Assembly (NCBI GenBank): GCA_017468055.1
Contig: JAFUJU010000009.1
Coordinates: 1 to 64,000, forward strand
Origin: Elusimicrobiaceae bacterium
Lineage (GTDB): Bacteria; Elusimicrobiota; Elusimicrobia; Elusimicrobiales; Elusimicrobiaceae
DNA: 64,000 nt
Direction of reading: 5' to 3'
Below the pieces are notes generated by a model. The model was not told the DNA's origin and did not search any database. It saw only the letters and a program-made list of their open reading frames with translations. Below, in pieces: positions 1 to 64,000 of the stretch (positions within the stretch are counted from its first letter, which is position 1; every line of letters starts with the position of its first letter). The position numbers were made by a program, and so were the translations under genes.

Positions 1-2
1 AA

Positions 3-299
3 GGACTACCCCAAGAATTATTGGATAGTTTGACCATAACCAAAATAAACCCACTCGATAAAGAGCTCTTGGAAATCATTAAGAGCTTTGATGGAGTGGC
101 CACTCTTGATGAAATAGCTATTCGCCATTATCGGAAAACAAATAAAATAGCCAAACGTTCATTAATTAACAATCGCCTATTGGCATTGGTTAAAAAACAT
201 TATTTGAGTAAAAAAGCCGGACAGAAAGGGGTCTATGAAATTGTAGAAAAACAACAAGTAGAAGTCCCTTTCCCAGTTGATGATGACGTTCCATTTTAA
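3..299 (+). CDS. C-terminal part of an unknown, possibly winged-helix protein (5' end outside window)
   Basis: The reading frame is open from base 3, so the TTG at 21 is probably not the real start and the gene begins before the window. It ends with TAA at 297-299. The visible residues (LEIIKSF, LDEIAIRHYRKT, SLINNRLLALVKKHYL, KGVYEIV) look like alternating helices followed by a short beta hairpin, which is the general shape of a winged-helix domain. The tail is acidic (PVDDDVPF). I do not recognise the family. A DNA-binding regulator or a replication or defence protein fragment are all possible; no function is claimed. Confidence 0.55.
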   Translation, partial: GLPQELLDSLTITKINPLDKELLEIIKSFDGVATLDEIAIRHYRKTNKIAKRSLINNRLLALVKKHYLSKKAGQKGVYEIVEKQQVEVPFPVDDDVPF

Positions 300-300
300 A

Positions 301-334
301 AAAGGGCACAGTTGTTCCAGCAACCGCGCCCTTT
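301..334 (+). other. Hairpin after the first gene, possible weak terminator
   Basis: AAAGGGC at 301-307 pairs with GCCCTTT at 328-334, with an inner GTTG/CAAC pair. It sits directly after the stop codon, but only three T follow the stem, so it is a poor intrinsic terminator. It may instead protect the 3' end of the mRNA. Confidence 0.4.
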
Positions 335-367
335 AATAACGAAAGCTACTTGGAAAGTGGCTTTTAT

Positions 368-432
368 GGTGGGCCGAAATTCACAAATAGCTTGTATGCT
401 TATGTAGTTATTGTAGCAGATTTTGGCCCACC
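368..432 (+). other. 13-bp inverted repeat upstream of the GIY-YIG-like gene
   Basis: GGTGGGCCGAAAT (368-380) pairs with ATTTTGGCCCACC (420-432). The one non-Watson-Crick position is a G-U pair if the plus strand is transcribed, which favours a plus-strand RNA stem with a 39-base loop. It lies 30 bases before the start of the gene at 463. A second short stem, CCCC (439-442) with GGGG (448-451), touches the ribosome site. Possible roles are a leader that limits translation or a recombination site. Nothing shows which. Confidence 0.4.
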
Positions 433-462
433 CGACAACCCCAAATTGGGGAAGGGGAATAT

Positions 463-765
463 ATGCCCTTAACAAAAGAACGAATCATTCAAGAGATTGA
501 TTCTTACATCCAAAAAGAAGGAGGTTATTACTACGATTGGTATGTCGGAATTGCTAAAGATCCAAAAACTCGCTTATTCAGCGATCATAATGTGTCAGAA
601 ATCAATGGTAAGTGGATTTTTGGTGAAACTTTTTCCGATGCTAGTGCTCGTGAAGTAGAATCCTTCTTTTTAGAAAAAAAAGGAACTCGAGGTGGCCCAG
701 GCGGTGGTGATACAAGTACATGTTTTGTGTATGCCTACCGTATTACAAGTTATACCAGAGAGTAA
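463..765 (+). CDS. Small GIY-YIG-like protein of unknown role
   Basis: This 100-residue protein starts at ATG 463 behind a G-rich ribosome site (GGGGAAGGGG). Residues 22-42 (YYDWYVGIAKDPKTRLFSDH) carry the order of residues expected for a GIY-YIG fold: Y..WYVGI, then R and L, then H. A later A-R-E-V-E-S-F-F-L helix could supply the Glu of that fold. It ends with a glycine-rich GGPGGGD segment and a VYAY strand. GIY-YIG proteins are usually nucleases that cut DNA or RNA. At 100 residues there is no room for a separate DNA-binding domain. I recall similar short hypothetical proteins in phage and gut genomes, but the assignment is an inference from motif spacing. It is followed by its own terminator, so it is a single-gene unit. 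Confidence 0.7.
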   Translation: MPLTKERIIQEIDSYIQKEGGYYYDWYVGIAKDPKTRLFSDHNVSEINGKWIFGETFSDASAREVESFFLEKKGTRGGPGGGDTSTCFVYAYRITSYTRE

Positions 766-773
766 ACTACACC

Positions 774-805
774 CCCCCAAGCCAGGACTTGGGGGCTTCT
801 TTTTT
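774..805 (+). terminator. Intrinsic terminator of the 463-765 gene
   Basis: CCCCCAAG (774-781) pairs with CTTGGGGG (788-795), followed by CTTCTTTTTT. It starts 9 bases after the stop codon. Confidence 0.85.
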
Positions 806-836
806 CTATATTCTTTAGCATCTTATCAACCCCTCT

Positions 837-953
837 CTATTTCAATAAAATAGTCCAACGAGTTTTGGATTTACTTGCCTTGGTCTTAAAACTGGGCTTT
901 AATAATCTGGTCCAACGCACTTTAGGCTCTTGTTTTGATGTATTATCTTCCAT
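837..953 (-). CDS. Possible 38-residue basic protein with a repeated W-containing motif
   Basis: A minus-strand ORF starts at ATG 953 and stops with TAG at 837-839. An AGGAG sequence lies 11 bases before the ATG. The product is very basic (many Lys and Arg) and contains the same nine-residue motif twice: KVRWTRLLK at residues 11-19 and KTRWTILLK at 30-38, the second being the C-terminus. An internal duplication in so small an ORF, plus the ribosome site, is the evidence that it is real. It could also be a decayed remnant. Function unknown; nucleic-acid or membrane binding would fit the composition but is not shown. It lies downstream of the 47-residue ORF on the same strand. Confidence 0.4.
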   Translation of the reverse strand: MEDNTSKQEPKVRWTRLLKPSFKTKASKSKTRWTILLK

Positions 954-1024
954 GTTGGCTTTGTCTCCTATGTTAAGGTTTTAAATTTAAAGCAGAAAGC
1001 CAAAATGAAATTAGCAAGAAACAC

Positions 1025-1168
1025 CTAAAATGATAGGATTTTGTTTTTTATATCAACAGAATCAAAAATCTCCATACGTTTTTGAATTTCTTTTGCTTCT
1101 TCCAAATGCTGGCGAAGTATCCGTATTTCTTTGGCACGCTCTATAAACGAATCCAAAAGAGGCCTCAT
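1025..1168 (-). CDS. Possible 47-residue coiled-coil protein
   Basis: A minus-strand ORF starts at ATG 1168 and stops with TAG at 1025-1027. The product is one charged amphipathic helix (FIERAKEIRILRQHLEEAKE, then IQKRMEIF) with heptad-like spacing of I, L and M, followed by a short tail. The ribosome site is weak (AGAAGTGAA just before ATG). The next minus ORF begins 71 bases downstream, so the two could be co-transcribed. It may be a fragment of a longer lost gene. No family recognised. Confidence 0.35.
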   Translation of the reverse strand: MRPLLDSFIERAKEIRILRQHLEEAKEIQKRMEIFDSVDIKNKILSF

Positions 1169-1181
1169 TTCACTTCTATGT

Positions 1182-1246
1182 CGGTATTACTTTAAAAAAC
1201 CACCTGAAAGGGTGGTTTTTCTTTTGCAAAGCAGAGCGCATAAACT
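1182..1246. repeat. Direct repeat copy 1, containing a terminator-like hairpin
   Basis: This 65-base sequence recurs at 1392-1454 with only small differences. It begins CGGTATTACTTTAAAAAA, contains an A-rich/T-rich hairpin (ACCACC paired with GGTGGT, flanked by A and T runs so that it could terminate transcription on either strand), and ends GCAAAGCAGAGCGCATAAAC. In this copy the end runs into a perfect 9-bp stem, GCGCATAAA (1236-1244) with TTTATGCGC (1249-1257), which is missing from copy 2. Confidence 0.85.
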
Positions 1247-1259
1247 GCTTTATGCGCGT

Positions 1260-1388
1260 AAGGGACTTGAAAGGCGTAGCGATGTTTTTGTTTGAGCCGA
1301 TGATAGTTCCTTTCGGCGAAAGGCAAAAACCGAGAGCCCGGCCTGCAGGCGTTTTGGGTCAACAAAACGACCGGAAGGCAAGTCCCTT
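1260..1388. other. Highly self-complementary segment between the two direct repeats
   Basis: The ends AAGGGACTT (1260-1268) and AAGTCCCTT (1380-1388) form a perfect 9-bp closing stem. Inside are a 6-bp hairpin CCTTTC/GAAAGG (1309-1314 with 1318-1323), the 10-base palindrome GCCTGCAGGC (1341-1350) and a 7-bp hairpin CGTTTTG/CAAAACG (1350-1356 with 1363-1369). A 94-codon plus-strand reading frame crosses this segment and the second repeat, but it has a low-complexity composition and no ribosome site, so I treat the segment as non-coding. It could be a small RNA gene or a small non-autonomous mobile element. Confidence 0.5.
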
Positions 1389-1391
1389 CCC

Positions 1392-1454
1392 CGGTATTAC
1401 TTTAAAAAAACCACCTAAAAGGGTGGTTTTTTTGCAAAGCAGAGCGCATAAACT
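1392..1454. repeat. Direct repeat copy 2
   Basis: This is the second copy of the 1182-1246 repeat, offset by 210 bases, with the same CGGTATTAC start, ACCACC/GGTGGT hairpin with T run, and GCAAAGCAGAGCGCATAAAC end. The 9-bp stem that follows copy 1 is not completed here. As a plus-strand terminator it would close any transcript coming from the segment at 1260-1388. Confidence 0.85.
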
Positions 1455-1545
1455 TTTTTGTATATGGATTTATTTTTATCTTTTATCCTTTTCTAGTTAT
1501 TTACTGATAAATAAAAAGCCAAACCGTTCTAATTAAAAAAAGCTA

Positions 1546-1574
1546 TTTACCAAAATTTAAAAAATTTGTACACT
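1546..1574 (+). promoter_or_regulatory. Promoter for the HTH gene, probably giving a leaderless mRNA
   Basis: A -35-like TTTACC (1546-1551), a 17-base spacer and a -10-like TACACT (1569-1574) end six bases before ATG 1581. There is no ribosome site, so the transcript would start at or next to the start codon. Confidence 0.45.
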
Positions 1575-1580
1575 GTGTAT

Positions 1581-1904
1581 ATGGCTAAATACAATATTAG
1601 AACTGTGAAAGAAAAAGAAGCTATTTGGAAATACTACCAAAAGCACGGTTGGAAAAAGATGCACGAAAAGTATGGCGTTTCCCGTTCTCTTATGTATGTT
1701 TGGAAAGACAGAATAGAAAATGCTAAGTCTACTGACAAACATCCTTTGGCTCGCCGTTATTTAGTTGGTCCGGACAAAGTGGCCTACGTAAAACAAATGA
1801 GCAAAGAAAATCCGACCCTTTCTCTGGAACAACTTAGACAAAAAATACTTCCCAAATTTAAGATTTCAAAAACTTCTATTTGGCATATATTAACCGGACG
1901 TTAA
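1581..1904 (+). CDS. HTH protein resembling the DNA-binding half of a transposase
   Basis: The start at ATG 1581 (MAKYNIRT) is preferred over a TTG at 1566, because the promoter's -10 box lies between them. The 107-residue product has two helix-turn-helix units. Residues about 10-47 (EAIWKYYQKHGWKKMHEKYG then SRSLMYVWKDRI) look like a homeodomain-like transposase HTH. Residues about 68-106 (PDKVAYVKQMSKENPTLSLE, then ISKTSIWHIL) look like the second HTH of IS481-like or IS630-like enzymes. The frame stops where the DDE catalytic domain would begin, and a terminator follows at once. No catalytic remnant or terminal inverted repeat is visible. It is either a truncated transposase or one taken over as a DNA-binding regulator; the clean end and dedicated terminator favour the latter. 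Confidence 0.65.
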   Translation: MAKYNIRTVKEKEAIWKYYQKHGWKKMHEKYGVSRSLMYVWKDRIENAKSTDKHPLARRYLVGPDKVAYVKQMSKENPTLSLEQLRQKILPKFKISKTSIWHILTGR

Positions 1905-1917
1905 TGAAAACAATCTT

Positions 1918-1946
1918 AAAACCCCCGCTACTAAAGCGGGGGTTTT
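1918..1946. terminator. Bidirectional terminator
   Basis: CCCCCGCT (1922-1929) pairs with AGCGGGGG (1935-1942), with A and T runs on both sides. It serves the plus-strand HTH gene and the minus-strand barrel gene ending at 1958. Confidence 0.9.
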
Positions 1947-1957
1947 ATTCATAAACA

Positions 1958-2902
1958 TTATAGTTTTACGTTGACCTTTAACAAACCATTCAAATACGTA
2001 AAGTCTGAACTCTTGTATTTAAAACAGTTATAGCGTCCTTCAAGACCGAGGGATACTTTTTCAGTCAGGTCAAACTCCAATCCTAATCCGGCAAAATAAA
2101 CGAATTCTTTGGTATGAGTTTTTCGAGAAAAAACGCTGTCCACACCTGTACCATAATAATGCTCTTCCACTCTCATTTTATCTTCTATGCGAGTATATCC
2201 TAAGCCAAATGGAATATATACACGGGTAGAATAGGCAGGATTTAGGTTAAGACGGCCCAACAACATCAATTTTTCTAACGAAAGGCGGGATTTTTCCTCT
2301 CCCCAACCTCCGCCTCCCAGAGAATAGTCTTCTTCCCCTTTGTCTCCACCAGACAAATGCTCATCTATTTCCAACCCCAAACCTAAACCTACATAGGAGT
2401 TTAAAAAGTAGAGCCCGGATATACCGGCATTCCACATGGCAGTCCCACTATATCTCAGTTCTTCTTGCGTAGGCCCAATACTTTTTCCTCCTTTGGTATA
2501 GGCACCGCCCCCGCCATAAACAGAAAGCAACCACTCTTCGCCTCTGATTCCCCCGCTTCCGCTTTTACCGCCACGGGTAGGCTCTTCCGACAAGTAATAG
2601 TATTTTCCGTCAATCATGACACGCTTGCCGGACATACCTTGTTTGCGTTTTTTGGCAAGGTCTTTTTTACGTTTTTCAATGGCTTGTTCTAACTTTTTTT
2701 GTTCAGCCTCTGCTTTGCGCTGTTCTTCTGCACGTATTTTTTGAGCCATGCGTGCTTTTTCTTGTGCCGTAATGAGTCGTTTTCCGGTTTTGCAATCCAC
2801 ACTGATGAGATTCATATTTTCATCAAACTCTTGGCAAATCTGAGCCGCTGCTAAAGGGCTCAAAAGCCCCCACAGCAGTACAAAAGAAATAATTTTTTTC
2901 AT
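1958..2902 (-). CDS. Exported coiled-coil plus outer-membrane beta-barrel protein
   Basis: The 314-residue product has a Sec signal peptide (MKKIISFVLLWGLLSPLAAA, then Q). Residues about 40-90 form a Lys/Glu/Ala-rich helix, probably a coiled coil. The C-terminal 190 or so residues alternate polar and aromatic residues with Gly-rich turns, as in eight-stranded opacity-type barrels (SVYGGGGAYTKGG, GISGLYFLNSYVGLGLGLEI, FVYFAGLGLEF), and end in VNVKL. The family is not identified beyond 'barrel with periplasmic coiled coil'. A strong AAGGAGGAC ribosome site precedes ATG 2902. It is the second gene of an operon, 12 bases after the lipoprotein gene, and so falls under the structured leader at 3498-3680. 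Confidence 0.8.
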   Translation of the reverse strand: MKKIISFVLLWGLLSPLAAAQICQEFDENMNLISVDCKTGKRLITAQEKARMAQKIRAEEQRKAEAEQKKLEQAIEKRKKDLAKKRKQGMSGKRVMIDGKYYYLSEEPTRGGKSGSGGIRGEEWLLSVYGGGGAYTKGGKSIGPTQEELRYSGTAMWNAGISGLYFLNSYVGLGLGLEIDEHLSGGDKGEEDYSLGGGGWGEEKSRLSLEKLMLLGRLNLNPAYSTRVYIPFGLGYTRIEDKMRVEEHYYGTGVDSVFSRKTHTKEFVYFAGLGLEFDLTEKVSLGLEGRYNCFKYKSSDFTYLNGLLKVNVKL

Positions 2903-2914
2903 TTGTCCTCCTTA

Positions 2915-3448
2915 TTACAGGCCAAATACAGAGTGAGAACTTTCTCCATCATTTTTTTGGGCTTCCGTTACCACACCATACAGTTCAAAATCTTCTTTGG
3001 CCATGGGGGAAATATTTTTTACAGATCCCTTATAACCTGTCACGATAATCTGTCTGACCTTATGAATACAATAGCCCAAAATACACCAATTGTCTTTACT
3101 GACAGAAGTATATCTGGGGGTAATAATTACATCAGCATTGGATTTAGACATAGCTTCATACAACGCACCGCGCGTACAGGCGGACGGAGCCAAGTTGCCG
3201 GCATTGCTTTGCAGTTTGGCATCATGTGTTTGACGAGCCGGCTGTTTGGTGGTAATACCAAACCAACTTTCGCATTCGGCCACCCCACTAATTTTTTCGC
3301 CCACTTCCACATCTGCTTTAAAAGCAGGTGTATTAATTTTATTCATATCATCTAATACCATACTTCCTCTGGCATTGCGATATGCCGCAGAACTGCAACC
3401 CACTAAACACACAGCCGTCAAAACCAACAAGCATAATTTTTTCATCAT
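2915..3448 (-). CDS. Lipoprotein of unknown function
   Basis: This is a 177-residue protein with a lipoprotein signal (lipobox LVGC, lipidated Cys18). The mature part holds several Cys and a region NADVIITPRYTSVSKDN, then CILGYCIHKVRQIIVTGYKG, which suggests a small beta-rich domain of the kind seen in small envelope or secretion lipoproteins. I do not recognise the family. A GAGGAG ribosome site precedes ATG 3448. It is the first gene of a two-gene minus-strand operon with the barrel protein and lies about 50 bases downstream of a candidate attenuator, so its expression may be controlled by premature termination. Confidence 0.75.
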   Translation of the reverse strand: MMKKLCLLVLTAVCLVGCSSAAYRNARGSMVLDDMNKINTPAFKADVEVGEKISGVAECESWFGITTKQPARQTHDAKLQSNAGNLAPSACTRGALYEAMSKSNADVIITPRYTSVSKDNWCILGYCIHKVRQIIVTGYKGSVKNISPMAKEDFELYGVVTEAQKNDGESSHSVFGL

Positions 3449-3497
3449 TTTTCTCCTCTTTGTCTTTGATCTGCCTTTGGAGCTGTGCGTTGGAACA

Positions 3498-3680
3498 AAT
3501 AAAAACGGCTGCTACATTTGAGCCAATTGAGGTAACCCAAATCATAACAGCCGTGGCTTCCTGTCCTCAGAAGAAGACAGGAAACACTCGGCACGCAAAC
3601 ACCCGGGTAATTAGTCCGCCTGCTGCGTGCCTAAAACGACTGTTCTTGGACCTCAATTGTGCCGCCGGTAACCGGGCAGC
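3498..3680 (-). ncRNA. Candidate riboswitch-like leader or small RNA with overlapping terminator
   Basis: Read on the minus strand, the parts come in this order. A hairpin joins 3680-3675 with 3666-3661. P1 (CAATTGAGGT, 3659-3650) pairs with 3533-3524, 10 bp. P2 (3644-3636) pairs with 3554-3546, 9 bp. P2 encloses two hairpins: GGCACGCA/TGCGTGCC (3631-3624 with 3597-3590) and TTCCTGTC/GACAGGAA (3583-3576 with 3565-3558). Together these make a closed three-way junction. The 3' strand of P2 can instead pair with CAGCCGT at 3511-3505, reinforced by 3543-3537 with 3522-3516, and a T-rich run follows (GTTTTTATTTG). That is a terminator competing with the junction. Two non-Watson-Crick positions are G-U on the minus strand but A-C on the plus strand, which supports minus-strand transcription. 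No known riboswitch class is recognised. Confidence 0.55.
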
Positions 3681-3865
3681 GCACCGCATTCTTCACACGG
3701 TTCCAAAAACAGATTCAAATTGTAGGTAAGCCTTGTTTCAGGCTTACTATTAATTACAAACCATGTAATTAATATGATTTATTATATAAAATTTTCATCT
3801 TACCCACTTTTTTCTTGGGCTTATTTTAGGTACAATATGGGTATCTTAATATTAAGAGGGAGAAT
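3681..3865. other. Intergenic spacer with two perfect hairpins between divergent genes
   Basis: GTAAGCC (3726-3732) pairs with GGCTTAC (3741-3747), and ATTAATTAC (3749-3757) pairs with GTAATTAAT (3765-3773). A minus-strand TACAAT-like box at 3724-3719 could be the -10 of the structured leader. A plus-strand TACAAT at 3831-3836 could be the -10 for the thioredoxin-like gene, although no good -35 is seen for either. Confidence 0.4.
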
Positions 3866-4348
3866 ATGAAAATTAAAGCCTTACTGTTGACGTTGTCTGT
3901 AGCCGTACTACTGGGTGCTTGTGTACAAGTTCCTCAACCGCCCCAACTCAATGTTTCTCTGCCCGTAGCCGGCGAAGAAGAAGTATGGGTGTCTGCCGAA
4001 CAAAAAGGAAAACCGGTCCTTATTGCTGTTATGGCCAGCTACTGCGGTTGGTGTAAAAAATCTTTAGCCGCTTTGGAAACAGCCAACAAAGAATTTGGTG
4101 ACAAAGTGGAAGTAGTGGGTGTATTTGTAGATAATGATGAGGCAAAAGTAAAAGACATTATCAAACAATATAACTTAGAAAGCAAAATTCTTTACAAAGG
4201 CGGTCAGACTGCTGAAGATTTGGGTGTGCAGGGCTTCCCGCATATTATGCTTTTTAACGGAAAACACAAACTAGTAAAATATTGGGGCGGTTATTCCGAT
4301 ACTTTAGCCGACCAATACCGTGCCGAACTAAGCAAACTGGTTAAATAA
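3866..4348 (+). CDS. Thioredoxin-fold lipoprotein (TlpA-like)
   Basis: This 160-residue protein has a lipoprotein signal (LLGAC, Cys19), so it should be anchored on the periplasmic side of a membrane. It has a thioredoxin fold with the redox motif C60-G-W-C63 (ASYCGWCKK) and the cis-proline loop GFPHIMLF near residue 130. Proteins of this family reduce or exchange disulfides of exported proteins or supply electrons to periplasmic reductases. The substrate cannot be told from sequence. A GAGGGAG ribosome site precedes ATG 3866, and a terminator follows, so it is a single-gene unit. Confidence 0.85.
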   Translation: MKIKALLLTLSVAVLLGACVQVPQPPQLNVSLPVAGEEEVWVSAEQKGKPVLIAVMASYCGWCKKSLAALETANKEFGDKVEVVGVFVDNDEAKVKDIIKQYNLESKILYKGGQTAEDLGVQGFPHIMLFNGKHKLVKYWGGYSDTLADQYRAELSKLVK

Positions 4349-4360
4349 AATCTTTTTAAC

Positions 4361-4390
4361 AAAAACCCCGAGGTAACCTCGGGGTTTTTT
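4361..4390. terminator. Bidirectional terminator
   Basis: CCCCGAGGT (4366-4374) pairs with ACCTCGGGG (4376-4384), with A and T runs outside. It lies between the convergent thioredoxin-like gene and prepilin 1. Confidence 0.9.
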
Positions 4391-4392
4391 AT

Positions 4393-4926
4393 TTAATCAG
4401 AAAAAGCGTAGAGTTTGTAATTATTCACGCTCTTCTCAAACACACCACCCATAGAAGTGCAAACTTTTTCCGCCGTAACATCATTATCATAAGCCACGCA
4501 CTGCTTTGTTCCCATTTTTTCTTTAGGCAAAAAAGTAATAATATATCCGTTTCCACCGTTATTGGTGCCGCTTCCGTTTCTGTTTCTGCAATACATGTTT
4601 ATCGCTGTTTCACTAGAAACATAAATATAACAGGCATAATTATCTGCGTGAATTACATGGCCACTATCTACCCCTTCCGAATCACCTGCTATCTGAATAT
4701 CCAAATCGTCAAAGGTTTTTGCATACTCTCCATTTGCCATATAATATACCTGTTGAGCTTTCCAAAGCGCTTCGGCACTCGTCATCAGCTGTACATATTT
4801 TGCTTTGGCCACGGCCACCTGATATTTGGGTAACGCCACCGCAGAAAGGATACCAATAATCAGCACCACCACCAATAGTTCTATTAACGTAAAACCGTCA
4901 GATTTGCGCCACACAAAGTTTTTCAT
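4393..4926 (-). CDS. Type IV prepilin-like protein 1
   Basis: This 177-residue protein has a short positively charged leader and the prepilin peptidase site (SDG then FTLIELL), followed by the hydrophobic assembly helix [16 protein letters not shown]. Mature protein would start at Phe with Glu at position 5. It shares the segment [15 protein letters not shown] with the two other prepilins in this window (27819, 42151), but its C-terminal half is unrelated apart from cysteines that could form the usual disulfide loop. Such proteins are processed by PilD and assemble into pili or secretion pseudopili; no assembly genes lie nearby. It is expressed alone from the promoter at 4966-4993. The leader is longer than in the other two copies (MKNFVWRKSDG). 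Confidence 0.92.
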   Translation of the reverse strand: MKNFVWRKSDGFTLIELLVVVLIIGILSAVALPKYQVAVAKAKYVQLMTSAEALWKAQQVYYMANGEYAKTFDDLDIQIAGDSEGVDSGHVIHADNYACYIYVSSETAINMYCRNRNGSGTNNGGNGYIITFLPKEKMGTKQCVAYDNDVTAEKVCTSMGGVFEKSVNNYKLYAFSD

Positions 4927-4965
4927 ACCTGTTCTCCTTTTTTCTTCAATTTTCCGAACAGGAAA

Positions 4966-4993
4966 ATTGTAGCAAAAAAAAAAAACAAGTCAA
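4966..4993 (-). promoter_or_regulatory. Prepilin 1 promoter with 12-base A/T homopolymer spacer
   Basis: On the minus strand, -35 TTGACT (4993-4988), a 16-base spacer and -10 TACAAT (4971-4966). The spacer contains a run of exactly 12 T on that strand (4985-4974). The same arrangement precedes prepilins 2 and 3. Confidence 0.8.
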
Positions 4994-5010
4994 GGAAAAC
5001 TTCACTTTTT

Positions 5011-5040
5011 AAAACCCCCTCGCTAAAGCGAGAGGGTTTT
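5011..5040 (-). terminator. Terminator of the addB-addA-ybaB-AKR-SPL operon
   Basis: TCGCT/AGCGA extended by C/G pairs (5015-5024 with 5027-5036, one mismatch) forms a hairpin just after the stop of the radical SAM gene, with T on the minus side. It insulates the prepilin promoter immediately downstream. Confidence 0.75.
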
Positions 5041-5044
5041 GTAT

Positions 5045-6346
5045 TTAGAAACTACACGAACAAATCTTCGGTTTTTCCATACAGACATATACCACCGCTT
5101 TGGGAAATAACTTTTTCAGATGCGGCACAAAAGATTCGTACACTTCTTGACGCAGTTTTTCGGGATAGCGCATTTTGCCGTCAAACTCCAGCATAAATTC
5201 TCCATCCAAAATCCAGTTTTCGGGAAATCTGTTCTCCACCGCTTTCTTAAGCTCACGCGAAAAACGCAAAAGCCCCACACTAATCCATGCCACTTTATCG
5301 TTCGGCACACTGTCAGCCAACTGTTGTGCAGCAAGCGCATATGCTTTCTGCCAGTCCTTGAAAGGAACCACCGGATCAAAGTGAAAGCCCAACCGGTATC
5401 CGGCCTGTGCCACTTTTTGGGCCGCTTCCAAACGTTGTGTAAGTGACGGAGTAAAATGTTCTACCTCTCTTATAAACTCAGTGGCATTGACCGACCAGCC
5501 CACCACTACATTTTCCGCACCTTCTTGTTTCAAAAGCCCTTCTATGCAGGTGCTTTTTGTTTTAAACTCAAACTGCAAATGAGGACGCTGCCTAAAGAAA
5601 GGCACCAAATCTTGGCTATATTGTGTCAGTTCATCAAATACCAAAGAATCGGTAAATTCTCCACTACCGATGCGCACCCGATCAAACGGCCCCTTTCTAA
5701 AAGAGGCTTCGTCTATCTTATCCAAAAAGTCCTGCACATTTGCCGGTAATAAAATAGCGTGCAAATTTTGATATTGTTGCAAAAAACAATATTCACATTC
5801 AAAACGACAACCAAAACCCAAATTAATCAAATTATAACCACACCCTGCATTCCCTTGCGAACAAGGGCACGGTTTTAAAAAATCATATTTTTCCTGATGA
5901 ATCAGCAAGGTATCCGTGCGGCGGGAAAAGTTGACGGAGCCTACTTTTTGCTTTCCGTCCCACGTATGAAAATAAGCCTGCGGAAACATCTTCCGCGCAC
6001 GGCGCGCCAAAGCAGAATCCTGCACACTGCTTTCTATATAAATATCTTTGGGCGAAAAAGTGTGCGGTGTTAAATCCGCCCGTTGGGCCGGGTCCAACTC
6101 TAACTTAGGCAAATAAAACGCATTTTTAGGAGCGGTGGAAAAACTAGAGGGATAACGTTTTTGGAGTAAAATCTTTTTGGCCCGTTCAAAGCTTAGATTT
6201 TTCTGCGGTTGTAAAACTTCCGTCACAGGCAGATGATCACGCTTGGCAATTTCATAAATCAAACGGGATAATTCCCGTTGTTTATTAATTCCCAGTTCCG
6301 GTAAAATACTTATTAAGTACGCCGTAATTTCTTTCACGTTAACCAT
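5045..6346 (-). CDS. Spore photoproduct lyase-like radical SAM protein
   Basis: This is a 433-residue member of the SPL-type radical SAM family. The [4Fe-4S] site is C180-x3-C184-x2-C187 (GFGCRFECEYCFLQ), the form typical of spore photoproduct lyases, with further Cys at 160, 162 and 169 and a C-terminal CSCSF. SplB repairs the thymine dimer 5-thyminyl-5,6-dihydrothymine in spores. Homologues are also common in bacteria that do not sporulate, where their substrate is unknown. It is the last gene of the apparent addB-addA-ybaB-AKR operon and overlaps the AKR gene by 8 bases, a DNA-repair setting that fits a role on DNA. Residues 15-65 form an N-terminal helical region. Confidence 0.8.
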   Translation of the reverse strand: MVNVKEITAYLISILPELGINKQRELSRLIYEIAKRDHLPVTEVLQPQKNLSFERAKKILLQKRYPSSFSTAPKNAFYLPKLELDPAQRADLTPHTFSPKDIYIESSVQDSALARRARKMFPQAYFHTWDGKQKVGSVNFSRRTDTLLIHQEKYDFLKPCPCSQGNAGCGYNLINLGFGCRFECEYCFLQQYQNLHAILLPANVQDFLDKIDEASFRKGPFDRVRIGSGEFTDSLVFDELTQYSQDLVPFFRQRPHLQFEFKTKSTCIEGLLKQEGAENVVVGWSVNATEFIREVEHFTPSLTQRLEAAQKVAQAGYRLGFHFDPVVPFKDWQKAYALAAQQLADSVPNDKVAWISVGLLRFSRELKKAVENRFPENWILDGEFMLEFDGKMRYPEKLRQEVYESFVPHLKKLFPKAVVYVCMEKPKICSCSF

Positions 6347-7265
6347 GTTGCAAAAACTCCTTTTCGCTCTTCGTTAAATCTAAATTCAAGGCCTCTATAT
6401 TTTGCCGCACTTGCTCCGCCGTGCGTGCCCCCACCAATACTCCGCCATAGTCCGTCTGTGCCAAAGCCCAAGCTAATGCTACAGCCACGCTGGAAGAGCT
6501 TTTTTGACAGGCCATTTCTTTTACGCGCGAAGCGATTTTGGCCGCTGAAACAAAATGTGTCCCCGTATAATAACGGTAAAAATACTTGCGTGCATCACTG
6601 CGCTTAAAGTTGGGCTCTTTTTGGTATTTTCCGCTTAATATTCCGCCGCCCAAGGCACCATATCCCCAAAAAACAATTTGTTTTTCTCGGCAGAAGGACA
6701 AAATATCCTGCGGAAACGGCGCCAACAAGGAAAGTTGATTTTGTACACAATCAATAGATGTGATTTGGCAAGCTTGGACTAGCTGCTCCAAAGAAAAGTT
6801 ACATACTCCAATAGAGCGGATTTTTCCTTCTTCTTTTAAACGGGATAAAGCAGCCAAACTTTCTGCCAAAGGTACTTTCGGGTCCGGCCAGTGAATTTGG
6901 TAAAGATCCAAATAATCCGTTTGCAAACGTTTTAAAGAGGTTTCACATTCTAAAAAGATTTGACGGGGAGTTAAATCATGATCCGGACGCTGTTGCGCGT
7001 TTAAACAAATGCCGCATTTTCCGGCTAAAACCAAGCGGGAACGGACCCCCTTTACAACGCGGCCTATCCTTTCCTCCGCTTCCCCCCAGCCATACACAGG
7101 GGAAGTATCTATCCAATTGATTCCTGTTTCTAAAGCCGCCTGTAATGTAGCTTGCGCCTGTGCAAAAGAAACAGCCCCCCAGTCACTACCGCCGCCCAAA
7201 ACCCACGTACCCAGTCCGAGGCGGCAAACTGTTTTTTCGGCAAAAGAAAGCGAAGGACAAGTCAT
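6339..7265 (-). CDS. Aldo/keto reductase
   Basis: This is a 308-residue TIM-barrel oxidoreductase of the aldo/keto reductase superfamily, using NAD(P)H to reduce carbonyl compounds. The catalytic tetrad is visible as Asp and Tyr in WIDTSPVYGWGEAEERIG, Lys in LAGKCG and His in YQIHWPDP. The cofactor-binding part appears near the C-terminus (GVLVGARTAEQVRQNI). Substrate not predictable. No clear ribosome site, which suggests translational coupling: its start lies 14 bases after ybaB, and its stop overlaps the next gene. Confidence 0.9.
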   Translation of the reverse strand: MTCPSLSFAEKTVCRLGLGTWVLGGGSDWGAVSFAQAQATLQAALETGINWIDTSPVYGWGEAEERIGRVVKGVRSRLVLAGKCGICLNAQQRPDHDLTPRQIFLECETSLKRLQTDYLDLYQIHWPDPKVPLAESLAALSRLKEEGKIRSIGVCNFSLEQLVQACQITSIDCVQNQLSLLAPFPQDILSFCREKQIVFWGYGALGGGILSGKYQKEPNFKRSDARKYFYRYYTGTHFVSAAKIASRVKEMACQKSSSSVAVALAWALAQTDYGGVLVGARTAEQVRQNIEALNLDLTKSEKEFLQHG

Positions 7266-7279
7266 AACCGGATTAAAAA

Positions 7280-7579
7280 TTAGGCGTTCGGCAGATCACC
7301 CGCCATAGTGCCCATAGCTTGAGCAGCCAAGGCCTGACTGTCACGCACGGCTTTGTTAATGACGGTTTTTAATTCTTCCCCCAATTGTTCTTGAGAGAAA
7401 CTTTTGATATTGTCATTTACTTTTACTTCTTTTACTTCTTGAGATCCGGAAACCGTCACTTCAAACACATGATTGGGGCTTTCTACCTTAATCACCATAT
7501 TGTCCAAGCGTTTTTTGATTTCCTGAATTTGATTTTTTAAATTCCACAAATCTTTCAGTTGTCCTAATTTATTAAACAT
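7280..7579 (-). CDS. ybaB: YbaB/EbfC nucleoid-associated protein
   Basis: This 99-residue protein matches the YbaB/EbfC family in length and layout: an N-terminal helix (LGQLKDLWNLKNQIQEIKKR), a beta sheet (VFEVTVSGSQEVKEVKVND) and a C-terminal helix (LKTVINKAVRDSQALAAQAM). Family members are dimers that bind DNA with low specificity. ybaB is often next to recR or dnaX; here it follows addA by 36 bases, again in a recombination setting. A strong AGGAGGAAGT ribosome site fixes the start. Confidence 0.92.
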   Translation of the reverse strand: MFNKLGQLKDLWNLKNQIQEIKKRLDNMVIKVESPNHVFEVTVSGSQEVKEVKVNDNIKSFSQEQLGEELKTVINKAVRDSQALAAQAMGTMAGDLPNA

Positions 7580-7615
7580 ACTTCCTCCTAAGATATTTCT
7601 TAAATTTTACCAATT

Positions 7616-10600
7616 TTAAAGCTCTATCATTTCAGCATTACGCACAAACACTACCGCTGTTTTCACCTTTTTGTTAGGGTATAATTTTTCTACGGCTTGT
7701 TTATAAGCTGTTATTTGCCCGTGATATTGCAAAGCGGCTTGCTCCAATTCTTCCTCCTCTACATGATCGGTTTTATAATCAATTATCCAAACGGTACCTT
7801 GTGAATCTTGAAGCAATAAATCCACTGTTCCACGTTGAACCCCTTGTTCCGTTTGGTGTATAAAAGGCATTTCTACCGCTAAAGGATCCATTTGACATAA
7901 TCTGGCATGAAGAGATGAAGCCAGATAAAAGGCCAACACCTCTTTGGCCGGAGCCCATAAATCCTCACTTTCTGCGATGTGGCACCCCCATGTACAGGCT
8001 GTCTCCACCTTTGATTGCGGGTTATGCCACAAATAGGCTAAGGCGGCATGGATCACTGTCCCCAGCTTCATAGCTGACGGATCGGAGAAAACAGGATTTG
8101 GCTTATTGGACGGAGCTTGCAACAAAGGTCGATCCTTATAAGCCTGATATTCACTTTGACGGCAAGCAATTAAATTCTTCCAATTTTCTAAAGAGAAAAT
8201 TTGTCCTGCCACCGCCGATACCGGTTTTTGACGGTAAATAAAACCGGATGGCTCCTGCACAGGCACATAGCGTATTTTTAATCTAGCTTCTCCCCCCAGC
8301 GAATGCTCTTTTTCCGCTGTAGGAAACCGGCCGGCACGCATAAACATGGACGCAATTGTCTTTGCCTCCATTTTAGCATTGCCCAACACTATCATTTTTT
8401 CGCGGGCACGCGTCAAGGCCACATACAAAATATGTATCTCTTCACATTGGGCATGCAGTTGTTGTTCTTCTTCTAACCAAGCCAAATTTATGTCCGGATA
8501 TTTTCCTACCCGTAAGCCGTGCAAGTCGTATTTCCAAGAATATAAATGATTAGATTTGTTGGCGGCAACGGTATTTCTTTTGGAAATATCTGCCAATATA
8601 ACTACCGGAAATTCCAATCCTTTAGATTTATGTACCGTCATAATGTTCACGGCATCGGTCGCTTCGCCTTCCGGTAAAGCCGTCAGACGGCTGAGTTCCT
8701 GCTCCATTAGTTCTTCTATCCGGCTTAAAAATTGTCCCAAGGTGGTAGGCTTTTCCAATTCGGAACTTTGCGCCAGAGAAACTATTTTTTCCAATGTAGC
8801 CATGCTTCTTTCTCCGTCATAAGCCATGGCACATGCTTCCGCAATAAAACTCTCTTCCAACAATCCATGTAAAAATTTCCCCAACGGCTCTTTGTCAGCA
8901 CGCGCATGAAAATGCCTCAACTGCCGGAATAAATCTTCCAGTTTTTCGTGACAGCTGGGTTGGCGGTAATCCCGTTCCTGACGGGCATACGCTTGATAAA
9001 CTTCTTCATCACTTAACCCCCCCCACGGACTGCGCATTACCCCGGCTAAAGCAATTTTATCTTCCGGATCATTGATACAACGCAACAAATTTAACAAATC
9101 GTTCACTTCCTGACGGCGGTAAAAATCACGGTCTTCTTCTACGCAAAAAGCGATATTAGCTCGGCGCAACGCGTGAGTGTAGGGCATTAGTTTGGTACCG
9201 GAACGGAAAAGTAAGGCTATGTCTTTATAGCGCAATTTTTTTCCGTTACGCAAAGACATTTTCCCTACATTCTCTTCTATCCATTGGGCAATAAACTGGG
9301 CCTGATTTTCACGGTAATCATCGGAAGAAAAGGTTTCATTCTCTTCCATGAGCACCAGTTCTGCTGCTTCTTTATTTTCCTGTTTAGTGGTAAAAATAGG
9401 CTCATAAAAAGGCTGAAAAGCAGGTTTTTCTTTCATAACGGCAGAACAAACATCATTGGCCAGTGCTACAATTTCTTTTTCGCTTCGGAAATTTTGGCGC
9501 AAGTATGCCTTTTCTCCGCCTTGTTTCAAAATCAAATCCGTGAACAATTCATAAGCCGTAATATCTGCACCGCGAAAACGGTAAATAGATTGCTTCGGAT
9601 CGCCCACTACAAAAAGTTTTCCGGGGGCCAGCTTTACTTCTTGCCAACAAGTTGCCCCGTTTCCTTTCTGCTCAGCCAAGAAGAGCAACATCTCCCCTTG
9701 TGCCGGGTCCGTATCCTGAAACTCGTCAATAAAAAACACATCAAAAGATTCTTGCAAACGCCGGCGGACCAATAAATTATTTTTAAGCAAATTGCGGGTT
9801 TTGATAATTAAATCGTCAAAGCTCAAAATTCCTTCCGCTGTATAGCGGCCGCGTACTTTTTTTACCAAACCGTCCAACAATTGGTAAACTGTCAAAATTC
9901 TTTCTTGAACCGTCGGATCCGCTGCGGCAGAAAAATGCAATAAACGCTGTGCCTCTAGGGCACTTTCTTCGTCCCAATTTTTGGGAATAGAGTGAACCGC
10001 CACTGTTTCTTCTTCCGCCGCTACTTCCCGAGTGCTGAGCCACTGAGCCGATGCCAAAAACCGGCGGGCTGCCTGCTGTAGAGCCAGCTCAACAGCTCTG
10101 GGTTTTTTATTTTCTTCCAAAAATTCGCAAGCAAGCTCCGTCGCCCGTGCAGCTGAAGTGCCGAGCACCTGTATCAATTTATCTTTTTGGGCAAAATAAT
10201 CGTATTGCTCTATTTTTCCGCTACACATTTGGCTGGCACATTCTTTTAACTCAGCCAAAGTAACATGCGGTAAAATTTCTTTCCAGATATCTGCGCGTTG
10301 CGCCTGCAAACCTAATTCTTGGTCTAAAAAGTGATTCCATTCCGCTTCAAAAATGGCTTTTGCCAGCGGACCGCGATCCACCTCTGCATTAGGTGGCAAC
10401 CCCGCCTCCAACGGATAAGAACGTAAAATTTCGGAACAAAAGGAATGGATCGTGCCGATAGAGCTTCTGTCCAATTGATTCAGCGCCTCTTCCGTCCGTT
10501 GCCGTATTGTTTCCTTTGGGACAGAAAAATGAGTAAGCAGGATCTGCAGTGTTTCATCTTGCATATCACCTGAAAGAGAACGTAAAATAGCTTGTAATTT

Positions 10601-10810
10601 ACTGATGAGGCGCGTTTTAATCTCGGCTCCTGCTTTTTCCGTAAAAGTGAGTGCCACCATGCGCGAGGCCGCCACCCCTTGTGCCAAAAGCGCAAAACAA
10701 AGGCGGTCAATGAGTAGCGTGGTTTTGCCGGTACCGGCACCGGCCTCTACCACCATGTTCACATTCAGATGCGTGCGTACACGGAAACGGTCTTCCGTCA
10801 ACATACTCAT
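7616..10810 (-). CDS. addA: AddA-type helicase/nuclease subunit
   Basis: This is a 1064-residue UvrD/RecB-type superfamily 1 helicase fused to a RecB nuclease domain. Walker A is EAGAGTGKTT at residues 22-31; DEFQDTDP, GDPKQSIYRFRG and VHKSKGLEFP are helicase motifs II, III and V. The C-terminal PD-(D/E)XK nuclease shows GTVDLLL followed by IIDYKTDH. With AddB it resects double-strand ends for RecA loading. It overlaps addB by 4 bases (ATGA-type) and has a GGAGGTC ribosome site. It is somewhat shorter than the Bacillus AddA I recall. Confidence 0.92.
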   Translation of the reverse strand: MSMLTEDRFRVRTHLNVNMVVEAGAGTGKTTLLIDRLCFALLAQGVAASRMVALTFTEKAGAEIKTRLISKLQAILRSLSGDMQDETLQILLTHFSVPKETIRQRTEEALNQLDRSSIGTIHSFCSEILRSYPLEAGLPPNAEVDRGPLAKAIFEAEWNHFLDQELGLQAQRADIWKEILPHVTLAELKECASQMCSGKIEQYDYFAQKDKLIQVLGTSAARATELACEFLEENKKPRAVELALQQAARRFLASAQWLSTREVAAEEETVAVHSIPKNWDEESALEAQRLLHFSAAADPTVQERILTVYQLLDGLVKKVRGRYTAEGILSFDDLIIKTRNLLKNNLLVRRRLQESFDVFFIDEFQDTDPAQGEMLLFLAEQKGNGATCWQEVKLAPGKLFVVGDPKQSIYRFRGADITAYELFTDLILKQGGEKAYLRQNFRSEKEIVALANDVCSAVMKEKPAFQPFYEPIFTTKQENKEAAELVLMEENETFSSDDYRENQAQFIAQWIEENVGKMSLRNGKKLRYKDIALLFRSGTKLMPYTHALRRANIAFCVEEDRDFYRRQEVNDLLNLLRCINDPEDKIALAGVMRSPWGGLSDEEVYQAYARQERDYRQPSCHEKLEDLFRQLRHFHARADKEPLGKFLHGLLEESFIAEACAMAYDGERSMATLEKIVSLAQSSELEKPTTLGQFLSRIEELMEQELSRLTALPEGEATDAVNIMTVHKSKGLEFPVVILADISKRNTVAANKSNHLYSWKYDLHGLRVGKYPDINLAWLEEEQQLHAQCEEIHILYVALTRAREKMIVLGNAKMEAKTIASMFMRAGRFPTAEKEHSLGGEARLKIRYVPVQEPSGFIYRQKPVSAVAGQIFSLENWKNLIACRQSEYQAYKDRPLLQAPSNKPNPVFSDPSAMKLGTVIHAALAYLWHNPQSKVETACTWGCHIAESEDLWAPAKEVLAFYLASSLHARLCQMDPLAVEMPFIHQTEQGVQRGTVDLLLQDSQGTVWIIDYKTDHVEEEELEQAALQYHGQITAYKQAVEKLYPNKKVKTAVVFVRNAEMIEL

Positions 10811-13800
10811 TTTTTGACCTCCTGCAAAGCCTGAAATTCTTTGGCATGGCGTGCACGCAATAAACTACGGAAACTGTCTTTGCGGCAAATGGCACTATAC
10901 GGACAATATTGGCAGTGTTCCGAAGGATTTATAAAGAAACAACCAGAAGAAATAAAGCTCATAAGCAAACTAAAAAAACCGGACGCCCGAACGGAAATAT
11001 TTTCAAATTCATCTTGGGATAAAGTTTGCCGGGCATATCCTTTGTTAATCCCTAATAGGGCTGCCCCGTCTGCCTTCAAACCTTGGGTTTGCTTCTGTCC
11101 TTCCGCTAAAATAAGATAAATAAACGGCTGTAAAATAACCTGTTTAAACATGCTACTTGCTATGGATTTTTTTCCGCTAAGGCTGGACTTGTAATCCAAT
11201 ACCCGAAATCTTTTTGATTTTTCATCTATGTCAATGCGGTCCACAATGCCTTTTAATTTAATAGACAATGTGGAAGAGGGAGCATAGACCTTTTCAAAAA
11301 ATGTTTCAAAAATTTGGGGCACCAAACCATCTAATTCCAGTGCATCTTTTACCGCAAAATCGGATAATTTTTCATAAATATCTTTTAAAATTAACTCCCA
11401 AATAACCGGATAAATACCAAACCATTTATAGCTGTTTTTATCATAATGATTTTGCAAACTTTCCCGCATGCGCTGCGTAAGCGCCGAGTCAAACAATTGC
11501 CCCGTCATTCCCTCCCGATACAGACGCCCGTAATAGTCCATTAAAACTTCGTGATATATATTGCCACGCAAATGGGCCGCCAGTTCGCTGCGGCTGAAGA
11601 TATCTTCTTTTTCGCGCAATCCAAGACCTTTGGATAAAAAATATTTCATAGGGCAAAGGGCCAAGTCTTTCAAACTGGAAGGAGAAAAACCTGCCTCATT
11701 CTGCGCGTGAAAAATTTCTTGTCCGCTTTTGACTACGCCGTCATATCCGCTCATCGCCCCGATAGAAGCTATTTGACGGGCAGCATATAAGCTGGCCTGC
11801 ATGCGGGAAGACATAATCCCAGCCTTTTCATACTCCGTATCTGCGGCCTCTTGCGCCGCCAATAATAAAGACACTTCTTTCTGCGTCAACAAAGACAGAC
11901 TCACTTGTTTCAAGCGTTCTGTTTTTCGCCCGCTGACAAACAGCACCTCTGCTCCTTCCAACGGTATCTGTAAAATGCGGCATACCTCTGCCAAATAGCC
12001 TGACACAATGAGCGGTTTTCCTTCCCCATCCGTACGCAAATAAGACAAATATATTTTTTGGCTAGCTGCTTCCAACGTACAGAAAAAAAGCAATCTCTCC
12101 TCTGCAAAACGTTCCATTTTTTGATTGATCCAATACCCCAATTGATCACGCAGAATACGCCGGTAATAGTCTTTAAGCATCGGGTCTTCCCGTATGACTT
12201 GCGGAAATGTTTTTTCATTCAGTCCCAACACGAATAATACCTTAAAATTTAACCCGCGCAATCCCATAACGTCAACGGCCGTTACACCACCGGAAATATC
12301 CGTCACTTCATGAACCTGCGATTGCTTTAACATCTGCATCAATTCATCTAAAAATTCATTCTTACGGGCCAACTTGGAAACGGCTGAAAAACTTAACAGA
12401 CTGCCCAACCCCTGCTCCCATTCCCTCCAAACCAATTGTTCCTGCATGGAAAAAGAAGAAAAATCTACATTCTTTTCTAAAAAATCTTTTACCGCTTGGC
12501 ACAAAACAGACCATTCAAGCGGTCTTTCCAAAAATTCAAGGCTGTTTTTTACTTCTTCCAACCATTGAATAAAGGCCGGATCATAATGAGAAAGCGAAGG
12601 ACGAAGCAAATCTATCCACTGTGAAAAATCACGCTGAGCTTGGCATTGAGCCACCAAATAACGCCAAGAGTTTTTTTGTTTCAAGTAAGGGGACTGCAAA
12701 ACCGCCAACACTTCTTCCCTATTAAATCCGCCACGGACCAAATTTAACAAATTACGCAAAAACACCCCCAGGGGACTGCTAAGCACCGGTTGGGCAAAAG
12801 AGACATTTAAGGGAATAAAATTTTGTTCAAAAAGAACAGCAAGCAAATGTTTATACGGATCCAAGGTGCGTGCCGTTACCGCCATATCCGCGTAGGAAAC
12901 CCCTTCTTCTTCATGCAAACGCAACATTTCTTTGACTACGAAAAATAATTCCGCTTCCAAGTCCGCCGCCGAAACCACCCGCAAACCGGCATCTGCGACG
13001 GAGGTTTCCTGACCGGAAAATAAATATTGTGCTGCCTGAGGGCAGGCTAAGGCTTCCCAGTCTTGCGCACAATTTTCGCTCTCTTCGGCAAGGCCTAATA
13101 GGTTACTTTCAAAAAACTTTTTTCCAAAGTCAAAAGCCTTATGTCGGTCATATACCCAAAAAACAGAAAGAGGATAATGGGTGCGCAATACATGAAAAAA
13201 TTCAAGTTGTCTGCCCGTAAATTCATAAAAACCGTAGAATAAAATGTGTTGAAAGCCTCGCAAATAAGCGGAATCTTCAGCGGTATGAAGCACCTGGGCA
13301 AAATATTGGCTGTAGCTGCGGTAATCCGTCATCTGATCCATTTCCGTCAAGAAAGCGCGGTACACTTCTATCAACCACTTTAAATGCCCCTGTTCATCTT
13401 CCAAAGAAAAGTCCGGTAAAGAAAGCCAATGTTCGTACAACACTTCCGGCTCTACCATAGCATCGGCCAAGTCCCGCAAAGAGGCTTTCAGCGCACTGAT
13501 AACCCCTGCTGTGGCAGGATAGCGGTTTAGACCGGGGCGCAAAAGTAAATTTTTTAATAAATAATCTTGTAAATGATCGGCCGGAAGTAAAGGTTTTTGG
13601 AAAGAAGGGGCCTCTTTATCCAACTCACGCATCAATTGACCCCATGTATTAAAAGTAATATTGCCAAGTACCGGTTGATGCTGTAAAAGTTTGTTTTGTA
13701 AATGAAAGGCAACCCGTTGCGAAGGGCACAAAACCAATACCCCATTCTTAGGTCCAACCTGCAACCCCAAGATATGGCTAATAAATTTCTGCTCCAGAGC

Positions 13801-13827
13801 GCGGAGCGGCGCATAAAACAGCTTCAT
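10807..13827 (-). CDS. addB: AddB-type helicase/nuclease subunit
   Basis: This 1006-residue partner of AddA has a degenerate helicase-like N-terminal part (VLVLCPSQRVAFHLQNKLL in place of a clear Walker A), a mid region with GLRGLNFKVLFVLGLNEKTFP, and a C-terminal RecB-family nuclease (IDRIDIDEKS...VLDYKSSLSGKK). A Cys in LALCPMKYFL and the final C-x2-C-x5-C (CQYCPYSAIC) match the four-cysteine iron-sulfur cluster that surrounds AddB nuclease domains. It is the first gene of the minus operon. No ribosome site precedes ATG 13827; an AT-rich TATAGC/TAATAT box lies 5-8 bases upstream, so its mRNA may be leaderless. Divergent from sixA. Confidence 0.9.
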   Translation of the reverse strand: MKLFYAPLRALEQKFISHILGLQVGPKNGVLVLCPSQRVAFHLQNKLLQHQPVLGNITFNTWGQLMRELDKEAPSFQKPLLPADHLQDYLLKNLLLRPGLNRYPATAGVISALKASLRDLADAMVEPEVLYEHWLSLPDFSLEDEQGHLKWLIEVYRAFLTEMDQMTDYRSYSQYFAQVLHTAEDSAYLRGFQHILFYGFYEFTGRQLEFFHVLRTHYPLSVFWVYDRHKAFDFGKKFFESNLLGLAEESENCAQDWEALACPQAAQYLFSGQETSVADAGLRVVSAADLEAELFFVVKEMLRLHEEEGVSYADMAVTARTLDPYKHLLAVLFEQNFIPLNVSFAQPVLSSPLGVFLRNLLNLVRGGFNREEVLAVLQSPYLKQKNSWRYLVAQCQAQRDFSQWIDLLRPSLSHYDPAFIQWLEEVKNSLEFLERPLEWSVLCQAVKDFLEKNVDFSSFSMQEQLVWREWEQGLGSLLSFSAVSKLARKNEFLDELMQMLKQSQVHEVTDISGGVTAVDVMGLRGLNFKVLFVLGLNEKTFPQVIREDPMLKDYYRRILRDQLGYWINQKMERFAEERLLFFCTLEAASQKIYLSYLRTDGEGKPLIVSGYLAEVCRILQIPLEGAEVLFVSGRKTERLKQVSLSLLTQKEVSLLLAAQEAADTEYEKAGIMSSRMQASLYAARQIASIGAMSGYDGVVKSGQEIFHAQNEAGFSPSSLKDLALCPMKYFLSKGLGLREKEDIFSRSELAAHLRGNIYHEVLMDYYGRLYREGMTGQLFDSALTQRMRESLQNHYDKNSYKWFGIYPVIWELILKDIYEKLSDFAVKDALELDGLVPQIFETFFEKVYAPSSTLSIKLKGIVDRIDIDEKSKRFRVLDYKSSLSGKKSIASSMFKQVILQPFIYLILAEGQKQTQGLKADGAALLGINKGYARQTLSQDEFENISVRASGFFSLLMSFISSGCFFINPSEHCQYCPYSAICRKDSFRSLLRARHAKEFQALQEVKK

Positions 13828-13904
13828 AAAATGCTATATTAAATAAGAAGTTTTATACATTATTGCATTTTTCCACCTTATCACGCGCAAGAAAGTTTGG
13901 AAAT

Positions 13905-14345
13905 ATGAAAACATTAATTTTAATGAGGCACGGCAAAGCTGACCCTTACGCCGAATCTGATTTTTCCCGTCCTCTCTTACCCACCGGAAGAGAGCGGGTT
14001 TTACGCTCGGCCCAAGCATTGCTTTCGCAGCAGACAAAACCGGAGCTGTTTTTTGCTAGCCCCTTACTGCGCGCCCAACAAACCGCCGAAATCGTGGCTC
14101 GGGTACTGCAAGTTCCGTTTCAAACGCAAGACCTGTTGGACGGGCGGTTAAGTGCAAAAGGATTATTGGAATTTATACAGACACATCTGCAGGAAAAAGA
14201 CAGCCTGTTATTAGTGGGGCACAATCCTAACATGAGCATTTTAGCCAGTCTTTTGTGCAAGGAATATGTTTCTTTTGAGCCGGGGCAATATATGTGTTTT
14301 GATATGACGGATTTTTCTAATCCTAAATTTTTGGCAGGAGCATAA
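13905..14345 (+). CDS. sixA: SixA-like phosphohistidine phosphatase
   Basis: This 146-residue histidine-phosphatase-fold protein has the catalytic RHG motif at residues 8-10 (LILMRHGKADPY) and a second His in LLLVGHNPNMS. SixA removes phosphate from phosphohistidine in phosphotransfer proteins; small homologues may act on other phosphoesters. I chose ATG 13905, which starts directly with the conserved strand MKTLILMRHG, over an upstream in-frame start that would add 14 unconserved residues. Its stop is directly followed by the uppP ATG, so the two are translationally linked. Confidence 0.85.
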   Translation: MKTLILMRHGKADPYAESDFSRPLLPTGRERVLRSAQALLSQQTKPELFFASPLLRAQQTAEIVARVLQVPFQTQDLLDGRLSAKGLLEFIQTHLQEKDSLLLVGHNPNMSILASLLCKEYVSFEPGQYMCFDMTDFSNPKFLAGA

Positions 14346-15122
14346 ATGAGTACTTTTGATGCAATTTTGTTAGGTCTTTTGCAGGCATTGGGTGAATTTT
14401 TACCCATTTCCAGCTCAGCCCATTTGGTGTTGCTTCCCTTCTTTAGAGGGCAGGCATATCAGGGGGTTTCTTTTGACGTGTTGTTACATTTGGCTACTTT
14501 GCTGGCTGTGTTGTTATATTTTGCCAAAGATTGGATCTCACTTATTAAAAACGGACTTAGTCAACCCTTCAGCCAGAAAGGAAAACCCCTTTGGCTTTTG
14601 GCCTTAGCCACGCTCCCTGCTGCAGTGGCGGGAGTGTTGTTTAAAGAGCAAGTAGAAACTATCTTTCGCAGTCCCGTATCCATTGCCTGCTGCTTAATGA
14701 TTTTTGCCGTTCTTTTGTGGTGGGCAGACCGTCAGTCCAACACAGAAAAAGCCCCTCTCTTTTCCGCTAAAAATTTACTGATTATCGGTTGTGCGCAAGC
14801 TTTGGCCCTGATGCCGGGAGTATCGCGCAGCGGCATCACCATTACGGCCGCACTATTCTTGGGGTTTTCCAGAAGTCAAAGCGCCCGTATTTCTTTTCTG
14901 CTTTCCGCACCCGTGATTGCAGGGGCGGCCCTGTTAGAAGTAAGTCACTTATCTCCGGACGATATTTCCGCACCGCTTATCTGGGGTTTTATCAGTGCTT
15001 TTTTGGGAGCATTGGCAGTTATTAGCGGTTTGATGAAATATATTCAAAAACACAATTTTACTGTCTTTGTAATTTACCGGCTGTTGTTGGGTCTGTTCAT
15101 TTTGTTTTGGTATTTTCGTTGA
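14346..15122 (+). CDS. uppP: Undecaprenyl-diphosphatase UppP/BacA
   Basis: This 258-residue integral membrane protein recycles undecaprenyl pyrophosphate, the lipid carrier of cell-wall and LPS sugar units. Both signature regions are present: GEFLPISSSAHLVLLP at residues 17-32 and PGVSRSGITITAALFLGFSR in the second half. About eight membrane helices. The ATG follows the sixA stop without a gap, and the EamA gene follows after 12 bases with its own GAGAGGAG ribosome site, so sixA-uppP-EamA look like one operon. Confidence 0.95.
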   Translation: MSTFDAILLGLLQALGEFLPISSSAHLVLLPFFRGQAYQGVSFDVLLHLATLLAVLLYFAKDWISLIKNGLSQPFSQKGKPLWLLALATLPAAVAGVLFKEQVETIFRSPVSIACCLMIFAVLLWWADRQSNTEKAPLFSAKNLLIIGCAQALALMPGVSRSGITITAALFLGFSRSQSARISFLLSAPVIAGAALLEVSHLSPDDISAPLIWGFISAFLGALAVISGLMKYIQKHNFTVFVIYRLLLGLFILFWYFR

Positions 15123-15134
15123 GAGGAGTTAAAA

Positions 15135-16022
15135 ATGAGTTATGTATTAGCTTTTTGTTTGGCCATGTGTTGGGGAACGGCTTTTTTAACAACTAAAAAT
15201 ATTGTAGATGTGATCCCTCCGTATTGGGGCACCTTTTACCGCGTGTTGGCCGGTCTGTTATTCTTTGTTATACTTTATGCATTCCAACGCAAAGACCTGC
15301 GCATTTCGCCCAAGCAAATTTGGCGGCCGTGGTTGATCAGTTTCTTGCTCATCTTATTTCCTTTTGCCGCTATTTCTTGGAGTCAGCGTTTTGTTTCTCC
15401 GACGGTGGGTGGTATCTTCAACGGCACTACTCCCATATGGTCTTTTATTGCAGGGGCTATTCTGCTAAAAGGAGTGGACCGCTTTACTTGGAGAAGAGCT
15501 TTCGGGGTTGTTTTCGGCCTGTTGGGTCTGTTATGCATTACTTTGCCCAACTTAAAACTCCAAACAGATCCTTGGTTTTTATATGGTTGTTTAGGCTTTA
15601 TCTTTATGTCTTGGTCTTACAGCTTAGGCAATGTACTTACCAAAAAGATCATGGTGGATAATCACGCTTCCTCTATAGAGGCCAACACGTTTCACCAATA
15701 CTTATTTTCAGCCGTTGTACTGTTGGCGGTGGCATGGAGTTTGGAAACGCCACCCGCTTTGGCAGATTTTTCGTCCAAAGTCATCATCTCCATTCTTTTT
15801 GCCGGTGTTTTTTCCTCGGCGGTGGCTTTCTTGCTGATGGTAGCCCTTATCAAACGTTGGGGCGCTACCCGCATGGCCTCCGTTTGTTATTGCTCTCCTT
15901 TAATTGCCATGCTGAGTGATATGATTTTCCGCCACCGTTTCCCCCAAGGAAACGAAGTCTTGGGTATGTGCGTTATTTTTATCAGTCTGTTCTTAATTCA
16001 AAAACCGGTAGAAGATAAATAA
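15135..16022 (+). CDS. EamA/DMT-family transporter
   Basis: This 295-residue membrane protein has ten predicted helices arranged as two EamA repeats. The first starts LAFCLAMCWGTAFLTTKNI with VSPTVGGIFNGTTPIWSFIA, and the second covers LGNVLTKKIM and WGATRMASVCYCSPLIAMLSD. Family members export amino acids, nucleotides, sugars or other metabolites; the substrate is not visible here. Last gene of the sixA-uppP operon, closed by the terminator at 16022-16047. Confidence 0.88.
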   Translation: MSYVLAFCLAMCWGTAFLTTKNIVDVIPPYWGTFYRVLAGLLFFVILYAFQRKDLRISPKQIWRPWLISFLLILFPFAAISWSQRFVSPTVGGIFNGTTPIWSFIAGAILLKGVDRFTWRRAFGVVFGLLGLLCITLPNLKLQTDPWFLYGCLGFIFMSWSYSLGNVLTKKIMVDNHASSIEANTFHQYLFSAVVLLAVAWSLETPPALADFSSKVIISILFAGVFSSAVAFLLMVALIKRWGATRMASVCYCSPLIAMLSDMIFRHRFPQGNEVLGMCVIFISLFLIQKPVEDK

Positions 16023-16047
16023 AAAAGCCCCCGAACGGGGGCTTTTT
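16022..16047. terminator. Bidirectional terminator
   Basis: GCCCCCG (16027-16033) pairs with CGGGGGC (16036-16042), with A and T runs outside. It lies between the convergent EamA and RecB-like genes. Confidence 0.9.
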
Positions 16048-16048
16048 A

Positions 16049-16813
16049 TTAAGCAGGATTGTTGCCGCTGAAATCAGGGCCTTCCGGCTCCGGATCCGGA
16101 CAGGAAGATTTTTCACAACGGTTGCGAAAAGCACAATGTTGGCAATGGGACAAATCCGGCTCAAACAAACCGGCCTCTATTTTTTCTCCCACTTCTATAA
16201 ATTTAGCCAAAATGGCTTTCTCATCAAAATCTTCAAAGTTGGCACTTTCTTTTTTATCAAAAGCCGTGAAATAGAAAGAAGCTCTCCCTTTCTTCAAATT
16301 CCACGCACGTTGCGCGCCCACGGCATAAATGCCCAGCTGTAAAGAATCGGTAATCTTAGCTTCAAAATCTATATCTTCGCCCGTCTTATAATCTATCACT
16401 TCCCACGTTCCGTCCGTATGTTTATCCGTACGGTCTATTTTACCGCGGATCGTCCATTTTCCTTCCTGAAAAATAAACTCTCTTTCCGTACTGTCTACCG
16501 TACTGGTTCTTTCATACTCGTGTTCGGCATACCGTTCCAACATTTTTTGGCCTTTGAGATAATATTCCATTTGCTCGCCGACACTTTTATAGCCGGCCCC
16601 CAACCAACAATCATCATAGTAAGCCAAAATTTCAGATGGGTCATTGCTATTGCGGTGATACTCTTCTAAGGCGCGGTGAATGGACACTCCTAAAGAAGAA
16701 GCCGGCACCAGCCCTTCTTTGCGTCCGTCCATATATTTGTACTTATACAAAAGAGGACATTCCAAATAGGTCTTAATTTTAGAATAATTTAATTCATGTA
16801 CATCGCTATACAT
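16049..16813 (-). CDS. RecB-family PD-(D/E)XK nuclease with C-terminal iron-sulfur site
   Basis: This 254-residue single-domain nuclease of the RecB/Cas4/AddB C-terminal type has YSKIKTYLECPLLYKYKYMD at the N-terminus, H of the ALEEYH helix, then IRGKIDRTD (Asp) and WEVIDYKTGED (Asp and Lys), and a QLGIYA helix. C-x2-C-x5-C (CQHCAFRNRC) plus the early Cys could hold a [4Fe-4S] cluster. It probably acts on DNA ends, but no Cas genes or CRISPR array are in the window, so I do not call it Cas4. It is the last gene of the HK-RR-rsmD operon, 2 bases after rsmD. The C-terminal tail (PDPEPEGPDFSGNNPA) is acidic and probably disordered. Confidence 0.85.
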   Translation of the reverse strand: MYSDVHELNYSKIKTYLECPLLYKYKYMDGRKEGLVPASSLGVSIHRALEEYHRNSNDPSEILAYYDDCWLGAGYKSVGEQMEYYLKGQKMLERYAEHEYERTSTVDSTEREFIFQEGKWTIRGKIDRTDKHTDGTWEVIDYKTGEDIDFEAKITDSLQLGIYAVGAQRAWNLKKGRASFYFTAFDKKESANFEDFDEKAILAKFIEVGEKIEAGLFEPDLSHCQHCAFRNRCEKSSCPDPEPEGPDFSGNNPA

Positions 16814-16815
16814 AA

Positions 16816-17397
16816 TTACCCTGCCTTATAGCGTAAAAAATGTACCAAAGTATCCCCGTATTTTTCTACCCGATAGAGTTCCAACTCTTCCGGAACGGCA
16901 AATTCTTCGGTCTTATGCGTTTGTAAAGCAATGACCCCGTTGGGAGCCAACAATTTAGCAGCGGCAACATTTTTTAAGGCCGGCTCGGAAAAGGCCAACA
17001 TCTTATTATTTTGGTCCCGATACGGAGGCCCCATAAAAATAATATCGTACCCTTCGTTATCGCTATAAGAAAGCAAATAATCCAACGGCTTTAAAATATC
17101 TCCGCGAATGACGCGGGCGCGGTCTTCAAAGCCCAAATGCTTCAAGTTGCGGTGAATATTTTTAATACAGGCAGGTTCCCTATCTACGCTCACCACCCGT
17201 GCCGCACCGCGAGACAGTGCTTCCATAGACACATTACCGGTACCGGCAAACAAATCCAACCACATGGCCCCCGTTATACGGGGGCGCAAAATATCAAAGA
17301 CAGACTGTTTTATTCTGTCTGAAATAGGCTTTACCGGTAAATTTTTTGATACAGAAAAAATTCTCCGGCCTCTGGCTGTTCCAGCAATAATACGCAT
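16816..17397 (-). CDS. rsmD: RsmD-like 16S rRNA guanine-N2 methyltransferase
   Basis: The 193-residue protein matches RsmD in length and N-terminus (MRIIAGTARGRRI, then DRIKQSVFDILRP) and in the SAM-binding motif LDLFAGTGNVSMEALSRGA. RsmD methylates G966 of 16S rRNA in E. coli. One odd feature is the catalytic motif IV, normally (D/N)PPY, which reads GPPY here (IIFMGPPYRDQ at 17010-17045). The acidic or amide side chain that normally contacts the target amino group is missing. The gene has a good AAGGAG ribosome site and sits 8 bases after the response regulator. Confidence 0.9.
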   Translation of the reverse strand: MRIIAGTARGRRIFSVSKNLPVKPISDRIKQSVFDILRPRITGAMWLDLFAGTGNVSMEALSRGAARVVSVDREPACIKNIHRNLKHLGFEDRARVIRGDILKPLDYLLSYSDNEGYDIIFMGPPYRDQNNKMLAFSEPALKNVAAAKLLAPNGVIALQTHKTEEFAVPEELELYRVEKYGDTLVHFLRYKAG

Positions 17398-17405
17398 AAG
17401 ACTCC

Positions 17406-18053
17406 TTACAATTGAGCAATGCCTTCTTTAATCGCGTAGCGCACCAATTCGGCTTGTTTATGAATGCCGAGTTTCTTCATAATATTATTGCGGTGCACAT
17501 GAATGGTGTTTAAAGACAGATTAAACGTTTTAGCAATTTGTTTGCTGCTGTAACCTTCGGCAATGAGCTGCAACACTTCTTTCTCTTTCGGAGTCAGACC
17601 GGTCACATCTCGCTTGCGGGAAGAGGTCTTACCCAAGAAACCTTGCACAATATATTTAGATACTTTACTGCACAAATAAAACCGGCCGGAAGAAACTTCC
17701 CGAATGGCATCTACAATTTCATCCGCTGTAGAAACTTTGACAATAAATCCTTTTGCGCCGGCTTTCAAGGCTTTCTCTACCGATACTCTATCATCATACA
17801 TACTGAGCATCACTACTTTGGTTTGCGGATTATTTTTTACCAAACGCTGCACAGACTCTATCCCGTTTAAAATAGGCATAGAAATATCTACTACATATAC
17901 GTCGGCTTCGTTTTTAGTGGCCCACTCTACCAAATCTTTTCCGTTGGCAATTTCAGCCACTACTTCCATATCTTTGCCTTTTCTCTCCAAAACAGCGCGC
18001 ACACCGTCACGTACGATGGCATGATCATCTGCTAATACCACTTTTATACTCAT
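17406..18053 (-). CDS. NarL/FixJ-type response regulator
   Basis: This 215-residue regulator has a receiver domain with the acidic pair D9-D10, phospho-acceptor D56 (VYVVDISMP) and K105-region VK, followed by a LuxR-type helix-turn-helix (LTPKEKEVLQLIAEGYSSKQ then IAKTFNLSLNTIHVHRNNIM). It should bind DNA when phosphorylated by the neighbouring kinase, whose gene it overlaps by 29 bases. Targets unknown. rsmD and the RecB-like gene downstream appear to be in the same transcript. Confidence 0.93.
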   Translation of the reverse strand: MSIKVVLADDHAIVRDGVRAVLERKGKDMEVVAEIANGKDLVEWATKNEADVYVVDISMPILNGIESVQRLVKNNPQTKVVMLSMYDDRVSVEKALKAGAKGFIVKVSTADEIVDAIREVSSGRFYLCSKVSKYIVQGFLGKTSSRKRDVTGLTPKEKEVLQLIAEGYSSKQIAKTFNLSLNTIHVHRNNIMKKLGIHKQAELVRYAIKEGIAQL

Positions 18054-19158
18054 AGTCTTTCACCCCATAAACAATTTTTGGGCATTTGGCCTCTACAACG
18101 GTCCCTTTGCCCGGTTCGCTGTGAATTGTAAATTTTCCGCCCAAATAAGCCACGCTGTCCCGCATAGACAAAAGCCCTATGTGTTTAATGGACCGTTGTT
18201 TGGAAGGTTTAAATCCTTTCCCGTTGTCGCTTATTTTAAGCGTGATATCTTTTACACCACGTTTAATACTTACTTCTATTTTCGTGGCGCCGGAATGTTT
18301 GACAATATTGTTCAAACTTTCCTGCGCTACGCGGTACAACACAATTTTCACTTCATCGGATGTTGGTACATCGTCAGCTGTTTGCAACTTAAAAGAGTGT
18401 TTAATCCCTCGGTAATGGCTTACCTGCGCCAACAGCTCACGCACAGCATCGCACAGGCCGATGGTTTCCAAATTAGGCGGACGCAAACTTACCACAATAT
18501 TCTTGACCCGTTCTATACTTTCTTTAATTTGTTTGTCCAAAGCGGCAATATCTTTTAAGGCTTGCTCTTGGTCTTTGCGTTCTACACTTTCTTTAACCAT
18601 ACTCAACAAAGAAGTTAAAATAACCGCCGTAGAGCCGATTTCATCATGCAAAGCAGAAGAAATATTCTTTTTTTCTTCTTCGCGCGCCGCCAAAAGAAGC
18701 TGTGAAAAGGTTCGCCCTCCAACTTCTTTTAACAAACGGGTGCGAGAATAATTATAAGCCCATGTGGTAATATTTTTCACCAGCCCTAATATACTGCCCA
18801 CGTTTCCTTGGCTATCGCGCAGGGGAATCAGCACGGATTGGAAAAAACAAGTATTTTCTCCTTTACACATGCTCCACTCATAACTGAACATTTCCCCTTT
18901 AGAGGCCTTTTGATGTGCTTCTTGATGCACGGACTGGGTAGGATCCAGCTCCACTTCGGCACGGGTGGCACAAGGAGTACCAAACATGAAAACATGTTTG
19001 TTCGTCAGATCGGCAATATATACCAAATCATACCCTTCCACTCCGTGTTCTTTAATAGATTGACAGGAAGACAGATGATCTATAAAAGCGGCCGTTTCAT
19101 TACATTCGCCGGGACACGGGTAGATGCAACTTTTCGGATTTTTTTTGATAGGGCTCAT
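18025..19158 (-). CDS. Sensor histidine kinase with a cysteine-rich PAS-like sensor
   Basis: This 377-residue cytoplasmic kinase of the NarX/NreB (HisKA_3) class has no membrane segment. Residues 1-130 form a PAS-like sensor with seven cysteines (11, 15, 19, 32, 63, 98, 104), the first four spaced C-x3-C-x3-C-x12-C. The phospho-acceptor is H171 in SALHDEIGST. The ATPase shows SLNNIVKHS and DNGKGF. The cluster of cysteines suggests an iron-sulfur or thiol redox switch, as in the oxygen sensor NreB, although the spacing differs; this is inference. I chose ATG 19158 (GTAGGAG ribosome site 8 bases upstream, promoter at 19191-19218) over an in-frame start at 19227, which would lie upstream of that promoter. 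Confidence 0.88.
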   Translation of the reverse strand: MSPIKKNPKSCIYPCPGECNETAAFIDHLSSCQSIKEHGVEGYDLVYIADLTNKHVFMFGTPCATRAEVELDPTQSVHQEAHQKASKGEMFSYEWSMCKGENTCFFQSVLIPLRDSQGNVGSILGLVKNITTWAYNYSRTRLLKEVGGRTFSQLLLAAREEEKKNISSALHDEIGSTAVILTSLLSMVKESVERKDQEQALKDIAALDKQIKESIERVKNIVVSLRPPNLETIGLCDAVRELLAQVSHYRGIKHSFKLQTADDVPTSDEVKIVLYRVAQESLNNIVKHSGATKIEVSIKRGVKDITLKISDNGKGFKPSKQRSIKHIGLLSMRDSVAYLGGKFTIHSEPGKGTVVEAKCPKIVYGVKDYEYKSGISR

Positions 19159-19190
19159 ATCACCTTCTCCTACAAAAATATGATAATTAG

Positions 19191-19218
19191 ATTTTACTAT
19201 TTTTTTTACCGTTTTCAA
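19191..19218 (-). promoter_or_regulatory. Promoter of the two-component operon
   Basis: On the minus strand, -35 TTGAAA (19218-19213), a 16-base spacer and -10 TAAAAT (19196-19191). The expected start is about 27 bases before ATG 19158, leaving room for its ribosome site. Confidence 0.6.
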
Positions 19219-19418
19219 TAAAATCATTTTTTTGCTTTTTTTCGTTGATAGATTTTTGTTTATAATCTATATCCGTTATCTTGCGCTAATCATCAGCAAA
19301 AAAATGTATTCTCTTCCTACAGCATAGCAAACCGCCAAAAAACAGCAAACCTATAAAAAGGGTTATTTTTATATTTTTATTTTATATTGCCTTTCAAACG
19401 ATAGACAAGTAAGTTTGC

Positions 19419-19424
19419 TATAAT
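19419..19424 (+). promoter_or_regulatory. Extended -10 promoter of the PBP gene, leaderless arrangement
   Basis: TGCTATAAT is an extended -10 (TG at 19416-19417, TATAAT at 19419-19424) that ends six bases before ATG 19431. No ribosome site is present. Confidence 0.5.
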
Positions 19425-19430
19425 GATGAA

Positions 19431-21566
19431 ATGGAGCGTATAGTTAGATTTTTCACTTCTAAATTCTTTCTTTTCTGCATTTTGGCAGGGTTGTTTGTTG
19501 CCATTATCGGCGGAGCGGTTTTTATGCGTTACATTTTCTCCGGCATTCCGCCCGTGTACGAAATGGAAGAATACACACCCTCTTTGACCAGTAAAGTATT
19601 TGACCGCAACGGCAAGCTCATTCACGAATTTTCCATTGAGAAAAGAAGCATGGTCCCCCTAGAAGAAATTCCGGTGGATTTACAAAACGGAGTTGTGGCC
19701 ATGGAAGACCGGGATTTCTTTAAGCATGCCGGTTTCTCTGTACGAGGGATCGCCAGGGCTCTTTTCCACGATATCATGACCGGACGCGCCAAGCAAGGCG
19801 GATCCACCTTGACCCAACAGCTTTCCCGCGGTGTATTTTTGACCCAACAGAAAAAAATTATCCGCAAAATCCGCGAAATTGTACTGGCCGTACAAATTGA
19901 ACACCGCTTCAGCAAGCCGGAAATCTTGCAACTTTACTTAAACGAAATTTACTTGGGTAGCGGGGCATACGGCGTCAAAGCAGCTGCCAAACGCTATTTT
20001 AATAAAGAGCTGGACCAACTGACCACCGGTGAAGCTGCCATGTTGGTAGGGCTGATTCCGTCTCCGGGCAATTACAATCCTTTTGCCAATCCGCAACGTG
20101 CTAAAGCCCGCCGCAATTTAGTTTTGCAAGTCATGTATGAGCAAGGATACATCTCTCAAGATGATTTGGCTAAGGCAAAAGAAGAACCCCTGCCTGAAAA
20201 AGCACCTGCTTCACAAGGAGACAAACCCGGTCTTTACTTTATTGAACATATCCGCCGTATTTTAGAGCCCAAATACGGTACGGAAACATTGTGGAAAGGC
20301 GGCCTTAACATATATACCACCATTGACATTGACCAGCAAACCGTGGCGGAAGAAATCATGAATAAAAAACTCTTAGAATTTGATGCCGTCATTGCCAAAG
20401 GGTTGGGAATAGAAATAGACCCCAACGATCCCGAAGCAGACCCGCGCCTGATAAACCAAGAAGAAGCCTCTCCCGAGGAAATTCAAGAGCGGCTGGAATA
20501 CCCGCGTCTACAAGGGGCCTTTATGGCACGGGACGTTAAAACCGGAGCCGTGCGCGTAATGGTGGGCGGGCGCAGCTTTAGCGAAAGTAAATTTAACCGC
20601 GCTACCCAAGCCCGCAGACAACCGGGATCCTCTTTCAAACCTTATGTTTGGATGGCTGCTTTGCAACAAAGATATACTCCCGCCACTTTGGTGAAAGATT
20701 TGCCCACCATGTTTTATTTTGACGGGCGGAACTGGCATACTTTTGATGAAAATGCAGACTTGTATTCCTTGGATTTGGCGGCCCAATCTTTTATTGCCAG
20801 CAAAGCTTTTAACGTATGGGTACCGCAAAATTACGGCGGTAGAAATGACGGCTGGATTACATTGCGCCGCGCATTGGAAAAATCCAAAAATATAGTGGCC
20901 GTCAATTTAATAGATGCCATCGGTCCGCGCAAAGTTATTGAGGTGGCACGCAAAGCAGGTCTTACCGCTCCGCTTCCGTCTGTGCCGGCGCTTGGTTTAG
21001 GGGTGTCCGTCATTAATATGGACGAGCATTTGGCCGCTTTGACCACTTTCGCCAACGGCGGAATCCATACAGATAATTATTACATTGAAAAAGTGGAAGA
21101 TAACAACGGACGCTTGTTAGAAGAGCACGTGCCCGAAGAAAGAGCTGCATTCTCGCCGCAAGATTCTTATTTGCTCATCAATATGATGAAAGGGGTGGTG
21201 GACCGCGGAAGCGGTGCCTCCGTCAAAGTGCTTAAGCGTCCCGTAGCCGGAAAAACAGGTACCACCCAAAGTCACCGTGACATGTGGTTTGTAGGCATGA
21301 CGCCACACACCTCTGCGGCCGCCTGGATGGGATATGATGATGATACTTCCCAAGAAAAATACCATTGGACCGGTAGCACCACGGCCCGTTGGTGGGCGGA
21401 AATTATGGCAGAAATTTTAAAAGACGAGCCGGCAGATGATTTTACCGTGCCGGAAGGGATTTCTTTCTCTTATGTCAATCCCAATACCGGCCGTTTGGCT
21501 ACGCCGACCGATCCGAATAAATTTTTAGAAGCTTTCAAAAAAGGCACGGCTCCCACCAGTTTCTAA
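19431..21566 (+). CDS. mrcA: Class A penicillin-binding protein (PBP1A family)
   Basis: This 711-residue bifunctional peptidoglycan synthase is anchored by one N-terminal helix (residues about 13-34). The glycosyltransferase domain has catalytic E92 in VAMEDRDFFKHAGF and the QGGSTLTQQLSRG motif. The transpeptidase domain has S400-S-F-K403 (active Ser400) and K608-T-G-T. It polymerises and cross-links glycan strands in the periplasm. It is shorter than E. coli PBP1A and lacks extra inserted domains. No ribosome site; the mRNA may start at the ATG. Followed by a terminator. Confidence 0.95.
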   Translation: MERIVRFFTSKFFLFCILAGLFVAIIGGAVFMRYIFSGIPPVYEMEEYTPSLTSKVFDRNGKLIHEFSIEKRSMVPLEEIPVDLQNGVVAMEDRDFFKHAGFSVRGIARALFHDIMTGRAKQGGSTLTQQLSRGVFLTQQKKIIRKIREIVLAVQIEHRFSKPEILQLYLNEIYLGSGAYGVKAAAKRYFNKELDQLTTGEAAMLVGLIPSPGNYNPFANPQRAKARRNLVLQVMYEQGYISQDDLAKAKEEPLPEKAPASQGDKPGLYFIEHIRRILEPKYGTETLWKGGLNIYTTIDIDQQTVAEEIMNKKLLEFDAVIAKGLGIEIDPNDPEADPRLINQEEASPEEIQERLEYPRLQGAFMARDVKTGAVRVMVGGRSFSESKFNRATQARRQPGSSFKPYVWMAALQQRYTPATLVKDLPTMFYFDGRNWHTFDENADLYSLDLAAQSFIASKAFNVWVPQNYGGRNDGWITLRRALEKSKNIVAVNLIDAIGPRKVIEVARKAGLTAPLPSVPALGLGVSVINMDEHLAALTTFANGGIHTDNYYIEKVEDNNGRLLEEHVPEERAAFSPQDSYLLINMMKGVVDRGSGASVKVLKRPVAGKTGTTQSHRDMWFVGMTPHTSAAAWMGYDDDTSQEKYHWTGSTTARWWAEIMAEILKDEPADDFTVPEGISFSYVNPNTGRLATPTDPNKFLEAFKKGTAPTSF

Positions 21567-21574
21567 CCCATAGA

Positions 21575-21601
21575 AAACCCCGCTGAGTGCGGGCTTTTTT
21601 T
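21575..21601 (+). terminator. Terminator of the PBP gene
   Basis: CCCGC (21578-21582) pairs with GCGGG (21589-21593), followed by CTTTTTTT. Confidence 0.8.
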
Positions 21602-21602
21602 C

Positions 21603-21608
21603 TACAAT
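21603..21608 (+). promoter_or_regulatory. -10 box of mfd, leaderless arrangement
   Basis: TACAAT ends eight bases before ATG 21617, with no ribosome site between. No convincing -35 is seen; the expected position falls inside the terminator stem. Confidence 0.4.
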
Positions 21609-21616
21609 ATACGTAT

Positions 21617-24600
21617 ATGCAGACAAACAAGATCTCGCCTCTTTTCTTTCACGGGTTGGCAAATGCCTCCGGTGCGGGGTATTTTGTATCCGAGCAGTTT
21701 TTATCTGTAGGAAAAAATGTGGTTTATTTAACGGGTTCTTCTACTGATACTTTAGAATCTTCTTTACAACATTTTTCTCCTCCTAATACTAAATTATTGC
21801 TTTTCCCGGAACAAAAAATAGGGCAAATGGCCGTCTTGCATCATCTGATTACCGCGCAAACTCCTTATGCACTCGTTGTGCCATATAGCGAGTGGCCAAC
21901 ATCTCTCCCCGCTCCTAAGGATTTCAAAGCTAACACTTTTACCATTCACCGAGGGGACTGTCTGCGCAGAAGCGATTTGCTGGACATTTTGCAAAACCGT
22001 GGCTACGTTCGGGAAGATTATACGGAGGTTCCCGGCCAGTATGCCGTGAGAGGAAGTGTGCTGGATTTATTTTTGCCTGATAGAAAACTGCCATACCGTT
22101 TTTATTTTGCCGGAAACCGGATAGAAAGTATCAGCACCTTTGACATAGATACCCAAAGCACTCAAGAACATATAGACAGCGCCTGCATCATTCCCTTGTC
22201 TTTTGAACACACACCGGCCATTTTGGCAGATTATATAAACCAAGCCCAATATATCTTTGACCAACCACCGGCAGATTTTGACTTTTCTTTGTACGAAGGT
22301 GCGGCCGTTTTCACACTTCTTCCCGCTCCGCAAAGCCAAGATTGTCATCTGAAATCCAACATTGAATTCAAGGCTAATTTTTCCCTGTTAGAAAGAGAGG
22401 TCCTTTCTTTAAAAAAACAGAATATTCAGGTAAATATCACTTGCTTAAACCGTGGGGAACTAGACCGTTTATCGGAAATCATGCAAGACTATGAAGAGCT
22501 GAGAAAACTGCCGATTCTTATTTCTCCGCTGGTGCAGGGCTTTTACAGCATACAAAAAAAACAGGCCTTTATTACTTCCGGTGATATTCTTAACAGACAT
22601 TACCGTCCCCTCTCTGCTCTAAAAAACATTACGCTGGAAAATGCGCAAAAAGTGCGTTTCAAAGAGTTGCGACCCGGTGACTATGTAGTACATCAGCATC
22701 ACGGAATCGGAAAATATTTGGGGTTGGAAATTATGGACAAAGAACAAAACCCCACCGACTGTCTGATCATAGAATACCGGCGCGGAAGCAGACTCTACGT
22801 CCCTATGTATGACTTTAAACGTGTGCAAAAATACATCGGGGCCGGAGGCAGAGCCCCCGCCTTGTCTGCCTTGGGCGGAAGCGCTTGGAAAGATGTTAAA
22901 AAACGAGTAAAAGAAGAAGCACAAAAAACCGCCAAAGAAATTTTAAAGTTAGAAGCCCAACGGCAGGCGGCCGGCACACAGGCTCTCATCGGAGACCAAC
23001 GGATAGAAGAAGAATTTGCCGCCTCCTTTCCTTTTGTCCAAACGTCCGGACAAACCCAAGCAATTGAGGACGTGCTAAAAGACATGAGCCGTGCCCGCTC
23101 TATGGACCGCGTGCTGGTGGGTGATGTAGGATTTGGCAAAACAGAAGTAGCGATGCGGGCCGCTTTGCATGCCGTTATGAGCGCCAAGCAAGTGATGATG
23201 GTGGTGCCTACTACCATTTTGGCAGATCAACACTGTAAAACATTCCGCAAACGTATGGCCGGTTTTCCGGTAAATATAGAAATGCTCTGCCGCTTTCAAA
23301 CCAAAACCGAACAAAAAGAGATTATCCGCCAACTCAAAAACGGTATTTGCGATATCATTATCGGCACCCACCGTTTGCTGTCTAAAGATATTTCTTTTCA
23401 GGATTTGGGGTTAGTTATTATTGACGAAGAACACCGCTTTGGAGTGAAGCAAAAAGAAAAAATTAAAGCCAAAAGTGCCGGCGTACATACTTTAATGCTA
23501 AGTGCCACCCCCATTCCGCGCACATTAAACCAATCTCTTTCTTCTTTAAGAGATATTTCTTTAATAGACACTCCTCCCCGTGGACGCACCCCTATCAAAA
23601 CTGTGGTTTGTGCTTGGAATAACGAAGTGGCAGCAGCCGCCATTCAGCAAGAGTTGGCCCGCGGTGGTCAGATTTATTATGTTTATAACAGTGTACAAAG
23701 CATGCAGTCACGCTATCTGTTTTTACAGCACTTAGTGCCGCAAGCCAAAATTTGCATGGCACACGGACAAATGAAAGAGGCGGAACTGGAGCAAACTTTG
23801 TGGGACTTTCACAACGGAAAATACGATATTTTACTGGCTTCCACCATTATTGAATCCGGTCTGGACATCACCAACGCCAACACGCTGATTGTGGAAAATG
23901 CACAAAATTTCGGGTTGGCACAACTGTATCAACTGCGCGGCAGAATCGGCCGCGGTGACCAAAAGGCTTATTGCTATCTCTTCCATCCGGATTGGTTATT
24001 TAGAGAGCCCTCTCCCCAAGAGCAGGATACATATCATCAGCTTTTAGCCATGCCCTATAAAGCCCCTAAAGAAAAAGACCCCACCGAAGAAGCCAAAAAA
24101 CGTTTAGCCGCTCTTATGGAATTTAGTGATTTAGGGAGCGGATTTAAGCTGGCTTTGCGTGATATGGAAATCCGCGGAGCAGGAGAGCTGCTAGGGGTTA
24201 AACAGCACGGCTACGTTCATGAAGTCGGTTTAAGTTTGTATTGTGATTTAGTGGCTGCGGAGGTCAGAAAACTAAAAGGAGAAAAAACTCAACGTCCGAT
24301 CCGCGCCACCGTTCATCTTCCTTTACCGGCTTATATTTCACCGGACTATTTGCCCGATGACAGTGAGCGCCTGAAATATTATAAAGAACTCATGTCAGCC
24401 GATGAACAAGAGTCCCGTCAAATCTTGCAAAAATTGGCTGATTTTGCCGGCCCCGTTCCTGCGGAACTGACAAATTTAAACCGTATCTTACAGCTATCCC
24501 GCCGTGCAGGACTGCTTAAAATTTACCATCTGGAATATAGTTCCTCCGGGTTTGACCTTTTCTTTACTGCTGATTTTCAAATGCCGGCTGACTTTCCGGC

Positions 24601-24763
24601 AAAAGTATTGGAAAAATACGGCCCGCGGGTACAATTTATCAAATCCAGAAACGGCGACGGCATACACGTTTCGGAGAAAAAAACCCACACACCTGTAGAA
24701 CAAGCGGAAGAAATAATTACATTTTTGGAGTATGTATTAAAAACGCAAAATGCTATAGTATAG
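21617..24763 (+). CDS. mfd: Transcription-repair coupling factor Mfd
   Basis: This 1048-residue SF2 translocase removes RNA polymerase stalled at lesions and recruits UvrA. The N-terminal part resembles the UvrB-like module (GYVREDYTEVPGQYAVRGSV then LDLFLPD). The RNA-polymerase-interacting CarD-like domain is FKELRPGDYVVHQHHGIGKY and following residues (about 345-410). Helicase motifs are VLVGDVGFGKTEVAMRA (Walker A), IDEEHRFGVKQKEK, LSATPIPRTL and QLRGRIGRGDQKAYCYL. The C-terminal TRCF domain follows (residues about 890-1000). ATG 21617 is chosen over a GTG at 21587 that lies inside the preceding terminator. Followed after 2 bases by a PpiC lipoprotein gene. Confidence 0.96.
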   Translation: MQTNKISPLFFHGLANASGAGYFVSEQFLSVGKNVVYLTGSSTDTLESSLQHFSPPNTKLLLFPEQKIGQMAVLHHLITAQTPYALVVPYSEWPTSLPAPKDFKANTFTIHRGDCLRRSDLLDILQNRGYVREDYTEVPGQYAVRGSVLDLFLPDRKLPYRFYFAGNRIESISTFDIDTQSTQEHIDSACIIPLSFEHTPAILADYINQAQYIFDQPPADFDFSLYEGAAVFTLLPAPQSQDCHLKSNIEFKANFSLLEREVLSLKKQNIQVNITCLNRGELDRLSEIMQDYEELRKLPILISPLVQGFYSIQKKQAFITSGDILNRHYRPLSALKNITLENAQKVRFKELRPGDYVVHQHHGIGKYLGLEIMDKEQNPTDCLIIEYRRGSRLYVPMYDFKRVQKYIGAGGRAPALSALGGSAWKDVKKRVKEEAQKTAKEILKLEAQRQAAGTQALIGDQRIEEEFAASFPFVQTSGQTQAIEDVLKDMSRARSMDRVLVGDVGFGKTEVAMRAALHAVMSAKQVMMVVPTTILADQHCKTFRKRMAGFPVNIEMLCRFQTKTEQKEIIRQLKNGICDIIIGTHRLLSKDISFQDLGLVIIDEEHRFGVKQKEKIKAKSAGVHTLMLSATPIPRTLNQSLSSLRDISLIDTPPRGRTPIKTVVCAWNNEVAAAAIQQELARGGQIYYVYNSVQSMQSRYLFLQHLVPQAKICMAHGQMKEAELEQTLWDFHNGKYDILLASTIIESGLDITNANTLIVENAQNFGLAQLYQLRGRIGRGDQKAYCYLFHPDWLFREPSPQEQDTYHQLLAMPYKAPKEKDPTEEAKKRLAALMEFSDLGSGFKLALRDMEIRGAGELLGVKQHGYVHEVGLSLYCDLVAAEVRKLKGEKTQRPIRATVHLPLPAYISPDYLPDDSERLKYYKELMSADEQESRQILQKLADFAGPVPAELTNLNRILQLSRRAGLLKIYHLEYSSSGFDLFFTADFQMPADFPAKVLEKYGPRVQFIKSRNGDGIHVSEKKTHTPVEQAEEIITFLEYVLKTQNAIV

Positions 24764-24765
24764 GT

Positions 24766-25620
24766 ATGAAAAACTTTTTATTTTTATTCTTAGGGATTTC
24801 TTTATTAGCGGCCTGTGGCCGGAAATCTCCCACTGATATCAGCACAGATTTAGACTCCGCTCCGACCAAAGACACGATCGTGGCCGAAGTGGGCCCCGCC
24901 CAAATTACGCAACGCCAACTGGACGAACGGTTGGCCCTTCTTCCCGAGCAGGATCAGGAATTTGCCCAAACTTCCATCGGCAGAAAAAACTTTATTCATT
25001 TGCTTGCGCGGGAACAACTCATCGCCCTAGATGCCAAAGAAGAAGACTTGGATAAGGAAGATTTTTACCTGACCGCATTGGAAGACAAGCGCGAACAACT
25101 CAAAGAGATTTACCTTAGTTTCTCAACGGATTTACTCAACCGCATGTGGGAAGAACATATGCGGGAAAAAGGAATTACCTCCGTGACCGATGAAGAAATA
25201 GCCCAATATTATGACAAATACCCGTATGAGATGACCATTAAACAAATCATCATTCCCGATGCAGAAACTGCCGATGCTGTTTGGCGGGAATTAAAACGCT
25301 CCAAAAAACGTTGGAAAGAATTGGAACGGCAATATTCCAAAGCACCGGAAGAAAGTAACGGTAAAGAGATTTCTTTCATGCCGGGGGAATTTATTGCCGA
25401 GTTGGAGGTAATCGCAGCAAATTCCGCTACCGGATCCGTGCAGGGATTCGTCAAAACGGCTCAAGGATTTCATATAATAATGAAAACAGGGGAACGGCGC
25501 CTAAAACTGGCGGAAGCCGCCCCGCGTATCCGCACCATTTTAGAAAATCAGAAAATAGATGCGGCATTGAATGCTTTACAAAATAAATACAAGGTGGTTA
25601 TTTATGAACAAGGTGAATAA
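24766..25620 (+). CDS. PpiC-type peptidyl-prolyl isomerase lipoprotein
   Basis: The 284-residue protein has a lipoprotein signal (LLAAC, Cys17). An N-terminal SurA/PrsA-like helical region (VAEVGPAQITQRQLDERLAL) is followed by a parvulin domain at about 150-260 (MTIKQIIIPDAETADAVWRE, ISFMPGEFI, GFVKTAQGFHIIMKT). It should help folding of exported proteins, perhaps outer-membrane barrels, from a membrane-anchored position. It starts 2 bases after mfd and overlaps the next chaperone gene by 17 bases, so the three form one transcript. A TATAGT box six bases before the ATG could be a minor promoter. Confidence 0.88.
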   Translation: MKNFLFLFLGISLLAACGRKSPTDISTDLDSAPTKDTIVAEVGPAQITQRQLDERLALLPEQDQEFAQTSIGRKNFIHLLAREQLIALDAKEEDLDKEDFYLTALEDKREQLKEIYLSFSTDLLNRMWEEHMREKGITSVTDEEIAQYYDKYPYEMTIKQIIIPDAETADAVWRELKRSKKRWKELERQYSKAPEESNGKEISFMPGEFIAELEVIAANSATGSVQGFVKTAQGFHIIMKTGERRLKLAEAAPRIRTILENQKIDAALNALQNKYKVVIYEQGE

Positions 25621-26848
25621 ATTTCTCTTGCCCGTGCTGGGGGTATGCTTGGCAGCGGGCCTGCAAGCCAAAGTAATGGACGCTTCTGTAGCCACAGTCA
25701 ACGGACGTCCGGTTCTTTCTTCGGAATATGACAACTATTATAAAGGAGTTATAGAGCAGTACCAAGCAGCCGCTCCGCAAATTTTAGAACAGCCTTACGC
25801 TAAAGATATGTTGGGAAAAGAGGTTTTAAGAGAGCTGATTTCCAAAGAACTTTTGTACCAAGCTGCCGAAGAGGCCAAAATCCAAGTTAAAGATTCCGAA
25901 ATAGACAATGGTCTGGCGGAAATCAAAGCTCGTTTTGCCATAGATGAAAACGGCAAACAAGACCCGAAAGGGGCGGATAAACGCTTTAATGAAGCTTTGA
26001 AAAAGCAACACATGAGCTTAAAAACCTATAAAAACAAAATCCAGAAAGACATTTCCGTCAAAAAACTTTTGGAAGCACAAGTACAAGCCTCTGTAAAACC
26101 GGTGGAAGAAGAAGAGGTAAAAGCCCTGTACGCCAATGTAGAGGCGGCACTCAAAAACAAAACCAAAGCACTCAAAAAATTGGAAAAAGAAGATCCTGCC
26201 AAATTGCGTGAAGCGCAGCTGATTGCTGCCAAATTAAAACAATTAACCGCCGCCCAAGCCCGCGTAGGACATATTTATTTAGCCGTCACGCCGGACATGC
26301 CGGAAGAAGAAGCCAAGAAAAAAGAAGAACTGGCCAAACAAATCAAAAAAGAGTTGGACGGCGGAATGGATTTCTCCGCAGCCGTCAAAAAATATACGGA
26401 AGATAAAGCTGCTTTAGCCAGTGGCGGGGATATGATTTTGATCCAAGGCATCGCCCCGAAAGAAGTGGATAGTGCCGCTTTCAGCTTAGCAATAGGTAAA
26501 ATAAGCAATCCCATTAAAACCGAAATAGGCTGGCACATTATTAAAGTCAAAGAAAAACGCTCCGAAAAAGAAATCGGTTATGAAGATATTTCCCGTGATT
26601 TGGCCCAATATGTGGCCCAAAACAAAATCCAGCAAGCTATGATGGAATACGTCAACGGATTGGCAGACAAAGCCGATATCAAAGTAACCAAAACATTTGA
26701 AGTGGACAAAGTAATTGAGGCAGAAGCTGCCAAACGCGCCGCCGAAGAAGCCAAAAAAGAAAGTGAAGCCGCCGCAAAAGAAGAAAAGACAGACAAAAAA
26801 GAAACGGCTTCCCAAGAAAAGAAAGAAGTAAAAGAAGAAAAGAAATAA
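25604..26848 (+). CDS. SurA-like periplasmic chaperone/isomerase
   Basis: This 414-residue protein has a signal peptide (MNKVNKFLLPVLGVCLAAGL). A SurA N-terminal domain (VATVNGRPVLSSEYDNYYKG and LRELISKELLYQAAEEAKI) occupies about 25-180. One parvulin domain covers about 220-325 (ARVGHIYLAVTPDMPEEEAK, SGGDMILIQ, GWHIIKVKEKR). The last 50 residues are a low-complexity Glu/Lys/Ala tail. It probably escorts outer-membrane proteins to the Bam complex (bamA is at 56690). ATG 25604, with AAGGTGG upstream, is chosen over a TTG at 25571. A terminator follows. Confidence 0.88.
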   Translation: MNKVNKFLLPVLGVCLAAGLQAKVMDASVATVNGRPVLSSEYDNYYKGVIEQYQAAAPQILEQPYAKDMLGKEVLRELISKELLYQAAEEAKIQVKDSEIDNGLAEIKARFAIDENGKQDPKGADKRFNEALKKQHMSLKTYKNKIQKDISVKKLLEAQVQASVKPVEEEEVKALYANVEAALKNKTKALKKLEKEDPAKLREAQLIAAKLKQLTAAQARVGHIYLAVTPDMPEEEAKKKEELAKQIKKELDGGMDFSAAVKKYTEDKAALASGGDMILIQGIAPKEVDSAAFSLAIGKISNPIKTEIGWHIIKVKEKRSEKEIGYEDISRDLAQYVAQNKIQQAMMEYVNGLADKADIKVTKTFEVDKVIEAEAAKRAAEEAKKESEAAAKEEKTDKKETASQEKKEVKEEKK

Positions 26849-26861
26849 TTTACATCTATGG

Positions 26862-26892
26862 AAAAAGGCGGCTGCATCAGCGGCCGCCTTTC
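26862..26892 (+). terminator. Terminator after the SurA-like gene
   Basis: AAAGGCGGC (26864-26872) pairs with GCCGCCTTT (26883-26891). Confidence 0.75.
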
Positions 26893-26898
26893 TTGATT

Positions 26899-27834
26899 AT
26901 GAAAAGTAACCTCCCTATCGTTTTTATTACAGCAGGCGATCCGTTGGGCATCGGCCCGGAAGTAACCGTGAAAGCTCTGCAAGATAAGCGGGTCCGTCAG
27001 TCCTGCGTTCCCGTGGTTTTTGGGGAGCCGGCATCTTTACAAAAAGCAGGTTTTTCAACCGATTTGGCCGCTCTAATTCCGATAGAATCTCTTTCCGCCA
27101 AGCCTACCGAAGTGGCCCCCAGCAAATGGGGAGGGGAGATTTCTTTCAAAGCCTTGCAGCTGGCCTGTAAACTGGCGAAAGAAAAAAATGCCCCCGTTAT
27201 CACCGCCCCGATTTCCAAACAAAGTTGGGCCAAGGCCGGTATACAATTTACAGGCCATACTGAGTTTTTACGTACCTATTACGGGAAAACAGCCCTTATG
27301 ATGTTTGTCAGCGGAAATCTGCGCTGCGGATTGGTCAGTGAGCATTTTTCTATCAAAGATTTACCCCGTATTGTGACCCAAACCCGCATCGTACAAGCAG
27401 GGAAAGATTTTGAGAATGCCTTAAGAAAGTTAGGGATCAAAAATCCACACATAGCTCTTAGTGCACTAAACCCGCACGGCGGAGATAACGGAAAATTCGG
27501 TATAGAAGAAAGCTCCGTCATTTCCCCCGCCATCAAAGCTTTGCAAAAAGTTCACATTCACACTGAGGGACCTTATCCCATTGATTCTTTGTGGAGCAAA
27601 CACATACAAGGAAAGTTTGACGGTATTTTATGCATGTATCATGACCAGGCTTTATTGGGGCTTAAGCTGGCCGCCAGAGAGCCTATTATTCACCTCACCG
27701 CAGGCTTAGATATTTTACGCGTTTCCCCCACCCACGGCACTGCCTTTGACATTGCCGGTCAAAATTTAGCCGACCCAGCCAGCATGATTGCCGCCATTTT
27801 GTTTGCCGCTACGCAATATCAATCAAGATTATAA
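26899..27834 (+). CDS. pdxA: 4-hydroxythreonine-4-phosphate dehydrogenase PdxA
   Basis: This 312-residue enzyme is of the PdxA family. It oxidises 4-phosphooxy-threonine in the DXP-dependent route to pyridoxal phosphate. Signature segments are ITAGDPLGIGPEV (usually GDPAGIGPE), the three metal-binding His regions FTGHTEFL, MYHDQALL and SPTHGTAFDIAG, and ALNPHGGDNG. No other vitamin B6 gene is in the window, so a role in another pathway, as for PdxA2-type enzymes, cannot be excluded. ATG 26899 gives the conserved N-terminus. The 3' end overlaps the convergent prepilin 2 gene by 16 bases. Confidence 0.92.
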   Translation: MKSNLPIVFITAGDPLGIGPEVTVKALQDKRVRQSCVPVVFGEPASLQKAGFSTDLAALIPIESLSAKPTEVAPSKWGGEISFKALQLACKLAKEKNAPVITAPISKQSWAKAGIQFTGHTEFLRTYYGKTALMMFVSGNLRCGLVSEHFSIKDLPRIVTQTRIVQAGKDFENALRKLGIKNPHIALSALNPHGGDNGKFGIEESSVISPAIKALQKVHIHTEGPYPIDSLWSKHIQGKFDGILCMYHDQALLGLKLAAREPIIHLTAGLDILRVSPTHGTAFDIAGQNLADPASMIAAILFAATQYQSRL

Positions 27835-28328
27835 AAGGTACAACCCGTTGAGCTCGTATAAGAGCTTTTTGGATTCATAGATTTGCAAATTTTATCGGCA
27901 TTGGATTGCCCCGCCACAGGTGCGTTACAAGCACCACACGAATTCTTCGTTCCTTCTTTTACAGCATATTCTATATAAATGGAGCTTCCGTCTCCTAATT
28001 TCATAATTCCCTGAGTATGTTGGACAGAACTTGTATGATGAAAGTGAATTTTTCCACAAATCGCTACTTGCAAATATGGATTTCCTACCTCTGTAATCGT
28101 ACAATTACCGGGTAAAGAAATATCTAAATCATCAAAGGAAGTGGCATATTCTCCATTGGCCATATAATAAAGTTTTTGCGCATCTGCTAAAGCGCGGGCA
28201 ATAGGCATCATGGTAGATACTCTGCTTTTTTCTACTGCGCGGGTATATTGCGGTAGTGCTACAGCGGACAAAATACCGATGATTAACACAACTACTAATA
28301 ATTCTATCAATGTAAAACCTTTTTTCAT
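27819..28328 (-). CDS. Type IV prepilin-like protein 2
   Basis: This 169-residue protein has the leader MKKG cut before FTLIELL and the assembly helix [18 protein letters not shown]. The shared middle segment reads [20 protein letters not shown]. The C-terminal half is unlike the other copies apart from spaced cysteines (including NSCGACNAPV). It is a single-gene unit on the minus strand with its own promoter (28402-28429), a 5' leader that closely resembles that of prepilin 3, and an AAGGAGAG ribosome site. It has no terminator of its own before the convergent pdxA gene. Confidence 0.92.
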   Translation of the reverse strand: MKKGFTLIELLVVVLIIGILSAVALPQYTRAVEKSRVSTMMPIARALADAQKLYYMANGEYATSFDDLDISLPGNCTITEVGNPYLQVAICGKIHFHHTSSVQHTQGIMKLGDGSSIYIEYAVKEGTKNSCGACNAPVAGQSNADKICKSMNPKSSYTSSTGCTFYNLD

Positions 28329-28401
28329 TTTTCTCTCCTTTTACACGGTTTTAAGACCCAACAAACGGCACTTAATACTGGAGTCTGACCACAACGCTGA
28401 A

Positions 28402-28429
28402 ATTGTAGCAAAAAAAAAAAACAAGTCAA
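28402..28429 (-). promoter_or_regulatory. Prepilin 2 promoter with 12-base A/T homopolymer spacer
   Basis: On the minus strand, -35 TTGACT (28429-28424), a 16-base spacer and -10 TACAAT (28407-28402). The spacer carries exactly 12 T (28421-28410 on that strand). Confidence 0.8.
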
Positions 28430-28621
28430 GAGGTAGCGCACTTCACCGACAGAAAACAACCAATAAACAAAAAGTGGATTTTTCCTCTTGTCTTCATTGC
28501 GCAGTGCTTCTGCGCGCAATACGATGTGGGTTTCTGTTTAGCAAAACCGGAAAATTCTTTATCTCCAAAACTTAATAACAAATACGCTGTGTTTTTACCT
28601 GCTTTTTTTCTCCTAATTTGA

Positions 28622-28627
28622 TAGAAT
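28622..28627 (+). promoter_or_regulatory. -10 box of birA, leaderless arrangement
   Basis: TAGAAT ends eight bases before ATG 28636. No ribosome site precedes the ATG. The -35 is not convincing. Confidence 0.4.
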
Positions 28628-28635
28628 TAATGTAT

Positions 28636-29337
28636 ATGCGGATTCTTCGTTTTGACGAGCTAGACTCTACCAATGCCTACGCAAAACGGAACTGTTCTTT
28701 GTTAGCAGACCAAACCGTTATCCGCGCGCGCCGCCAAACGGCAGGACGCGGACGGCTGGACCGGAAGTGGATTTCTCAAGAAGGCGGCCTTTATTTTTCG
28801 TTACTGCTTAAACCTCAACTAACCGATTTCTTGCCCAATTTAACACAGCTCATGGCCCTATGTGTATGCCGCACTTTGCGGCAGCTTGGGGCGGAAGCAT
28901 GCCTTAAGTGGCCCAACGATGTATTGGTACAACGGCAAAAAATATGTGGTATCTTGAGCGAGGCTATTTTTACCAAAAATAATTTTGAGGGATTGGTACT
29001 CGGCGTAGGGCTCAACCTTACACAAACGGACCTTGCATCCGTGGGTCAACCAGCCACTTCTTTAGCCCTTCTAGGGATCCAACCGGACGAAGAAACCTTG
29101 TTGCAAGACATATTAAAGCAGTTTTTTGACAATTATACAGTTGTTCTGCAGAACGGATTTAAAGTAATACAGGCCGATTATGTGCGCCTTTTTCCGTATA
29201 TAGGCCAAACAGTGCACATACAAAACGGCACACAAGATGTAACAGCAGCAGTACAAACCATTTCCCCCGAGGGCAAGCTGGTACTCAAAACCCCCGAAGG
29301 ATTTATAGAAATATCAATAGGAGATATGATGGTATGA
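28636..29337 (+). CDS. birA: Biotin protein ligase (BirA, no repressor domain)
   Basis: This 233-residue biotin-[carboxyl-carrier protein] ligase has the biotin/AMP loop TAGRGRLDRKW, the LKWPNDVLV motif with catalytic Lys, and GVGLNLTQ. It lacks the N-terminal HTH, so it should not be a repressor. A short C-terminal domain follows. The target is almost certainly the biotinyl domain of OadA, encoded two genes downstream in the same transcript. It overlaps oadG by 4 bases (ATGA). In-frame starts at 28618 and 28630 exist, but the conserved protein begins at MRILRFDELDSTN. Confidence 0.93.
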   Translation: MRILRFDELDSTNAYAKRNCSLLADQTVIRARRQTAGRGRLDRKWISQEGGLYFSLLLKPQLTDFLPNLTQLMALCVCRTLRQLGAEACLKWPNDVLVQRQKICGILSEAIFTKNNFEGLVLGVGLNLTQTDLASVGQPATSLALLGIQPDEETLLQDILKQFFDNYTVVLQNGFKVIQADYVRLFPYIGQTVHIQNGTQDVTAAVQTISPEGKLVLKTPEGFIEISIGDMMV

Positions 29338-29567
29338 ACGCAGAAAACTTAATGATGTCCAGCGTGTACATCACCATTATCGGGATGCTCACTGTACTTA
29401 CATTCCTTATCGTTATGATATGGGTTATGAAAGGCATGAGTCTGCTGGTAAAAGTGTTGGAAAAGTACTTCCCGCAAGAAGTGCCGCAACAAAAAGCAGC
29501 GGCCGGTGCGGATAACGCCTTGGTGGCTGTGGCCATTGCGGCGGCGAAAAGATTTCAAGGAAAGTAA
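29334..29567 (+). CDS. oadG: Sodium-pump decarboxylase gamma subunit (OadG)
   Basis: This 77-residue protein has one membrane helix (SVYITIIGMLTVLTFLIVMI, about residues 8-30) and a short hydrophilic tail. It is typical of OadG, which links alpha and beta subunits and helps assembly. Assignment rests largely on its place between birA and oadA. An AGGAGA ribosome site lies inside the end of birA. Confidence 0.88.
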   Translation: MNAENLMMSSVYITIIGMLTVLTFLIVMIWVMKGMSLLVKVLEKYFPQEVPQQKAAAGADNALVAVAIAAAKRFQGK

Positions 29568-29586
29568 TTAATTACGAGGAAAAAAT

Positions 29587-31377
29587 ATGAAAAAAGTTAA
29601 CTTTATGCTTACCGCGTTTCGTGACGGCTTTCAATCCGTTTACGGTGCACGCGTTTTAACCAAAGACTTTATGCCCGCCGTGGAAGCAGCCAAACATGCC
29701 GGTATCAATCACATGGAATTTGGCGGCGGTGCGCGCTTTCAGGCATTGTATTTTTACTGCAATGAAAACGCCTTTGACATGATGGATACCTTCCGCAAAA
29801 CCGCCGGCCCCGATGCTAACCTGCAAACCTTGGCCCGCGGCGTAAACGTGGTAGGACTGGAAAGCCAATCTTCCGACGTTATCAAGGCCCATGCCCAACT
29901 GTTCAAAAAACATGGTACCACCACCATTCGTAACTTTGATGCTTTAAACGACGTCAACAACCTCATTTACTCCGGCAAATGCATCCACGAAGCCGGCCTC
30001 AAACACGAAGTCTGCGTGAGCATGATGTCCTTGGCCCCCGGCTGGGACAATACCGGTAAAATCCATAACGAAATTTTCTACGAAAAAGTATTGCGCTCTA
30101 TCTTGGATTCCGGTGTACCGTTTGATTCTGTCTGCTTCAAAGACGCTTCCGGTACTTCTACTCCGGTTACCGTCGGCCGCACGATTGCCATGGCCCGCAA
30201 ACTTTTACCCGAAGGCACCAAAATTGTTTTCCACACGCACGAAACCGCCGGCAACGCCATTGCTTGTTGTTTAGCCGCTATTGAAAACGGTGCCGATTCT
30301 TTAGACTTGTCCATGCAACCCGTTTCCGGCGGCACCTGCCAACCGGACATCTTGACCATGTGGCATGCTTTGCGCGGCAGCGAGTACACCTTGGATATTG
30401 ACCCCAAGAAAATCCAAGAAGCCGAAAACGTATTCTGCGACTGCATGAAAGACTATTTCTTGCCGCCCGAGGCCACCAAAGTCAACCCGATTATTCCGTT
30501 CTCTCCCTTACCGGGTGGTGCTTTGACAGCCAACACACAAATGATGCGTGATAACGGCACCTTTGACAAATTCCCCGAAGTAGTAGAAGCAATGGGTGAA
30601 TGTGTAAAATTGGGCGGTTTCGGCACGTCTGTAACCCCTGTTTCCCAATTCTACTTCCAACAAGCTTATGCCAACGTTATGTTCGGCCCTTGGAAAAAAA
30701 TTACCGATGGTTACGGCAAAATGGTCTTGGGTTATTTTGGCAAAACTCCGGTGGAACCGGACGCCAACGTGGTCAAAATTGCCGCAGAACAATTGGGCTT
30801 AGAACCCACCACCAAAACCCCGCTTGAAATCAATGATGCCAACCCGAAAAAAGGCCTCAAAGTAGCGGAAGAAAAACTCAAAGAAGCCGGATTGCCCGTA
30901 ACGGAAGAAAATGCTTTCATCGTAGCTACCTGTGCCGATAAAGGCTTGATGTACTTAAAAGGCGAAGCCAAAGTTAACGGGGTGCGCAAAGTAGAAGCCA
31001 AAGCTGCTGCCGCCACTGCAGACGCCTGCAAAGTAACCATTGATGGCAAAGACTACAATGTCAACTTTGAAGGAGACAATGTAGCCGTGGTCAACGGAAA
31101 ACGCTACACCATTGGTGTAGGTGCTGCCGATGCCAAGGCCGCTGCTAAACCGGCCGCTGCCGGCGCCGGTACCACACTTACCGCCCCGATGCCGGGTGCT
31201 GTGCTCCGCTTTAGCGTAAAAGACGGTGACACCGTAGCCGAAGGCCAAGAAGTGTTGGTCTTGGAAGCGATGAAAATGGAAACCCCCGTCAGCGCACCCG
31301 CTGCCGGAACGATTCATTTCACTGTCAAACAAGGCGACCAAGTGCAAACCGGTCATACCTTGGCGGAAATCAAATAA
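29587..31377 (+). CDS. oadA: Sodium-pump decarboxylase alpha subunit with biotinyl domain (OadA)
   Basis: The 596-residue carboxyltransferase subunit has an HMGL-like TIM barrel at about 1-270 (LTAFRDGFQSVYGARV, CFKDASGTSTP, VFHTHETAGNA with the metal His pair), a conserved PYC/OadA domain at about 290-460 (PFSPLPGGALTAN), and a C-terminal biotinyl domain with EAMKMETP, the biotinylated Lys being K563. An Ala/Lys-rich linker precedes it. It removes CO2 from a beta-keto acid (most likely oxaloacetate) onto biotin; OadB then releases CO2 and pumps Na+. The PGGALTAN segment differs from the usual PGGM..N form, so the substrate could be another keto or acyl-CoA acid. An ACGAGGA ribosome site precedes the ATG. 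Confidence 0.93.
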   Translation: MKKVNFMLTAFRDGFQSVYGARVLTKDFMPAVEAAKHAGINHMEFGGGARFQALYFYCNENAFDMMDTFRKTAGPDANLQTLARGVNVVGLESQSSDVIKAHAQLFKKHGTTTIRNFDALNDVNNLIYSGKCIHEAGLKHEVCVSMMSLAPGWDNTGKIHNEIFYEKVLRSILDSGVPFDSVCFKDASGTSTPVTVGRTIAMARKLLPEGTKIVFHTHETAGNAIACCLAAIENGADSLDLSMQPVSGGTCQPDILTMWHALRGSEYTLDIDPKKIQEAENVFCDCMKDYFLPPEATKVNPIIPFSPLPGGALTANTQMMRDNGTFDKFPEVVEAMGECVKLGGFGTSVTPVSQFYFQQAYANVMFGPWKKITDGYGKMVLGYFGKTPVEPDANVVKIAAEQLGLEPTTKTPLEINDANPKKGLKVAEEKLKEAGLPVTEENAFIVATCADKGLMYLKGEAKVNGVRKVEAKAAAATADACKVTIDGKDYNVNFEGDNVAVVNGKRYTIGVGAADAKAAAKPAAAGAGTTLTAPMPGAVLRFSVKDGDTVAEGQEVLVLEAMKMETPVSAPAAGTIHFTVKQGDQVQTGHTLAEIK

Positions 31378-31389
31378 GAGAGGCCTGCT

Positions 31390-32556
31390 ATGGACTTAAT
31401 GCAAGCATTTTCTCAAATTTGGAACACCACCGGTATCTCCATGATCTGCTGGCAACAAGTAGTCATGATTGCCGTATGTTGCTTTCTATTGTGGTTGGGT
31501 ATTAAAAAGCAGTTTGAACCGCTTTTGTTAATCCCTATCGCTTTTGGCGGCCTCTTGGCCAATATCCCCATGCTCGCCGGCGAAGAAATCGCCGGCCCGA
31601 ACGGGTTCTTGGGTATTGTGTTTAACTTTGGTATCAACTCCGGCTTATTCCCGCTGTTCATCTTTATGGCAGTGGGTGCCATGACGGACTTTGGTCCTTT
31701 GATTGCTAACCCAAAAATGGCTCTCTTGGGCGGTGCAGCGCAGTTTGGTATTTTTGCTACCTTAATCGGCGCAGTTGCCTTGGGCTACATTTACATTGGC
31801 GACAAACAACTCTTTGCCTTTGGTCTGAAAGAAGCGGCCTCTATTGGTATTATCGGCGGTGCTGACGGCCCGACGTCCATTTACCTGACCACCCGCTTGG
31901 CCCCGCATTTGCTGGGCTCTATTGCGGTGGCGGCCTACTCTTATATGGCCTTGGTGCCGGTTATTCAACCGCCTATCATGAAGCTATTGACGACCCCCGA
32001 AGAACGCAAAATCCGCATGACGCAACAGCGTCCTGTTTCTAAACGTGAAAAAATCCTTTTCCCGTTGGTGATTTTGCTGCTTTGTGCCTTCTTGTTGCCG
32101 TCTGCCGCTCCGTTAATCGGTGCGTTGACGTTTGGTAACTTAGTCAAAGAATCCGGCGTAGCGGAAAGATTGTCTAAAACCTTGCAAAACGAATTCTGCA
32201 ACATCGTTACCATTTTGCTCGGTCTGTCCGTAGGTTCCAAATTGCAATACGACAAATTCTTGGTAACCGAAACCTTGGGTATTTTGGTCCTCGGTATCAT
32301 TGCTTTCTCCGTAGCCACCGCTTCCGGTGTGCTTTTGGCAAAGCTCATGAACTGCTTTAGCAAAACCAAAATCAACCCGCTTATCGGTTCTGCCGGCGTG
32401 TCTGCCGTACCGATGGCGGCCCGCGTATCCAACAAAGTCGGTCTGGAATATGACAAAAATAACTATCTGTTGATGCACGCCATGGGTCCGAACGTGGCCG
32501 GCGTAATCGGCAGTGCCGTAGCAGCCGGTATATTGTTGGCCTTGCTGGGCAAATAA
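31390..32556 (+). CDS. oadB: Sodium-pump decarboxylase beta subunit (OadB)
   Basis: This 388-residue membrane protein belongs to the OadB/MmdB/GcdB family. It decarboxylates carboxybiotin and exports Na+. Conserved pore segments include [20 protein letters not shown], with the key Asp, and the C-terminal [37 protein letters not shown]. About ten membrane helices. It is the last gene of the birA-oadG-oadA-oadB operon, closed by a terminator. This system would give the cell a sodium gradient from decarboxylation, typical of fermenting anaerobes. Confidence 0.95.
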
Positions 32557-32572
32557 GATTGTTTTAAATCTA

Positions 32573-32604
32573 AAACCCCCGCTCTGATGAGCGGGGGTTT
32601 TTTA
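32573..32604 (+). terminator. Terminator of the oad operon
   Basis: CCCCCGCT (32577-32584) pairs with AGCGGGGG (32591-32598), followed by six T. Confidence 0.9.
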
Positions 32605-32620
32605 ATGAATGAAAGAAATT

Positions 32621-33259
32621 TTACTTCACACCATTTTTAGGACACCACGGTGCTAACGGACACGCCATACAATTCGGCTGGCGCGCCGGACAAATACTGC
32701 GCCCATGCAAAATAAGTGCAATGCCTATCCATTGCCATCTGTCTTTGGGGATTAGCTTAATCAAATCTTGCTCAATTTTTACGGGGTCGGTTTGGCGCGT
32801 AAATCCCAAGCGAAAAGACAAACGCTTTACGTGGGTATCCACCACCACCCCTTCGGGTTTGTTAAAATAATCACCCAAAAGAACATTGGCCGTTTTGCGT
32901 GCTACGCCGCGTAAGGTCAAAAGTTCGGCCATGCTTTGCGGCACCTCACCACCATACACTTCACAAATTCGTTTGGAGCTTTCTATTAAAGACAAGGCTT
33001 TGCTGTGATAAAATCCGGCTGAGTGGATTATTTTTTCAACGTCTTTTATATTGGCTGCTGCCAAAGATTGAGCGGTGGGATATTTTTGAAACAAATGCGG
33101 TGTAATCTGATTCACGCGTGCATCGGTACATTGGGCCGATAAAATAACCGCCATCAATAGCTCCCACGCATTTTTATGATTAAGAGGGATAACAACTTTG
33201 GGATATAACTTTTTAAGTTCGGCCAATACTTTCGGCAGATCGGATTTTTTAATCAGCAT
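32621..33259 (-). CDS. nth: Endonuclease III (Nth)
   Basis: This 212-residue HhH-GPD DNA glycosylase/AP lyase for oxidised pyrimidines has the helix-hairpin-helix LLTLRGVARKTANVLLGD with catalytic Lys, VVVDTHVKRL with catalytic Asp, and C-x6-C-x2-C-x5-C at the C-terminus (CPARQPNCMACPLAPWC) for the [4Fe-4S] cluster. The HhH reads RGVARKTAN rather than the usual PGVGRKTAN. A GAGGAAG ribosome site precedes the ATG, which overlaps the end of the zinc permease gene by 11 bases, so repair and metal uptake genes share a transcript. Confidence 0.95.
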   Translation of the reverse strand: MLIKKSDLPKVLAELKKLYPKVVIPLNHKNAWELLMAVILSAQCTDARVNQITPHLFQKYPTAQSLAAANIKDVEKIIHSAGFYHSKALSLIESSKRICEVYGGEVPQSMAELLTLRGVARKTANVLLGDYFNKPEGVVVDTHVKRLSFRLGFTRQTDPVKIEQDLIKLIPKDRWQWIGIALILHGRSICPARQPNCMACPLAPWCPKNGVK

Positions 33260-34085
33260 TTTCTTCCTCTTTTTTTAGCCAAGTTCCCATCTTATTGCCC
33301 ACAAAAGCCAGCAACAAGAAAAGCAGGTTTAATAAAATAATTGTCGCACCCGACGGAATATTAAACACAAAGGAAAGATACACCCCACTCCACACACTCA
33401 TCAGAGCAAACACCGCGGCCCAAATTAACACTTGTTTAAACGTTTTAGCTACTTGCAAAGCTGTCACCGGCGGCAAAATAAGCAAAGCAGAAATCAAAAA
33501 GATCCCCACCACCTTAAAAGCCAGAACCACCGCCACGGAAGTAAAAAGAATGAGAATTGTATTTAAATTTTTAACGCGTATCCCGCGCGTATGGGCAAAG
33601 GGCTCATCAAAACTGGCCGCGATCAAATCCCGATAAAACCCCAGCAAAAACAACAAAAGTCCTACTAACAATGCCGCACAGGCAAACACTTCCGTCTTCC
33701 CTACCGTCAAAATACTGCCAAATAAGAAACCAAACAAATCGGCATTAAATCCACCGGCAAAGGCGGTCAACATAATCCCTAAAGAGAGCCCCGCCGCACT
33801 TACAATTCCGATGGCGGCATCGCCGTATATTTTGATTTTATCCATAATTTTTAAAATTCCGTAGGAGGATAATAAAACCACCGGTACGGACATATATAAA
33901 GGGCTGGTCTGCGTCCAAAGACCCAAGGCCACCCCCGTCAAACACACATGGCTCAGTCCGTCCCCAATCAATGAAAGCCGTTTCAGCACCAAAAACACCC
34001 CCAATAGCGCACACACGACCGCCACAAAGGAACCAGCTAAAAGTCCTCTTTGCACAAAACCGTAACTGATAAATTCACTAAACAT
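33249..34085 (-). CDS. znuB: Zinc/manganese ABC transporter permease (ZnuB-like)
   Basis: This 278-residue protein has eight or nine membrane helices, of the ABC-3 family (LSLIGDGLSHVCLTGVALG, AAIGIVSAAGLSLGIML, FKVVGIFLISALLILPPVTA). It forms the channel for Zn2+ (or Mn2+) uptake. I chose ATG 34085 with GGAGG upstream over an in-frame start at 34145 that lies deep in the ATPase gene. It overlaps znuC by 8 bases and nth by 11. Confidence 0.92.
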   Translation of the reverse strand: MFSEFISYGFVQRGLLAGSFVAVVCALLGVFLVLKRLSLIGDGLSHVCLTGVALGLWTQTSPLYMSVPVVLLSSYGILKIMDKIKIYGDAAIGIVSAAGLSLGIMLTAFAGGFNADLFGFLFGSILTVGKTEVFACAALLVGLLLFLLGFYRDLIAASFDEPFAHTRGIRVKNLNTILILFTSVAVVLAFKVVGIFLISALLILPPVTALQVAKTFKQVLIWAAVFALMSVWSGVYLSFVFNIPSGATIILLNLLFLLLAFVGNKMGTWLKKEEENAD

Positions 34086-34911
34086 GCTGTGCCTCCGCTC
34101 CGTGCTGGGCTTGATGATGTGCCGGGTGGCTGTGTTCGCAATCACACCCCAAGGGGCAATGCCCCTGATTGTGCAAATGGTCTATGGTATGTTGGGCAAA
34201 GCGGCCCAGTTTTTCGGTTACTTTGGAAGAGCGGCAAAACGCTTCTTTATCTCCGAAAAAGACAAGCTCCCTGTCTATATACATAAACTTGGAAATATAT
34301 TTCCCTACTTCTGCGGTATCATGCGTAATGAGCAAAATGGTAACGCCGTGTTTTTTATTCAGTTCAACCAAAAGTCCGAAAAATAATTCACGGCTGGCAT
34401 CATCTAGCGCGTCAGAAGGCTCATCCAAAATCAGTAGTTGCGGACGGCTAACCAAGGCCCGCGCCAACAAAACGCGTTGCTGTTGACCCACAGACAAATG
34501 TCCAAAAATACGTTTGGCCAAATCCAGTGTATGGGTTTGAGAAAGAGCCTGATAAACCCGTTGTAGATTAGCGGAGGTGGCCTCTTTATGCTTTCCGTCG
34601 TAGCACAAACCCATCAACACCACTTCTTCCACAGAAATGGGAAAACGCGCCTGTGCAATTGGGCTTTTTTGTGCCAGATATCCTACCTTTTCCCAAGCAG
34701 AGAAACGGCTAATCTCCGTATCAAAAAGTTTCACTTCCCCCTTTCCTTTTTCCAACCCTAAAATCAGTTTTAAAAGAGTCGTTTTTCCGCCGCCGTTGGG
34801 GCCAATGACCCCCACATAATCTCCGGCCGCCACCTTGGCAGAAATATTTTCTAATACCCATGCGTGACTATAGCGAAAAGATAAATTTTTTATTTCTACT
34901 ATATTTGACAT
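34078..34911 (-). CDS. znuC: Zinc ABC transporter ATPase with His/Cys-rich tail (ZnuC-like)
   Basis: The 277-residue ABC ATPase has Walker A GPNGGGKTTLLKL, signature LSVGQQQRVLLARAL, Walker B LLILDEPSDALD and a switch His (LLITHDTAE). The last 37 or so residues are rich in His and Cys (HLHNQGHCPLGCDCEHSH, then HHQAQHG), probably binding Zn2+. E. coli ZnuC, as I recall it, also has a His-rich C-terminal stretch, which supports zinc as substrate. It overlaps znuA by 13 bases. Confidence 0.93.
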   Translation of the reverse strand: MSNIVEIKNLSFRYSHAWVLENISAKVAAGDYVGVIGPNGGGKTTLLKLILGLEKGKGEVKLFDTEISRFSAWEKVGYLAQKSPIAQARFPISVEEVVLMGLCYDGKHKEATSANLQRVYQALSQTHTLDLAKRIFGHLSVGQQQRVLLARALVSRPQLLILDEPSDALDDASRELFFGLLVELNKKHGVTILLITHDTAEVGKYISKFMYIDRELVFFGDKEAFCRSSKVTEKLGRFAQHTIDHLHNQGHCPLGCDCEHSHPAHHQAQHGAEAQHV

Positions 34912-35798
34912 TGTAACCCCAATTGCAAATTAGCCAAATTTTGACGCATAAAATCCAGATAAGTTTTTCCGCTCGTAAAATCTTCTTTACTCACGCCATG
35001 CACTGTATAAAGCGGCAAAACGTTCACTCCCGTTTCGGCAGAAACCGTACGGGCCAAATCCGGCGCCAGCATTTCCTCTGTAAAAACAGCCGTTATTTGC
35101 CGTGCTTTGATCAGTTTGACCAGTTCTGCCAAACGCCGCACAGAATGTTCGCCCTGGTGGGAGGTGCCACTCAAAGCATGTAGTTCCAACCCGTAATCAT
35201 GCGCCAATGCCCCAAAAGCCCGATGCCCTACATGCACCATTTCTTGTGTTTTGCATCGGGCTAAACCTTGCTTAAAGGCTGCGTGTAAAGATTGGATTTG
35301 TTTTTCAAATTGTTTTAGATTTTGTCTGTAGTAGCTTTTATTTTTCGGGTCTACGTGACTAAGTGCTTTTTCTATTTCTTGCGCCATGGCTAACGCGCCG
35401 TATGGCGTAATCCAAACGTGCGGGTCTTCCCCCTCCAATACAGGGCCGGCCTCTACCACTTGCACCCCCTGCATGCCTTTTAAAATATCTGCCGCCCACG
35501 GTTCTATTTCAGGTGAAATATAAACGAATAAATCAGCTTGGCGGATAGAAATAATCGCGCCGGGAGTCGGCTCAAAATGATGTGGCTCTGCACCGGCCGG
35601 AATAAGCTGACTAAGCTCTATTTTATCCCCGCCAATCGTACGCAACAAATCATAGGGCACATATCCCGAGGCAACCACCTTTAATCGGGAGTGGGCCTCT
35701 TTGAAAACGGGAGATGCTTTTTCCTCCGCGCCGAACCACCACCAACCAAAAACTCCTAAAATAAATAACAATAAAAAAGTAAATATCCCTTTCTTCAT
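34899..35798 (-). CDS. znuA: Zinc/manganese-binding protein of the ABC transporter (ZnuA-like)
   Basis: This 299-residue cluster A-I (ZnuA/TroA) solute-binding protein has an N-terminal membrane segment or signal (FTFLLLFILGVFGWWWFG) that lacks a clear cleavage site, so it may stay tethered. Metal-ligand candidates are His in GAEPHHFEPTP, His in EDPHVW, His in VHVGHRAFGALA and the acidic residue in AVFTEEM. The His-rich loop of many ZnuA proteins is missing; only a short acidic loop (LEGEDPH) is present. It is the first gene of znuA-znuC-znuB-nth, with GGAGGAG upstream. Confidence 0.92.
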   Translation of the reverse strand: MKKGIFTFLLLFILGVFGWWWFGAEEKASPVFKEAHSRLKVVASGYVPYDLLRTIGGDKIELSQLIPAGAEPHHFEPTPGAIISIRQADLFVYISPEIEPWAADILKGMQGVQVVEAGPVLEGEDPHVWITPYGALAMAQEIEKALSHVDPKNKSYYRQNLKQFEKQIQSLHAAFKQGLARCKTQEMVHVGHRAFGALAHDYGLELHALSGTSHQGEHSVRRLAELVKLIKARQITAVFTEEMLAPDLARTVSAETGVNVLPLYTVHGVSKEDFTSGKTYLDFMRQNLANLQLGLQCQI

Positions 35799-35853
35799 AG
35801 CTCCTCCCAGATATATGCTTATTTTATCATTTTGTTATTCTCTGATGACCTAA

Positions 35854-35889
35854 AAAAAGAGCGCGAAGAAAATTCTTCGTGCTCTTTTT
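35854..35889 (-). terminator. Terminator of the tdh-kbl operon
   Basis: AAAGAGC-CGAAGAA pairs with TTCTTCG-GCTCTTT (stem within 35856-35887), with seven T on the minus-strand side. Confidence 0.85.
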
Positions 35890-35905
35890 CTTTTCTTGAA
35901 TATTC

Positions 35906-37096
35906 TTATTTTATCAGGCCCATTTCTTTGCCGACTTTGGTAAATTTTTCTACGGCAAATTCCAAGTCTTCCTTCGTATGACCGGCCGTTACAATGGTGC
36001 GCAAACGCTCTTTGCCGCGCGGTACCGTCGGAAACACGATGGCCAATGCAAACACGCCTTCCTCAAACAAACGTTTGCTCAGCTCTTGCGCCTTAGCACT
36101 ATCGCCTACCATAACAGGGGTAACCGGAGTTTCGCTATGGCCCGTATCAAAGCCGGCCTTGGTTAAGGCTTCTTTGAAATAGCGGGTATTGTCCCACAGT
36201 TTTTTCAAACGTTCCGGCTCGTTTTCAATAACATCAAGCCCCGCCAAACAAGTGGCAATCACAGAGGGTGGTTGAGAGCTAGAGAACAAGAACGGACGCG
36301 CGGTGGAAATCATATAATCGCGCAATTTTTGCGGGCCGGCCACATAGCCGCCCACCGCGGCAAAGGCTTTAGACAAGGTACCGATTTGGATATCCACCTT
36401 GCCTTGCATTTTAAAATGTTCCACTGTACCGTGGCCGTGTTCGCCCAGCACACCGGAGGCATGGGCATCGTCAATCATCGTGATAACACCGTGTTTATCA
36501 CACAACTCTACAATGTCGGGCAAATTACAAATATCTCCGTCCATGCTAAACACACCGTCTGTTACCAACAGTTTGCGGCGGGCATGTTTCACTTCATCAC
36601 TTTCCAAAATTTCTTTTAAATGAGCCATGTCGCTGTGGCGATACACTTTCTTTTTGGCTTTAGCCAAGCGCCCTCCGTCAATAATAGAAGCATGGTTTAA
36701 TTCATCGGAAATCAATACGTCTTCGGGGCTGGTCATCAAGCATTGGCAAGTGGCGGTATTGGCCGTAAAGCCGGACTGGGTCAGCATTGCCGCTTCCGTT
36801 CCCTTAAAGGCAGCCAGTCTGCGCTCCAGTTCTTCATGCATGCTCATCGTACCGATAATCGTACGCACGGCAGCAGTGCCAATGCCGTATTTTTCCACAG
36901 CTTCTATGGCGGCTGCTTTTACTTTAGGGTGAGTTGTTAAGCTAAGGTAATTATTGGAAGTCAAGTTAACCACTTTTTTGCCGTCAATAGTGGCTACGGG
37001 CGCTTGCTCCGATTCCAAAATATGCAACTTAATCAAACGGTTTTCCGCTTTTAAGTTTTTGATTTCTTCATCTAAAAAATTAAACTTTTCGTTCAT
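35906..37096 (-). CDS. kbl: 2-amino-3-ketobutyrate CoA ligase (glycine C-acetyltransferase)
   Basis: The 396-residue PLP enzyme belongs to the alpha-oxoamine synthase family. The PLP Lys lies in QIGTLSKAFAAVGGYV; MIDDAHASGVLGEHGHGT holds the Asp that contacts the pyridine ring. It splits 2-amino-3-ketobutyrate with CoA into glycine and acetyl-CoA. The upstream partner gene encodes threonine dehydrogenase, which makes its unstable substrate, so Kbl is preferred over the related BioF. AAGGAG ribosome site, 9 bases after tdh. Confidence 0.95.
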   Translation of the reverse strand: MNEKFNFLDEEIKNLKAENRLIKLHILESEQAPVATIDGKKVVNLTSNNYLSLTTHPKVKAAAIEAVEKYGIGTAAVRTIIGTMSMHEELERRLAAFKGTEAAMLTQSGFTANTATCQCLMTSPEDVLISDELNHASIIDGGRLAKAKKKVYRHSDMAHLKEILESDEVKHARRKLLVTDGVFSMDGDICNLPDIVELCDKHGVITMIDDAHASGVLGEHGHGTVEHFKMQGKVDIQIGTLSKAFAAVGGYVAGPQKLRDYMISTARPFLFSSSQPPSVIATCLAGLDVIENEPERLKKLWDNTRYFKEALTKAGFDTGHSETPVTPVMVGDSAKAQELSKRLFEEGVFALAIVFPTVPRGKERLRTIVTAGHTKEDLEFAVEKFTKVGKEMGLIK

Positions 37097-37105
37097 ATTC
37101 TCTCC

Positions 37106-38143
37106 TTACGGAATCATAATTACCTTACCGCATTTTCTTTCCTGATCCATCATAGCGGCAAAGGCTTTTTCAAAATCTTTCATTTCAAATTCATGGGTAA
37201 TCACAGGACGCGGATCAATCTTGCCGCTACGCAAAAGTGCGTCCATCGTGGTCCAACTGTCATAAATTTGGCGGCCGGTTAACCCCTGCATCTGTACACC
37301 CTTGAAAACAATCAGGTTGGAATAATCAATGGTAATCGGAGCCCCCGGCAATCCGAAAGCTACAAAATGGCCCGCCGGTTTAATGGCGTGAAGGGCCAAA
37401 TCAATCCCCGCCGGGTGGCCGGACATTTCTATTACCACGTCTACCCCTCTTCCCTCTCCGCTGGCTCTTAAAATTTTCTCCAAAGCACCGGACTCGCTGG
37501 GGTCTACAACCACATCTACCCCCATTTGTTCGGCCAAATTTTTGCGAAAAGCGGATGTTTCCGTGCCGATTACTTTAGCTGCACCGCACGCTTTGGCCAC
37601 ATTGGCAGAAAATAATCCTTGTGCGCCCAATCCGGTAATCAATACCACTTTACCGGCAACGTCATTAGCCAGAGTGGCATACACGGCATTTCCTAACGGT
37701 TCCATAATAGAAGCAATGTCTTTTAAAGAGTCATCTTTATGCTTCCAACCGCAACGCGCGGGAATAGCGGCATACTCAGCAAAACCTCCGGGGCGGTCCA
37801 AGCCGATGGTTTTATTATTGGCGCACACATCGCGGTGATTGTTACGGCATTGGTAGCAATGCCCGCACCAAACGTGAGATTCTATGGAAATAAAATCTCC
37901 TTTTTCAAAGCCGTGGGCTTCCGCGCCCACTTCTACCACCGTACCGCATAATTCATGACCGAATACAAACGGTATGGGAATGCGTTGCGGGGCCCAACCC
38001 GTATAATTATAAACCGGAATATCGCTTCCGCAAATGGAAGTTTTATAGATCTTTACTAACAATTCATCTTTGGCAATTTTAGGAATATCTACATCAATAT
38101 ACTCTGCCCCTTTGACGGGCTTTGTCTTACAAAGAGCTTTCAT
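37106..38143 (-). CDS. tdh: L-threonine 3-dehydrogenase
   Basis: This 345-residue zinc medium-chain dehydrogenase carries Cys in TSICGSDIPVYNYTGWA (catalytic zinc), FGHELCG, the four-Cys structural zinc site CGHCYQCRNNHRDVC, and the NAD site GLGAQGLFSA. It oxidises threonine to 2-amino-3-ketobutyrate. It forms an operon with kbl, giving threonine to glycine plus acetyl-CoA. ATG 38143 behind GGGAGGAAA is chosen over ATG 38164, which overlaps that ribosome site. Confidence 0.95.
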   Translation of the reverse strand: MKALCKTKPVKGAEYIDVDIPKIAKDELLVKIYKTSICGSDIPVYNYTGWAPQRIPIPFVFGHELCGTVVEVGAEAHGFEKGDFISIESHVWCGHCYQCRNNHRDVCANNKTIGLDRPGGFAEYAAIPARCGWKHKDDSLKDIASIMEPLGNAVYATLANDVAGKVVLITGLGAQGLFSANVAKACGAAKVIGTETSAFRKNLAEQMGVDVVVDPSESGALEKILRASGEGRGVDVVIEMSGHPAGIDLALHAIKPAGHFVAFGLPGAPITIDYSNLIVFKGVQMQGLTGRQIYDSWTTMDALLRSGKIDPRPVITHEFEMKDFEKAFAAMMDQERKCGKVIMIP

Positions 38144-38238
38144 GATTTTCCTCCCGCGGTCCACAGACAGGGACCCGATGCTTTCATTCTACATAAATTT
38201 GGAACTTTTTCCACAAAAATTAAGTATTTTTCTAACCA

Positions 38239-38264
38239 TAAAAAACCCCGAACAACGTCGGGGA
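38239..38264 (-). terminator. Terminator of the 361-residue unknown gene
   Basis: CCCCGA (38246-38251) pairs with TCGGGG (38258-38263), with six T on the minus-strand side. Confidence 0.85.
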
Positions 38265-38269
38265 GAAGT

Positions 38270-39355
38270 TTATCTGATAAGATTTTGCTGTAGTTTTAGC
38301 AAAGTGGCTTGCCGTTGGGCTCGGTCTTTTTCTTCTTTATTGGTACGGGCACAATGTTGCAGAAATTGTTTGTCTTCATCAGAAAGTTTGTCCATAGCCA
38401 GCCATGTTTGGCTAGCCTCTATATAACGTTGGGACAAGGCCGAAGAGGCGGCTACAAACTCAAATTCCTGATCTGAAACTGCTAATAACAGGGCCGGATT
38501 TTCATCTATTCTGCGTAAGACTTCCGCCTCCGAAGCACGCGCCTGCTGGTTAGCCAAAACCAACCCCAACAAAACAACCGGGGTTGCTTTCTTGGCAAAA
38601 GCCAATATTCCCACACGTCCAATGGCTCTTTCTCCCACCGCTTTGCGCATAGCCAGAGATACCCCCTCCGCTCCTGTAACTTCCGTTACATACGGGGATA
38701 AAGGCCCGCCCTTTTTCATGGATTTAATAACTCTTTTTTCAAATTCTTTACTCCAAGCCTTACTGGTTTGTTCTACTCCTTTTTCACCGGCTTGCAACAT
38801 TAAATCCCCGCTAATTTTAATACCGTTAATGTATTCGGCATACATCGCCGCCATTTCTTCTTGAAAAGCAAGCTCCATTCCTTTATTAACCTGATATGCC
38901 TTTGTCGGGGAAAACCGAAATACCCGTTGCCATGAATACACGTGAGAAGCCTTCCACCGTTCCAATGCCGTTTCCAATAACGGCACTGCCTCCGGCCCCA
39001 AGTCTGAAACAGGATACAAAGCACCCGGCCGCAAACGGGCGGAAACTTTTTCTTGCATGGCGTACAAATCAAGAGAGGATAAATTCAATTTTGGTTTTTG
39101 GTGCATTTTTTTATATCTGGCAATTGCCACCCCCAAAACAGCCACTCCCGTCAGTCCGCCACCAATGCCCAAGGCATATTCCAAAACGGCATTTCTTTCA
39201 TCAATTTCTTCCGGTGTCATAGCGGAAGCAGCCTCCTGATAGGCTTTCCGGCTTTCACGCAATTTATCCAAATCATTTTCGTGAGCAAAAAGAGTCTGCG
39301 AGGTTAATGCCAAAATTGTAAAAAATACAAAAAAACGTACCAAAAGATATTTCAT
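38270..39355 (-). CDS. Exported protein of unknown function
   Basis: The 361-residue protein has a signal peptide (MKYLLVRFFVFFTILALTSQ, TLFA) and a charged helix. A possible membrane helix follows at about 60-80 (LGIGGGLTGVAVLGVAIARY), and a second hydrophobic stretch lies at about 258-275 (KATPVVLLGLVLANQQARA). The rest is helical and charged, with an Arg/Gln-rich C-terminus. No motif or family recognised. A GAGGAG ribosome site and its own terminator mark it as a single-gene unit. It may be an Elusimicrobia-specific envelope protein; that is a guess. Confidence 0.7.
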   Translation of the reverse strand: MKYLLVRFFVFFTILALTSQTLFAHENDLDKLRESRKAYQEAASAMTPEEIDERNAVLEYALGIGGGLTGVAVLGVAIARYKKMHQKPKLNLSSLDLYAMQEKVSARLRPGALYPVSDLGPEAVPLLETALERWKASHVYSWQRVFRFSPTKAYQVNKGMELAFQEEMAAMYAEYINGIKISGDLMLQAGEKGVEQTSKAWSKEFEKRVIKSMKKGGPLSPYVTEVTGAEGVSLAMRKAVGERAIGRVGILAFAKKATPVVLLGLVLANQQARASEAEVLRRIDENPALLLAVSDQEFEFVAASSALSQRYIEASQTWLAMDKLSDEDKQFLQHCARTNKEEKDRAQRQATLLKLQQNLIR

Positions 39356-39573
39356 ATGAACTCCTCAAAAAAATTTATATCTTTATTTTTTCAAATTTTT
39401 TCCCAACATAATAGAGTCTTAAGACCTAAGGCATGATCCAAAAAGGTCCTATATTTTCACTAGGTCCAGAAATAACACATAAAAAGAAAGGCTTTTCCCT
39501 GTAAAAATGGTAAAATAGAATAGAGTGAATATGTTTTCATATTAAGCATTTTTATATAGGGTGAGGTTTATAT

Positions 39574-40467
39574 ATGGAGAAAAATCTGTCTTCCGCCGCC
39601 TTCCATCAAGTGCGGCCCACCGTACCGGAAGAACTCGGCGATATTCCGAGCGGTTACGGTACTACCGAAAGTTATTTGCTGCCGAAAGATCCGGCTTGGT
39701 TATTCTTATTTTGGGAAATTACCCAAGAAACTTTTGATTATGTACGCGGGCAATACGGCCAAGAAGTATTGAACCAGTCCCGCTCCGTCATTCGTCTGCA
39801 CGACGTAACCGGCGTAGAGTATTTTGACGGCACCAATTCCCACGCTTTCTACGATATGAACGTCATTTTTGATGCCGGCAGCTGGTATATTCATGCGCCG
39901 CAAGCGGGACACAGTTATGTGGCAGATTTAGGCTTTATCACACCGCAAGGCCAATTTATTCTGCTTACCCGCAGCAACCAGATGACCTTGCCTCCGGGCA
40001 GAGTGTCTGACGTGGTGGACGATAAATGGATGTGCGTAGAAGGTGATTTTATTAAGCTGTTACAGCTTTCCGGTGCAGACCGCATCGGTATCGGAGCCAG
40101 TGAGCTGATGCAAGTGGTGGACCAACGTTGGAAACTGACCGAAATTGCCGGCGCCGGCCTTGCTCCGTCTTCTGCTACGAGCTCTTGGTCTTCTTTTGCC
40201 TTGCATACGGTGCCTGCCCCCGTACCGCAAGAAGACGAAGACATTTGGTTGCAGGCCGATTGCGAAATCATCGTCTATGGCTCTGCTTCCGCCAATGCTT
40301 TTGTGACCATCAACGGAAAAGAAATCCAACTGCAAAACGGCAAATTCTCTTTGCGCCAAGCCTTACCTGCCGGCGCGGTGTTGGACTTGCCTATTGCCGC
40401 GTCCAACAAATCCGGCACAAAGACACGCCAAGTACATATTAAAGCGTCCAGAGAACAGGGGAAATAA
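39574..40467 (+). CDS. DUF4912 domain protein
   Basis: This 297-residue protein has an N-terminal DUF4912 region at about 25-180 (YLLPKDPAWLFLFWEITQET, SVIRLHDVTG, SWYIHAPQAGHSYVADLGF, FILLTRSNQMTLPPG). The C-terminal part (about 225-297) forms a small beta domain (CEIIVYGSASANAFVTINGK) like a carbohydrate-binding or Ig-like module. DUF4912 genes are commonly next to GH57 glucan branching enzymes, as here, where the next gene starts 2 bases later. The domain probably binds glycogen-like glucan, which is inference from context and fold. GTGAGG ribosome site. Confidence 0.85.
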   Translation: MEKNLSSAAFHQVRPTVPEELGDIPSGYGTTESYLLPKDPAWLFLFWEITQETFDYVRGQYGQEVLNQSRSVIRLHDVTGVEYFDGTNSHAFYDMNVIFDAGSWYIHAPQAGHSYVADLGFITPQGQFILLTRSNQMTLPPGRVSDVVDDKWMCVEGDFIKLLQLSGADRIGIGASELMQVVDQRWKLTEIAGAGLAPSSATSSWSSFALHTVPAPVPQEDEDIWLQADCEIIVYGSASANAFVTINGKEIQLQNGKFSLRQALPAGAVLDLPIAASNKSGTKTRQVHIKASREQGK

Positions 40468-40469
40468 GT

Positions 40470-42095
40470 ATGGGACAAGAAAAAGGTTATTTAGCACTTG
40501 TTTTACACGCACATTTGCCGTTTATCAAACACCCGGAATATCCTGACTTTTTGGAAGAAGACTGGTTTTATGAAGCCATGGTAGAAACCTACCTGCCGCT
40601 CTTAAATGTATTTGAAAATTTAACGGCCGAAGGGGTGGATTTCCGTTTGACGATGTCCGTCACGCCGCCTTTGTGCAATATGATGAGTGACCCGCTCTTA
40701 ATCAGCCGTTTCCAACATTACTTAAACCAACGGGTGGAACTTTCCGAAAAGGAAATTGAGCGCACCAAAGGTACCGAATTTGCCGCCGTGGCCCAGATGT
40801 ATTATGATAAATTCCGCCGCTTCAAACATTTATTTGAAAACGTCTATCATTGCCACGTATTGGAAGGATTTAAAAAATTCCAAGATATGGGTAAATTGGA
40901 AATCATTACCTGTGGCGCTACGCACGGATATTTACCCTTAATGGTGCATAAAGAAAGTGTCAATGCCCAAGTAAAAATTGCCGCTAATGACTACCGCTTG
41001 CGCTTTGGCAAAAGTCCGCGCGGGATTTGGTTGGGCGAATGTGCCTATAACCCCGGCGACGATAAATTCTTGCGTGATGAAGGCATTCGCTTTTACTTCA
41101 TGGAATCGCATGGGGTTTTACACGGCACCCCGCGCCCGAAATACGGCATTTATGCCCCTGTCTATTGCCCGCAAACCGGCGTAGCCGCTTTTGCCCGCGA
41201 TATGGAATCTGCCCAACAAGTGTGGAGTGCCGAATCGGGTTACCCCGGTGATGCGCGCTACCGCGAGTTCTACCGCGATTTGGGCTATGATTTAGACTAC
41301 GACTATATTAAACCCTATTTACATTCCGACGGTGTACGCCGCAATATCGGCATGAAATACTGCAAAATCACCGGCAAGGTGCCTTTGAACCAAAAGGCCG
41401 CCTACAATCCGCAAGAAGCGCGCGAAATTGCCGCCGAACACGCCGGAAACTTCATGTTCAACCGCCAAAAACAAATTGAATATTTGTCCACGCTCATGGA
41501 CCGCAAACCGCTGGTGGTGTCTATGTATGACGCGGAACTCTACGGTCACTGGTGGTATGAAGGGATTGAATTCTTGGAATTTTTATTCAAGAAAATTCAC
41601 TACGATCAAACCGATATTAAGCTCATTACTCCGATGGAATATTTGGAAATGTACCCCACCAACCAAACGGTACAACCCTCCATGTCCTCTTGGGGTGACA
41701 AAGGCTACCACGATGTATGGCTTAACTCCGGCAATGACTGGATTTACCGCCACCTCATCAAAGCCGCCGAACGCATGACCGAATATGCCAACCGCTTCCC
41801 CAATGCAGACGGTTTGCTCAAGCGCACCTTAAACCAAATGGCGCGCGAATTGGTGCTGATGCAATCTTCGGACTGGGCTTTCTTGGTTACCACCGGTACT
41901 GCCAAGGAATATTCCACCAAACGCACCAAAGACCATATTAAGCGCTTTAACGAGCTTTACGAACAAGTAAAGCATAACCGCATTGATGAAGGATATGTCT
42001 ATAACTTGGAAACCAGAGATTCTATCTTCCAACAAATAGACTATAATGTTTATTCTTCCGCGGCCAAAGACAAAGTGCTAAACCAGTATAAATAA
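40470..42095 (+). CDS. GH57 family 1,4-alpha-glucan branching enzyme-like protein
   Basis: The 541-residue glycoside hydrolase family 57 protein opens with the family motif LVLHAHLPFIKHPE (H13, H15). The region GIWLGECAYNPGD carries the probable catalytic Glu, and YDAELYGHWWYEG the probable catalytic Asp. The DUF1957-type C-terminal helical domain follows (LMQSSDWAFLVTTGTA). It probably introduces alpha-1,6 branches into storage glucan. It is co-transcribed with the DUF4912 gene. No glgA or glgC is in this window. Confidence 0.92.
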   Translation: MGQEKGYLALVLHAHLPFIKHPEYPDFLEEDWFYEAMVETYLPLLNVFENLTAEGVDFRLTMSVTPPLCNMMSDPLLISRFQHYLNQRVELSEKEIERTKGTEFAAVAQMYYDKFRRFKHLFENVYHCHVLEGFKKFQDMGKLEIITCGATHGYLPLMVHKESVNAQVKIAANDYRLRFGKSPRGIWLGECAYNPGDDKFLRDEGIRFYFMESHGVLHGTPRPKYGIYAPVYCPQTGVAAFARDMESAQQVWSAESGYPGDARYREFYRDLGYDLDYDYIKPYLHSDGVRRNIGMKYCKITGKVPLNQKAAYNPQEAREIAAEHAGNFMFNRQKQIEYLSTLMDRKPLVVSMYDAELYGHWWYEGIEFLEFLFKKIHYDQTDIKLITPMEYLEMYPTNQTVQPSMSSWGDKGYHDVWLNSGNDWIYRHLIKAAERMTEYANRFPNADGLLKRTLNQMARELVLMQSSDWAFLVTTGTAKEYSTKRTKDHIKRFNELYEQVKHNRIDEGYVYNLETRDSIFQQIDYNVYSSAAKDKVLNQYK

Positions 42096-42105
42096 GTATT
42101 AAACA

Positions 42106-42138
42106 CAAAAACACCCCGCCAAATCGGCGGGGTGTTTT
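42106..42138. terminator. Bidirectional terminator
   Basis: CACCCCGCC (42112-42120) pairs with GGCGGGGTG (42126-42134), with A and T runs outside. It lies between the convergent GH57 and prepilin 3 genes. Confidence 0.9.
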
Positions 42139-42150
42139 GCATGATAACAA

Positions 42151-42669
42151 TTACGGCAAACGATAGTAAGTATAGAAAGAACTGTTCTCTGAGTTATTTG
42201 CTCCCGAGCGGTCTTCCACTCCGCCCAAAGCTTTACAAATATCTTTACCTGCTGACTTTCCCCCCTCCTCCGCAGATGAGGCTAAACAAAAATGACCATT
42301 GTTATTAATTACATAAAAGGCATACTCCCAATTTGCATATCTTTGGTCCCTACACCGTGTATAAAAACGGTCAGAAAGAGTTGTGCACTGAAATTTATCG
42401 GTAGAATATGTAATACCACGATCAGCATAAACTTCCCAAGTACCGCCACCAGGTAAAGAAATGTCCAAAGCATCTCCGTCTTTGGCATATTCTCCGTTAG
42501 CCATATAATAGATTCTCTGGGCATCGGCAATTGCTTTTGCCAACACCATGCCTTGCGTAAAACGTGCTTTTCCAACCGCTTTTTGGTATTGCGGCAAGGC
42601 TACGGCGGATAAGATACCGATGATTAACACCACTACTAATAGTTCTATCAATGTAAAACCTTTTTTCAT
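42151..42669 (-). CDS. Type IV prepilin-like protein 3
   Basis: This 172-residue protein has MKKG before FTLIELL and the same assembly helix as prepilins 1 and 2. The shared middle segment reads [20 protein letters not shown]. Cysteines in [17 protein letters not shown] and [10 protein letters not shown] could form the disulfide loop; the C-terminal half is otherwise different from the other two. It is a single-gene unit with the promoter at 42743-42770 and an AAGGAGAG ribosome site. No pilus assembly ATPase, platform or prepilin peptidase is in the window. Confidence 0.92.
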
Positions 42670-42742
42670 TTTTCTCTCCTTTTATACGGCTTTAAGGCCC
42701 AACAAACAACACATAAGACTTAAGTCTAAGGGCGACCCCGAA

Positions 42743-42770
42743 ATTGTAGCAAAAAAAAAAAACGTGTCAA
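42743..42770 (-). promoter_or_regulatory. Prepilin 3 promoter with 12-base A/T homopolymer spacer
   Basis: On the minus strand, -35 TTGACA (consensus, 42770-42765), a 16-base spacer and -10 TACAAT (42748-42743). The spacer holds exactly 12 T (42762-42751 on that strand). The sequence on both sides resembles that around 28402-28429. Confidence 0.85.
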
Positions 42771-42893
42771 GAGGAAACGCACTTTCCCTACAAAAAACGG
42801 CCAACAAAAAACAGCTCTCCTCTGCTCATTCCGCAAAGTTTTTGTAAAGATAGTATAACGGCAAAAAGGCTTAAATTTGGAAAAGGGTTGAAC

Positions 42894-42937
42894 GTAAAAA
42901 AGAAACACAGCAGAAAACTTTGTGTTTTCTGCTGTGT
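42894..42937 (-). terminator. Terminator of greA
   Basis: CACAGCAGAAAAC (42906-42918) pairs with GTTTTCTGCTGTG (42924-42936), a 13-bp stem followed on the minus strand by TTTCTTTTTT. Confidence 0.9.
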
Positions 42938-42965
42938 GCGTAAATTATAACACTTGAAAAAGATG

Positions 42966-43436
42966 TTATTTATATTCCAATTTCACAAGCTTATACTTCT
43001 TCGGTCCGCGCGGAAGCTGCGCTTCAAATTCGTCACCTTCCTTATGCCCCAACACGCCCGAAGCTAATGGACTTTTAACCGACAGCAAACCTTTATCGGG
43101 GTTGGATTCCATAGACCCTACCAACGTATAAGTGAACTCAATATCGGCATCTTCGTCTTTGATAGTAACGGTAGCACCGATGCGCGCTTCGCTATGGTCC
43201 ACGTCCAAATTATCGGTAATTTCCACATTTCTGAGTTTGGTTTCCAGCTCTTGGATACGAATTAAAGTTTCCGCTTGTTTTTCTTTAGCGGCGTGGTATT
43301 CGGCATTTTCCCGCAAATCCCCCTGTGCGGCCGCCTCTCCGATTTCCACCGAAAGCGTTGCTTTTAAATCTTTCAAATTTTTCAATTCTTGCATCAACTC
43401 TTCATATTTTTTGCGGCTTACATAATATTTTTCCAT
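42966..43436 (-). CDS. greA: Transcript cleavage factor GreA
   Basis: The 156-residue protein has the usual GreA layout: an N-terminal antiparallel coiled coil (residues about 1-75) with the acidic tip DLRENAEYHAAKEKQ, and a C-terminal FKBP-like domain (FTYTLVGSMESNPDKGLLSV then KSPLASGVLGHKEGDE). It stimulates RNA polymerase to cleave backtracked RNA. ATG 43436 with GGAG upstream is chosen over ATG 43445, which overlaps the ribosome site. Single gene with its own terminator. Confidence 0.95.
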   Translation of the reverse strand: MEKYYVSRKKYEELMQELKNLKDLKATLSVEIGEAAAQGDLRENAEYHAAKEKQAETLIRIQELETKLRNVEITDNLDVDHSEARIGATVTIKDEDADIEFTYTLVGSMESNPDKGLLSVKSPLASGVLGHKEGDEFEAQLPRGPKKYKLVKLEYK

Positions 43437-43502
43437 AAAACACACTCCTGTAGATATAGAGTGTACTATTTATTCGCCAAATAAGCAACCGCACAAATTT
43501 TA

Positions 43503-43531
43503 TTACCAATATTTACCTAAATTTATATAAT
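43503..43531 (+). promoter_or_regulatory. Promoter of the serine protease gene, leaderless arrangement
   Basis: -35 TTACCA (43503-43508), a 17-base spacer and a perfect -10 TATAAT (43526-43531), ending six bases before ATG 43538. No ribosome site is present. Confidence 0.6.
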
Positions 43532-43537
43532 CACTAC

Positions 43538-44281
43538 ATGAAAAACTTTTTTTGCCTCTTACTTATCTTTTGCTTGCAAGCACCGCTTTGGACCAAAACC
43601 CACGTGGAAATAGCGGAGGAAAATTCCCCCTCTATTGTAGCTGTCAATGTGCTTAAAAAAGACGGCACCACCTTTAACGGTACAGGCTTTGTAGTAACGC
43701 CGGACGGCGTTATTGCCACCAGCCGGCACGTGATAGAAGGGGCCCTGTTTGTAAACGTCACTTTCAATACAGGGGCTGTATCGGGTGAGGCCAGACCGCT
43801 GGTACAAGCCGGAGAGGTGGACTTGGCATTGATCAAAATAGAAGCCAGAAATCTGCCCACCGTTTCTTTGGGCAATTCCGACTATGTACTTCCGGGGGAA
43901 GAAATTACCGTTATCGGCAATCCCCGCCGTCTGCAAAATACGGTTACTTCAGGCTTGGTCAGCCAAGTGCGTAAAAAATCCGACGGTATTATTTGGCATC
44001 AAATCAGTGCGCCTATTTCGCCCAGTTCCAGTGGAAGCCCCGTGTTTAATAAAGACGGACATGTTGTTTCCGTTGCTTTTTCCAGCTATAAGGGAGAGGG
44101 AAACCAAAATTTAAACTTTTCCGTGCCCTCTAATTATCTGATTAAACTGCTCAATGCAAAAAATTATTTCCCCGCTGTCATTACCCCCGGCCAAAAGCAA
44201 AATACAGGCTCGGTGTGGGGAAAAATTACCGCCCATATTGCCAAAGCATGGGAAATGGTATGCCGTCCATTCCGCAAATAA
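43538..44281 (+). CDS. Exported trypsin-like serine protease without PDZ domain
   Basis: This 247-residue protein has a signal peptide (MKNFFCLLLIFCLQAPLW). It has an HtrA/DegP-type chymotrypsin fold at about 25-210: His64 in ATSRHVIEG, Asp95 in EVDLALIK and Ser165 in SPSSSGSPVF. The nucleophile loop reads SSSGSP rather than GNSGGP; the Ser is present, but one oxyanion-hole glycine position is Ser. No PDZ domain follows, unlike DegP. It may be a periplasmic quality-control or processing protease. The next gene (44380) encodes a large unknown membrane-anchored protein that could be a partner or substrate; that is speculation. Confidence 0.85.
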   Translation: MKNFFCLLLIFCLQAPLWTKTHVEIAEENSPSIVAVNVLKKDGTTFNGTGFVVTPDGVIATSRHVIEGALFVNVTFNTGAVSGEARPLVQAGEVDLALIKIEARNLPTVSLGNSDYVLPGEEITVIGNPRRLQNTVTSGLVSQVRKKSDGIIWHQISAPISPSSSGSPVFNKDGHVVSVAFSSYKGEGNQNLNFSVPSNYLIKLLNAKNYFPAVITPGQKQNTGSVWGKITAHIAKAWEMVCRPFRK

Positions 44282-44379
44282 AACAGACCTATTTTTAAAA
44301 TAGGCCAAATGGTCCTTGCTTTTCAACGGAAAAAATGGTTACACTTTATGTATAACTCTTTTAGGAAGAGAGGTGTTTC

Positions 44380-46473
44380 ATGTCCAATCATCAAAAGGCA
44401 AAAACTGCCGGAAAAATTATCATTGTCGTCTTAAGCTTAGCTATTTTATTCTTTTTATTACTCCCTTTCTTGGATCATCCTGCCGCCTCCGGCAGCTCCG
44501 GCGCTAAGAAAGCTACCCCCCAAATTTTTACTTCCAACCCGTTGAGTGAGTTGGTACAGAAGGTGTTTGCTTTATTTAAAAAAGACAAGCCCCAAGCCCC
44601 CACCTATCCTGCGGAAATGACGGACGAAATGTTGGCCTCGTTAACGCCGGAAGAACAACAAAAATACGCCTTGCAAAGAAGTGAAGAAAAAGACGCAAGC
44701 AACTTTGAATATAGCTCAGAAGTAGATGCCAGCTATAATTATGGAGAGGCGGGCATGGTCAACGAAGACGGCGAGTGGATTTTGGTACGCCAGACGGCCC
44801 CCGAATCTGCCAATCCGGGCATGCATGAAGTCAACACCCGCGATAATGCTTACGAACAATATATCCGCCAAGAGCGCGCCGCACGTTACACCGGCAAAGC
44901 AGGAGCAGATGCCGGTCCTGTCATTCCCGATTCCAAATGGGCCCGCTTATGGAAACCGATTAAAGCTTTCTTTACCGGAAAAGATGAGGATGTTTCTGCA
45001 AATAATTCCCCGCAAAGTACCGAACAGGAAAATGCCTACCTCTTGGCCTCTTCCGGCTCCGGCTTAGGGAAAGATGATTATAAACAGGGTAATATCTACA
45101 GACGTGGCCAATCTGCCGACATTCCCGCTTCCGCTTGGGAATTTGGAAACGGAGAGAGTGTGTCTCTGGACGATATGCTAAATCCGGAAACTTCTCTAAA
45201 CAACATCATAGCAGCTTATAAAGAGATGGCTAAAAAAACGTTGACCCCTCAACAATATGAAAAATTTGCCAAAGAAGTGGACGGTATTAAAGATAGAAAC
45301 AGAAGAGAACTAATAGAATTAACCAAACAACAGTTGTGGAAAAACTTGGAGGCAGAAGCGGCAAAAGATAAACCTCAAAATTTTATAGAGAAAACCCTTC
45401 TTGCTTCCGCGTGTAACTCAGTCCCAAAATCTGCGAGCTTTTCCTCCCTTTATAACACATCTGATGAAAAAGATCAGAATTGCAAAAACTATCAGCCTGC
45501 AGCCAATCAAGAACAGAGCCAACAAACAGAGCAAGGACTTTTACAGAAGAACAATCAAAAAGCCAATGAGACTAAGGAGCGTAAAAAAGAAGCGTTTAAA
45601 GAGTTTTTTACTCGGCCCGATTCTAAGAGGGAATTTGATGAAAAATCCTTAAGGATGTTGGTGGTACTTGGAAAAACGGAAGAAGCCCCTTTTAGAGATA
45701 AATTTAAATCTCAAGCTTACGACGAATATGGAGAAGAAATCCTTCCGGAAAACATGAGTGAGGAACAAAAGGAGGAACAAAGAAAACTTAAATTCCAGGA
45801 AGAAATATCTGATTATATTTTTCAAAAGCAAGGATGCGGAAAAGGGAAACCCTGTTACTGGGTGGGTGGGGAATATTTAGGCTCCAACCCCGAGCTTAGA
45901 CACTCTGTTGAAAGCTCCGGAATGGAATATTTGGGAGACCCGCTAAATGTCATTCAACCTTTACTCGCGGAATATATGGAACAAAAGATCTCAGAAGGAA
46001 CGGAAGAGGAGGTTGATGAGTTTCTACAAGTACAGAAAAACCCAGATTTTTTAAACAATGTTCTTTACTATGTTCCTTACAATGCACAAAATATGGAAGA
46101 ATTAAACAAAAGAAATCGCCATAGAAGTGAAGATTCTTTTTATTACTATATACCCAGTGCTGCTAATGCGGTAGCGATGCAGGAAGAATTACCACAGCCT
46201 TTTCGTGTTATTTACGATGACACTGATGGCACTGTTTTGGATAAAGCACAAAACATTGACTTTACTCAACGCGGAGAAAAAATACATCAACAGGTTAAGG
46301 AAAGATATGCTGAAATTCATGGAATCGCACATGACACCGGTTTGATTCAAAGAACGCATCAGGAATGTGGGGAAAGATATTTACATTATCATTCCCAAAA
46401 CATACGTGAAGAAATGCAACAGCATGCCAATGAGCATATAGAAGATCAGATGAACTTACCCTCCAATAAATAA
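44380..46473 (+). CDS. Large membrane-anchored protein of unknown function
   Basis: This 697-residue protein has one membrane helix at about 12-31 (IIIVVLSLAILFFLLLPFLD) after a Lys-rich N-terminus, so the bulk should face the periplasm. The rest is hydrophilic, rich in Glu, Lys, Gln and Asn, with probable disordered and helical stretches and four cysteines grouped as SACNS, NCKN and GCGKGKPCYWVGGEYLG. No family recognised. From about base 45200 onward, codons are visibly more A/T-rich (AAA, AGA, TTT) than in the first 800 bases, suggesting a different history for the C-terminal two thirds. GGAAGAGAGG ribosome site; followed by a terminator. Confidence 0.75.
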   Translation: MSNHQKAKTAGKIIIVVLSLAILFFLLLPFLDHPAASGSSGAKKATPQIFTSNPLSELVQKVFALFKKDKPQAPTYPAEMTDEMLASLTPEEQQKYALQRSEEKDASNFEYSSEVDASYNYGEAGMVNEDGEWILVRQTAPESANPGMHEVNTRDNAYEQYIRQERAARYTGKAGADAGPVIPDSKWARLWKPIKAFFTGKDEDVSANNSPQSTEQENAYLLASSGSGLGKDDYKQGNIYRRGQSADIPASAWEFGNGESVSLDDMLNPETSLNNIIAAYKEMAKKTLTPQQYEKFAKEVDGIKDRNRRELIELTKQQLWKNLEAEAAKDKPQNFIEKTLLASACNSVPKSASFSSLYNTSDEKDQNCKNYQPAANQEQSQQTEQGLLQKNNQKANETKERKKEAFKEFFTRPDSKREFDEKSLRMLVVLGKTEEAPFRDKFKSQAYDEYGEEILPENMSEEQKEEQRKLKFQEEISDYIFQKQGCGKGKPCYWVGGEYLGSNPELRHSVESSGMEYLGDPLNVIQPLLAEYMEQKISEGTEEEVDEFLQVQKNPDFLNNVLYYVPYNAQNMEELNKRNRHRSEDSFYYYIPSAANAVAMQEELPQPFRVIYDDTDGTVLDKAQNIDFTQRGEKIHQQVKERYAEIHGIAHDTGLIQRTHQECGERYLHYHSQNIREEMQQHANEHIEDQMNLPSNK

Positions 46474-46484
46474 TATTTGCACTC

Positions 46485-46516
46485 AACACCCGCCGAAATA
46501 AGGCGGGTGTTTTTTG
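46485..46516 (+). terminator. Terminator of the 697-residue gene
   Basis: ACACCCGCC (46486-46494) pairs with GGCGGGTGT (46502-46510), followed by T. Confidence 0.9.
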
Positions 46517-46657
46517 CGCTTGATAAGAACAACACTCTCTCACCTGCACACGCGCCCGCGCGTTCTAAGAAAGCCTTGTCAAAAGCAAAGCAAAACAGCT
46601 ATACTTGAGGTAAGGCTTTCAAAGCCCTGATGTTTGATTTTGATATATGGAGATTTT

Positions 46658-47215
46658 ATGAAAAAAATTATTTTACCGCTCCTTTTTGTTTTAGTCTTTG
46701 CCACTGCCTGTCACCAAGAGAAAAAAGAGGCCCCCTATAACCGTCAGGCCGCCGCGGACAATTACGAACGTAATTTCCGCAGCAATGTATTTGCTTCCTG
46801 CTTAAACGAAGGCAAACCCTATTCCACCTATTCTTTAGCACGTGTCAACCGCAAACCGACTGATTGTGACCCCCGCTTTAAAGTTACGTTTCTTAACGGA
46901 CCTTGCGAAGGGAAAACCATTTTCACCACAGATGTGATTGAACGGACCTCCCCCGTTTCCGGCGGGCAATTGATTAAAGGGGAAGTAGTGTTGCGCAATT
47001 ATTACAACCCCCGCAAATTAGATAAAGATACAGCCAAACTGGACCGCTGGCAAAAAGGCGTGGTGTACGATACTTCCCGCATGGAAGAAGGAGTAGTGGA
47101 GCTGGAATTCCCGCGTGACAGCAATGACTTTATGGCCGCCAGAGAGTTTATCTTTTTGCATAACGTACGTTATATTCAAAAACCGGAACAAAAAGATCCG
47201 CGCATTTGGTTATAG
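46658..47215 (+). CDS. Lipoprotein of unknown function, first gene of an envelope operon
   Basis: The 185-residue protein has a lipoprotein signal (FATAC, Cys18). The mature part includes FKVTFLNGPCEGKTIFTTDV and GQLIKGEVVLRNYYNP, suggesting a small beta-barrel or Ig-like fold. Family not recognised. ATG 46658 with ATGGAGA upstream is chosen over an upstream in-frame start. The next gene begins 11 bases downstream. Confidence 0.75.
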   Translation: MKKIILPLLFVLVFATACHQEKKEAPYNRQAAADNYERNFRSNVFASCLNEGKPYSTYSLARVNRKPTDCDPRFKVTFLNGPCEGKTIFTTDVIERTSPVSGGQLIKGEVVLRNYYNPRKLDKDTAKLDRWQKGVVYDTSRMEEGVVELEFPRDSNDFMAAREFIFLHNVRYIQKPEQKDPRIWL

Positions 47216-47226
47216 GAGAAAAAAAC

Positions 47227-47934
47227 ATGTTAAAAAAGTTTTTATTCTTTGCAATTTCTTGTTTCTTACCACTGGCAGTTTTCGCCCAAGAATCCGACTT
47301 GCTCACTCCTGAAACTTTGATTTTAGATGTTCCTACAGCCAATGTGTTGGATAAATATCAGGCTTCCTTTTTGACCCGCTCTTATGCCAACGGAACAATT
47401 ATGGAAAGTTTGGATTTTGGAGTTATTCCGCAGGTTAATATCGGTGTTTCTTTAGCCGTGTATGAACTGGTGGGAAGCTCTGACGATATTAAAGTATTGG
47501 ATCCGGACTTTCAGGTAAAGTGGAAACTCTTTGACGGTAGTTTGTATTTGCCGGCCATTGCCATCGGCTATGACGGCCGCCGCTATGGATATAACCGCAA
47601 AACCAAAGATTATTTAGATGACCGCAAAGGCGGCTATATCACTCTTACGCGTGAGCTTTTTACCCCCGGACTGCATATTTCTTTGGGGGCGAATTTATCC
47701 GATTTTGACCGGCATGATATCTATGCCTTTACAGGCATGTCTTGGCAATTAAAAGACTATTTTTCTTTCTTAGCCGAATGGGATAATATCAACAATGTCC
47801 GTGATTCCCGCTTCAACCTAGGGGCTAATATTTTCATTTCCCACGCACTTACGTTAACCGGTGCGGTGCGCCGCATTGGCAGAGGAAGTGAAAATGAACG
47901 CGTATTACAATTACGCTATGTAACCAATTTTTAA
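47227..47934 (+). CDS. Predicted outer-membrane beta-barrel protein
   Basis: This 235-residue protein has a signal peptide (MLKKFLFFAISCFLPLAVFA, then Q). The rest consists of alternating amphipathic strands (SLDFGVIPQVNIGVSLAVYE, LYLPAIAIGYDGRRYGYN, LHISLGANLSDFD) ending in LQLRYVTNF, a typical C-terminal barrel strand with terminal Phe. It weakly recalls the YjbH-type barrels of exopolysaccharide loci, but I would not assign it. GGAGAAAA ribosome site at the end of the preceding gene. Confidence 0.75.
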   Translation: MLKKFLFFAISCFLPLAVFAQESDLLTPETLILDVPTANVLDKYQASFLTRSYANGTIMESLDFGVIPQVNIGVSLAVYELVGSSDDIKVLDPDFQVKWKLFDGSLYLPAIAIGYDGRRYGYNRKTKDYLDDRKGGYITLTRELFTPGLHISLGANLSDFDRHDIYAFTGMSWQLKDYFSFLAEWDNINNVRDSRFNLGANIFISHALTLTGAVRRIGRGSENERVLQLRYVTNF

Positions 47935-47942
47935 GGACCTGT

Positions 47943-48398
47943 ATGCAAACACAAGCGCCCGCCACCAAACAACAATTCAAAAGACGCACTATTTTTATTA
48001 AAAAAGGTCTTCAGTTTCGCTACATGACCTTAATTATCTTAAGCGTATTGGCCGGACTTTTAATCATGTCTTTTGAGTTGGTATTTACCCTGAGTGAAAT
48101 GTTTGATCAACACCCCGTTCTCCTGCAACCGTTGTATGAGCATTTTCCCCGTTTGGCTTACGGTTTTATTTACAAAATCATCATTTATATTGTTTTTGTC
48201 ATCTTGATTTCCGCCATTTTATCGCACAGAATGGCCGGCCCCGTCTATCGTTTTGAACAGACCTGTAAGGCCATTGCCAAGGGAGATTTTTCCCAACGCA
48301 TACACCTGCGCAAAGGGGACCAGTTTACCGAGTTACAAGATGAGTTCAACAAGATGATGGACCGTGTAGAAGAAGAAATTAATAAAAACAAGAAGTAA
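47943..48398 (+). CDS. Orphan HAMP-domain membrane protein
   Basis: This 151-residue protein has a basic cytoplasmic N-terminus, two membrane helices (about 28-50 and 72-94) around a short periplasmic loop, and a C-terminal HAMP domain (about 95-147: HRMAGPVYRFEQTCKAIAKG through GDQFTELQDEFNKMMDRV). Nothing follows the HAMP: no kinase, cyclase or methyl-accepting domain. HAMP domains pass conformational signals across the membrane, so it may signal to a partner protein or act as a structural element. Its neighbours are envelope genes (TolC-like, patatin, TPR). Confidence 0.85.
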   Translation: MQTQAPATKQQFKRRTIFIKKGLQFRYMTLIILSVLAGLLIMSFELVFTLSEMFDQHPVLLQPLYEHFPRLAYGFIYKIIIYIVFVILISAILSHRMAGPVYRFEQTCKAIAKGDFSQRIHLRKGDQFTELQDEFNKMMDRVEEEINKNKK

Positions 48399-48407
48399 CG
48401 GGGGATT

Positions 48408-49709
48408 ATGAAAAAAATATATTGCCTGTGTTTGGCTTTGCTTTTGGCTCTACCGGCGGCCGCCCAAAAAGAATACGGTTTGCGCTTTTCCAGCTTAATT
48501 AATGACGAGCTCAGCTTGGAAAATGCCATTCGCATCGGTTTAGAAAACAATAGCGACTTTTTGCTAGCCCAACAAGAAGTAATTGTAGCTGAGCAAAAAG
48601 TAAAACAAGCCAAATTCCTCTTTTTGCCCCAATTTGCCTTTCAGGGAACGGCTACTTGGTATGATTTGGATTATCCGATGGTTTTGCCCGAATCCGTGGC
48701 CAACCGCTTAATTCCTAACAATGATTCTCAAAATGCAGGGGACAAGCACCAATTTTTCGGCGTAGGTGTATCCGGAACGCAATACCTTTATTCCGGCGGC
48801 AGAATACGCGGTGCTTTAAAAATGGCCGAAGCTAACCTAAAACAGGTGCAAAGCAAATATGAATCTGTTAAAAATGCAGTGGTCTTAGACATTAAAAAAT
48901 CTTTTTTCCAGTTACTTTATGCTCAGCACCTCTTAGAGCTTGCCAACCGTGTGGACCAAAAAACCCACCACTATGCGCGATCTCTTAAAGTTTCTTCTTG
49001 GGATAAAATCAAAGCCCAATATGTGCTGTCCAAACTTTATTCTCAGAAAAATATAGCTGCCAATGAACTGCAAAAAGCCCAATTGGCTATGTTGGTCAGC
49101 CTTAACAAAGAATTAAACAGTCCGGTAAAAGTGAAAGGGGATTTTTCCCCCGTTGATGTAAAGTTGGATTTGGCCACTTTAAACTTATGGTCCATGGAAT
49201 TTAGGCCTGAGCTCAAAGCAGCTATTTATGCCTTAGAGCTGGATAATTTGGCCATAGATTTGGCTTTGTCCCGCCGCTATCCCGATTTGGTACTGACCGG
49301 CAGTTACGAACGCCTGGGCATAGAAACTTTAAACGATGAAAATAAGCAAATTTCTTTGGCGGTACGCTTGCCGCTTCCTTACAATGTAGCCTCTCAAACG
49401 GCCCAACGAAAAGCGGAGCAAAAGCAAAGCACTTTGCGGCGGGCGGCTATGGAAGATAAAATCCGGGTACAGGTGGCAGAAAATTACGTCAATATGCTTT
49501 TCTGGCAAAAGGAAGTGAGCAACCGTCAAAACACATGGAGAGAAGTGGAAAAATTACTTTCCAGCCAGCCGACATCCGCACCTGTAAATCTGAATGCTTT
49601 AGAAGCCTTAGACGCTTATTACCAGAGCGGAAAAGACTATTACCAAAGCATTTTGCAAAATCTGACTTCCAAGTCCTCTTTAGAATGGGCTATCGGACGG
49701 GATTTATAA
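48408..49709 (+). CDS. TolC-family outer-membrane efflux protein
   Basis: This 433-residue protein has a signal peptide (MKKIYCLCLALLLALPAAA). It has the repeated OEP architecture: LENAIRIGLENNSDFLLAQQ in the first half and FRPELKAAIYALELDNLAID in the second, joined by long heptad helices, plus strand segments (GVSGTQYLYSGGRIRGALK; VLTGSYERLG). It should trimerise as an export channel. No inner-membrane pump or adaptor gene is adjacent, so the partner is unknown. Ninth base after the HAMP stop; GGGGGATT upstream. Confidence 0.9.
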   Translation: MKKIYCLCLALLLALPAAAQKEYGLRFSSLINDELSLENAIRIGLENNSDFLLAQQEVIVAEQKVKQAKFLFLPQFAFQGTATWYDLDYPMVLPESVANRLIPNNDSQNAGDKHQFFGVGVSGTQYLYSGGRIRGALKMAEANLKQVQSKYESVKNAVVLDIKKSFFQLLYAQHLLELANRVDQKTHHYARSLKVSSWDKIKAQYVLSKLYSQKNIAANELQKAQLAMLVSLNKELNSPVKVKGDFSPVDVKLDLATLNLWSMEFRPELKAAIYALELDNLAIDLALSRRYPDLVLTGSYERLGIETLNDENKQISLAVRLPLPYNVASQTAQRKAEQKQSTLRRAAMEDKIRVQVAENYVNMLFWQKEVSNRQNTWREVEKLLSSQPTSAPVNLNALEALDAYYQSGKDYYQSILQNLTSKSSLEWAIGRDL

Positions 49710-49718
49710 AGTATTTTC

Positions 49719-50672
49719 ATGAAAAAAACACGGTGGTTTTTAGCTTTTATTTGTCTCTTTTTGTTCTGTCCGCTTTGGGCTTTGCCCGATGTAACACAGG
49801 ACGCTGTCTTACGTGATTTTTTGTGGGAAGAGTTTACATCCGTTCCGGCCAGCCAACGGCCTAAAATAGGCCTTGCTTTGTCGGCCGGAGGAGCCCGCGG
49901 TTTTGCCCATGTAGGTGTTTTGGAAGTATTGCACCATGCAGGAGTGCCGATAGATGTAATGGCCGGCACCTCCATGGGGGCCGTCGTTGGTTCTTTATAT
50001 GCCGCAGGCCTGCCGACACAACGGCTTTGGGAAATCGGCCAACATATTACCATAGACAAAATCACACCGGATTTCAACTTGATGGGTCTGTTTAAATTTT
50101 TGTTTCTGAAGAAACTTCCCTCTTCCCAAAATCTGCAATCTTTTTTTCAAGAACAAATCGGTCATATACGCTTTGAAGATTTAGATATTCCTTTTGCTAC
50201 TGCTGCTATGGATGTGAAGACGGGAGAGCAAGTCGTTTTTGATTCAGGGCCGTTGGACATTGCCGTACGCGCCAGCATGAACTTGCCGGGGGTTTTTGAT
50301 CCGGTAGAATACCGTCACCGTTATCTGGTGGACGGAGCTGTGGTAAATTATTTACCGGTCAATCTGGTAAAAAACAAAGGAGCCGATTATATTATCGCTT
50401 CCGTTACTCCCTTAGATTTTTCTTCCCAAGTTCCCAAAACGGTAGCGGCTTACTTGTTGCGCATCGGTGATGTGCGCGGAGCTGCCATGATTGAAGAGTC
50501 TGCCCAAAAAGCTAATTTTGTGATTCAAAACCGCGTCTTAGGTATCAGCACGCTGGATTTAGACAAACTGCATACAGCCGGAGAAATAGGAATCCGCTCT
50601 GCAAATAAAGAATTGGAGGCACTGCAGGAAGATATCCTGTTGTTTGCAATAGACCATGTGCTTAAAAAATAA
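49719..50672 (+). CDS. Exported patatin-like phospholipase
   Basis: This 317-residue RssA/patatin-family lipid hydrolase has a signal peptide (RWFLAFICLFLFCPLWA). The catalytic dyad and oxyanion hole are visible: LALSAGGARGFAHVGVLEVL, GTSMG with nucleophile Ser in DVMAGTSMGAV, and VDGAVVNYLPV with Asp. The signal peptide suggests action on periplasmic or outer-membrane phospholipids. Overlaps the TPR gene by 17 bases. Confidence 0.9.
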   Translation: MKKTRWFLAFICLFLFCPLWALPDVTQDAVLRDFLWEEFTSVPASQRPKIGLALSAGGARGFAHVGVLEVLHHAGVPIDVMAGTSMGAVVGSLYAAGLPTQRLWEIGQHITIDKITPDFNLMGLFKFLFLKKLPSSQNLQSFFQEQIGHIRFEDLDIPFATAAMDVKTGEQVVFDSGPLDIAVRASMNLPGVFDPVEYRHRYLVDGAVVNYLPVNLVKNKGADYIIASVTPLDFSSQVPKTVAAYLLRIGDVRGAAMIEESAQKANFVIQNRVLGISTLDLDKLHTAGEIGIRSANKELEALQEDILLFAIDHVLKK

Positions 50673-51615
50673 ATTTTTACTTTTAGGATTTCTTTTGTTT
50701 TGTACCTTTCCGACAGTACAGGCAGGGTTGTTCGGTATCAGTCCCAAAGACCGCCAAGAATTTGTGCAAGCACGGGAGACCTACCTGCAGGGAGATTATG
50801 CCAAAGCCGTTACCTTGCTTTCGGACTATATTTACAAAACCAAGAATATCAAACGGCGCGAGGCCAGAGCCTACCGTTTATTGGGAATGACTTACGAAAA
50901 GTTAAATATGCCCGGTAAAGCATTGGAAACATACAAAGAAGCCCTTGCTTTTCATGAAAAAGATGTCCCCTTGCTGATTGCCGCGGCAGAGCTTTACCAT
51001 AGGACGGACTTAACGGACCAATCCATCGGTCTATATAATCAAGCTCTTCAAATAGAGCCGGATAATCCGGTCGCTCTTTCCGGTCAGGCAGAAAACTATA
51101 TTGATATGGGTTTTTATTCCAAAGCCCGCGAGTATTATGACCGTTTTTTTGAATTAGATCCCCAAGCTCCCGCTATCCATCGGGCCCGATATGCCTATAC
51201 CTTTTTCAAACAACGCCATTATGCTGATGCCTTCATCCACATCACTATGGCCAAACGGGAAGACCCTTCCCAACCGGACTACTGGTTATTGAGTGCCAAA
51301 GCCTATAAAGGCCTCTCCATGCCGCAAGATGCACTGGCTGATTTGGACGTTGCTATCTTTCTCGCACCGCAACGGAGTGAATTGCAAGCCATTAAATCTA
51401 TGTGGCTTTACCAAGAAAAAAATTTTACCCAATCTCTTTCCTTAGCGCAAAATCTGCTCCGCCAAGAGCCGGAAAACGAGTTAGCTCTGTTTATGAAATA
51501 CCTTAATCTGTCTAAACTTAACCGTCCGGATCAGGCTTTACAGGCCTTGCAAAAAATAAAAGAACTCAACAAAGATTCTTTTGCCCACAAAGTTGCCTCT
51601 CATCTTTTACCATAA
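50656..51615 (+). CDS. Exported TPR protein
   Basis: This 319-residue protein has a signal peptide (FLLLGFLLFCTFPTVQA) and about seven tetratricopeptide repeats from residue 40 on (EARAYRLLGMTYEKLNMPGK, SIGLYNQALQIEPDNPVAL, ARYAYTFFKQRHYADAFIH, LALFMKYLNLSKLNRPDQAL). TPR arrays bind other proteins, and this one would act in the periplasm. It starts inside the patatin gene and ends the six-gene operon that began at 46658, which suggests the six products act together at the outer membrane. Confidence 0.88.
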   Translation: MCLKNKFLLLGFLLFCTFPTVQAGLFGISPKDRQEFVQARETYLQGDYAKAVTLLSDYIYKTKNIKRREARAYRLLGMTYEKLNMPGKALETYKEALAFHEKDVPLLIAAAELYHRTDLTDQSIGLYNQALQIEPDNPVALSGQAENYIDMGFYSKAREYYDRFFELDPQAPAIHRARYAYTFFKQRHYADAFIHITMAKREDPSQPDYWLLSAKAYKGLSMPQDALADLDVAIFLAPQRSELQAIKSMWLYQEKNFTQSLSLAQNLLRQEPENELALFMKYLNLSKLNRPDQALQALQKIKELNKDSFAHKVASHLLP

Positions 51616-51641
51616 AAAACCCCGCTTAAGCGGGGTTTTTG
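51615..51641. terminator. Bidirectional terminator
   Basis: CCCCGCTT (51620-51627) pairs directly with AAGCGGGG (51628-51635), with A and T runs on the two sides. Confidence 0.85.
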
Positions 51642-53318
51642 TTACGGTAAAGGAACCACCGGAGGAGTATCCGGTATGTACATATTGGATTGCAATTCTA
51701 TTTCATCTACCAGAACAGATGGGGTCACAATCGCCTGAGAAACGGTAGAAAAAAGATAATACTTGCTATACTCATTGTACACATCCGTATCGTCCCCCGC
51801 CGCCAAAATATTGCGCAAGGTACGCGAAGAAGCACCTGTTATCTTCAGTCCGTTCACCATTTCTTTTCTTCCGTCTTTGGTATAAATACGCTCTACCACC
51901 TTCGGGAAAGCAACACCTTCGTCTGTACTGTAATAGAAAGAAGAAGGAACAATATAGCAATATTCCAGCTCCTGCTCTTTGCATCGTTGCAAGAGTTTTT
52001 CTTCCATTTCTTTCTCAGAAAACGTTTCTTTCGGCACAAAAAACAAATTGCTTACTCCTGCTCTGGGTAAACGGACTTGGCTCATTCTGGCATGTCCGTT
52101 GCTTCTTTTCTGGCCTTCTACCAAACTGCGTATGGTAGGAAAAGCCAACAGTTTCCCTTCTTGAATAAGGTGTAAGTCTTCCGCTTTCACTCCCTCATCG
52201 TCCACCGGCATAAACCCGGCTAAAGTTTTCCCCTGATGTTGGGACAAGGACGGCTTATCATACACGTCAAACAAAGGGCTTATTACCCGCATTCCTTTCC
52301 GGTCTCTGAAATACCCACTCGCGGTATCGTTATAATCACTTCCTTCCAACAACGGCTTTGTATTGCTAGCCGCCGGCACAAACAAAAAAGAAAAGAAGCT
52401 GGCCGCCGCTTTCTTTTTAAATAAAACGGGCCCCACATACGGCTTCTTTTCCCGCACGGCATGATACTGCTTTTCTATTTCCGCCAATGTTTTTTCCACT
52501 ATTTGTTGCATTTGGGCAGGATGAGTGGCAGGATCTTGCGGTAAGATATAAGAGTTCAGAAAGGAATAAGGTTCCCCCGTCGCCAAACGCAAGCTTGCCT
52601 CTATATACAAATAATCTTGAGGCGTGTAATATTGAGCAAAATTACCTTTGCTATCCAAAAAATAATTACGTTGTTGCAAACGGGAACGGCCTACCGTAAA
52701 TTTCTCCAAATAAGGCAACCTTTTTCCTTGAGCCGACAAAGCATTCACGCGCTCTTGCATTCCTTCCTCCAAGGCAGAAAAGGGAGGTATTTCCTGCAGA
52801 AAAGAGGCTTTTTTCGCTTGGCTAAAATCAGGCAACTCTTTATTCAGACCTTTTCTTTTCTTATAAGCTTTTTTTTGATCATAGGCCGTGGAAGCAAAAA
52901 TATAGGCATCGTCCGTCAGCTTCCATAATTCTCGACGGATCCCCTCATAGCTTTGCGGCACCGATTCTGAATAGGCCGGCACGCCTTCTTCCCCTTTATA
53001 GGTGGATTGGGACGCCAGTGTAAAACCGGAACTGTTCTCTTGGCCGTCTCCGGCCGTAACATAGACCAGGGCAGACAAACTATTATGCGGCTCTCTTTGC
53101 GGTATTTTGCTACCCAAAGAAGCCGACACTATGTGCCGGTATTCATCTACCAGTTTATAACCGGCAAAAAACGGTTTGGCACTTCCTTTCACACGCAAAT
53201 CTTTCATCGTGCGTTGCATTTCATCAGACATCGCCCGAAAATACACATTGTCCGGTAAACTGCCCGCTGACAAATTCAAAAAAGAAAAGCCTAAAAGAAG
53301 CAACAAGATTTTCTTCAT
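51642..53318 (-). CDS. Exported TldE/PmbA-like protein lacking the metal-binding motif
   Basis: This 558-residue member of the TldD/PmbA superfamily has a signal peptide (MKKILLLLLGFSFLNLSAGS). Its C-terminal half carries family features (FDVYDKPSLSQHQGKTLAGF, PVDDEGVKAEDLHLIQEGKL, GHARMSQVRLPRAGVSNLFF). The position equivalent to the HExxxH metal site of TldD reads SFFSFLFVPAASN, so it cannot bind zinc in the same way. This matches the TldD/TldE heterodimer model in which TldE (PmbA) is the non-catalytic half. Its ATG follows the stop of the TldD-like gene directly, so the two should be made together. Confidence 0.85.
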   Translation of the reverse strand: MKKILLLLLGFSFLNLSAGSLPDNVYFRAMSDEMQRTMKDLRVKGSAKPFFAGYKLVDEYRHIVSASLGSKIPQREPHNSLSALVYVTAGDGQENSSGFTLASQSTYKGEEGVPAYSESVPQSYEGIRRELWKLTDDAYIFASTAYDQKKAYKKRKGLNKELPDFSQAKKASFLQEIPPFSALEEGMQERVNALSAQGKRLPYLEKFTVGRSRLQQRNYFLDSKGNFAQYYTPQDYLYIEASLRLATGEPYSFLNSYILPQDPATHPAQMQQIVEKTLAEIEKQYHAVREKKPYVGPVLFKKKAAASFFSFLFVPAASNTKPLLEGSDYNDTASGYFRDRKGMRVISPLFDVYDKPSLSQHQGKTLAGFMPVDDEGVKAEDLHLIQEGKLLAFPTIRSLVEGQKRSNGHARMSQVRLPRAGVSNLFFVPKETFSEKEMEEKLLQRCKEQELEYCYIVPSSFYYSTDEGVAFPKVVERIYTKDGRKEMVNGLKITGASSRTLRNILAAGDDTDVYNEYSKYYLFSTVSQAIVTPSVLVDEIELQSNMYIPDTPPVVPLP

Positions 53319-55013
53319 TTATTTCTCCTCCTGTTTAAAATCAGGTGCCGGCAACACCGGTGGTTTAAAAGCACTTTTTTCCGCTTTTTGAAACTCCATA
53401 TTTTCAAACAATAAACTGGGGGAAATGTTGGTTTGCGGCACCCACCCTGATACACTACCGCAACTTCCATTAAATACGGTATCATCATTGCCGGCCGCAA
53501 TAATACGATTGAAACTGACCAAGGGTGTGCCTATTACGTCCAACCCACGCACCACTTCTTTACGCCCGTCAGGAAACACTTTATAAATCATTTTTGTTTC
53601 CAGTTTAAAACTTTGCGGCATGGAAGCACCCGTAAAAGTAAAACCACCGGCCAAATCTTCCACAATAAACCCAAACGGTTTATTTTGTTTTTTGATTTCT
53701 TGTAAAAGCATTTCTTCTAATTTTTCGTACGGTACCGTTTCGGAAGCGGTCGCGCGAAGCACACTCATACGCGCAGCGGCGGGATAACCTCTTTCTTTTC
53801 TGCCGTGACCGTTAGATACGGGGAATCCTTCTATAGGAGTACTGCGCATCATAAAATTGCGCAAGACACCGTTTTCAATCAGCACGACGGGGCGCGATTT
53901 TACCCCTTCATCGTCATACTCATAAGCTCCGCGCAACATTTCACCGTTAAAATATGTAAGGGTAGGGTCTGCCGTAATGGTAATCAAGGGAGAAATAACC
54001 TGCTGGCCCACTTTACCGGATAATGTTTGTCCGTCATCGGCATCTTTCAGCTGGTCTCCCTCCAAGCGGTGTCCCATTACTTCATGTACAAATACGGCCG
54101 CTGCCCGGCCTTTTAATATAACGGGGACATTGGCCGCTTCCCCCTCCGCCGCCTGAGCCAAAGCATTCAGCTCCGCCACCGATTTGCGTACATCTTCCGT
54201 CAGCTGCTGCAAAGAGGGAAGTTCTTTTTCCGTACTCACATTGTAATCATTAAAACGTTCTATTTCCAATCCGTCTTTTCCACGCCCATATAATGAATAG
54301 AACAGCCGAATATAAGCATATGGAGTTTTGAGTTGGGTGCCGACAGAATCCACAAAATAGCGGTGTCCTTGTTCCACGGAAAAATTAAAAGAAGACTTTA
54401 ATACATTCTTTTCCTGAATGGTTAAACGGGAAACGGCCACCAATAAATCTTTTATTTTTTGCAAATCAAAGGTTTGCAGCGGCTCTTCATGGCAATACAA
54501 ACTCAGCGGCGGAAAAACAAAGTCATCAGACTTATCTTTATTTTCGGCACGGGAGCGGACATTGGCCTGCACACGGCTTAGCTTTTCTTGTGCATCTTTG
54601 GCCAAACTTTGGGTTTCCGACCAAAATCTACGTAAAAAATCCAATGAGTTTTTGTTACTTAATGTGGACTCCTCCGGCCTTAACCCGTAAGAAAAAGAAT
54701 ATTCCCCCCGCAATGCCCGTGTATTATCCATTTGAGGGTTTCCGGCACGCAAACTTACCTCCACATCGGCAACAGGTTTTTGGAATTCGTCCCGTATACC
54801 GCCATCCACCGCTTTTACAGAAATTTCTTCTCCTTGCGTATAGGTGTAGGAAATATAATAAATAGGTGGTTTTTGTTTTTTCAAAATTTTAAAATTTCTC
54901 TCCAATTCCTGTTTCATGAGTTTTAAAGGAAGTTGCTCTTTTATTTCACAATTTCCTTGTGCTGATAAACTTAATGGTATCCATAACAAGAACATAAATA
55001 TTAATTTTTTCAT
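53319..55013 (-). CDS. Exported TldD-like metalloprotease
   Basis: This 564-residue TldD-family protein has a signal peptide (MKKLIFMFLLWIPLSLSAQG). The zinc site is H310-E-V-M-G-H315 (AAVFVHEVMGHRLEGDQLK), and the C-terminal domain holds EYDDEGVKSRPVVLIENGVL, GHGRKERGYPAAARMSVLRA. Cytosolic TldD/TldE mature microcin B17 and degrade peptides such as CcdA; an exported version would act in the periplasm. ATG 55013 with GAGGAG upstream is chosen over 55037, which lies before that ribosome site and would bury the signal peptide. First gene of the pair. Confidence 0.88.
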   Translation of the reverse strand: MKKLIFMFLLWIPLSLSAQGNCEIKEQLPLKLMKQELERNFKILKKQKPPIYYISYTYTQGEEISVKAVDGGIRDEFQKPVADVEVSLRAGNPQMDNTRALRGEYSFSYGLRPEESTLSNKNSLDFLRRFWSETQSLAKDAQEKLSRVQANVRSRAENKDKSDDFVFPPLSLYCHEEPLQTFDLQKIKDLLVAVSRLTIQEKNVLKSSFNFSVEQGHRYFVDSVGTQLKTPYAYIRLFYSLYGRGKDGLEIERFNDYNVSTEKELPSLQQLTEDVRKSVAELNALAQAAEGEAANVPVILKGRAAAVFVHEVMGHRLEGDQLKDADDGQTLSGKVGQQVISPLITITADPTLTYFNGEMLRGAYEYDDEGVKSRPVVLIENGVLRNFMMRSTPIEGFPVSNGHGRKERGYPAAARMSVLRATASETVPYEKLEEMLLQEIKKQNKPFGFIVEDLAGGFTFTGASMPQSFKLETKMIYKVFPDGRKEVVRGLDVIGTPLVSFNRIIAAGNDDTVFNGSCGSVSGWVPQTNISPSLLFENMEFQKAEKSAFKPPVLPAPDFKQEEK

Positions 55014-55107
55014 AAGATCGCTCCTCGTTCTTTCCATTATAGTACTTTTATCTTCTACTTTTCCGATTTGTGAGAGAGATAAAAATTTGATATTATAATA
55101 AGGTAGT

Positions 55108-55180
55108 GCCGAGGTAGCTCAACTGGCAGAGCAACGGTTTTGTAAACCGTAGGTTGTGGGTTCGACTCCCATCCTCGGCT
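55108..55180 (+). tRNA. tRNA-Thr (anticodon TGT)
   Basis: The 73-base cloverleaf has acceptor stem GCCGAGG (55108-55114) with CCTCGGC (55173-55179) and discriminator T. The anticodon stem ACGGT/ACCGT encloses loop TTTGTAA with anticodon TGT at 55141-55143, and the T arm reads GTGGGTTCGACTCCCAT. The anticodon decodes ACA and, by wobble, other Thr codons. CCA is not encoded. A TATAAT at 55094-55099 is its probable -10, and the T run directly after the gene may terminate it. Confidence 0.96.
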
Positions 55181-55199
55181 TTTTTCTTTGGCTTTTGTG
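55178..55199. repeat. 22-bp direct repeat at the tRNA 3' end, copy 1
   Basis: GCTTTTTTCTTTGGCTTTTG plus TG, starting on the last three bases of tRNA-Thr. An identical copy is at 55330-55351. Confidence 0.85.
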
Positions 55200-55329
55200 T
55201 GCTTTCGTTGTTGCAGTCTCCCTCGCATACCTCGGCTCCGCCTGTTACAGTATAGTCTCGGGTTCCTGCGCCTAGAAAGCCCGCAAAATCCTTTGAAAAA
55301 CTGAAAAGTTGGGCGAATTTTGCCAGTCC

Positions 55330-55351
55330 GCTTTTTTCTTTGGCTTTTGTG
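55330..55351. repeat. 22-bp direct repeat, copy 2
   Basis: Identical to 55178-55199. The 130 bases between the copies contain no ORF with a ribosome site. They could be the remnant of an inserted or duplicated segment beside the tRNA gene. Confidence 0.85.
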
Positions 55352-55377
55352 CCATATTTTACATTAGGAGTTACTCT

Positions 55378-56319
55378 ATGGAACCTGTTACTACCGGCGT
55401 GTCCATTGCTATGTGGATTGCGTTTTGGATTATTGTGCTAGCCGCTTTATTTGTTGATTTGGCCGTTATGAATAAGCACAAAGGCCACGTGTCTATCAAA
55501 GAAGCTGGTGTCATGGTGAGTGCGTGGATTTCTTTGGCTCTTTTGTTTGGGGCAGCTATTTGGTTGTTTGAAGGCCCGCGCCATGCCTTGGAGTTTTACA
55601 CAGGCTATGTGTTGGAATATTCTCTCTCCATAGACAATATGTTTGTGTTTATCATGATTTTTGGTTATTTTGCCGTACCCAATGATCTGCAACCCAAAGT
55701 GCTTCTGTGGGGTATTTTGGGGGCGGTGGCCATGCGCTTTTTGTTTATCTTCGTCGGTGTACAGCTTATTTCTGCTTTCGCCTGGATGATTTACGTTTTC
55801 GGTGCGTTGCTGATTTTCACCGCTGTAAAAATGCTGTTGCAAAAAGAAGATGACAAATTTGACCCCAGTGAATCTTTTATCCTCAAAGTTTTCAAAAAAA
55901 TTATGCCCATCAAAACCGACTATCACGGGGAAAACTTTTTCGTTAAAGAAAATGCCAAATGGTTTGCCACTCCCTTATTTGCCGCACTTTTGGTCATTGA
56001 AATGTCAGACGTTATCTTTGCCATAGACTCTATTCCGGCTATTTTGGGCATTACGCAAGATACGTTCTTGGTTTATTCTTCCAATATTTTTGCCATTATC
56101 GGTTTGCGTTCTTTATATTTCTTGCTTTCCGGTATGGCAGGCAAATTCCCGTATCTAAAATACGGTATTTCCGTCATTTTATTCTTTGTGGGTGTAAAAA
56201 TGATTGTTTCCCACTTTGTAAAAATTCCCGTTCCCGCTTCTTTGGGCATTATCGTGTTCATTTTGGCGCTGTCCATGTTAGCCAGCAAATTCTTTCCGCC
56301 GAAAGAGACTGCAAATTAA
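55378..56319 (+). CDS. TerC-family membrane protein
   Basis: This 313-residue protein has about eight or nine membrane helices, of the TerC/Alx family. Conserved acidic membrane residues are present in FYTGYVLEYSLSIDNMFVFI and LVIEMSDVIFAIDSIPAILG, which fit the proposed metal (Mn2+) export role of this family. ATG 55378 with AGGAG upstream is chosen over an upstream TTG. No yybP-ykoY manganese riboswitch is recognisable in the 200 bases before it. Confidence 0.92.
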   Translation: MEPVTTGVSIAMWIAFWIIVLAALFVDLAVMNKHKGHVSIKEAGVMVSAWISLALLFGAAIWLFEGPRHALEFYTGYVLEYSLSIDNMFVFIMIFGYFAVPNDLQPKVLLWGILGAVAMRFLFIFVGVQLISAFAWMIYVFGALLIFTAVKMLLQKEDDKFDPSESFILKVFKKIMPIKTDYHGENFFVKENAKWFATPLFAALLVIEMSDVIFAIDSIPAILGITQDTFLVYSSNIFAIIGLRSLYFLLSGMAGKFPYLKYGISVILFFVGVKMIVSHFVKIPVPASLGIIVFILALSMLASKFFPPKETAN

Positions 56320-56320
56320 T

Positions 56321-56349
56321 TGGACAAATGCGGTAATATTTACTAGAAT
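56321..56349 (+). promoter_or_regulatory. Promoter of rpmB
   Basis: -35 TGGACA (56321-56326), a 17-base spacer and -10 TAGAAT (56344-56349), about 40 bases before ATG 56389, which has AAGGAAGGA upstream. Confidence 0.65.
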
Positions 56350-56388
56350 ATAAAGACCGAATTTAACTTATATACAAGGAAGGACTTT

Positions 56389-56583
56389 ATGGCGTATAAA
56401 TGTGCAATCTGTGGCAAAGGCCCCGTCTCTGGCGGTTCTTACAGCCACTCTAACCTCAGAACGAAACGCACCTTCAACCCCAACTTGCAAAAACAAAAAG
56501 TGGTGTTGGAAGGCAAAACGCAAACGGCCTACGTGTGCACCAATTGCATCAAGAGCGGACTGGCCAAAAGACCGGCCAAATAA
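56389..56583 (+). CDS. rpmB: 50S ribosomal protein L28
   Basis: This 64-residue L28 has the zinc-binding form with two CxxC pairs: KCAICGKG at the N-terminus and YVCTNCIKSG near the C-terminus. SNLRTKRTFNPNLQKQKV is the family signature. It is a component of the large ribosomal subunit. Single gene between its own promoter and terminator. Confidence 0.95.
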   Translation: MAYKCAICGKGPVSGGSYSHSNLRTKRTFNPNLQKQKVVLEGKTQTAYVCTNCIKSGLAKRPAK

Positions 56584-56621
56584 GTCCGGTTTTGTGTTGT
56601 TGTTTGTTTTCTGATTTGTCA

Positions 56622-56653
56622 GCCCGCGCGGGAACTTCGGCGCGGGCTTTTTT
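56622..56653 (+). terminator. Terminator of rpmB
   Basis: GCCCGCGC (56622-56629) pairs with GCGCGGGC (56640-56647), followed by six T. Confidence 0.9.
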
Positions 56654-56689
56654 CTTTTGACGTACAAACCGGGGGTAGGTAGGACGTTT

Positions 56690-59047
56690 ATGAACAAATG
56701 GCTGATCAGTTTGGTATTGTTGCTCGGGCCGATGCTTTTAACGGCACAAGATATTACCGAAGAGGTAGACTCTTACGGGCCGTGGATGATTTGTGATGTA
56801 GCAGTGGACGGACTTAAAAATATAAGCAAACGCACCGTTACCAAAGCATCTCACTCTAAAAAGGGAGAACTCTACGAAAGATACACCGTCAATGAAGATA
56901 TTTTAGATATCTCTTCTTTGGGCAATTTTGACAGTGTGCAGGTGGATATTTCCCGCAGTAAAGGCACCCGCCAGGACGAATTGGGCCAAGCCTATCCTTG
57001 CCATCGCATCACCTACATTGTAGAAGAAAAACCCATCTTTGACCGCATTACCTATCAGGGCCGCAAGAAACTGGGCAAAAGTGCCATTACGGGCGCGATG
57101 ACCTTAAAGTTAAAAGACCCTTTTAACGAAGGTAAACTCATGGGCGATATGGAGCGCATCAAAGCCAAATACGCCGAGAAAGGCTACATCAGCGCGCAAG
57201 TAAATTACGAGGTGATCCCTGACGAAAAAACTAATACCGTTACCGTCAAACTTATCATAGACGAAGGACCACGCGTGCGCGTGGCAGCCCTGAACTTAAA
57301 CGGCCTGTCCGACAGTGATGTTTTGCCCGCCAAAAAAATTATCAAAAAAGCCTCCAACCGTACCGGCAAAGTATTTAAACCGCAAAACTTACAACGGGAC
57401 TGGGTCAAAATGACCTTGTACGGACGCAACGAAGGTTTTGCTGATTTTAACTTAAGCGAACCGCAAATAGACATTAACCCCGAACAAACGGAAGTCTCCA
57501 TTTCCTATGACGTAACCGAAGGGGAAAAGGTGGATTTCGGCACAGTTACTTTCGCCGGAAACAATGTTTTCACTCCGCAGGAGCTGCAAGAGCATGTATA
57601 TATGCGGGAAGGAAAACTTTATAATCAAAAAGATTTTGACGATTCCGTCATTGCTATTCAACAACAATACGCCAACAAAGGTTATTTGCAAGTGCGCGTA
57701 GAACCGCAAAAAACCATTGAAAACGGCCGTCTGAATATCAATTATGATATTTCGGAAGGAAACGTTTTTTACATTGACAATATAGACGTTACTGGTTACG
57801 AAAACACCAAAAAATATGTTTTTACGCGCGAAATCTCCATTAAACCCGGCGATTTGTATGACTCTGCCAAAATCCAACGCAGCCAAACCAAGATCTTAAA
57901 TTTAGGTTTTATCAATGATGTACAAATAGACATTCAGCCCACTGCTGACCCGCAAAAAGTGGACCTCGGGTTTAATGTAGTAGAAGGACGCCCCGGCATG
58001 TTCACCGCAGGCCTTGCGATGAGCTCCTTGGACGGCTTATACGGAGAAGTATCCATCAATCATATGAACCTTTTTGGCCGTGCCCAACGATTGTCTTTGC
58101 GTACTTTATTCGGGGAAGAAATTTTAGACTACACGGTCAGTTGGTCTACCCCGTGGATTTACGATAAACCCACCTCTCTGGGAATAGATTTATTTAATAC
58201 ACGCCGTTACCGCTCTTTTTCCGATGAAAACCAAGCCTATACCGAAAAACGCGTCGGTGGACGCGTCCGCGTAGGTCCGCGCTTTAATGATGATATTTAT
58301 CAGTTAAGTTTCGGCTATTCGTTTGAAAATATTGATATCTATGATATAGACGAACAGTTCACGGAACCCAATGCTCACCCCGGAGACGACAACTACCTGC
58401 CTGAAGGGGACCAATATATGTCCACCCTCAGTGCCGATTTTGCCATGGATACCCGCGATAATATTTGGGATCCGACCAGCGGCTGGCGCAACTCTTTAGG
58501 TCTTTCCTTAGCGGGCGGACCGATCGGCGGAGACTTGGACTTGTGGTATTTAAATGCCCGCTCTATTTTCAACCACACAGTACTCAATGTAGGCGGTAAT
58601 TATCCGATTGTGTTTGTTTTATCTAACAAAATCGGCTCTGTACGCGCTTACGGCCGCACTAAAGAAGTGCCCCCCTACGAAAAATTCTTTTTAGGTGGGG
58701 CCGACACCGTGCGCGGTTATGAACGCGCCGGAGAAGTGGGCCCTGAATACGGCGGCACCACGTATTACGTAATGAATGCCGAACTGCGCTTCCCACTGGC
58801 GCGTGAAGGCCGCCGCACCATGGCGCAATTTGCCCTGTTTGCAGACATCGGTAACTCTTGGAATGATTTTGACGATTTAGACTTTTCTTTCGGCCCTGAT
58901 TGGAAACAATTTAAGGCCGGCGTAGGGGTGGGGCTGCGCTTCACTACTCCGTCTTTGCCTATTCGCATAGACTGGGGCTACGGATTAAATCATAAAAACA
59001 ATGAGGACCGTTCTCATTTTTACTTTAATATCTCAAACATGATGTAG
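56690..59047 (+). CDS. bamA: Outer-membrane assembly factor BamA
   Basis: This 785-residue Omp85 protein has a signal peptide (MNKWLISLVLLLGPMLLTAQ) and about five POTRA domains at roughly 30-425 (for example ERIKAKYAEKGYISAQVNYE and IDNIDVTGYENTKKYVFTRE). A 16-strand barrel covers roughly 450-785, with VRGYERAGEVGPEYGG corresponding to the conserved loop 6 VRGY motif. It inserts barrel proteins into the outer membrane. ATG 56690 is chosen by the signal peptide; GGTAGGAC lies upstream. First gene of bamA-ompH-lpxD-lpxC-fabZ-lpxA-lpxI. Confidence 0.96.
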   Translation: MNKWLISLVLLLGPMLLTAQDITEEVDSYGPWMICDVAVDGLKNISKRTVTKASHSKKGELYERYTVNEDILDISSLGNFDSVQVDISRSKGTRQDELGQAYPCHRITYIVEEKPIFDRITYQGRKKLGKSAITGAMTLKLKDPFNEGKLMGDMERIKAKYAEKGYISAQVNYEVIPDEKTNTVTVKLIIDEGPRVRVAALNLNGLSDSDVLPAKKIIKKASNRTGKVFKPQNLQRDWVKMTLYGRNEGFADFNLSEPQIDINPEQTEVSISYDVTEGEKVDFGTVTFAGNNVFTPQELQEHVYMREGKLYNQKDFDDSVIAIQQQYANKGYLQVRVEPQKTIENGRLNINYDISEGNVFYIDNIDVTGYENTKKYVFTREISIKPGDLYDSAKIQRSQTKILNLGFINDVQIDIQPTADPQKVDLGFNVVEGRPGMFTAGLAMSSLDGLYGEVSINHMNLFGRAQRLSLRTLFGEEILDYTVSWSTPWIYDKPTSLGIDLFNTRRYRSFSDENQAYTEKRVGGRVRVGPRFNDDIYQLSFGYSFENIDIYDIDEQFTEPNAHPGDDNYLPEGDQYMSTLSADFAMDTRDNIWDPTSGWRNSLGLSLAGGPIGGDLDLWYLNARSIFNHTVLNVGGNYPIVFVLSNKIGSVRAYGRTKEVPPYEKFFLGGADTVRGYERAGEVGPEYGGTTYYVMNAELRFPLAREGRRTMAQFALFADIGNSWNDFDDLDFSFGPDWKQFKAGVGVGLRFTTPSLPIRIDWGYGLNHKNNEDRSHFYFNISNMM

Positions 59048-59053
59048 GAAAAT

Positions 59054-60040
59054 ATGCGTAAACTGTTTTGGCTTTTATTTTTTAGCATGCTTACTGCACC
59101 GCTCCCCGCCCAAGAAACGGCGGCTGAGCTGACGCAGCAGGAGCTTTCCGTCATAGAAGCCATTAAAGCCAAAAACCGCCCTGCCCCCAGTACAGAATCG
59201 CTCCCTGCATCTGCGTCGGCCGCGCCCATGCAGGCGCCCCAAACACAAAACGGGCAAACTGATCCTGCCGATATCCGGCTTTCCGACCAAGCCAAAGAAC
59301 AGGCATGGAATGAGCAAAAACAGGAGCAAACCCCTCTTGCCGAAAATCAACCGCAAGAAGAGATTTTAGCCGAAGAAACGCAAGAGAATTTAGAGGAGCC
59401 CTCTTCAAAAAAATGCCTTACTGTGGCTTTTATAGATATAGACATCGCTTTTAACGAACACCCGCGCACGCAAGCCGTTAAGAAACAAATTGATGTTAAA
59501 ATTAAATCTAAACAGCGTGAAGTAGAAAATGCCAAAGACATCATCTCTGCTTTGGAAGCCGAAAACGCCCTTCTTACCCGTCAGTTGGCTGAGTTAAAGC
59601 CCTTTTATGAACGTATTGTGACCGACCAACCGTTACTTCCCAAAGTGCCGGAAGCGGCCGATACGTTATTACTAAACAATATTTTAAACCGCCTGATTTT
59701 TTCCGGCAGTGAAGTGCTTTCCACTAGCCCGCTCAACTCCCCTGCCCGTTTAGATGACGTGACGGAAAGAATCGGCGCCAATAAAAAAATCATTGCAGAA
59801 CGCAGCTTTTTTATTGATAATTATAAGTATCAGACCCGTGAAGAAATTTTGAACTTGGAACAACAAGAAGTAAAAGCCATTTTGCAGGATATTTATCATG
59901 AAATCAAATCCTTTGCCAGAAAGCGCAACATAGGCGCTATCGTACGCAAGGACGAAATTTTGTACGGACAACAGCCTGTGAACGTCACCAAAGATTTTGT
60001 AAGCAGGCTCAAAAAATCTAAAAAATACCGGAAAAAATAA
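59054..60040 (+). CDS. OmpH/Skp-family periplasmic chaperone with long linker
   Basis: This 328-residue protein has a signal peptide (MRKLFWLLFFSMLTAPLPA). Residues about 25-118 are a Pro/Gln/Glu/Ala-rich, probably disordered segment. The OmpH domain follows at about 120-328 (CLTVAFIDIDIAFNEHPRTQ, then a long coiled coil), interrupted by an extra region around 180-235. Skp holds unfolded outer-membrane proteins. It is about twice the length of E. coli Skp because of the linker and insert. Position directly between bamA and lpxD is the standard one for ompH. Confidence 0.88.
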   Translation: MRKLFWLLFFSMLTAPLPAQETAAELTQQELSVIEAIKAKNRPAPSTESLPASASAAPMQAPQTQNGQTDPADIRLSDQAKEQAWNEQKQEQTPLAENQPQEEILAEETQENLEEPSSKKCLTVAFIDIDIAFNEHPRTQAVKKQIDVKIKSKQREVENAKDIISALEAENALLTRQLAELKPFYERIVTDQPLLPKVPEAADTLLLNNILNRLIFSGSEVLSTSPLNSPARLDDVTERIGANKKIIAERSFFIDNYKYQTREEILNLEQQEVKAILQDIYHEIKSFARKRNIGAIVRKDEILYGQQPVNVTKDFVSRLKKSKKYRKK

Positions 60041-60052
60041 CCGGAGGTACCC

Positions 60053-61078
60053 ATGAAGCTAACATTGAAAGACGTAGCCAAAATTACCGGCGCAGAATTA
60101 GTCGGAGACGAAAATTTTACCATTCAACATATTTGCGATTTGACCGCCCCCCAACCGGATGGTATTTGTTATTTAGTCAGTATTGAAAAAGTGGCCGTTC
60201 CTCCCAATTTTGTAACCGGAGCCATCATCTTGCCCGAAGCCGCCAAAGGCTTGCCGATTCCCTTAAAAACCAACTTTTTATTTGCTAAAAATCCGGAATG
60301 GGCTTTTAATTTATTGGTCCAATATTGGGATGCCCAAACCCCCAAACATACCCCGGGCATTCATCCCACCGCCGTTATTAGTCCTTCGGCCAAATTGGGA
60401 GACAATGTATCCGTAGGGGCTTACAGTGTGATTGAAGATGACGTAGTCATCGCAGACAACACCGTCATTTTCCCTCAGGTGTATATAGGGAAACGCACCC
60501 AGATAGGGGCCAATTGTATTTTATATCCGCAAGTAGTCGTGCGGGAAGATTGTATCTTAAAAAACCATGTCATCTTACAGCCGGGGGCTAAAATCGGTAA
60601 TGACGGATTTGGATTTATGTTTCATGAGGGCCGCCATCACAAGGTCCCCCAAATTGGCAATGTTATTATTGAAGACGATGTAGAAATTCAGGCCAACAGC
60701 TGTGTGGACCGCGCCAAATTGGCCCATACCGTTGTGGGGGCCAACACAAAGATAGACAACTTGGTCCAAATTGCGCATAATGTAAAGGTAGGACAAAGCT
60801 GTATCATGTGTTCACAAGTAGGCGTTGCCGGTACGACTACCATCGGCAACGGTGTTGTTGCGGCCGGACAGGTGGGTATCATCGGCCACTTAAAAATCGG
60901 CAATGGGGTGCAAATTGCCGCCCAATCCGGTGTTACCGGTAATATTGCTGACGGTCAGGCTTACTTCGGCACACCGGCCCGCCCGATGAAAGATACACTT
61001 AAGATTTTGGCAGTACAAAATAAATTGCCCGAAATTTACAAAGATTTAAAGTTGATTAAAAAAGCGGTGGAAAAATAA
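60053..61078 (+). CDS. lpxD: UDP-3-O-acylglucosamine N-acyltransferase LpxD
   Basis: This 341-residue enzyme is the third step of lipid A synthesis. An N-terminal uridine-binding domain (about 1-100) is followed by a left-handed beta helix of hexapeptide repeats (VSVGAYSVIEDDVVIADNTV, IGANCILYPQVVVREDCILK) and a C-terminal helix. The catalytic-His region GNDGFGFMFHEGRHHKVPQI is present. It starts 12 bases after ompH with GGAGG. Confidence 0.95.
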   Translation: MKLTLKDVAKITGAELVGDENFTIQHICDLTAPQPDGICYLVSIEKVAVPPNFVTGAIILPEAAKGLPIPLKTNFLFAKNPEWAFNLLVQYWDAQTPKHTPGIHPTAVISPSAKLGDNVSVGAYSVIEDDVVIADNTVIFPQVYIGKRTQIGANCILYPQVVVREDCILKNHVILQPGAKIGNDGFGFMFHEGRHHKVPQIGNVIIEDDVEIQANSCVDRAKLAHTVVGANTKIDNLVQIAHNVKVGQSCIMCSQVGVAGTTTIGNGVVAAGQVGIIGHLKIGNGVQIAAQSGVTGNIADGQAYFGTPARPMKDTLKILAVQNKLPEIYKDLKLIKKAVEK

Positions 61079-61079
61079 T

Positions 61080-61904
61080 ATGAGAAAAACAATTGTTGCT
61101 CCTGTCAGTGTAAAAGGAATCGGTTTACATACGGGCGCTCCGTCTGTAATGACCTTTAAACCAGCCGAAAACGGGATTCATTTTGTTCGCGTGGACATTG
61201 CCGGATCGGAGCCGATTAAGGCAGACTTGCATCATGTGGGCTCCACCATGCGTGGTACCAATCTCAAAAATACCACCGCCGAAGTTTGGACGGTAGAACA
61301 CGTGCTTTCCACCCTCAGCGCCCTCGGCATTACAGATATACTGGTGGAAATGGACGGCCCCGAGCCGCCCATTACGGACGGTTCTGCCTTGGTGTATGCC
61401 CAGCACTTGCAACAGGCCGGCTTTCGGGAACTGGATACAGATTTACCCCAACTGGTACTGAAGCAACCCGTTACCTATTCTTACGGTCCCATTTCTTACA
61501 GTGCCGAGCCGGCCGATGAATTAACGGTTACTTTTATCTATGAACACAAACACCCCTTAGTGGGAAAACAAGAATATACCGTGGCATTAAATACGGAAAA
61601 TTATTTGCAGCAAATTGCCGCCGCCCGCACCTTTGGTTTTGAAGAAGAGTTGGCTTTCTTAAAAGCCCACGGCCTTGCTAAAGGCGGCAGCTTGGAAAAT
61701 GCTATCGTCATCGGAAAAGAGAAATATTTAAATGAGCTTCGTTATGCAGATGAATTGGTCCGCCATAAAATATTAGATTTAGTAGGTGATTTTAGCCTTA
61801 TCGGCAAAAAATTACCGCCTTTAAAAATCACTTGCCGTATGGGGGGGCACAAACATAATGTGCTATTCGGGCGGTTGTTGTTGGCAAACTCGGAGGAAAA
61901 ATGA
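61080..61904 (+). CDS. lpxC: UDP-3-O-acyl-N-acetylglucosamine deacetylase LpxC
   Basis: This 274-residue zinc deacetylase performs the committed step of lipid A synthesis. Zinc ligands are in VEHVLSTLSALGI (His) and RHKILDLVGDFSLIG (His and Asp). GGHKHNVLFGR carries the catalytic His, and DGSALVYA and AARTFGFEEE are conserved. It starts 1 base after lpxD and overlaps fabZ by 4 (ATGA). It is not fused to FabZ, unlike in Bacteroidota. Confidence 0.95.
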   Translation: MRKTIVAPVSVKGIGLHTGAPSVMTFKPAENGIHFVRVDIAGSEPIKADLHHVGSTMRGTNLKNTTAEVWTVEHVLSTLSALGITDILVEMDGPEPPITDGSALVYAQHLQQAGFRELDTDLPQLVLKQPVTYSYGPISYSAEPADELTVTFIYEHKHPLVGKQEYTVALNTENYLQQIAAARTFGFEEELAFLKAHGLAKGGSLENAIVIGKEKYLNELRYADELVRHKILDLVGDFSLIGKKLPPLKITCRMGGHKHNVLFGRLLLANSEEK

Positions 61905-62395
61905 GTAATTTGAAAAAAAACTCTTTATTACCGCTGCTGTCTATGCCGGTAATAAGAGTAATGGATGTTGAAGAAATCAAAAAGAATATTCCACATAGAG
62001 AACCCTTTCTTTTTGTCAATGAAATTCGTATATTAGAAGAAGGAAAAAGCTGTATCGGAATTTATAAAATCACAGGGGAAGAAGGATTTTTTAAGGGGCA
62101 TTTTCCGCAAAAGCCGATTATGCCCGGGGTACTGGTGCTGGAAAGTATTGCCCAAGCCTTTGGCGGAGCCATGATGTCTTACGTCAATACAACAGGCAAG
62201 GGTATTCCTTTGTTTTTAGGCATAGAAAACGCCAAATTCAGAGGAATGGTAGCACCGGGAGACACTTTGCAAATGCCCATACAGGTGATTCGCCTTGGCA
62301 AGCTTTCACGCATTTGCGCGCAAGCGTACGTCAACGGTAATCTCTGTGCAGAGGCAAACCTGATGTTTATCTTAGGAGAAAACCTACATGTCTGA
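61901..62395 (+). CDS. fabZ: 3-hydroxyacyl-ACP dehydratase FabZ
   Basis: This 164-residue hot-dog-fold dehydratase acts in fatty-acid synthesis. Catalytic His is in IPHREPFLFVNEI and Glu in KPIMPGVLVLESIAQAFGG; GHFPQKP is the family signature. The N-terminus carries about 20 extra residues before MDVEEIKKNIPHREP, so an internal ATG near 61961 is an alternative start, but the ATGA overlap with lpxC supports 61901. In lpx clusters FabZ balances acyl chain supply to lipid A and membrane lipids. Confidence 0.93.
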   Translation: MSNLKKNSLLPLLSMPVIRVMDVEEIKKNIPHREPFLFVNEIRILEEGKSCIGIYKITGEEGFFKGHFPQKPIMPGVLVLESIAQAFGGAMMSYVNTTGKGIPLFLGIENAKFRGMVAPGDTLQMPIQVIRLGKLSRICAQAYVNGNLCAEANLMFILGENLHV

Positions 62396-63197
62396 CAACC
62401 TCATTCATCCCACCGCTATCATAGACCCTAGCGCGAAGATTGATCCTTCCACGGTAATAGGTCCGTATACTGTTATTGGGCCGAAAGTTACTATCGGAAA
62501 GAACAACCGCATCGGGCCTTTCTGTATCATTGAGAATACAGTTATGGGCGACGGGAATGAAATTATTGCTCACGCTTCTATCGGCGTGAAACCGCAAGAT
62601 TTGTCTTATGACGACTCTTTGCAAAGCATGGTAGAAATGGGAAACGGAAATAAAATCCGTGAATGTGTCACCATTCACCGTTCTACCAAAAACGATGTTC
62701 CCACCCGCATTGGAAACAACTGTCTGTTGATGGCCAATGCTCACGTGGCACATGACTGCCAATTGGGCAGCGGTATCATCTTGGGCAACTGCACCGGTAT
62801 TGCCGGACACGTGCAAATTGCAGACCGTGCCATTACTTCCGGCATGGTCGGTGTGCACCAGTTCGTTCGTATCGGCCGTTTAGCCATGCTCTCCGGTGGT
62901 GCCATGGCGCCGCTGGATATCCCCCCTTATTGTACAGCGCAAGGGGAACGCGCACGTCTGGTCGGTCTAAACGTAGTGGGCATGCGCCGTGCGGGCATGA
63001 GCCGTGATGAAATCATGGCCGTTAAACGTGCTTTTAAAGTACTGTTCCGCTCCAAAATGCTGCTCAAAGATGCTATTGAACAATTGGAAAAAGAAAATCC
63101 GATTGCGCCCGTGCAGGAAATGTTGGATTTCTGCAAAAATACGGGACGTGGCGTTACCGCAGCCAAACGTAAAATTAACGAATCTGATGAAGACTAA
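62388..63197 (+). CDS. lpxA: UDP-N-acetylglucosamine acyltransferase LpxA
   Basis: This 269-residue hexapeptide-repeat acyltransferase is the first step of lipid A synthesis. The beta helix begins IHPTAIIDPSAKIDPSTVIG. NVHVAHDCQLG-type catalytic His is seen in NAHVAHDCQLGSGIILGNCT, and the C-terminal helical part contains LVGLNVVGMRRAGMSRDEIM. Overlaps fabZ by 8 bases and lpxI by 11. Confidence 0.95.
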   Translation: MSDNLIHPTAIIDPSAKIDPSTVIGPYTVIGPKVTIGKNNRIGPFCIIENTVMGDGNEIIAHASIGVKPQDLSYDDSLQSMVEMGNGNKIRECVTIHRSTKNDVPTRIGNNCLLMANAHVAHDCQLGSGIILGNCTGIAGHVQIADRAITSGMVGVHQFVRIGRLAMLSGGAMAPLDIPPYCTAQGERARLVGLNVVGMRRAGMSRDEIMAVKRAFKVLFRSKMLLKDAIEQLEKENPIAPVQEMLDFCKNTGRGVTAAKRKINESDED

Positions 63198-64000
63198 CAA
63201 ACTGGGCATCATTGCCGGCGAAGGCAAGATGCCCGTTTATATCGCCCGCGAGGCAACGGAAAAAGGAATAGAGGTTTTCGTTGCCGGCGTAAAAGCAAAC
63301 GCCTTGGAAGAAGATTTTCGGGGCGTGGCGGCTGTGTATAAAGAAATGCGCCTCGGCCAAATGGGGGCGGCCATGAAGTTCTTTAAAGAACATCAGGTCA
63401 GCCAAGTTGTCATGGCCGGACGGGTACAACATTCATCTATATTCAAAAATTTAATGCCGGATTTGCGCGGGGCCAAATTTTTGGCCTCGCTCAAATCTAT
63501 GCAAACCAGTTATCTCTTATCTAAAGTAATTGAAGAGTTTAAAAAAGAGGGACTGGAGTTTGTTAATTCTGCCCTGTATTTAGAGCATTTCATGCCTAAA
63601 AAAGGAATCCTTTCCCAACGTAAACCCACTCAAGAAGAGCAAAATACCATAGCCTATGGTTACAAAATTGCCAAAGGGATTGCGGATCTGGATATTGGGC
63701 TTACCTGCGTAGTCAGCCAAAGTGCCGTGATTGCCGTAGAAGGCATGGAAGGTACGGACAACTGCATTCGCCGCGCCGGAGAACTGTACCAAAATTCTAA
63801 AGAAAAAGACAGCAGTGTAGCTGTCGTTAAAGTGGCGCGCTCCGGGCAGGATATACGCTTTGATTTGCCCGTCGTCGGTAAAGGAACGGTGGAAACCGTT
63901 GTTCAAGCCGGCTTTCACGTACTCGCTTTTGAAGCGGAAAAAACATTAGTGCTTGATTTGGAAGAAGTCATTGCTCTGGCAGACAAACACCATCTGTGCT
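63187..64000 (+). CDS. lpxI: LpxI-type UDP-2,3-diacylglucosamine hydrolase, cut by the window end
   Basis: The frame starts at ATG 63187 (MKTNKLGIIAGEGKMPVYIA) inside the end of lpxA and is still open at 64000 after 271 codons. The LpxI N-terminal domain is at about 1-130 (VVMAGRVQHSS, FKNLMPDLRG). The C-terminal DUF1009 domain is marked by SQSAVIAVEGMEGTDNCIRR, then AGELY, and DIRFDLPVVGKGTVETV. LpxI makes lipid X from UDP-diacylglucosamine and replaces LpxH in many bacteria. Only a few residues are likely missing, since the end (KTLVLDLEEVIALADKHHLC) matches the usual C-terminus. Confidence 0.92.
   Translation, partial: MKTNKLGIIAGEGKMPVYIAREATEKGIEVFVAGVKANALEEDFRGVAAVYKEMRLGQMGAAMKFFKEHQVSQVVMAGRVQHSSIFKNLMPDLRGAKFLASLKSMQTSYLLSKVIEEFKKEGLEFVNSALYLEHFMPKKGILSQRKPTQEEQNTIAYGYKIAKGIADLDIGLTCVVSQSAVIAVEGMEGTDNCIRRAGELYQNSKEKDSSVAVVKVARSGQDIRFDLPVVGKGTVETVVQAGFHVLAFEAEKTLVLDLEEVIALADKHHLC

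What the first reader, a model, noticed from the sequence alone, without database searches (positions are those of the whole stretch)
3498..3680. Unidentified riboswitch-like attenuator or structured RNA ahead of a lipoprotein/outer-membrane barrel operon
Seen directly: on the minus strand a closed three-way junction (P1 10 bp, P2 9 bp, two 8-bp hairpins) is followed by a strand (3511-3505) able to pair with the 3' side of P2 (3554-3548). The alternative hairpin is reinforced by a second 7-bp segment and ends in GTTTTTATTTG. Junction and terminator are therefore mutually exclusive, the usual logic of a transcriptional riboswitch, and the start codon of the first gene lies about 50 bases beyond. 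Two positions that are A-C mismatches on the plus strand are G-U pairs on the minus strand, in P2 and in the 5' hairpin, which points independently to this orientation. I could not match it to any riboswitch, 6S, SRP, RNase P, tmRNA or T-box consensus I know. The alternative is a free small RNA ending at this terminator.
Basis: partly seen in the sequence, partly recalled or inferred. Interest (0 to 1): 0.8.

Follow-up and report, generated by a model that had tools for sequence, protein, structure and literature searches.

The report
Multi-copy RNA switch before pilin genes
The sequence is one copy of a previously uncatalogued RNA switch that gut bacteria of the phylum Elusimicrobiota place, up to about 45 times per genome, between promoter and gene to decide whether pilin and other surface-protein genes are transcribed, and its conserved self-complementary loop suggests that these RNAs recognise each other.

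Summary
The minus-strand RNA (about 3714-3501) is one copy of an RNA family with no Rfam match. It recurs in 62 of 66 genomes of the host genus, with about 45 copies in one 1.5-Mb relative. A shorter subtype runs through the phylum, including one genome whose length fits Elusimicrobium minutum. In 180 of 191 distinct copies a co-directional gene with a ribosome-binding site follows: about half are type IV pilin-like; the rest include lipoproteins, outer-membrane proteins, glycosyltransferases and methyltransferases. Covariation supports both exclusive states. Four strands exchange partners: leader:I plus M:T3 (terminator) versus I:M (antiterminator). In about a third of copies a fifth strand before the start codon captures the freed leader. 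New finding: the tip of hairpin P3 is nearly always self-complementary (seven different 6-nt palindromes, GAUC, AGCU or GACG) with no partner in the same RNA, as in retroviral kissing-loop dimers. I infer a multi-copy transcription attenuator whose input may be RNA-RNA kissing between leader transcripts. Transcription, switching and dimerisation are untested; a small-molecule ligand remains possible.

The parts
3726..3747 (-). inverted repeat GTAAGCC..GGCTTAC just upstream of the -10-like box; candidate operator shared by a subset of copies
   Evidence: repeat AAGCC..GGCTT at nearly fixed spacing in 31 copies (22 of 57 non-pilin and 5 of 95 pilin copies of the host family, 4 copies of the other family), 0 of 185 control windows
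3719..3724 (-). -10-like box TACAAT; transcript inferred to start near 3714
   Evidence: TA[ACT]AAT in 86 of 160 copies at this place; the generic promoter scan found no sigma-70-type site here, so the start is inferred
3702..3712 (-). leader strand L, CUGUUUUUGGA; pairs with I (terminated state) or with D (read-through state)
   Evidence: compensatory changes of helix L:I, 7 of 8 pairs in subtype 2; folding path
3683..3701 (-). hairpin A
   Evidence: all 6 modelled pairs covary
3661..3680 (-). hairpin B
   Evidence: all 5 modelled pairs covary
3651..3659 (-). P1 5' arm CAAUUGAGG; sequence differs from copy to copy, pairing kept
   Evidence: all 8 pairs of the main P1 helix changed on both sides, 91% of cells paired
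3637..3650 (-). strand I, UCCAAGAACAGUCG; pairs with L or with M
3590..3631 (-). hairpin P3
   Evidence: 16 of 16 modelled pairs covary
3608..3613 (-). self-complementary P3 loop UAAUUA inside the 9-nt loop ACUAAUUAC
   Evidence: 6-nt palindrome in 16 of 17 distinct 9-11 nt P3 loops, none in the other hairpins; no partner elsewhere in the RNA
3556..3585 (-). hairpin P4
   Evidence: 11 of 11 modelled pairs covary
3536..3553 (-). strand M; pairs with I (antiterminator P2/P1b) or T3 (terminator)
3524..3532 (-). P1 3' arm CCUCAAUUG, lies in the terminator loop
3501..3522 (-). terminator 3' strand T3 (3522-3506) and U-run (3505-3501)
3469..3482 (-). strand D, CUCCAAAGGCAGAU, can pair with the freed leader L after read-through
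   Evidence: duplex -16.9 kcal/mol here; 56 of 155 copies below -12 against 1.6 in shuffles
3453..3458 (-). Shine-Dalgarno GAGGAG
   Evidence: sequence
2915..3448 (-). first controlled gene: lipoprotein, no Pfam match
1958..2902 (-). second gene: outer-membrane beta-barrel (PF13505)

Best explanation
The element is a 5' leader that acts as a transcription attenuator, one of a large paralogous family. As RNA polymerase leaves the promoter, the leader strand L pairs with I, and hairpins A, B, P3 and P4 form. When strand M and the P1 3' arm emerge, I can leave L and pair with M, with P1 closing a long helix: this is the antiterminator. If T3 then captures M, L re-pairs with I, a terminator forms and a roughly 215-nt RNA is released. 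If it does not, polymerase reads into the gene, and in about a third of copies (the window's included) strand D can capture the free leader and lock the open state just before the ribosome-binding site. Shown by sequence and covariation: the helices of both states, hence that they exclude each other, and the position before genes. Inferred: that transcripts start at L, that switching happens in cells, and the input. My preferred input is loop-loop kissing of the self-complementary P3 tip with another copy of the RNA (a nascent or released leader), so that transcript density or another copy biases the choice. My estimates: attenuator 0.9, P3 loop kisses 0.6, kissing is the regulatory input 0.35.
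For: Covariation of the terminated state: 58 of 61 pairs changed on both sides, 95.9% of cells paired, controls far lower. Covariation of antiterminated P1/P1b/P2: score 0.42 against 0.14 shuffled and 0.05-0.08 slid. L:I helix covaries in subtype 2, 98.7% paired. MFE folding versus length gives L:I, then P1+P2 at 190-205 nt, then L:I plus terminator at 210 nt, then P1+P2 with the D strand present. Lock: 56 of 155 copies against 1.6 expected. Gene placement: 180 of 191 distinct copies followed by a co-directional gene with a Shine-Dalgarno sequence, pilin starts a median 36 nt after the terminator. 62 of 66 genomes of the genus, about 45 copies in G071. P3 palindromes.
Against: No transcript data: start site, termination and read-through are inferred. 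The promoter scan found no consensus sigma-70 site and the -10-like box is present in only about half the copies. P2 itself (I:M) varies mostly on one side, so its support rests on conserved complementarity and on divergent copies. Subtype 2 lacks P3, so kissing cannot be the universal input. The GAUC class (about a fifth of copies) offers only 4 self-complementary bases in a 7-nt loop.
Confidence: 0.8

Rival explanations
1. A metabolite-binding riboswitch: the conserved unpaired bases at the P2/P3/P4 junction (UUUUA, GAGU, CCA) form a pocket for one common ligand, for example a second messenger, that tips the same ladder.
For: Junction bases are nearly invariant in all copies while stems covary; dozens of copies per genome before surface genes resemble second-messenger regulons (established knowledge of c-di-GMP riboswitches).
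Against: No Rfam riboswitch model matches at any useful score. Subtype 2 lacks the three-way junction. A ligand pocket does not explain why P3 loops are self-complementary.
Confidence: 0.35
2. The terminated 215-nt RNA is the product: a family of trans-acting small RNAs that happen to sit upstream of genes.
For: A promoter-like box and a strong terminator of its own; the P3 loop could contact other RNAs.
Against: 180 of 191 copies lie directly before a co-directional gene with a ribosome-binding site; a conserved antiterminator and a post-terminator lock strand make no sense for a free RNA.
Confidence: 0.1
3. A mobile or repetitive DNA element (MITE-like or cassette recombination site) whose folding is a by-product.
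For: Many copies, before unrelated genes; some copies look hybrid with mismatched P1 arms, e.g. L041, L150; identical P1 arms recur before unrelated genes.
Against: Helices covary across copies at about 67% identity, fixed orientation and spacing to genes; no viral contig holds the exact core pattern.
Confidence: 0.05
4. P1 arms are address codes read by a trans-acting guide RNA, giving each locus its own switch.
For: P1 arms differ in all 45 copies of G071, and identical 8-mers recur between copies 56 times against 1.5 expected, 16 of them in copies otherwise only background-similar.
Against: In 1.41 Mb of G071 the arms occur no more often elsewhere than shuffled arms (152 against 176). Shared descent of element lineages with gene conversion of the middle explains the recurrence.
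Confidence: 0.05

Closest known systems
pT181-type transcription attenuators controlled by antisense RNA (PMC4878617)
   Same: nascent leader with mutually exclusive antiterminator and intrinsic terminator; RNA-RNA contact begins as a kissing hairpin
   Different: there the partner is a separate antisense RNA on a plasmid; here the loop is self-complementary, the leaders are chromosomal, many-copied and before pilin/surface genes
Retroviral dimerisation hairpins: HIV-1 DIS and GACG tetraloops (PMC516450, PMC4066764)
   Same: palindrome in an apical loop, or a GACG tetraloop, as dimer contact; the 2+6+1 layout of the 9-nt loop resembles HIV-1 DIS (that layout from my own knowledge)
   Different: bacterial gene-control leader, no homology; dimerisation not shown here
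Metabolite and tRNA riboswitches with transcription terminators (c-di-GMP, ydaO, T-box etc.)
   Same: leader, junction, terminator/antiterminator exchange
   Different: no covariance-model match; extra leader strand L and lock strand D; ligand unknown
Guanidine-II (mini-ykkC) riboswitch
   Same: hairpin loops that kiss through a 2-nt palindrome (PMC7357161)
   Different: two small hairpins only, different loop and architecture; no Rfam match

Membership tests
Any Rfam 15 family | covariance-model score at or above gathering threshold | tested here: not met
   only a tRNA in the window; nothing meaningful at the element in the window or in 20 homologous loci at relaxed thresholds
Transcription attenuator (mechanistic class) | intrinsic terminator between promoter and gene | tested here: met
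   (promoter itself inferred)
Transcription attenuator (mechanistic class) | mutually exclusive antiterminator supported by evolution | tested here: met
   with controls
Transcription attenuator (mechanistic class) | regulated read-through in cells | not testable with these tools
   needs transcript mapping
Metabolite riboswitch | direct ligand binding changes the fold | not testable with these tools
   no ligand known
Ribosome-controlled (trp/his-type) attenuator | leader peptide ORF with start and Shine-Dalgarno inside the leader | tested here: not met
   family consensus holds no conserved Shine-Dalgarno plus start
pT181-type antisense attenuator | antisense RNA from the opposite strand | tested here: inconclusive
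   no promoter-like site on either strand of 3300-4000, but the element's own promoter was not detected either
Kissing-loop homodimer (DIS-like) | self-complementary apical loop | tested here: met
   16 of 17 distinct 9-11 nt P3 loops; P4, A and B loops none
Kissing-loop homodimer (DIS-like) | physical RNA dimer | not testable with these tools
   needs native gel or ultracentrifugation

The most novel reading that the evidence does not exclude
A bacterial regulon in which dozens of gene leaders sense each other's RNA: the released or nascent leader transcripts kiss through self-complementary P3 loops of a few compatibility classes, and this contact sets termination, giving RNA-only autoregulation or coordination of a large pilin and surface-protein repertoire.
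Probability: 0.35. Interest if true: 0.92.

Novelty: new variant of a known kind. Interest (0 to 1): 0.8.

Why it matters
No member of this family is in Rfam 15, and two searches of open-access papers for Elusimicrobia with riboswitches or structured RNA motifs found no description. It is present in nearly every genome of one gut genus and in other families of the phylum, with a copy number per genome (about 45 in 1.5 Mb) that is high for any cis-regulatory RNA. It offers a concrete, testable explanation for how these bacteria, one of which carries over a hundred pilin-like genes, choose what to express. If the palindromic loops really kiss, it would be a chromosomal example of leader RNAs that regulate by recognising copies of themselves. 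It also makes an orphan ligand or RNA-partner question directly testable in vitro with a template of under 400 bp.

Tried and rejected
Known RNA families: rejected by cmscan at gathering and relaxed thresholds. Leader-peptide attenuation: no conserved Shine-Dalgarno/start in the leader consensus. P1 arms as trans address codes: recurrence is real, but no excess of the arms elsewhere in 1.41 Mb of G071. P3 loop pairing in cis: the loop 6-mer recurs elsewhere in the same element in only 2 of 126 copies, no more than in swapped elements. Second lock type (T3 with a strand after the terminator): 43 copies below -15 kcal/mol against about 11 shuffled but about 22 when downstream regions are swapped between elements, so only weakly supported. 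Viral carriage: no exact match to the core pattern in viral contigs.

Full report
Observation. On the minus strand the interval folds far better than shuffled sequence (-88.1 kcal/mol, z -6.3; the plus strand -67.3, z -3.4). The whole-window cmscan finds only a tRNA, and relaxed scans of the interval and of 20 homologous loci find no related family.

The family. A BLAST search found two partial matches in the same genome at the spacing of a second copy, and copies in 22 of 61 genomes searched, all in one genus. A 30-sequence alignment gave 61 consensus pairs, 44 with compensatory changes. A covariance model (R1) hits 62 of 66 genomes of the genus and 88 of 295 across the phylum, confined to the host's family and one other. 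G071 has 54 raw hits, of which 45 were fetched as distinct elements and located in its sequence; the rest are opposite-strand echoes, partial end-of-contig copies or weak hits. The 32 stretches found in named genomes by an exact core pattern are Elusimicrobiota records apart from one titled only 'uncultured bacterium'.

A second subtype. Reading nearly all of G071 in stretches (1.41 Mb) showed shorter relatives before other pilin genes: leader, hairpins A and B, P1, I, M and terminator are kept, but a single hairpin replaces P3 and P4. A model of these (R2) hits 83 of 295 genomes in 20 genera, including other families. Some of those hits are subtype-1 copies found weakly by R2, which also shows the two subtypes are related. 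One genome (G117, single contig of 1,643,562 bases, which matches my recollection of E. minutum Pei191) has a copy before a zinc-ribbon gene. The own genome has two subtype-1 copies and one weak subtype-2-like copy.

What it precedes. Of 191 distinct subtype-1 search hits, 180 are followed by a co-directional gene with a Shine-Dalgarno sequence; 99 of these encode type IV pilin-like proteins, with starts a median 36 nt after the terminator; the rest, by inspection of translations, include lipoproteins, outer-membrane proteins, glycosyltransferases, DNA methyltransferase-like proteins and small unknown proteins. G071 has 113 pilin-like genes over the Pfam cut-off, and 37 of the 104 recognised by motif lie directly behind a subtype-1 element. 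In the window the genes are a lipoprotein and a beta-barrel protein.

Two exclusive states. On 101 distinct rows the terminated state has 95.9% of cells paired and 58 of 61 pairs changed on both sides (shuffled 40.0). The antiterminated helices P1, P1b and P2, which were not part of the model, have a covariation score of 0.420 (shuffled 0.137, slid 0.05-0.08), with all 8 pairs of the main P1 helix changed on both sides. In subtype 2 the leader:I helix is 98.7% paired with 7 of 8 pairs changed on both sides, P1 again covaries fully, and so do hairpins and terminator. P2 mostly varies on one side, so its support is conserved complementarity rather than covariation. MFE structures of the growing window transcript switch from L:I to P1+P2 at 190-205 nt, to L:I plus terminator at 210 nt, and back to P1+P2 once strand D is made (-112 kcal/mol). 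L:D-type complementarity occurs in 56 of 155 copies against 1.6 expected. These are equilibrium energies, not kinetics.

A self-complementary loop. The apical loop of P3 holds a 6-nt palindrome in 108 of 168 automatically folded copies (8.9 expected from shuffled loops). Of 17 distinct P3 loops of 9-11 nt, 16 contain one; P4 and hairpin A and B loops show no 6-nt palindrome. The classes are UAAUUA, UUAUAA, UCAUGA, UUCGAA, UUGCAA, UAGCUA and UCGCGA; other copies carry GAUC, AGCU or a GACG tetraloop. Copies are related by descent, so counts are not independent; the weight lies in seven different hexamers all being palindromic. The same hexamer rarely occurs elsewhere in the RNA (2 of 126; 4 of 126 in swapped controls). 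Palindromic loops and GACG tetraloops are known contacts of retroviral RNA dimers (PMC516450), and functional RNA oligomers are described as rarely observed in nature (PMC7357161). Kissing between an antisense RNA and a nascent leader drives attenuation in pT181 (PMC4878617). I therefore infer, without proof, that leader transcripts contact each other through P3. Subtype 2 does not have this hairpin, so the basic switch must work without it.

Variable P1. P1 arms differ in all 45 G071 copies, yet identical arms recur between genomes, often before unrelated genes, more than chance (56 pairs against 1.5). The arms are not enriched elsewhere in G071. I read this as old element lineages with occasional recombination; a few copies have mismatched arms.

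Limits. Nothing here shows transcription. Genomes are mostly draft MAGs. Alignments were fitted to structures from related sequences, though P1 and P2 were not modelled. Some of the 191 copies (L103-L105, L114-L116, L169, L170) belong to subtype 2. The literature library is open-access only.

Noticed in passing
window 4993 (-), 28429 (-), 42770 (-); 16 sites in G071: Promoter-like TTGACTTG-T(11-12)-GCTACAAT with a homopolymer T tract filling the -35/-10 spacer; in G071 15 of 16 such sites precede pilin genes. Candidate slipped-strand (phase-variable) promoter, though tract length is nearly constant.
   Followed up: partly
window 3726-3747 and upstream of 31 elements: Inverted repeat AAGCC-N-GGCTT at nearly fixed distance upstream of the leader, mostly before non-pilin genes; 0 of 185 control windows. 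Other copies have different inverted repeats at the same place.
   Followed up: partly
G071 genome: 113 pilin-like genes (PF07963 over cut-off) in a 1.5-Mb genome.
   Followed up: partly
L041, L150, L124, L199: Elements whose P1 arms do not match each other well; L041 and L150 look like hybrids of two elements, either recombination or assembly chimeras.
   Followed up: no
L332 (G122), L102/L116 (G193): Tandem copies of the element within about 50-70 nt of each other.
   Followed up: no
G162 contigs C8, C50, C51, C62, C65, C71, C77: Many element copies lie 130-480 nt from contig ends with the gene side cut off, as if the downstream genes were repeats that broke the assembly.
   Followed up: no

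What the first reader, a model, noticed from the sequence alone, without database searches (positions are those of the whole stretch)
42743..42770. Three prepilin promoters carry an identical 12-base homopolymer between -35 and -10
At 4966-4993, 28402-28429 and 42743-42770 the minus strand reads TTGAC(T/A), 16 bases, TACAAT, with exactly 12 consecutive T in the spacer each time. Homopolymers of this length slip during replication, and one-base changes would move the spacer between 16, 17 and 18, which changes promoter strength. This is the known mechanism of phase-variable promoters in other surface-structure genes. Having it on three separate pilin genes suggests combinatorial on/off switching of pilins. 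A bent or rigid A-tract needed for constant expression is the alternative.
Basis: partly seen in the sequence, partly recalled or inferred. Interest (0 to 1): 0.7.

Follow-up and report, generated by a model that had tools for sequence, protein, structure and literature searches.

The report
Twelve-T spacer in pilin promoters
In a group of uncultured gut bacteria, about 80 scattered pilus-protein genes in one genome share a promoter with a run of exactly 12 T's between its two recognition boxes; the run's length is held nearly constant between gene copies and between species, which suggests a fixed structural part of the promoter rather than a random on/off switch.

Summary
Three prepilin promoters on the minus strand read TTGAC(T/A)-16-TACAAT with a pure T12 in the spacer, and these are the only homopolymers of 9 or more in the window. 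It extends far beyond three genes. The assembly (an Elusimicrobiaceae MAG, 1.32 Mb) holds 80 such promoters. At least 75 lie directly upstream of type IV pilin genes. About 96% of all T10 windows in the genome sit in them. The architecture recurs in most species of the genus and in a second genus of the family, and in none of 215 sampled Elusimicrobiota outside that family.

Phase variation was tested where possible. T12 is the state at 182 of 228 promoters in four species, although -35 tails, -10 letters and flanks differ. Of 17 syntenic orthologue pairs at ~11% divergence, 12 have identical length. That implies ~1-3 fixed length changes per per-site substitution, far below hypermutable tracts. 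Tract interiors are pure (0 of 682 positions changed in this genome). MutS is present.

Best reading: a conserved poly-T, extended -10 promoter marking a pilin regulon, with spacer length under stabilising selection. Slippage by one T occurs at ~20% of loci, so within-population switching is not excluded; that needs reads.

The parts
4966..4993 (-). Promoter 1: -35 TTGACT (4988-4993), 16-base spacer with T12 (4974-4985), extended -10 TGC-TACAAT (-10 hexamer 4966-4971)
4393..4926 (-). Prepilin gene 1 (177 aa, N_methyl PF07963)
4947..4969 (-). 9-bp inverted repeat CAATTTTCC-TGTTC-GGAAAATTG overlapping the -10 of promoter 1; imperfectly extended by the T-tract and a downstream A-run
   Evidence: read; DNA fold z = -3.96
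28402..28429 (-). Promoter 2: -35 TTGACT (28424-28429), T12 (28410-28421), -10 TACAAT (28402-28407)
27819..28328 (-). Prepilin gene 2 (169 aa, N_methyl PF07963)
42743..42770 (-). Promoter 3: -35 TTGACA (42765-42770), T12 (42751-42762), -10 TACAAT (42743-42748)
42151..42669 (-). Prepilin gene 3 (172 aa, N_methyl PF07963; nearest solved relatives are Neisseria PilE/PilA pilins, over the N-terminal half)
42771..42800 (-). Conserved box just upstream of the -35 (consensus about TTTTCCGTCGGGAAAGTGCGCTACCTC), shared by most promoters of this genome's main class

Best explanation
The 12-T run is a conserved structural element of one promoter type that drives a large dispersed family of type IV pilin genes (a pilin regulon) in Elusimicrobiaceae. 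The promoter is sigma70-like: TTGAC-type -35, 16-base spacer that is mostly T12, TGn extended -10. Shown by sequence: the architecture, its near-exclusive link to pilin genes, its tract purity, and the near-constant length across paralogues and species. Inferred: the pure T-tract works as a stiff, slightly overtwisted A-tract that sets the orientation of -35 and -10 for RNA polymerase; length 12 is near the optimum and variants are removed over time by selection; all members share one expression programme; slippage is a tolerated side effect rather than the purpose.
For: 80 promoters in this genome, 0 in the reversed control; 75 directly upstream of pilins and 3 cut by contig ends (two of them inside a known pilin leader class). 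Of T8+ promoters fetched from three sister species, 21/21, 63/63 and 55/59 precede pilins. Spacer-agnostic search TTGAC-N14-18-TACAAT found no interrupted pilin promoter here (compared with pilin positions). 0 of 682 tract-interior positions substituted while leader positions vary freely. T12 at 182/228 promoters in four species. 12 of 17 syntenic orthologue pairs equal in length at ~0.12 substitutions/site; a length-change rate 100 times the per-site substitution rate would give this with P ~2e-8. T12 kept with different -35 tails (TTGACTCG, TTGATTTG, TTGACGCG, TTGAATCG, TTGACCCG) and -10s (TACAAT, TAAATT, TACACT, TATTCT). Length deviants are rarer with the consensus TTGACA (6/47) than TTGACT (12/33), P = 0.016. 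Spacer sequence affects promoter strength up to ~10-fold in E. coli (PMC8695583).
Against: No transcription data. In the second genus the tract is 14-16 T and TTGAC lies 15-20 bases from the -10 (G085), so an exact 16-base spacing is not universal. Some species carry 8-10 T (spacer 12-14) before intact pilin ORFs, which could be OFF alleles. Three interrupted tracts exist in G016. The twist argument is only my estimate, and one model finds spacer sequence weaker than spacer length (PMC9303308).
Confidence: 0.6

Rival explanations
1. Phase-variable promoters: slippage of T12 to 11 or 13 changes the spacer and switches each pilin on or off, giving combinatorial pilus variants; T12 is the default ON state seen in consensus assemblies.
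For: Pure 12-base homopolymers are slippage-prone in general; lengths of 8-15 occur, with ~20-25% of loci off 12; near-identical paralogues L150 and L153 differ 13 versus 12; short tracts precede intact ORFs. Promoter-tract phase variation is known in fim2/fim3/fimX of Bordetella (PMC1891110) and sabA of H. pylori (PMC4081817).
Against: Length distribution is tight with the same mode in many species; orthologue turnover is ~1-3 per per-site substitution; MutS is present in all 21 genomes checked; one-base spacer changes give graded effects in E. coli.
Confidence: 0.2
2. The T-tract is read by a dedicated protein (an alternative sigma factor, or a regulator binding the spacer or the dyad just upstream) and marks the regulon.
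For: Almost every long T run in the genome is in these promoters; an upstream box TTTTCCGTCGGGAAA is conserved in this genome; palindromes overlap the -10 in many members.
Against: The upstream box is not shared by most other species, while the T-tract is; hexamers look like ordinary sigma70; no regulator was identified.
Confidence: 0.15
3. Passive copying: T12 is the same everywhere only because the pilin cassettes duplicated or were converted recently.
For: Pilin 5' regions are similar, and within-species promoter letters are homogeneous.
Against: Leader and third-codon positions are strongly diverged among paralogues while the tract is not; distinct leader classes share the promoter; T12 persists between species with different flanking letters.
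Confidence: 0.07
4. Assembly or sequencing artefact of homopolymer length.
For: All genomes are draft assemblies and break at pilin repeats.
Against: The same length mode appears in dozens of independent assemblies, while another genus shows 14-16.
Confidence: 0.02

Closest known systems
sigma70 extended -10 promoters of E. coli and relatives
   Same: TTGAC-type -35, TGn-TANNNT, 16-base spacer within the working range (PMC8695583)
   Different: Spacer is an almost pure T12, conserved across ~80 copies and many species; ordinary spacers are rarely conserved
Bordetella fim2/fim3/fimX C-stretch promoters
   Same: Homopolymer in promoters of fimbrial subunit genes; length affects transcription (PMC1891110)
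   Different: C not T, few genes, and polymorphic within species; here one length dominates ~80 loci
Helicobacter pylori sabA promoter T-tract rheostat
   Same: T-tract whose length changes promoter output in steps; extended -10 present (PMC4081817)
   Different: Tract lies next to the -35, ranges T5-T22 among strains, and H. pylori lacks mismatch repair; here it is inside the spacer, near-fixed at 12, with MutS present
Type IV pilins (PilE/PilA)
   Same: N_methyl motif and N-terminal similarity to solved pilins
   Different: About 100 dispersed paralogues in a 1.3 Mb genome

Membership tests
sigma70 extended -10 promoter | -35 near TTGACA and -10 near TATAAT with TGn | tested here: met
   TTGAC fixed, TACAAT fixed, TGn in nearly all copies
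sigma70 extended -10 promoter | Spacer 15-19 bases | tested here: met
   16 in 62 of 80 copies, 15 in 11, 17 in 5
sigma70 extended -10 promoter | Mapped transcription start | not testable with these tools
   no expression data held
Phase-variable promoter (simple sequence repeat contingency locus) | Repeat tract placed to alter promoter geometry | tested here: met
Phase-variable promoter (simple sequence repeat contingency locus) | Tract length highly polymorphic between close relatives | tested here: not met
   12 of 17 orthologue pairs identical; 182/228 at T12; one species (G008) is more variable
Phase-variable promoter (simple sequence repeat contingency locus) | Length variants coexist in one population | not testable with these tools
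   no reads held; one genome per species
Phase-variable promoter (simple sequence repeat contingency locus) | Reversible expression change with length | not testable with these tools
   needs reporters
Type IV pilin family | Prepilin N_methyl motif (PF07963) | tested here: met
   (three window genes); 106 matches in the genome

The most novel reading that the evidence does not exclude
Each of ~80 pilin promoters slips independently within a population, with T12 as the usual ON state, making an exceptionally large promoter-based combinatorial phase-variation repertoire for pili, in uncultured gut bacteria.
Probability: 0.18. Interest if true: 0.85.

Novelty: new variant of a known kind. Interest (0 to 1): 0.58.

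Why it matters
A gene-family-specific promoter whose spacer is an invariant homopolymer is unusual: homopolymers are expected to drift or to be used as switches. Here ~80 copies per genome, in dozens of species, form a natural experiment on why selection would keep a mutable sequence pure and at one length. It bears on how spacer DNA structure sets promoter strength and how about 100 pilins are co-regulated, and it warns against reading every promoter homopolymer as phase variation. A simple pattern search finds the pilin regulon in such a genome.

Tried and rejected
Passive recent duplication: rejected because leaders and third-codon positions are diverged while the tract is pure and T12 persists between species. 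A general property of the phylum: rejected, 0 hits in the 215 sampled genomes outside the family. Loss of mismatch repair: MutS found in all 21 genomes checked. Ascertainment by my own pattern: a spacer-agnostic search in the same genome gave no interrupted pilin promoter; a pilin-anchored search in 14 other genomes found a few interrupted ones, in G016. Pseudogene decay as the cause of short tracts: only a few cases fit (L191 lacks an ATG; L125 is truncated), most short-tract pilins are intact. A first anchored pattern (ATGAAAAAAGG) was too narrow. Two script outputs of pilin counts were superseded because the motif was too strict. Papers on Elusimicrobia pili gave nothing on these promoters.

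Full report
Observation. The three sites are exactly as described: minus strand, TTGAC(T/A), 16 bases, TACAAT, with 12 consecutive T. The reading that fits best is -35 TTGACT or TTGACA, spacer TG-T12-GC or CG-T12-GC, and an extended -10 (TGC-TACAAT). The downstream genes carry the prepilin N_methyl motif, and the third resembles Neisseria PilE/PilA over its N-terminal half. These are the only A/T runs of 9 or more in the 64 kb, whereas a Markov model expects about 12 such runs and 0.7 of 12 or more.

Scale in the genome. The window lies in a 1.32 Mb draft genome. Relatives found by the pilin sequence are almost all Elusimicrobiaceae/Elusimicrobiales MAGs, many of them from animal guts. The pattern occurs 80 times in this genome, with no match to the reversed control. 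75 copies have a pilin start directly downstream, and 3 more run into contig ends, two of them inside a leader known from other copies. Of the two others, one precedes a small lipoprotein-like ORF (L152) and one precedes no clear ORF (L145). The genome has 106 N_methyl matches. In the DNA held, 81 of 99 distinct pilin N-termini have a T run of 8 or more upstream; the 15 without one include an operon-like cluster of divergent, probably minor pilins. All 84 distinct T runs of 10 or more in the held DNA follow TTGA and precede a -10-like element, and they account for 247 of the 258 T10 windows in the genome.

Tract purity and length. T counts over the 80 are 12 (61), 11 (12), 13 (5), 10 (1) and 14 (1); total length is 28 in 62. 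In the 62 copies of length 28 the eleven interior tract positions show no substitution (0 of 682), while leader positions fall to 40-60% consensus and third-codon positions vary freely. A search blind to spacer sequence found the same promoters and no interrupted pilin version in this genome. Interrupted versions are rare in other species (three in G016).

Other species. With a looser pattern 72 of 90 family genomes have matches, up to 111 per genome, against near-zero reversed controls. A stricter T12+ pattern over 294 phylum genomes hits 55, all in two genera of this family, and none of the 215 sampled genomes outside it. The letters beside the tract and the -10 differ by species (for example TTGATTTG-T12-GATAAATT, TTGACCCG-T12-CTTACAAT, TTGACGCG-T12-GATATTCT), but 12 stays the mode. 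In a second genus (G085) the tract is 14-16 T with TTGAC 15-20 bases from the -10, so the exact spacing is not universal.

Test of phase variation. I fetched promoters from three sister species: T12 in 14/21, 52/63 and 52/59, and of these sets 21/21, 63/63 and 55/59 precede pilins, the remainder being mostly at contig ends. Orthologues supported by both flanks are equal in length in 8/9 (G013-G063), 2/2 (G008-G013) and 2/6 (G008-G063) pairs. At about 0.12 substitutions per site this fits 1-3 fixed length changes per per-site substitution; rates of 100-fold or more are excluded unless selection restores length. A review places M. tuberculosis homopolymer indels at 100-fold and most phase-variable repeats about ten-fold above that (PMC11868660). 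The contrast with sabA (T5-T22 among 51 strains, PMC4081817) is clear. MutS is present in all genomes checked. The data therefore favour stabilising selection on length. They do not exclude minority length variants inside populations, because only consensus assemblies are held.

Mechanism. The inferred role is structural. A pure T/A tract is stiff and slightly overtwisted. My estimate is 569 degrees for a 16-base spacer with T12, between 549 (16 bp) and 583 (17 bp) of ordinary B-DNA, so T12 may align -35 and -10 well. Spacer sequence alone changes strength up to about ten-fold in E. coli, and 15-19 bp spacers all express (PMC8695583), so one T more or less is expected to tune rather than switch. 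Length deviants are commoner with TTGACT than with TTGACA (P = 0.016), a weak sign that tolerance depends on promoter strength.

Side findings. Many members carry a long inverted repeat across the -10: arms of 10 or more in 13/81 here, but 16/21, 44/63 and 49/58 in the sister species, with none of that length in shuffled controls. In sister species the ATG sits in the loop, about six bases after the -10, which suggests leaderless mRNAs, and most arm positions pair in over 85% of distinct sequences. In this genome the only variable letter of the -10 extension is in most copies matched by its complement in the other arm (GCT/AGC, GGT/ACC, GTT/AAC; L011 and L024 do not fit). This could reflect cruciform or hairpin formation, an operator, or template-switch mutation; it was not resolved. 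The T12 also occurs without the repeat, so it is a separate feature.

Limits. No reads, no expression, one genome per species; paralogue alignments near contig ends may be affected by repeats.

Noticed in passing
L297, L310, L352 and similar loci (G008, G013, G063), across the -10: Long palindrome TTTTTTGATAAATTTTGGC-TATG-ACCAAAATTTATCAAAAAA spanning T-tract, -10 and start codon, with the ATG in the loop; pilin mRNAs probably leaderless.
   Followed up: partly
L009, L020, L026, L161, L166, L175 (this genome), T-tract to ribosome-binding site: Inverted repeats whose arms covary at the variable promoter letter (GCT/AGC, GGT/ACC, GTT/AAC); window promoter 1 has a shorter form at 4947-4969.
   Followed up: partly
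window 42771-42800, 28430-28460 and most loci: Conserved box TTTTCCGTCGGGAAA(GTGCGCTACC)TC just upstream of the -35, partly dyad-symmetric; candidate regulator site limited to this genome and close relatives.
   Followed up: partly
window about 28340-28360 and 42680-42705 (leader RNA): Short leader hairpin GGCCTTAAAGCC versus GGTCTTAAAACC with a paired change between copies.
   Followed up: no
G008 versus G013 pilin loci: Several pairs share 93-99% identity downstream of the promoter but unrelated sequence upstream, as if pilin repeats were rearrangement or misassembly points.
   Followed up: no
L152 (G000:C38:50749-50775): The same T-tract promoter (11 T) drives a small lipoprotein-like gene rather than a pilin.
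   Followed up: partly
L191 (G000:C75, near 7131): Pilin with an 8-T promoter and ATG changed to ATA: probable decaying copy.
   Followed up: partly
G085 promoters: Second genus uses 14-16 T with TTGAC at two preferred distances (totals 27-28 or 31-32), unlike the fixed 28 here.
   Followed up: no
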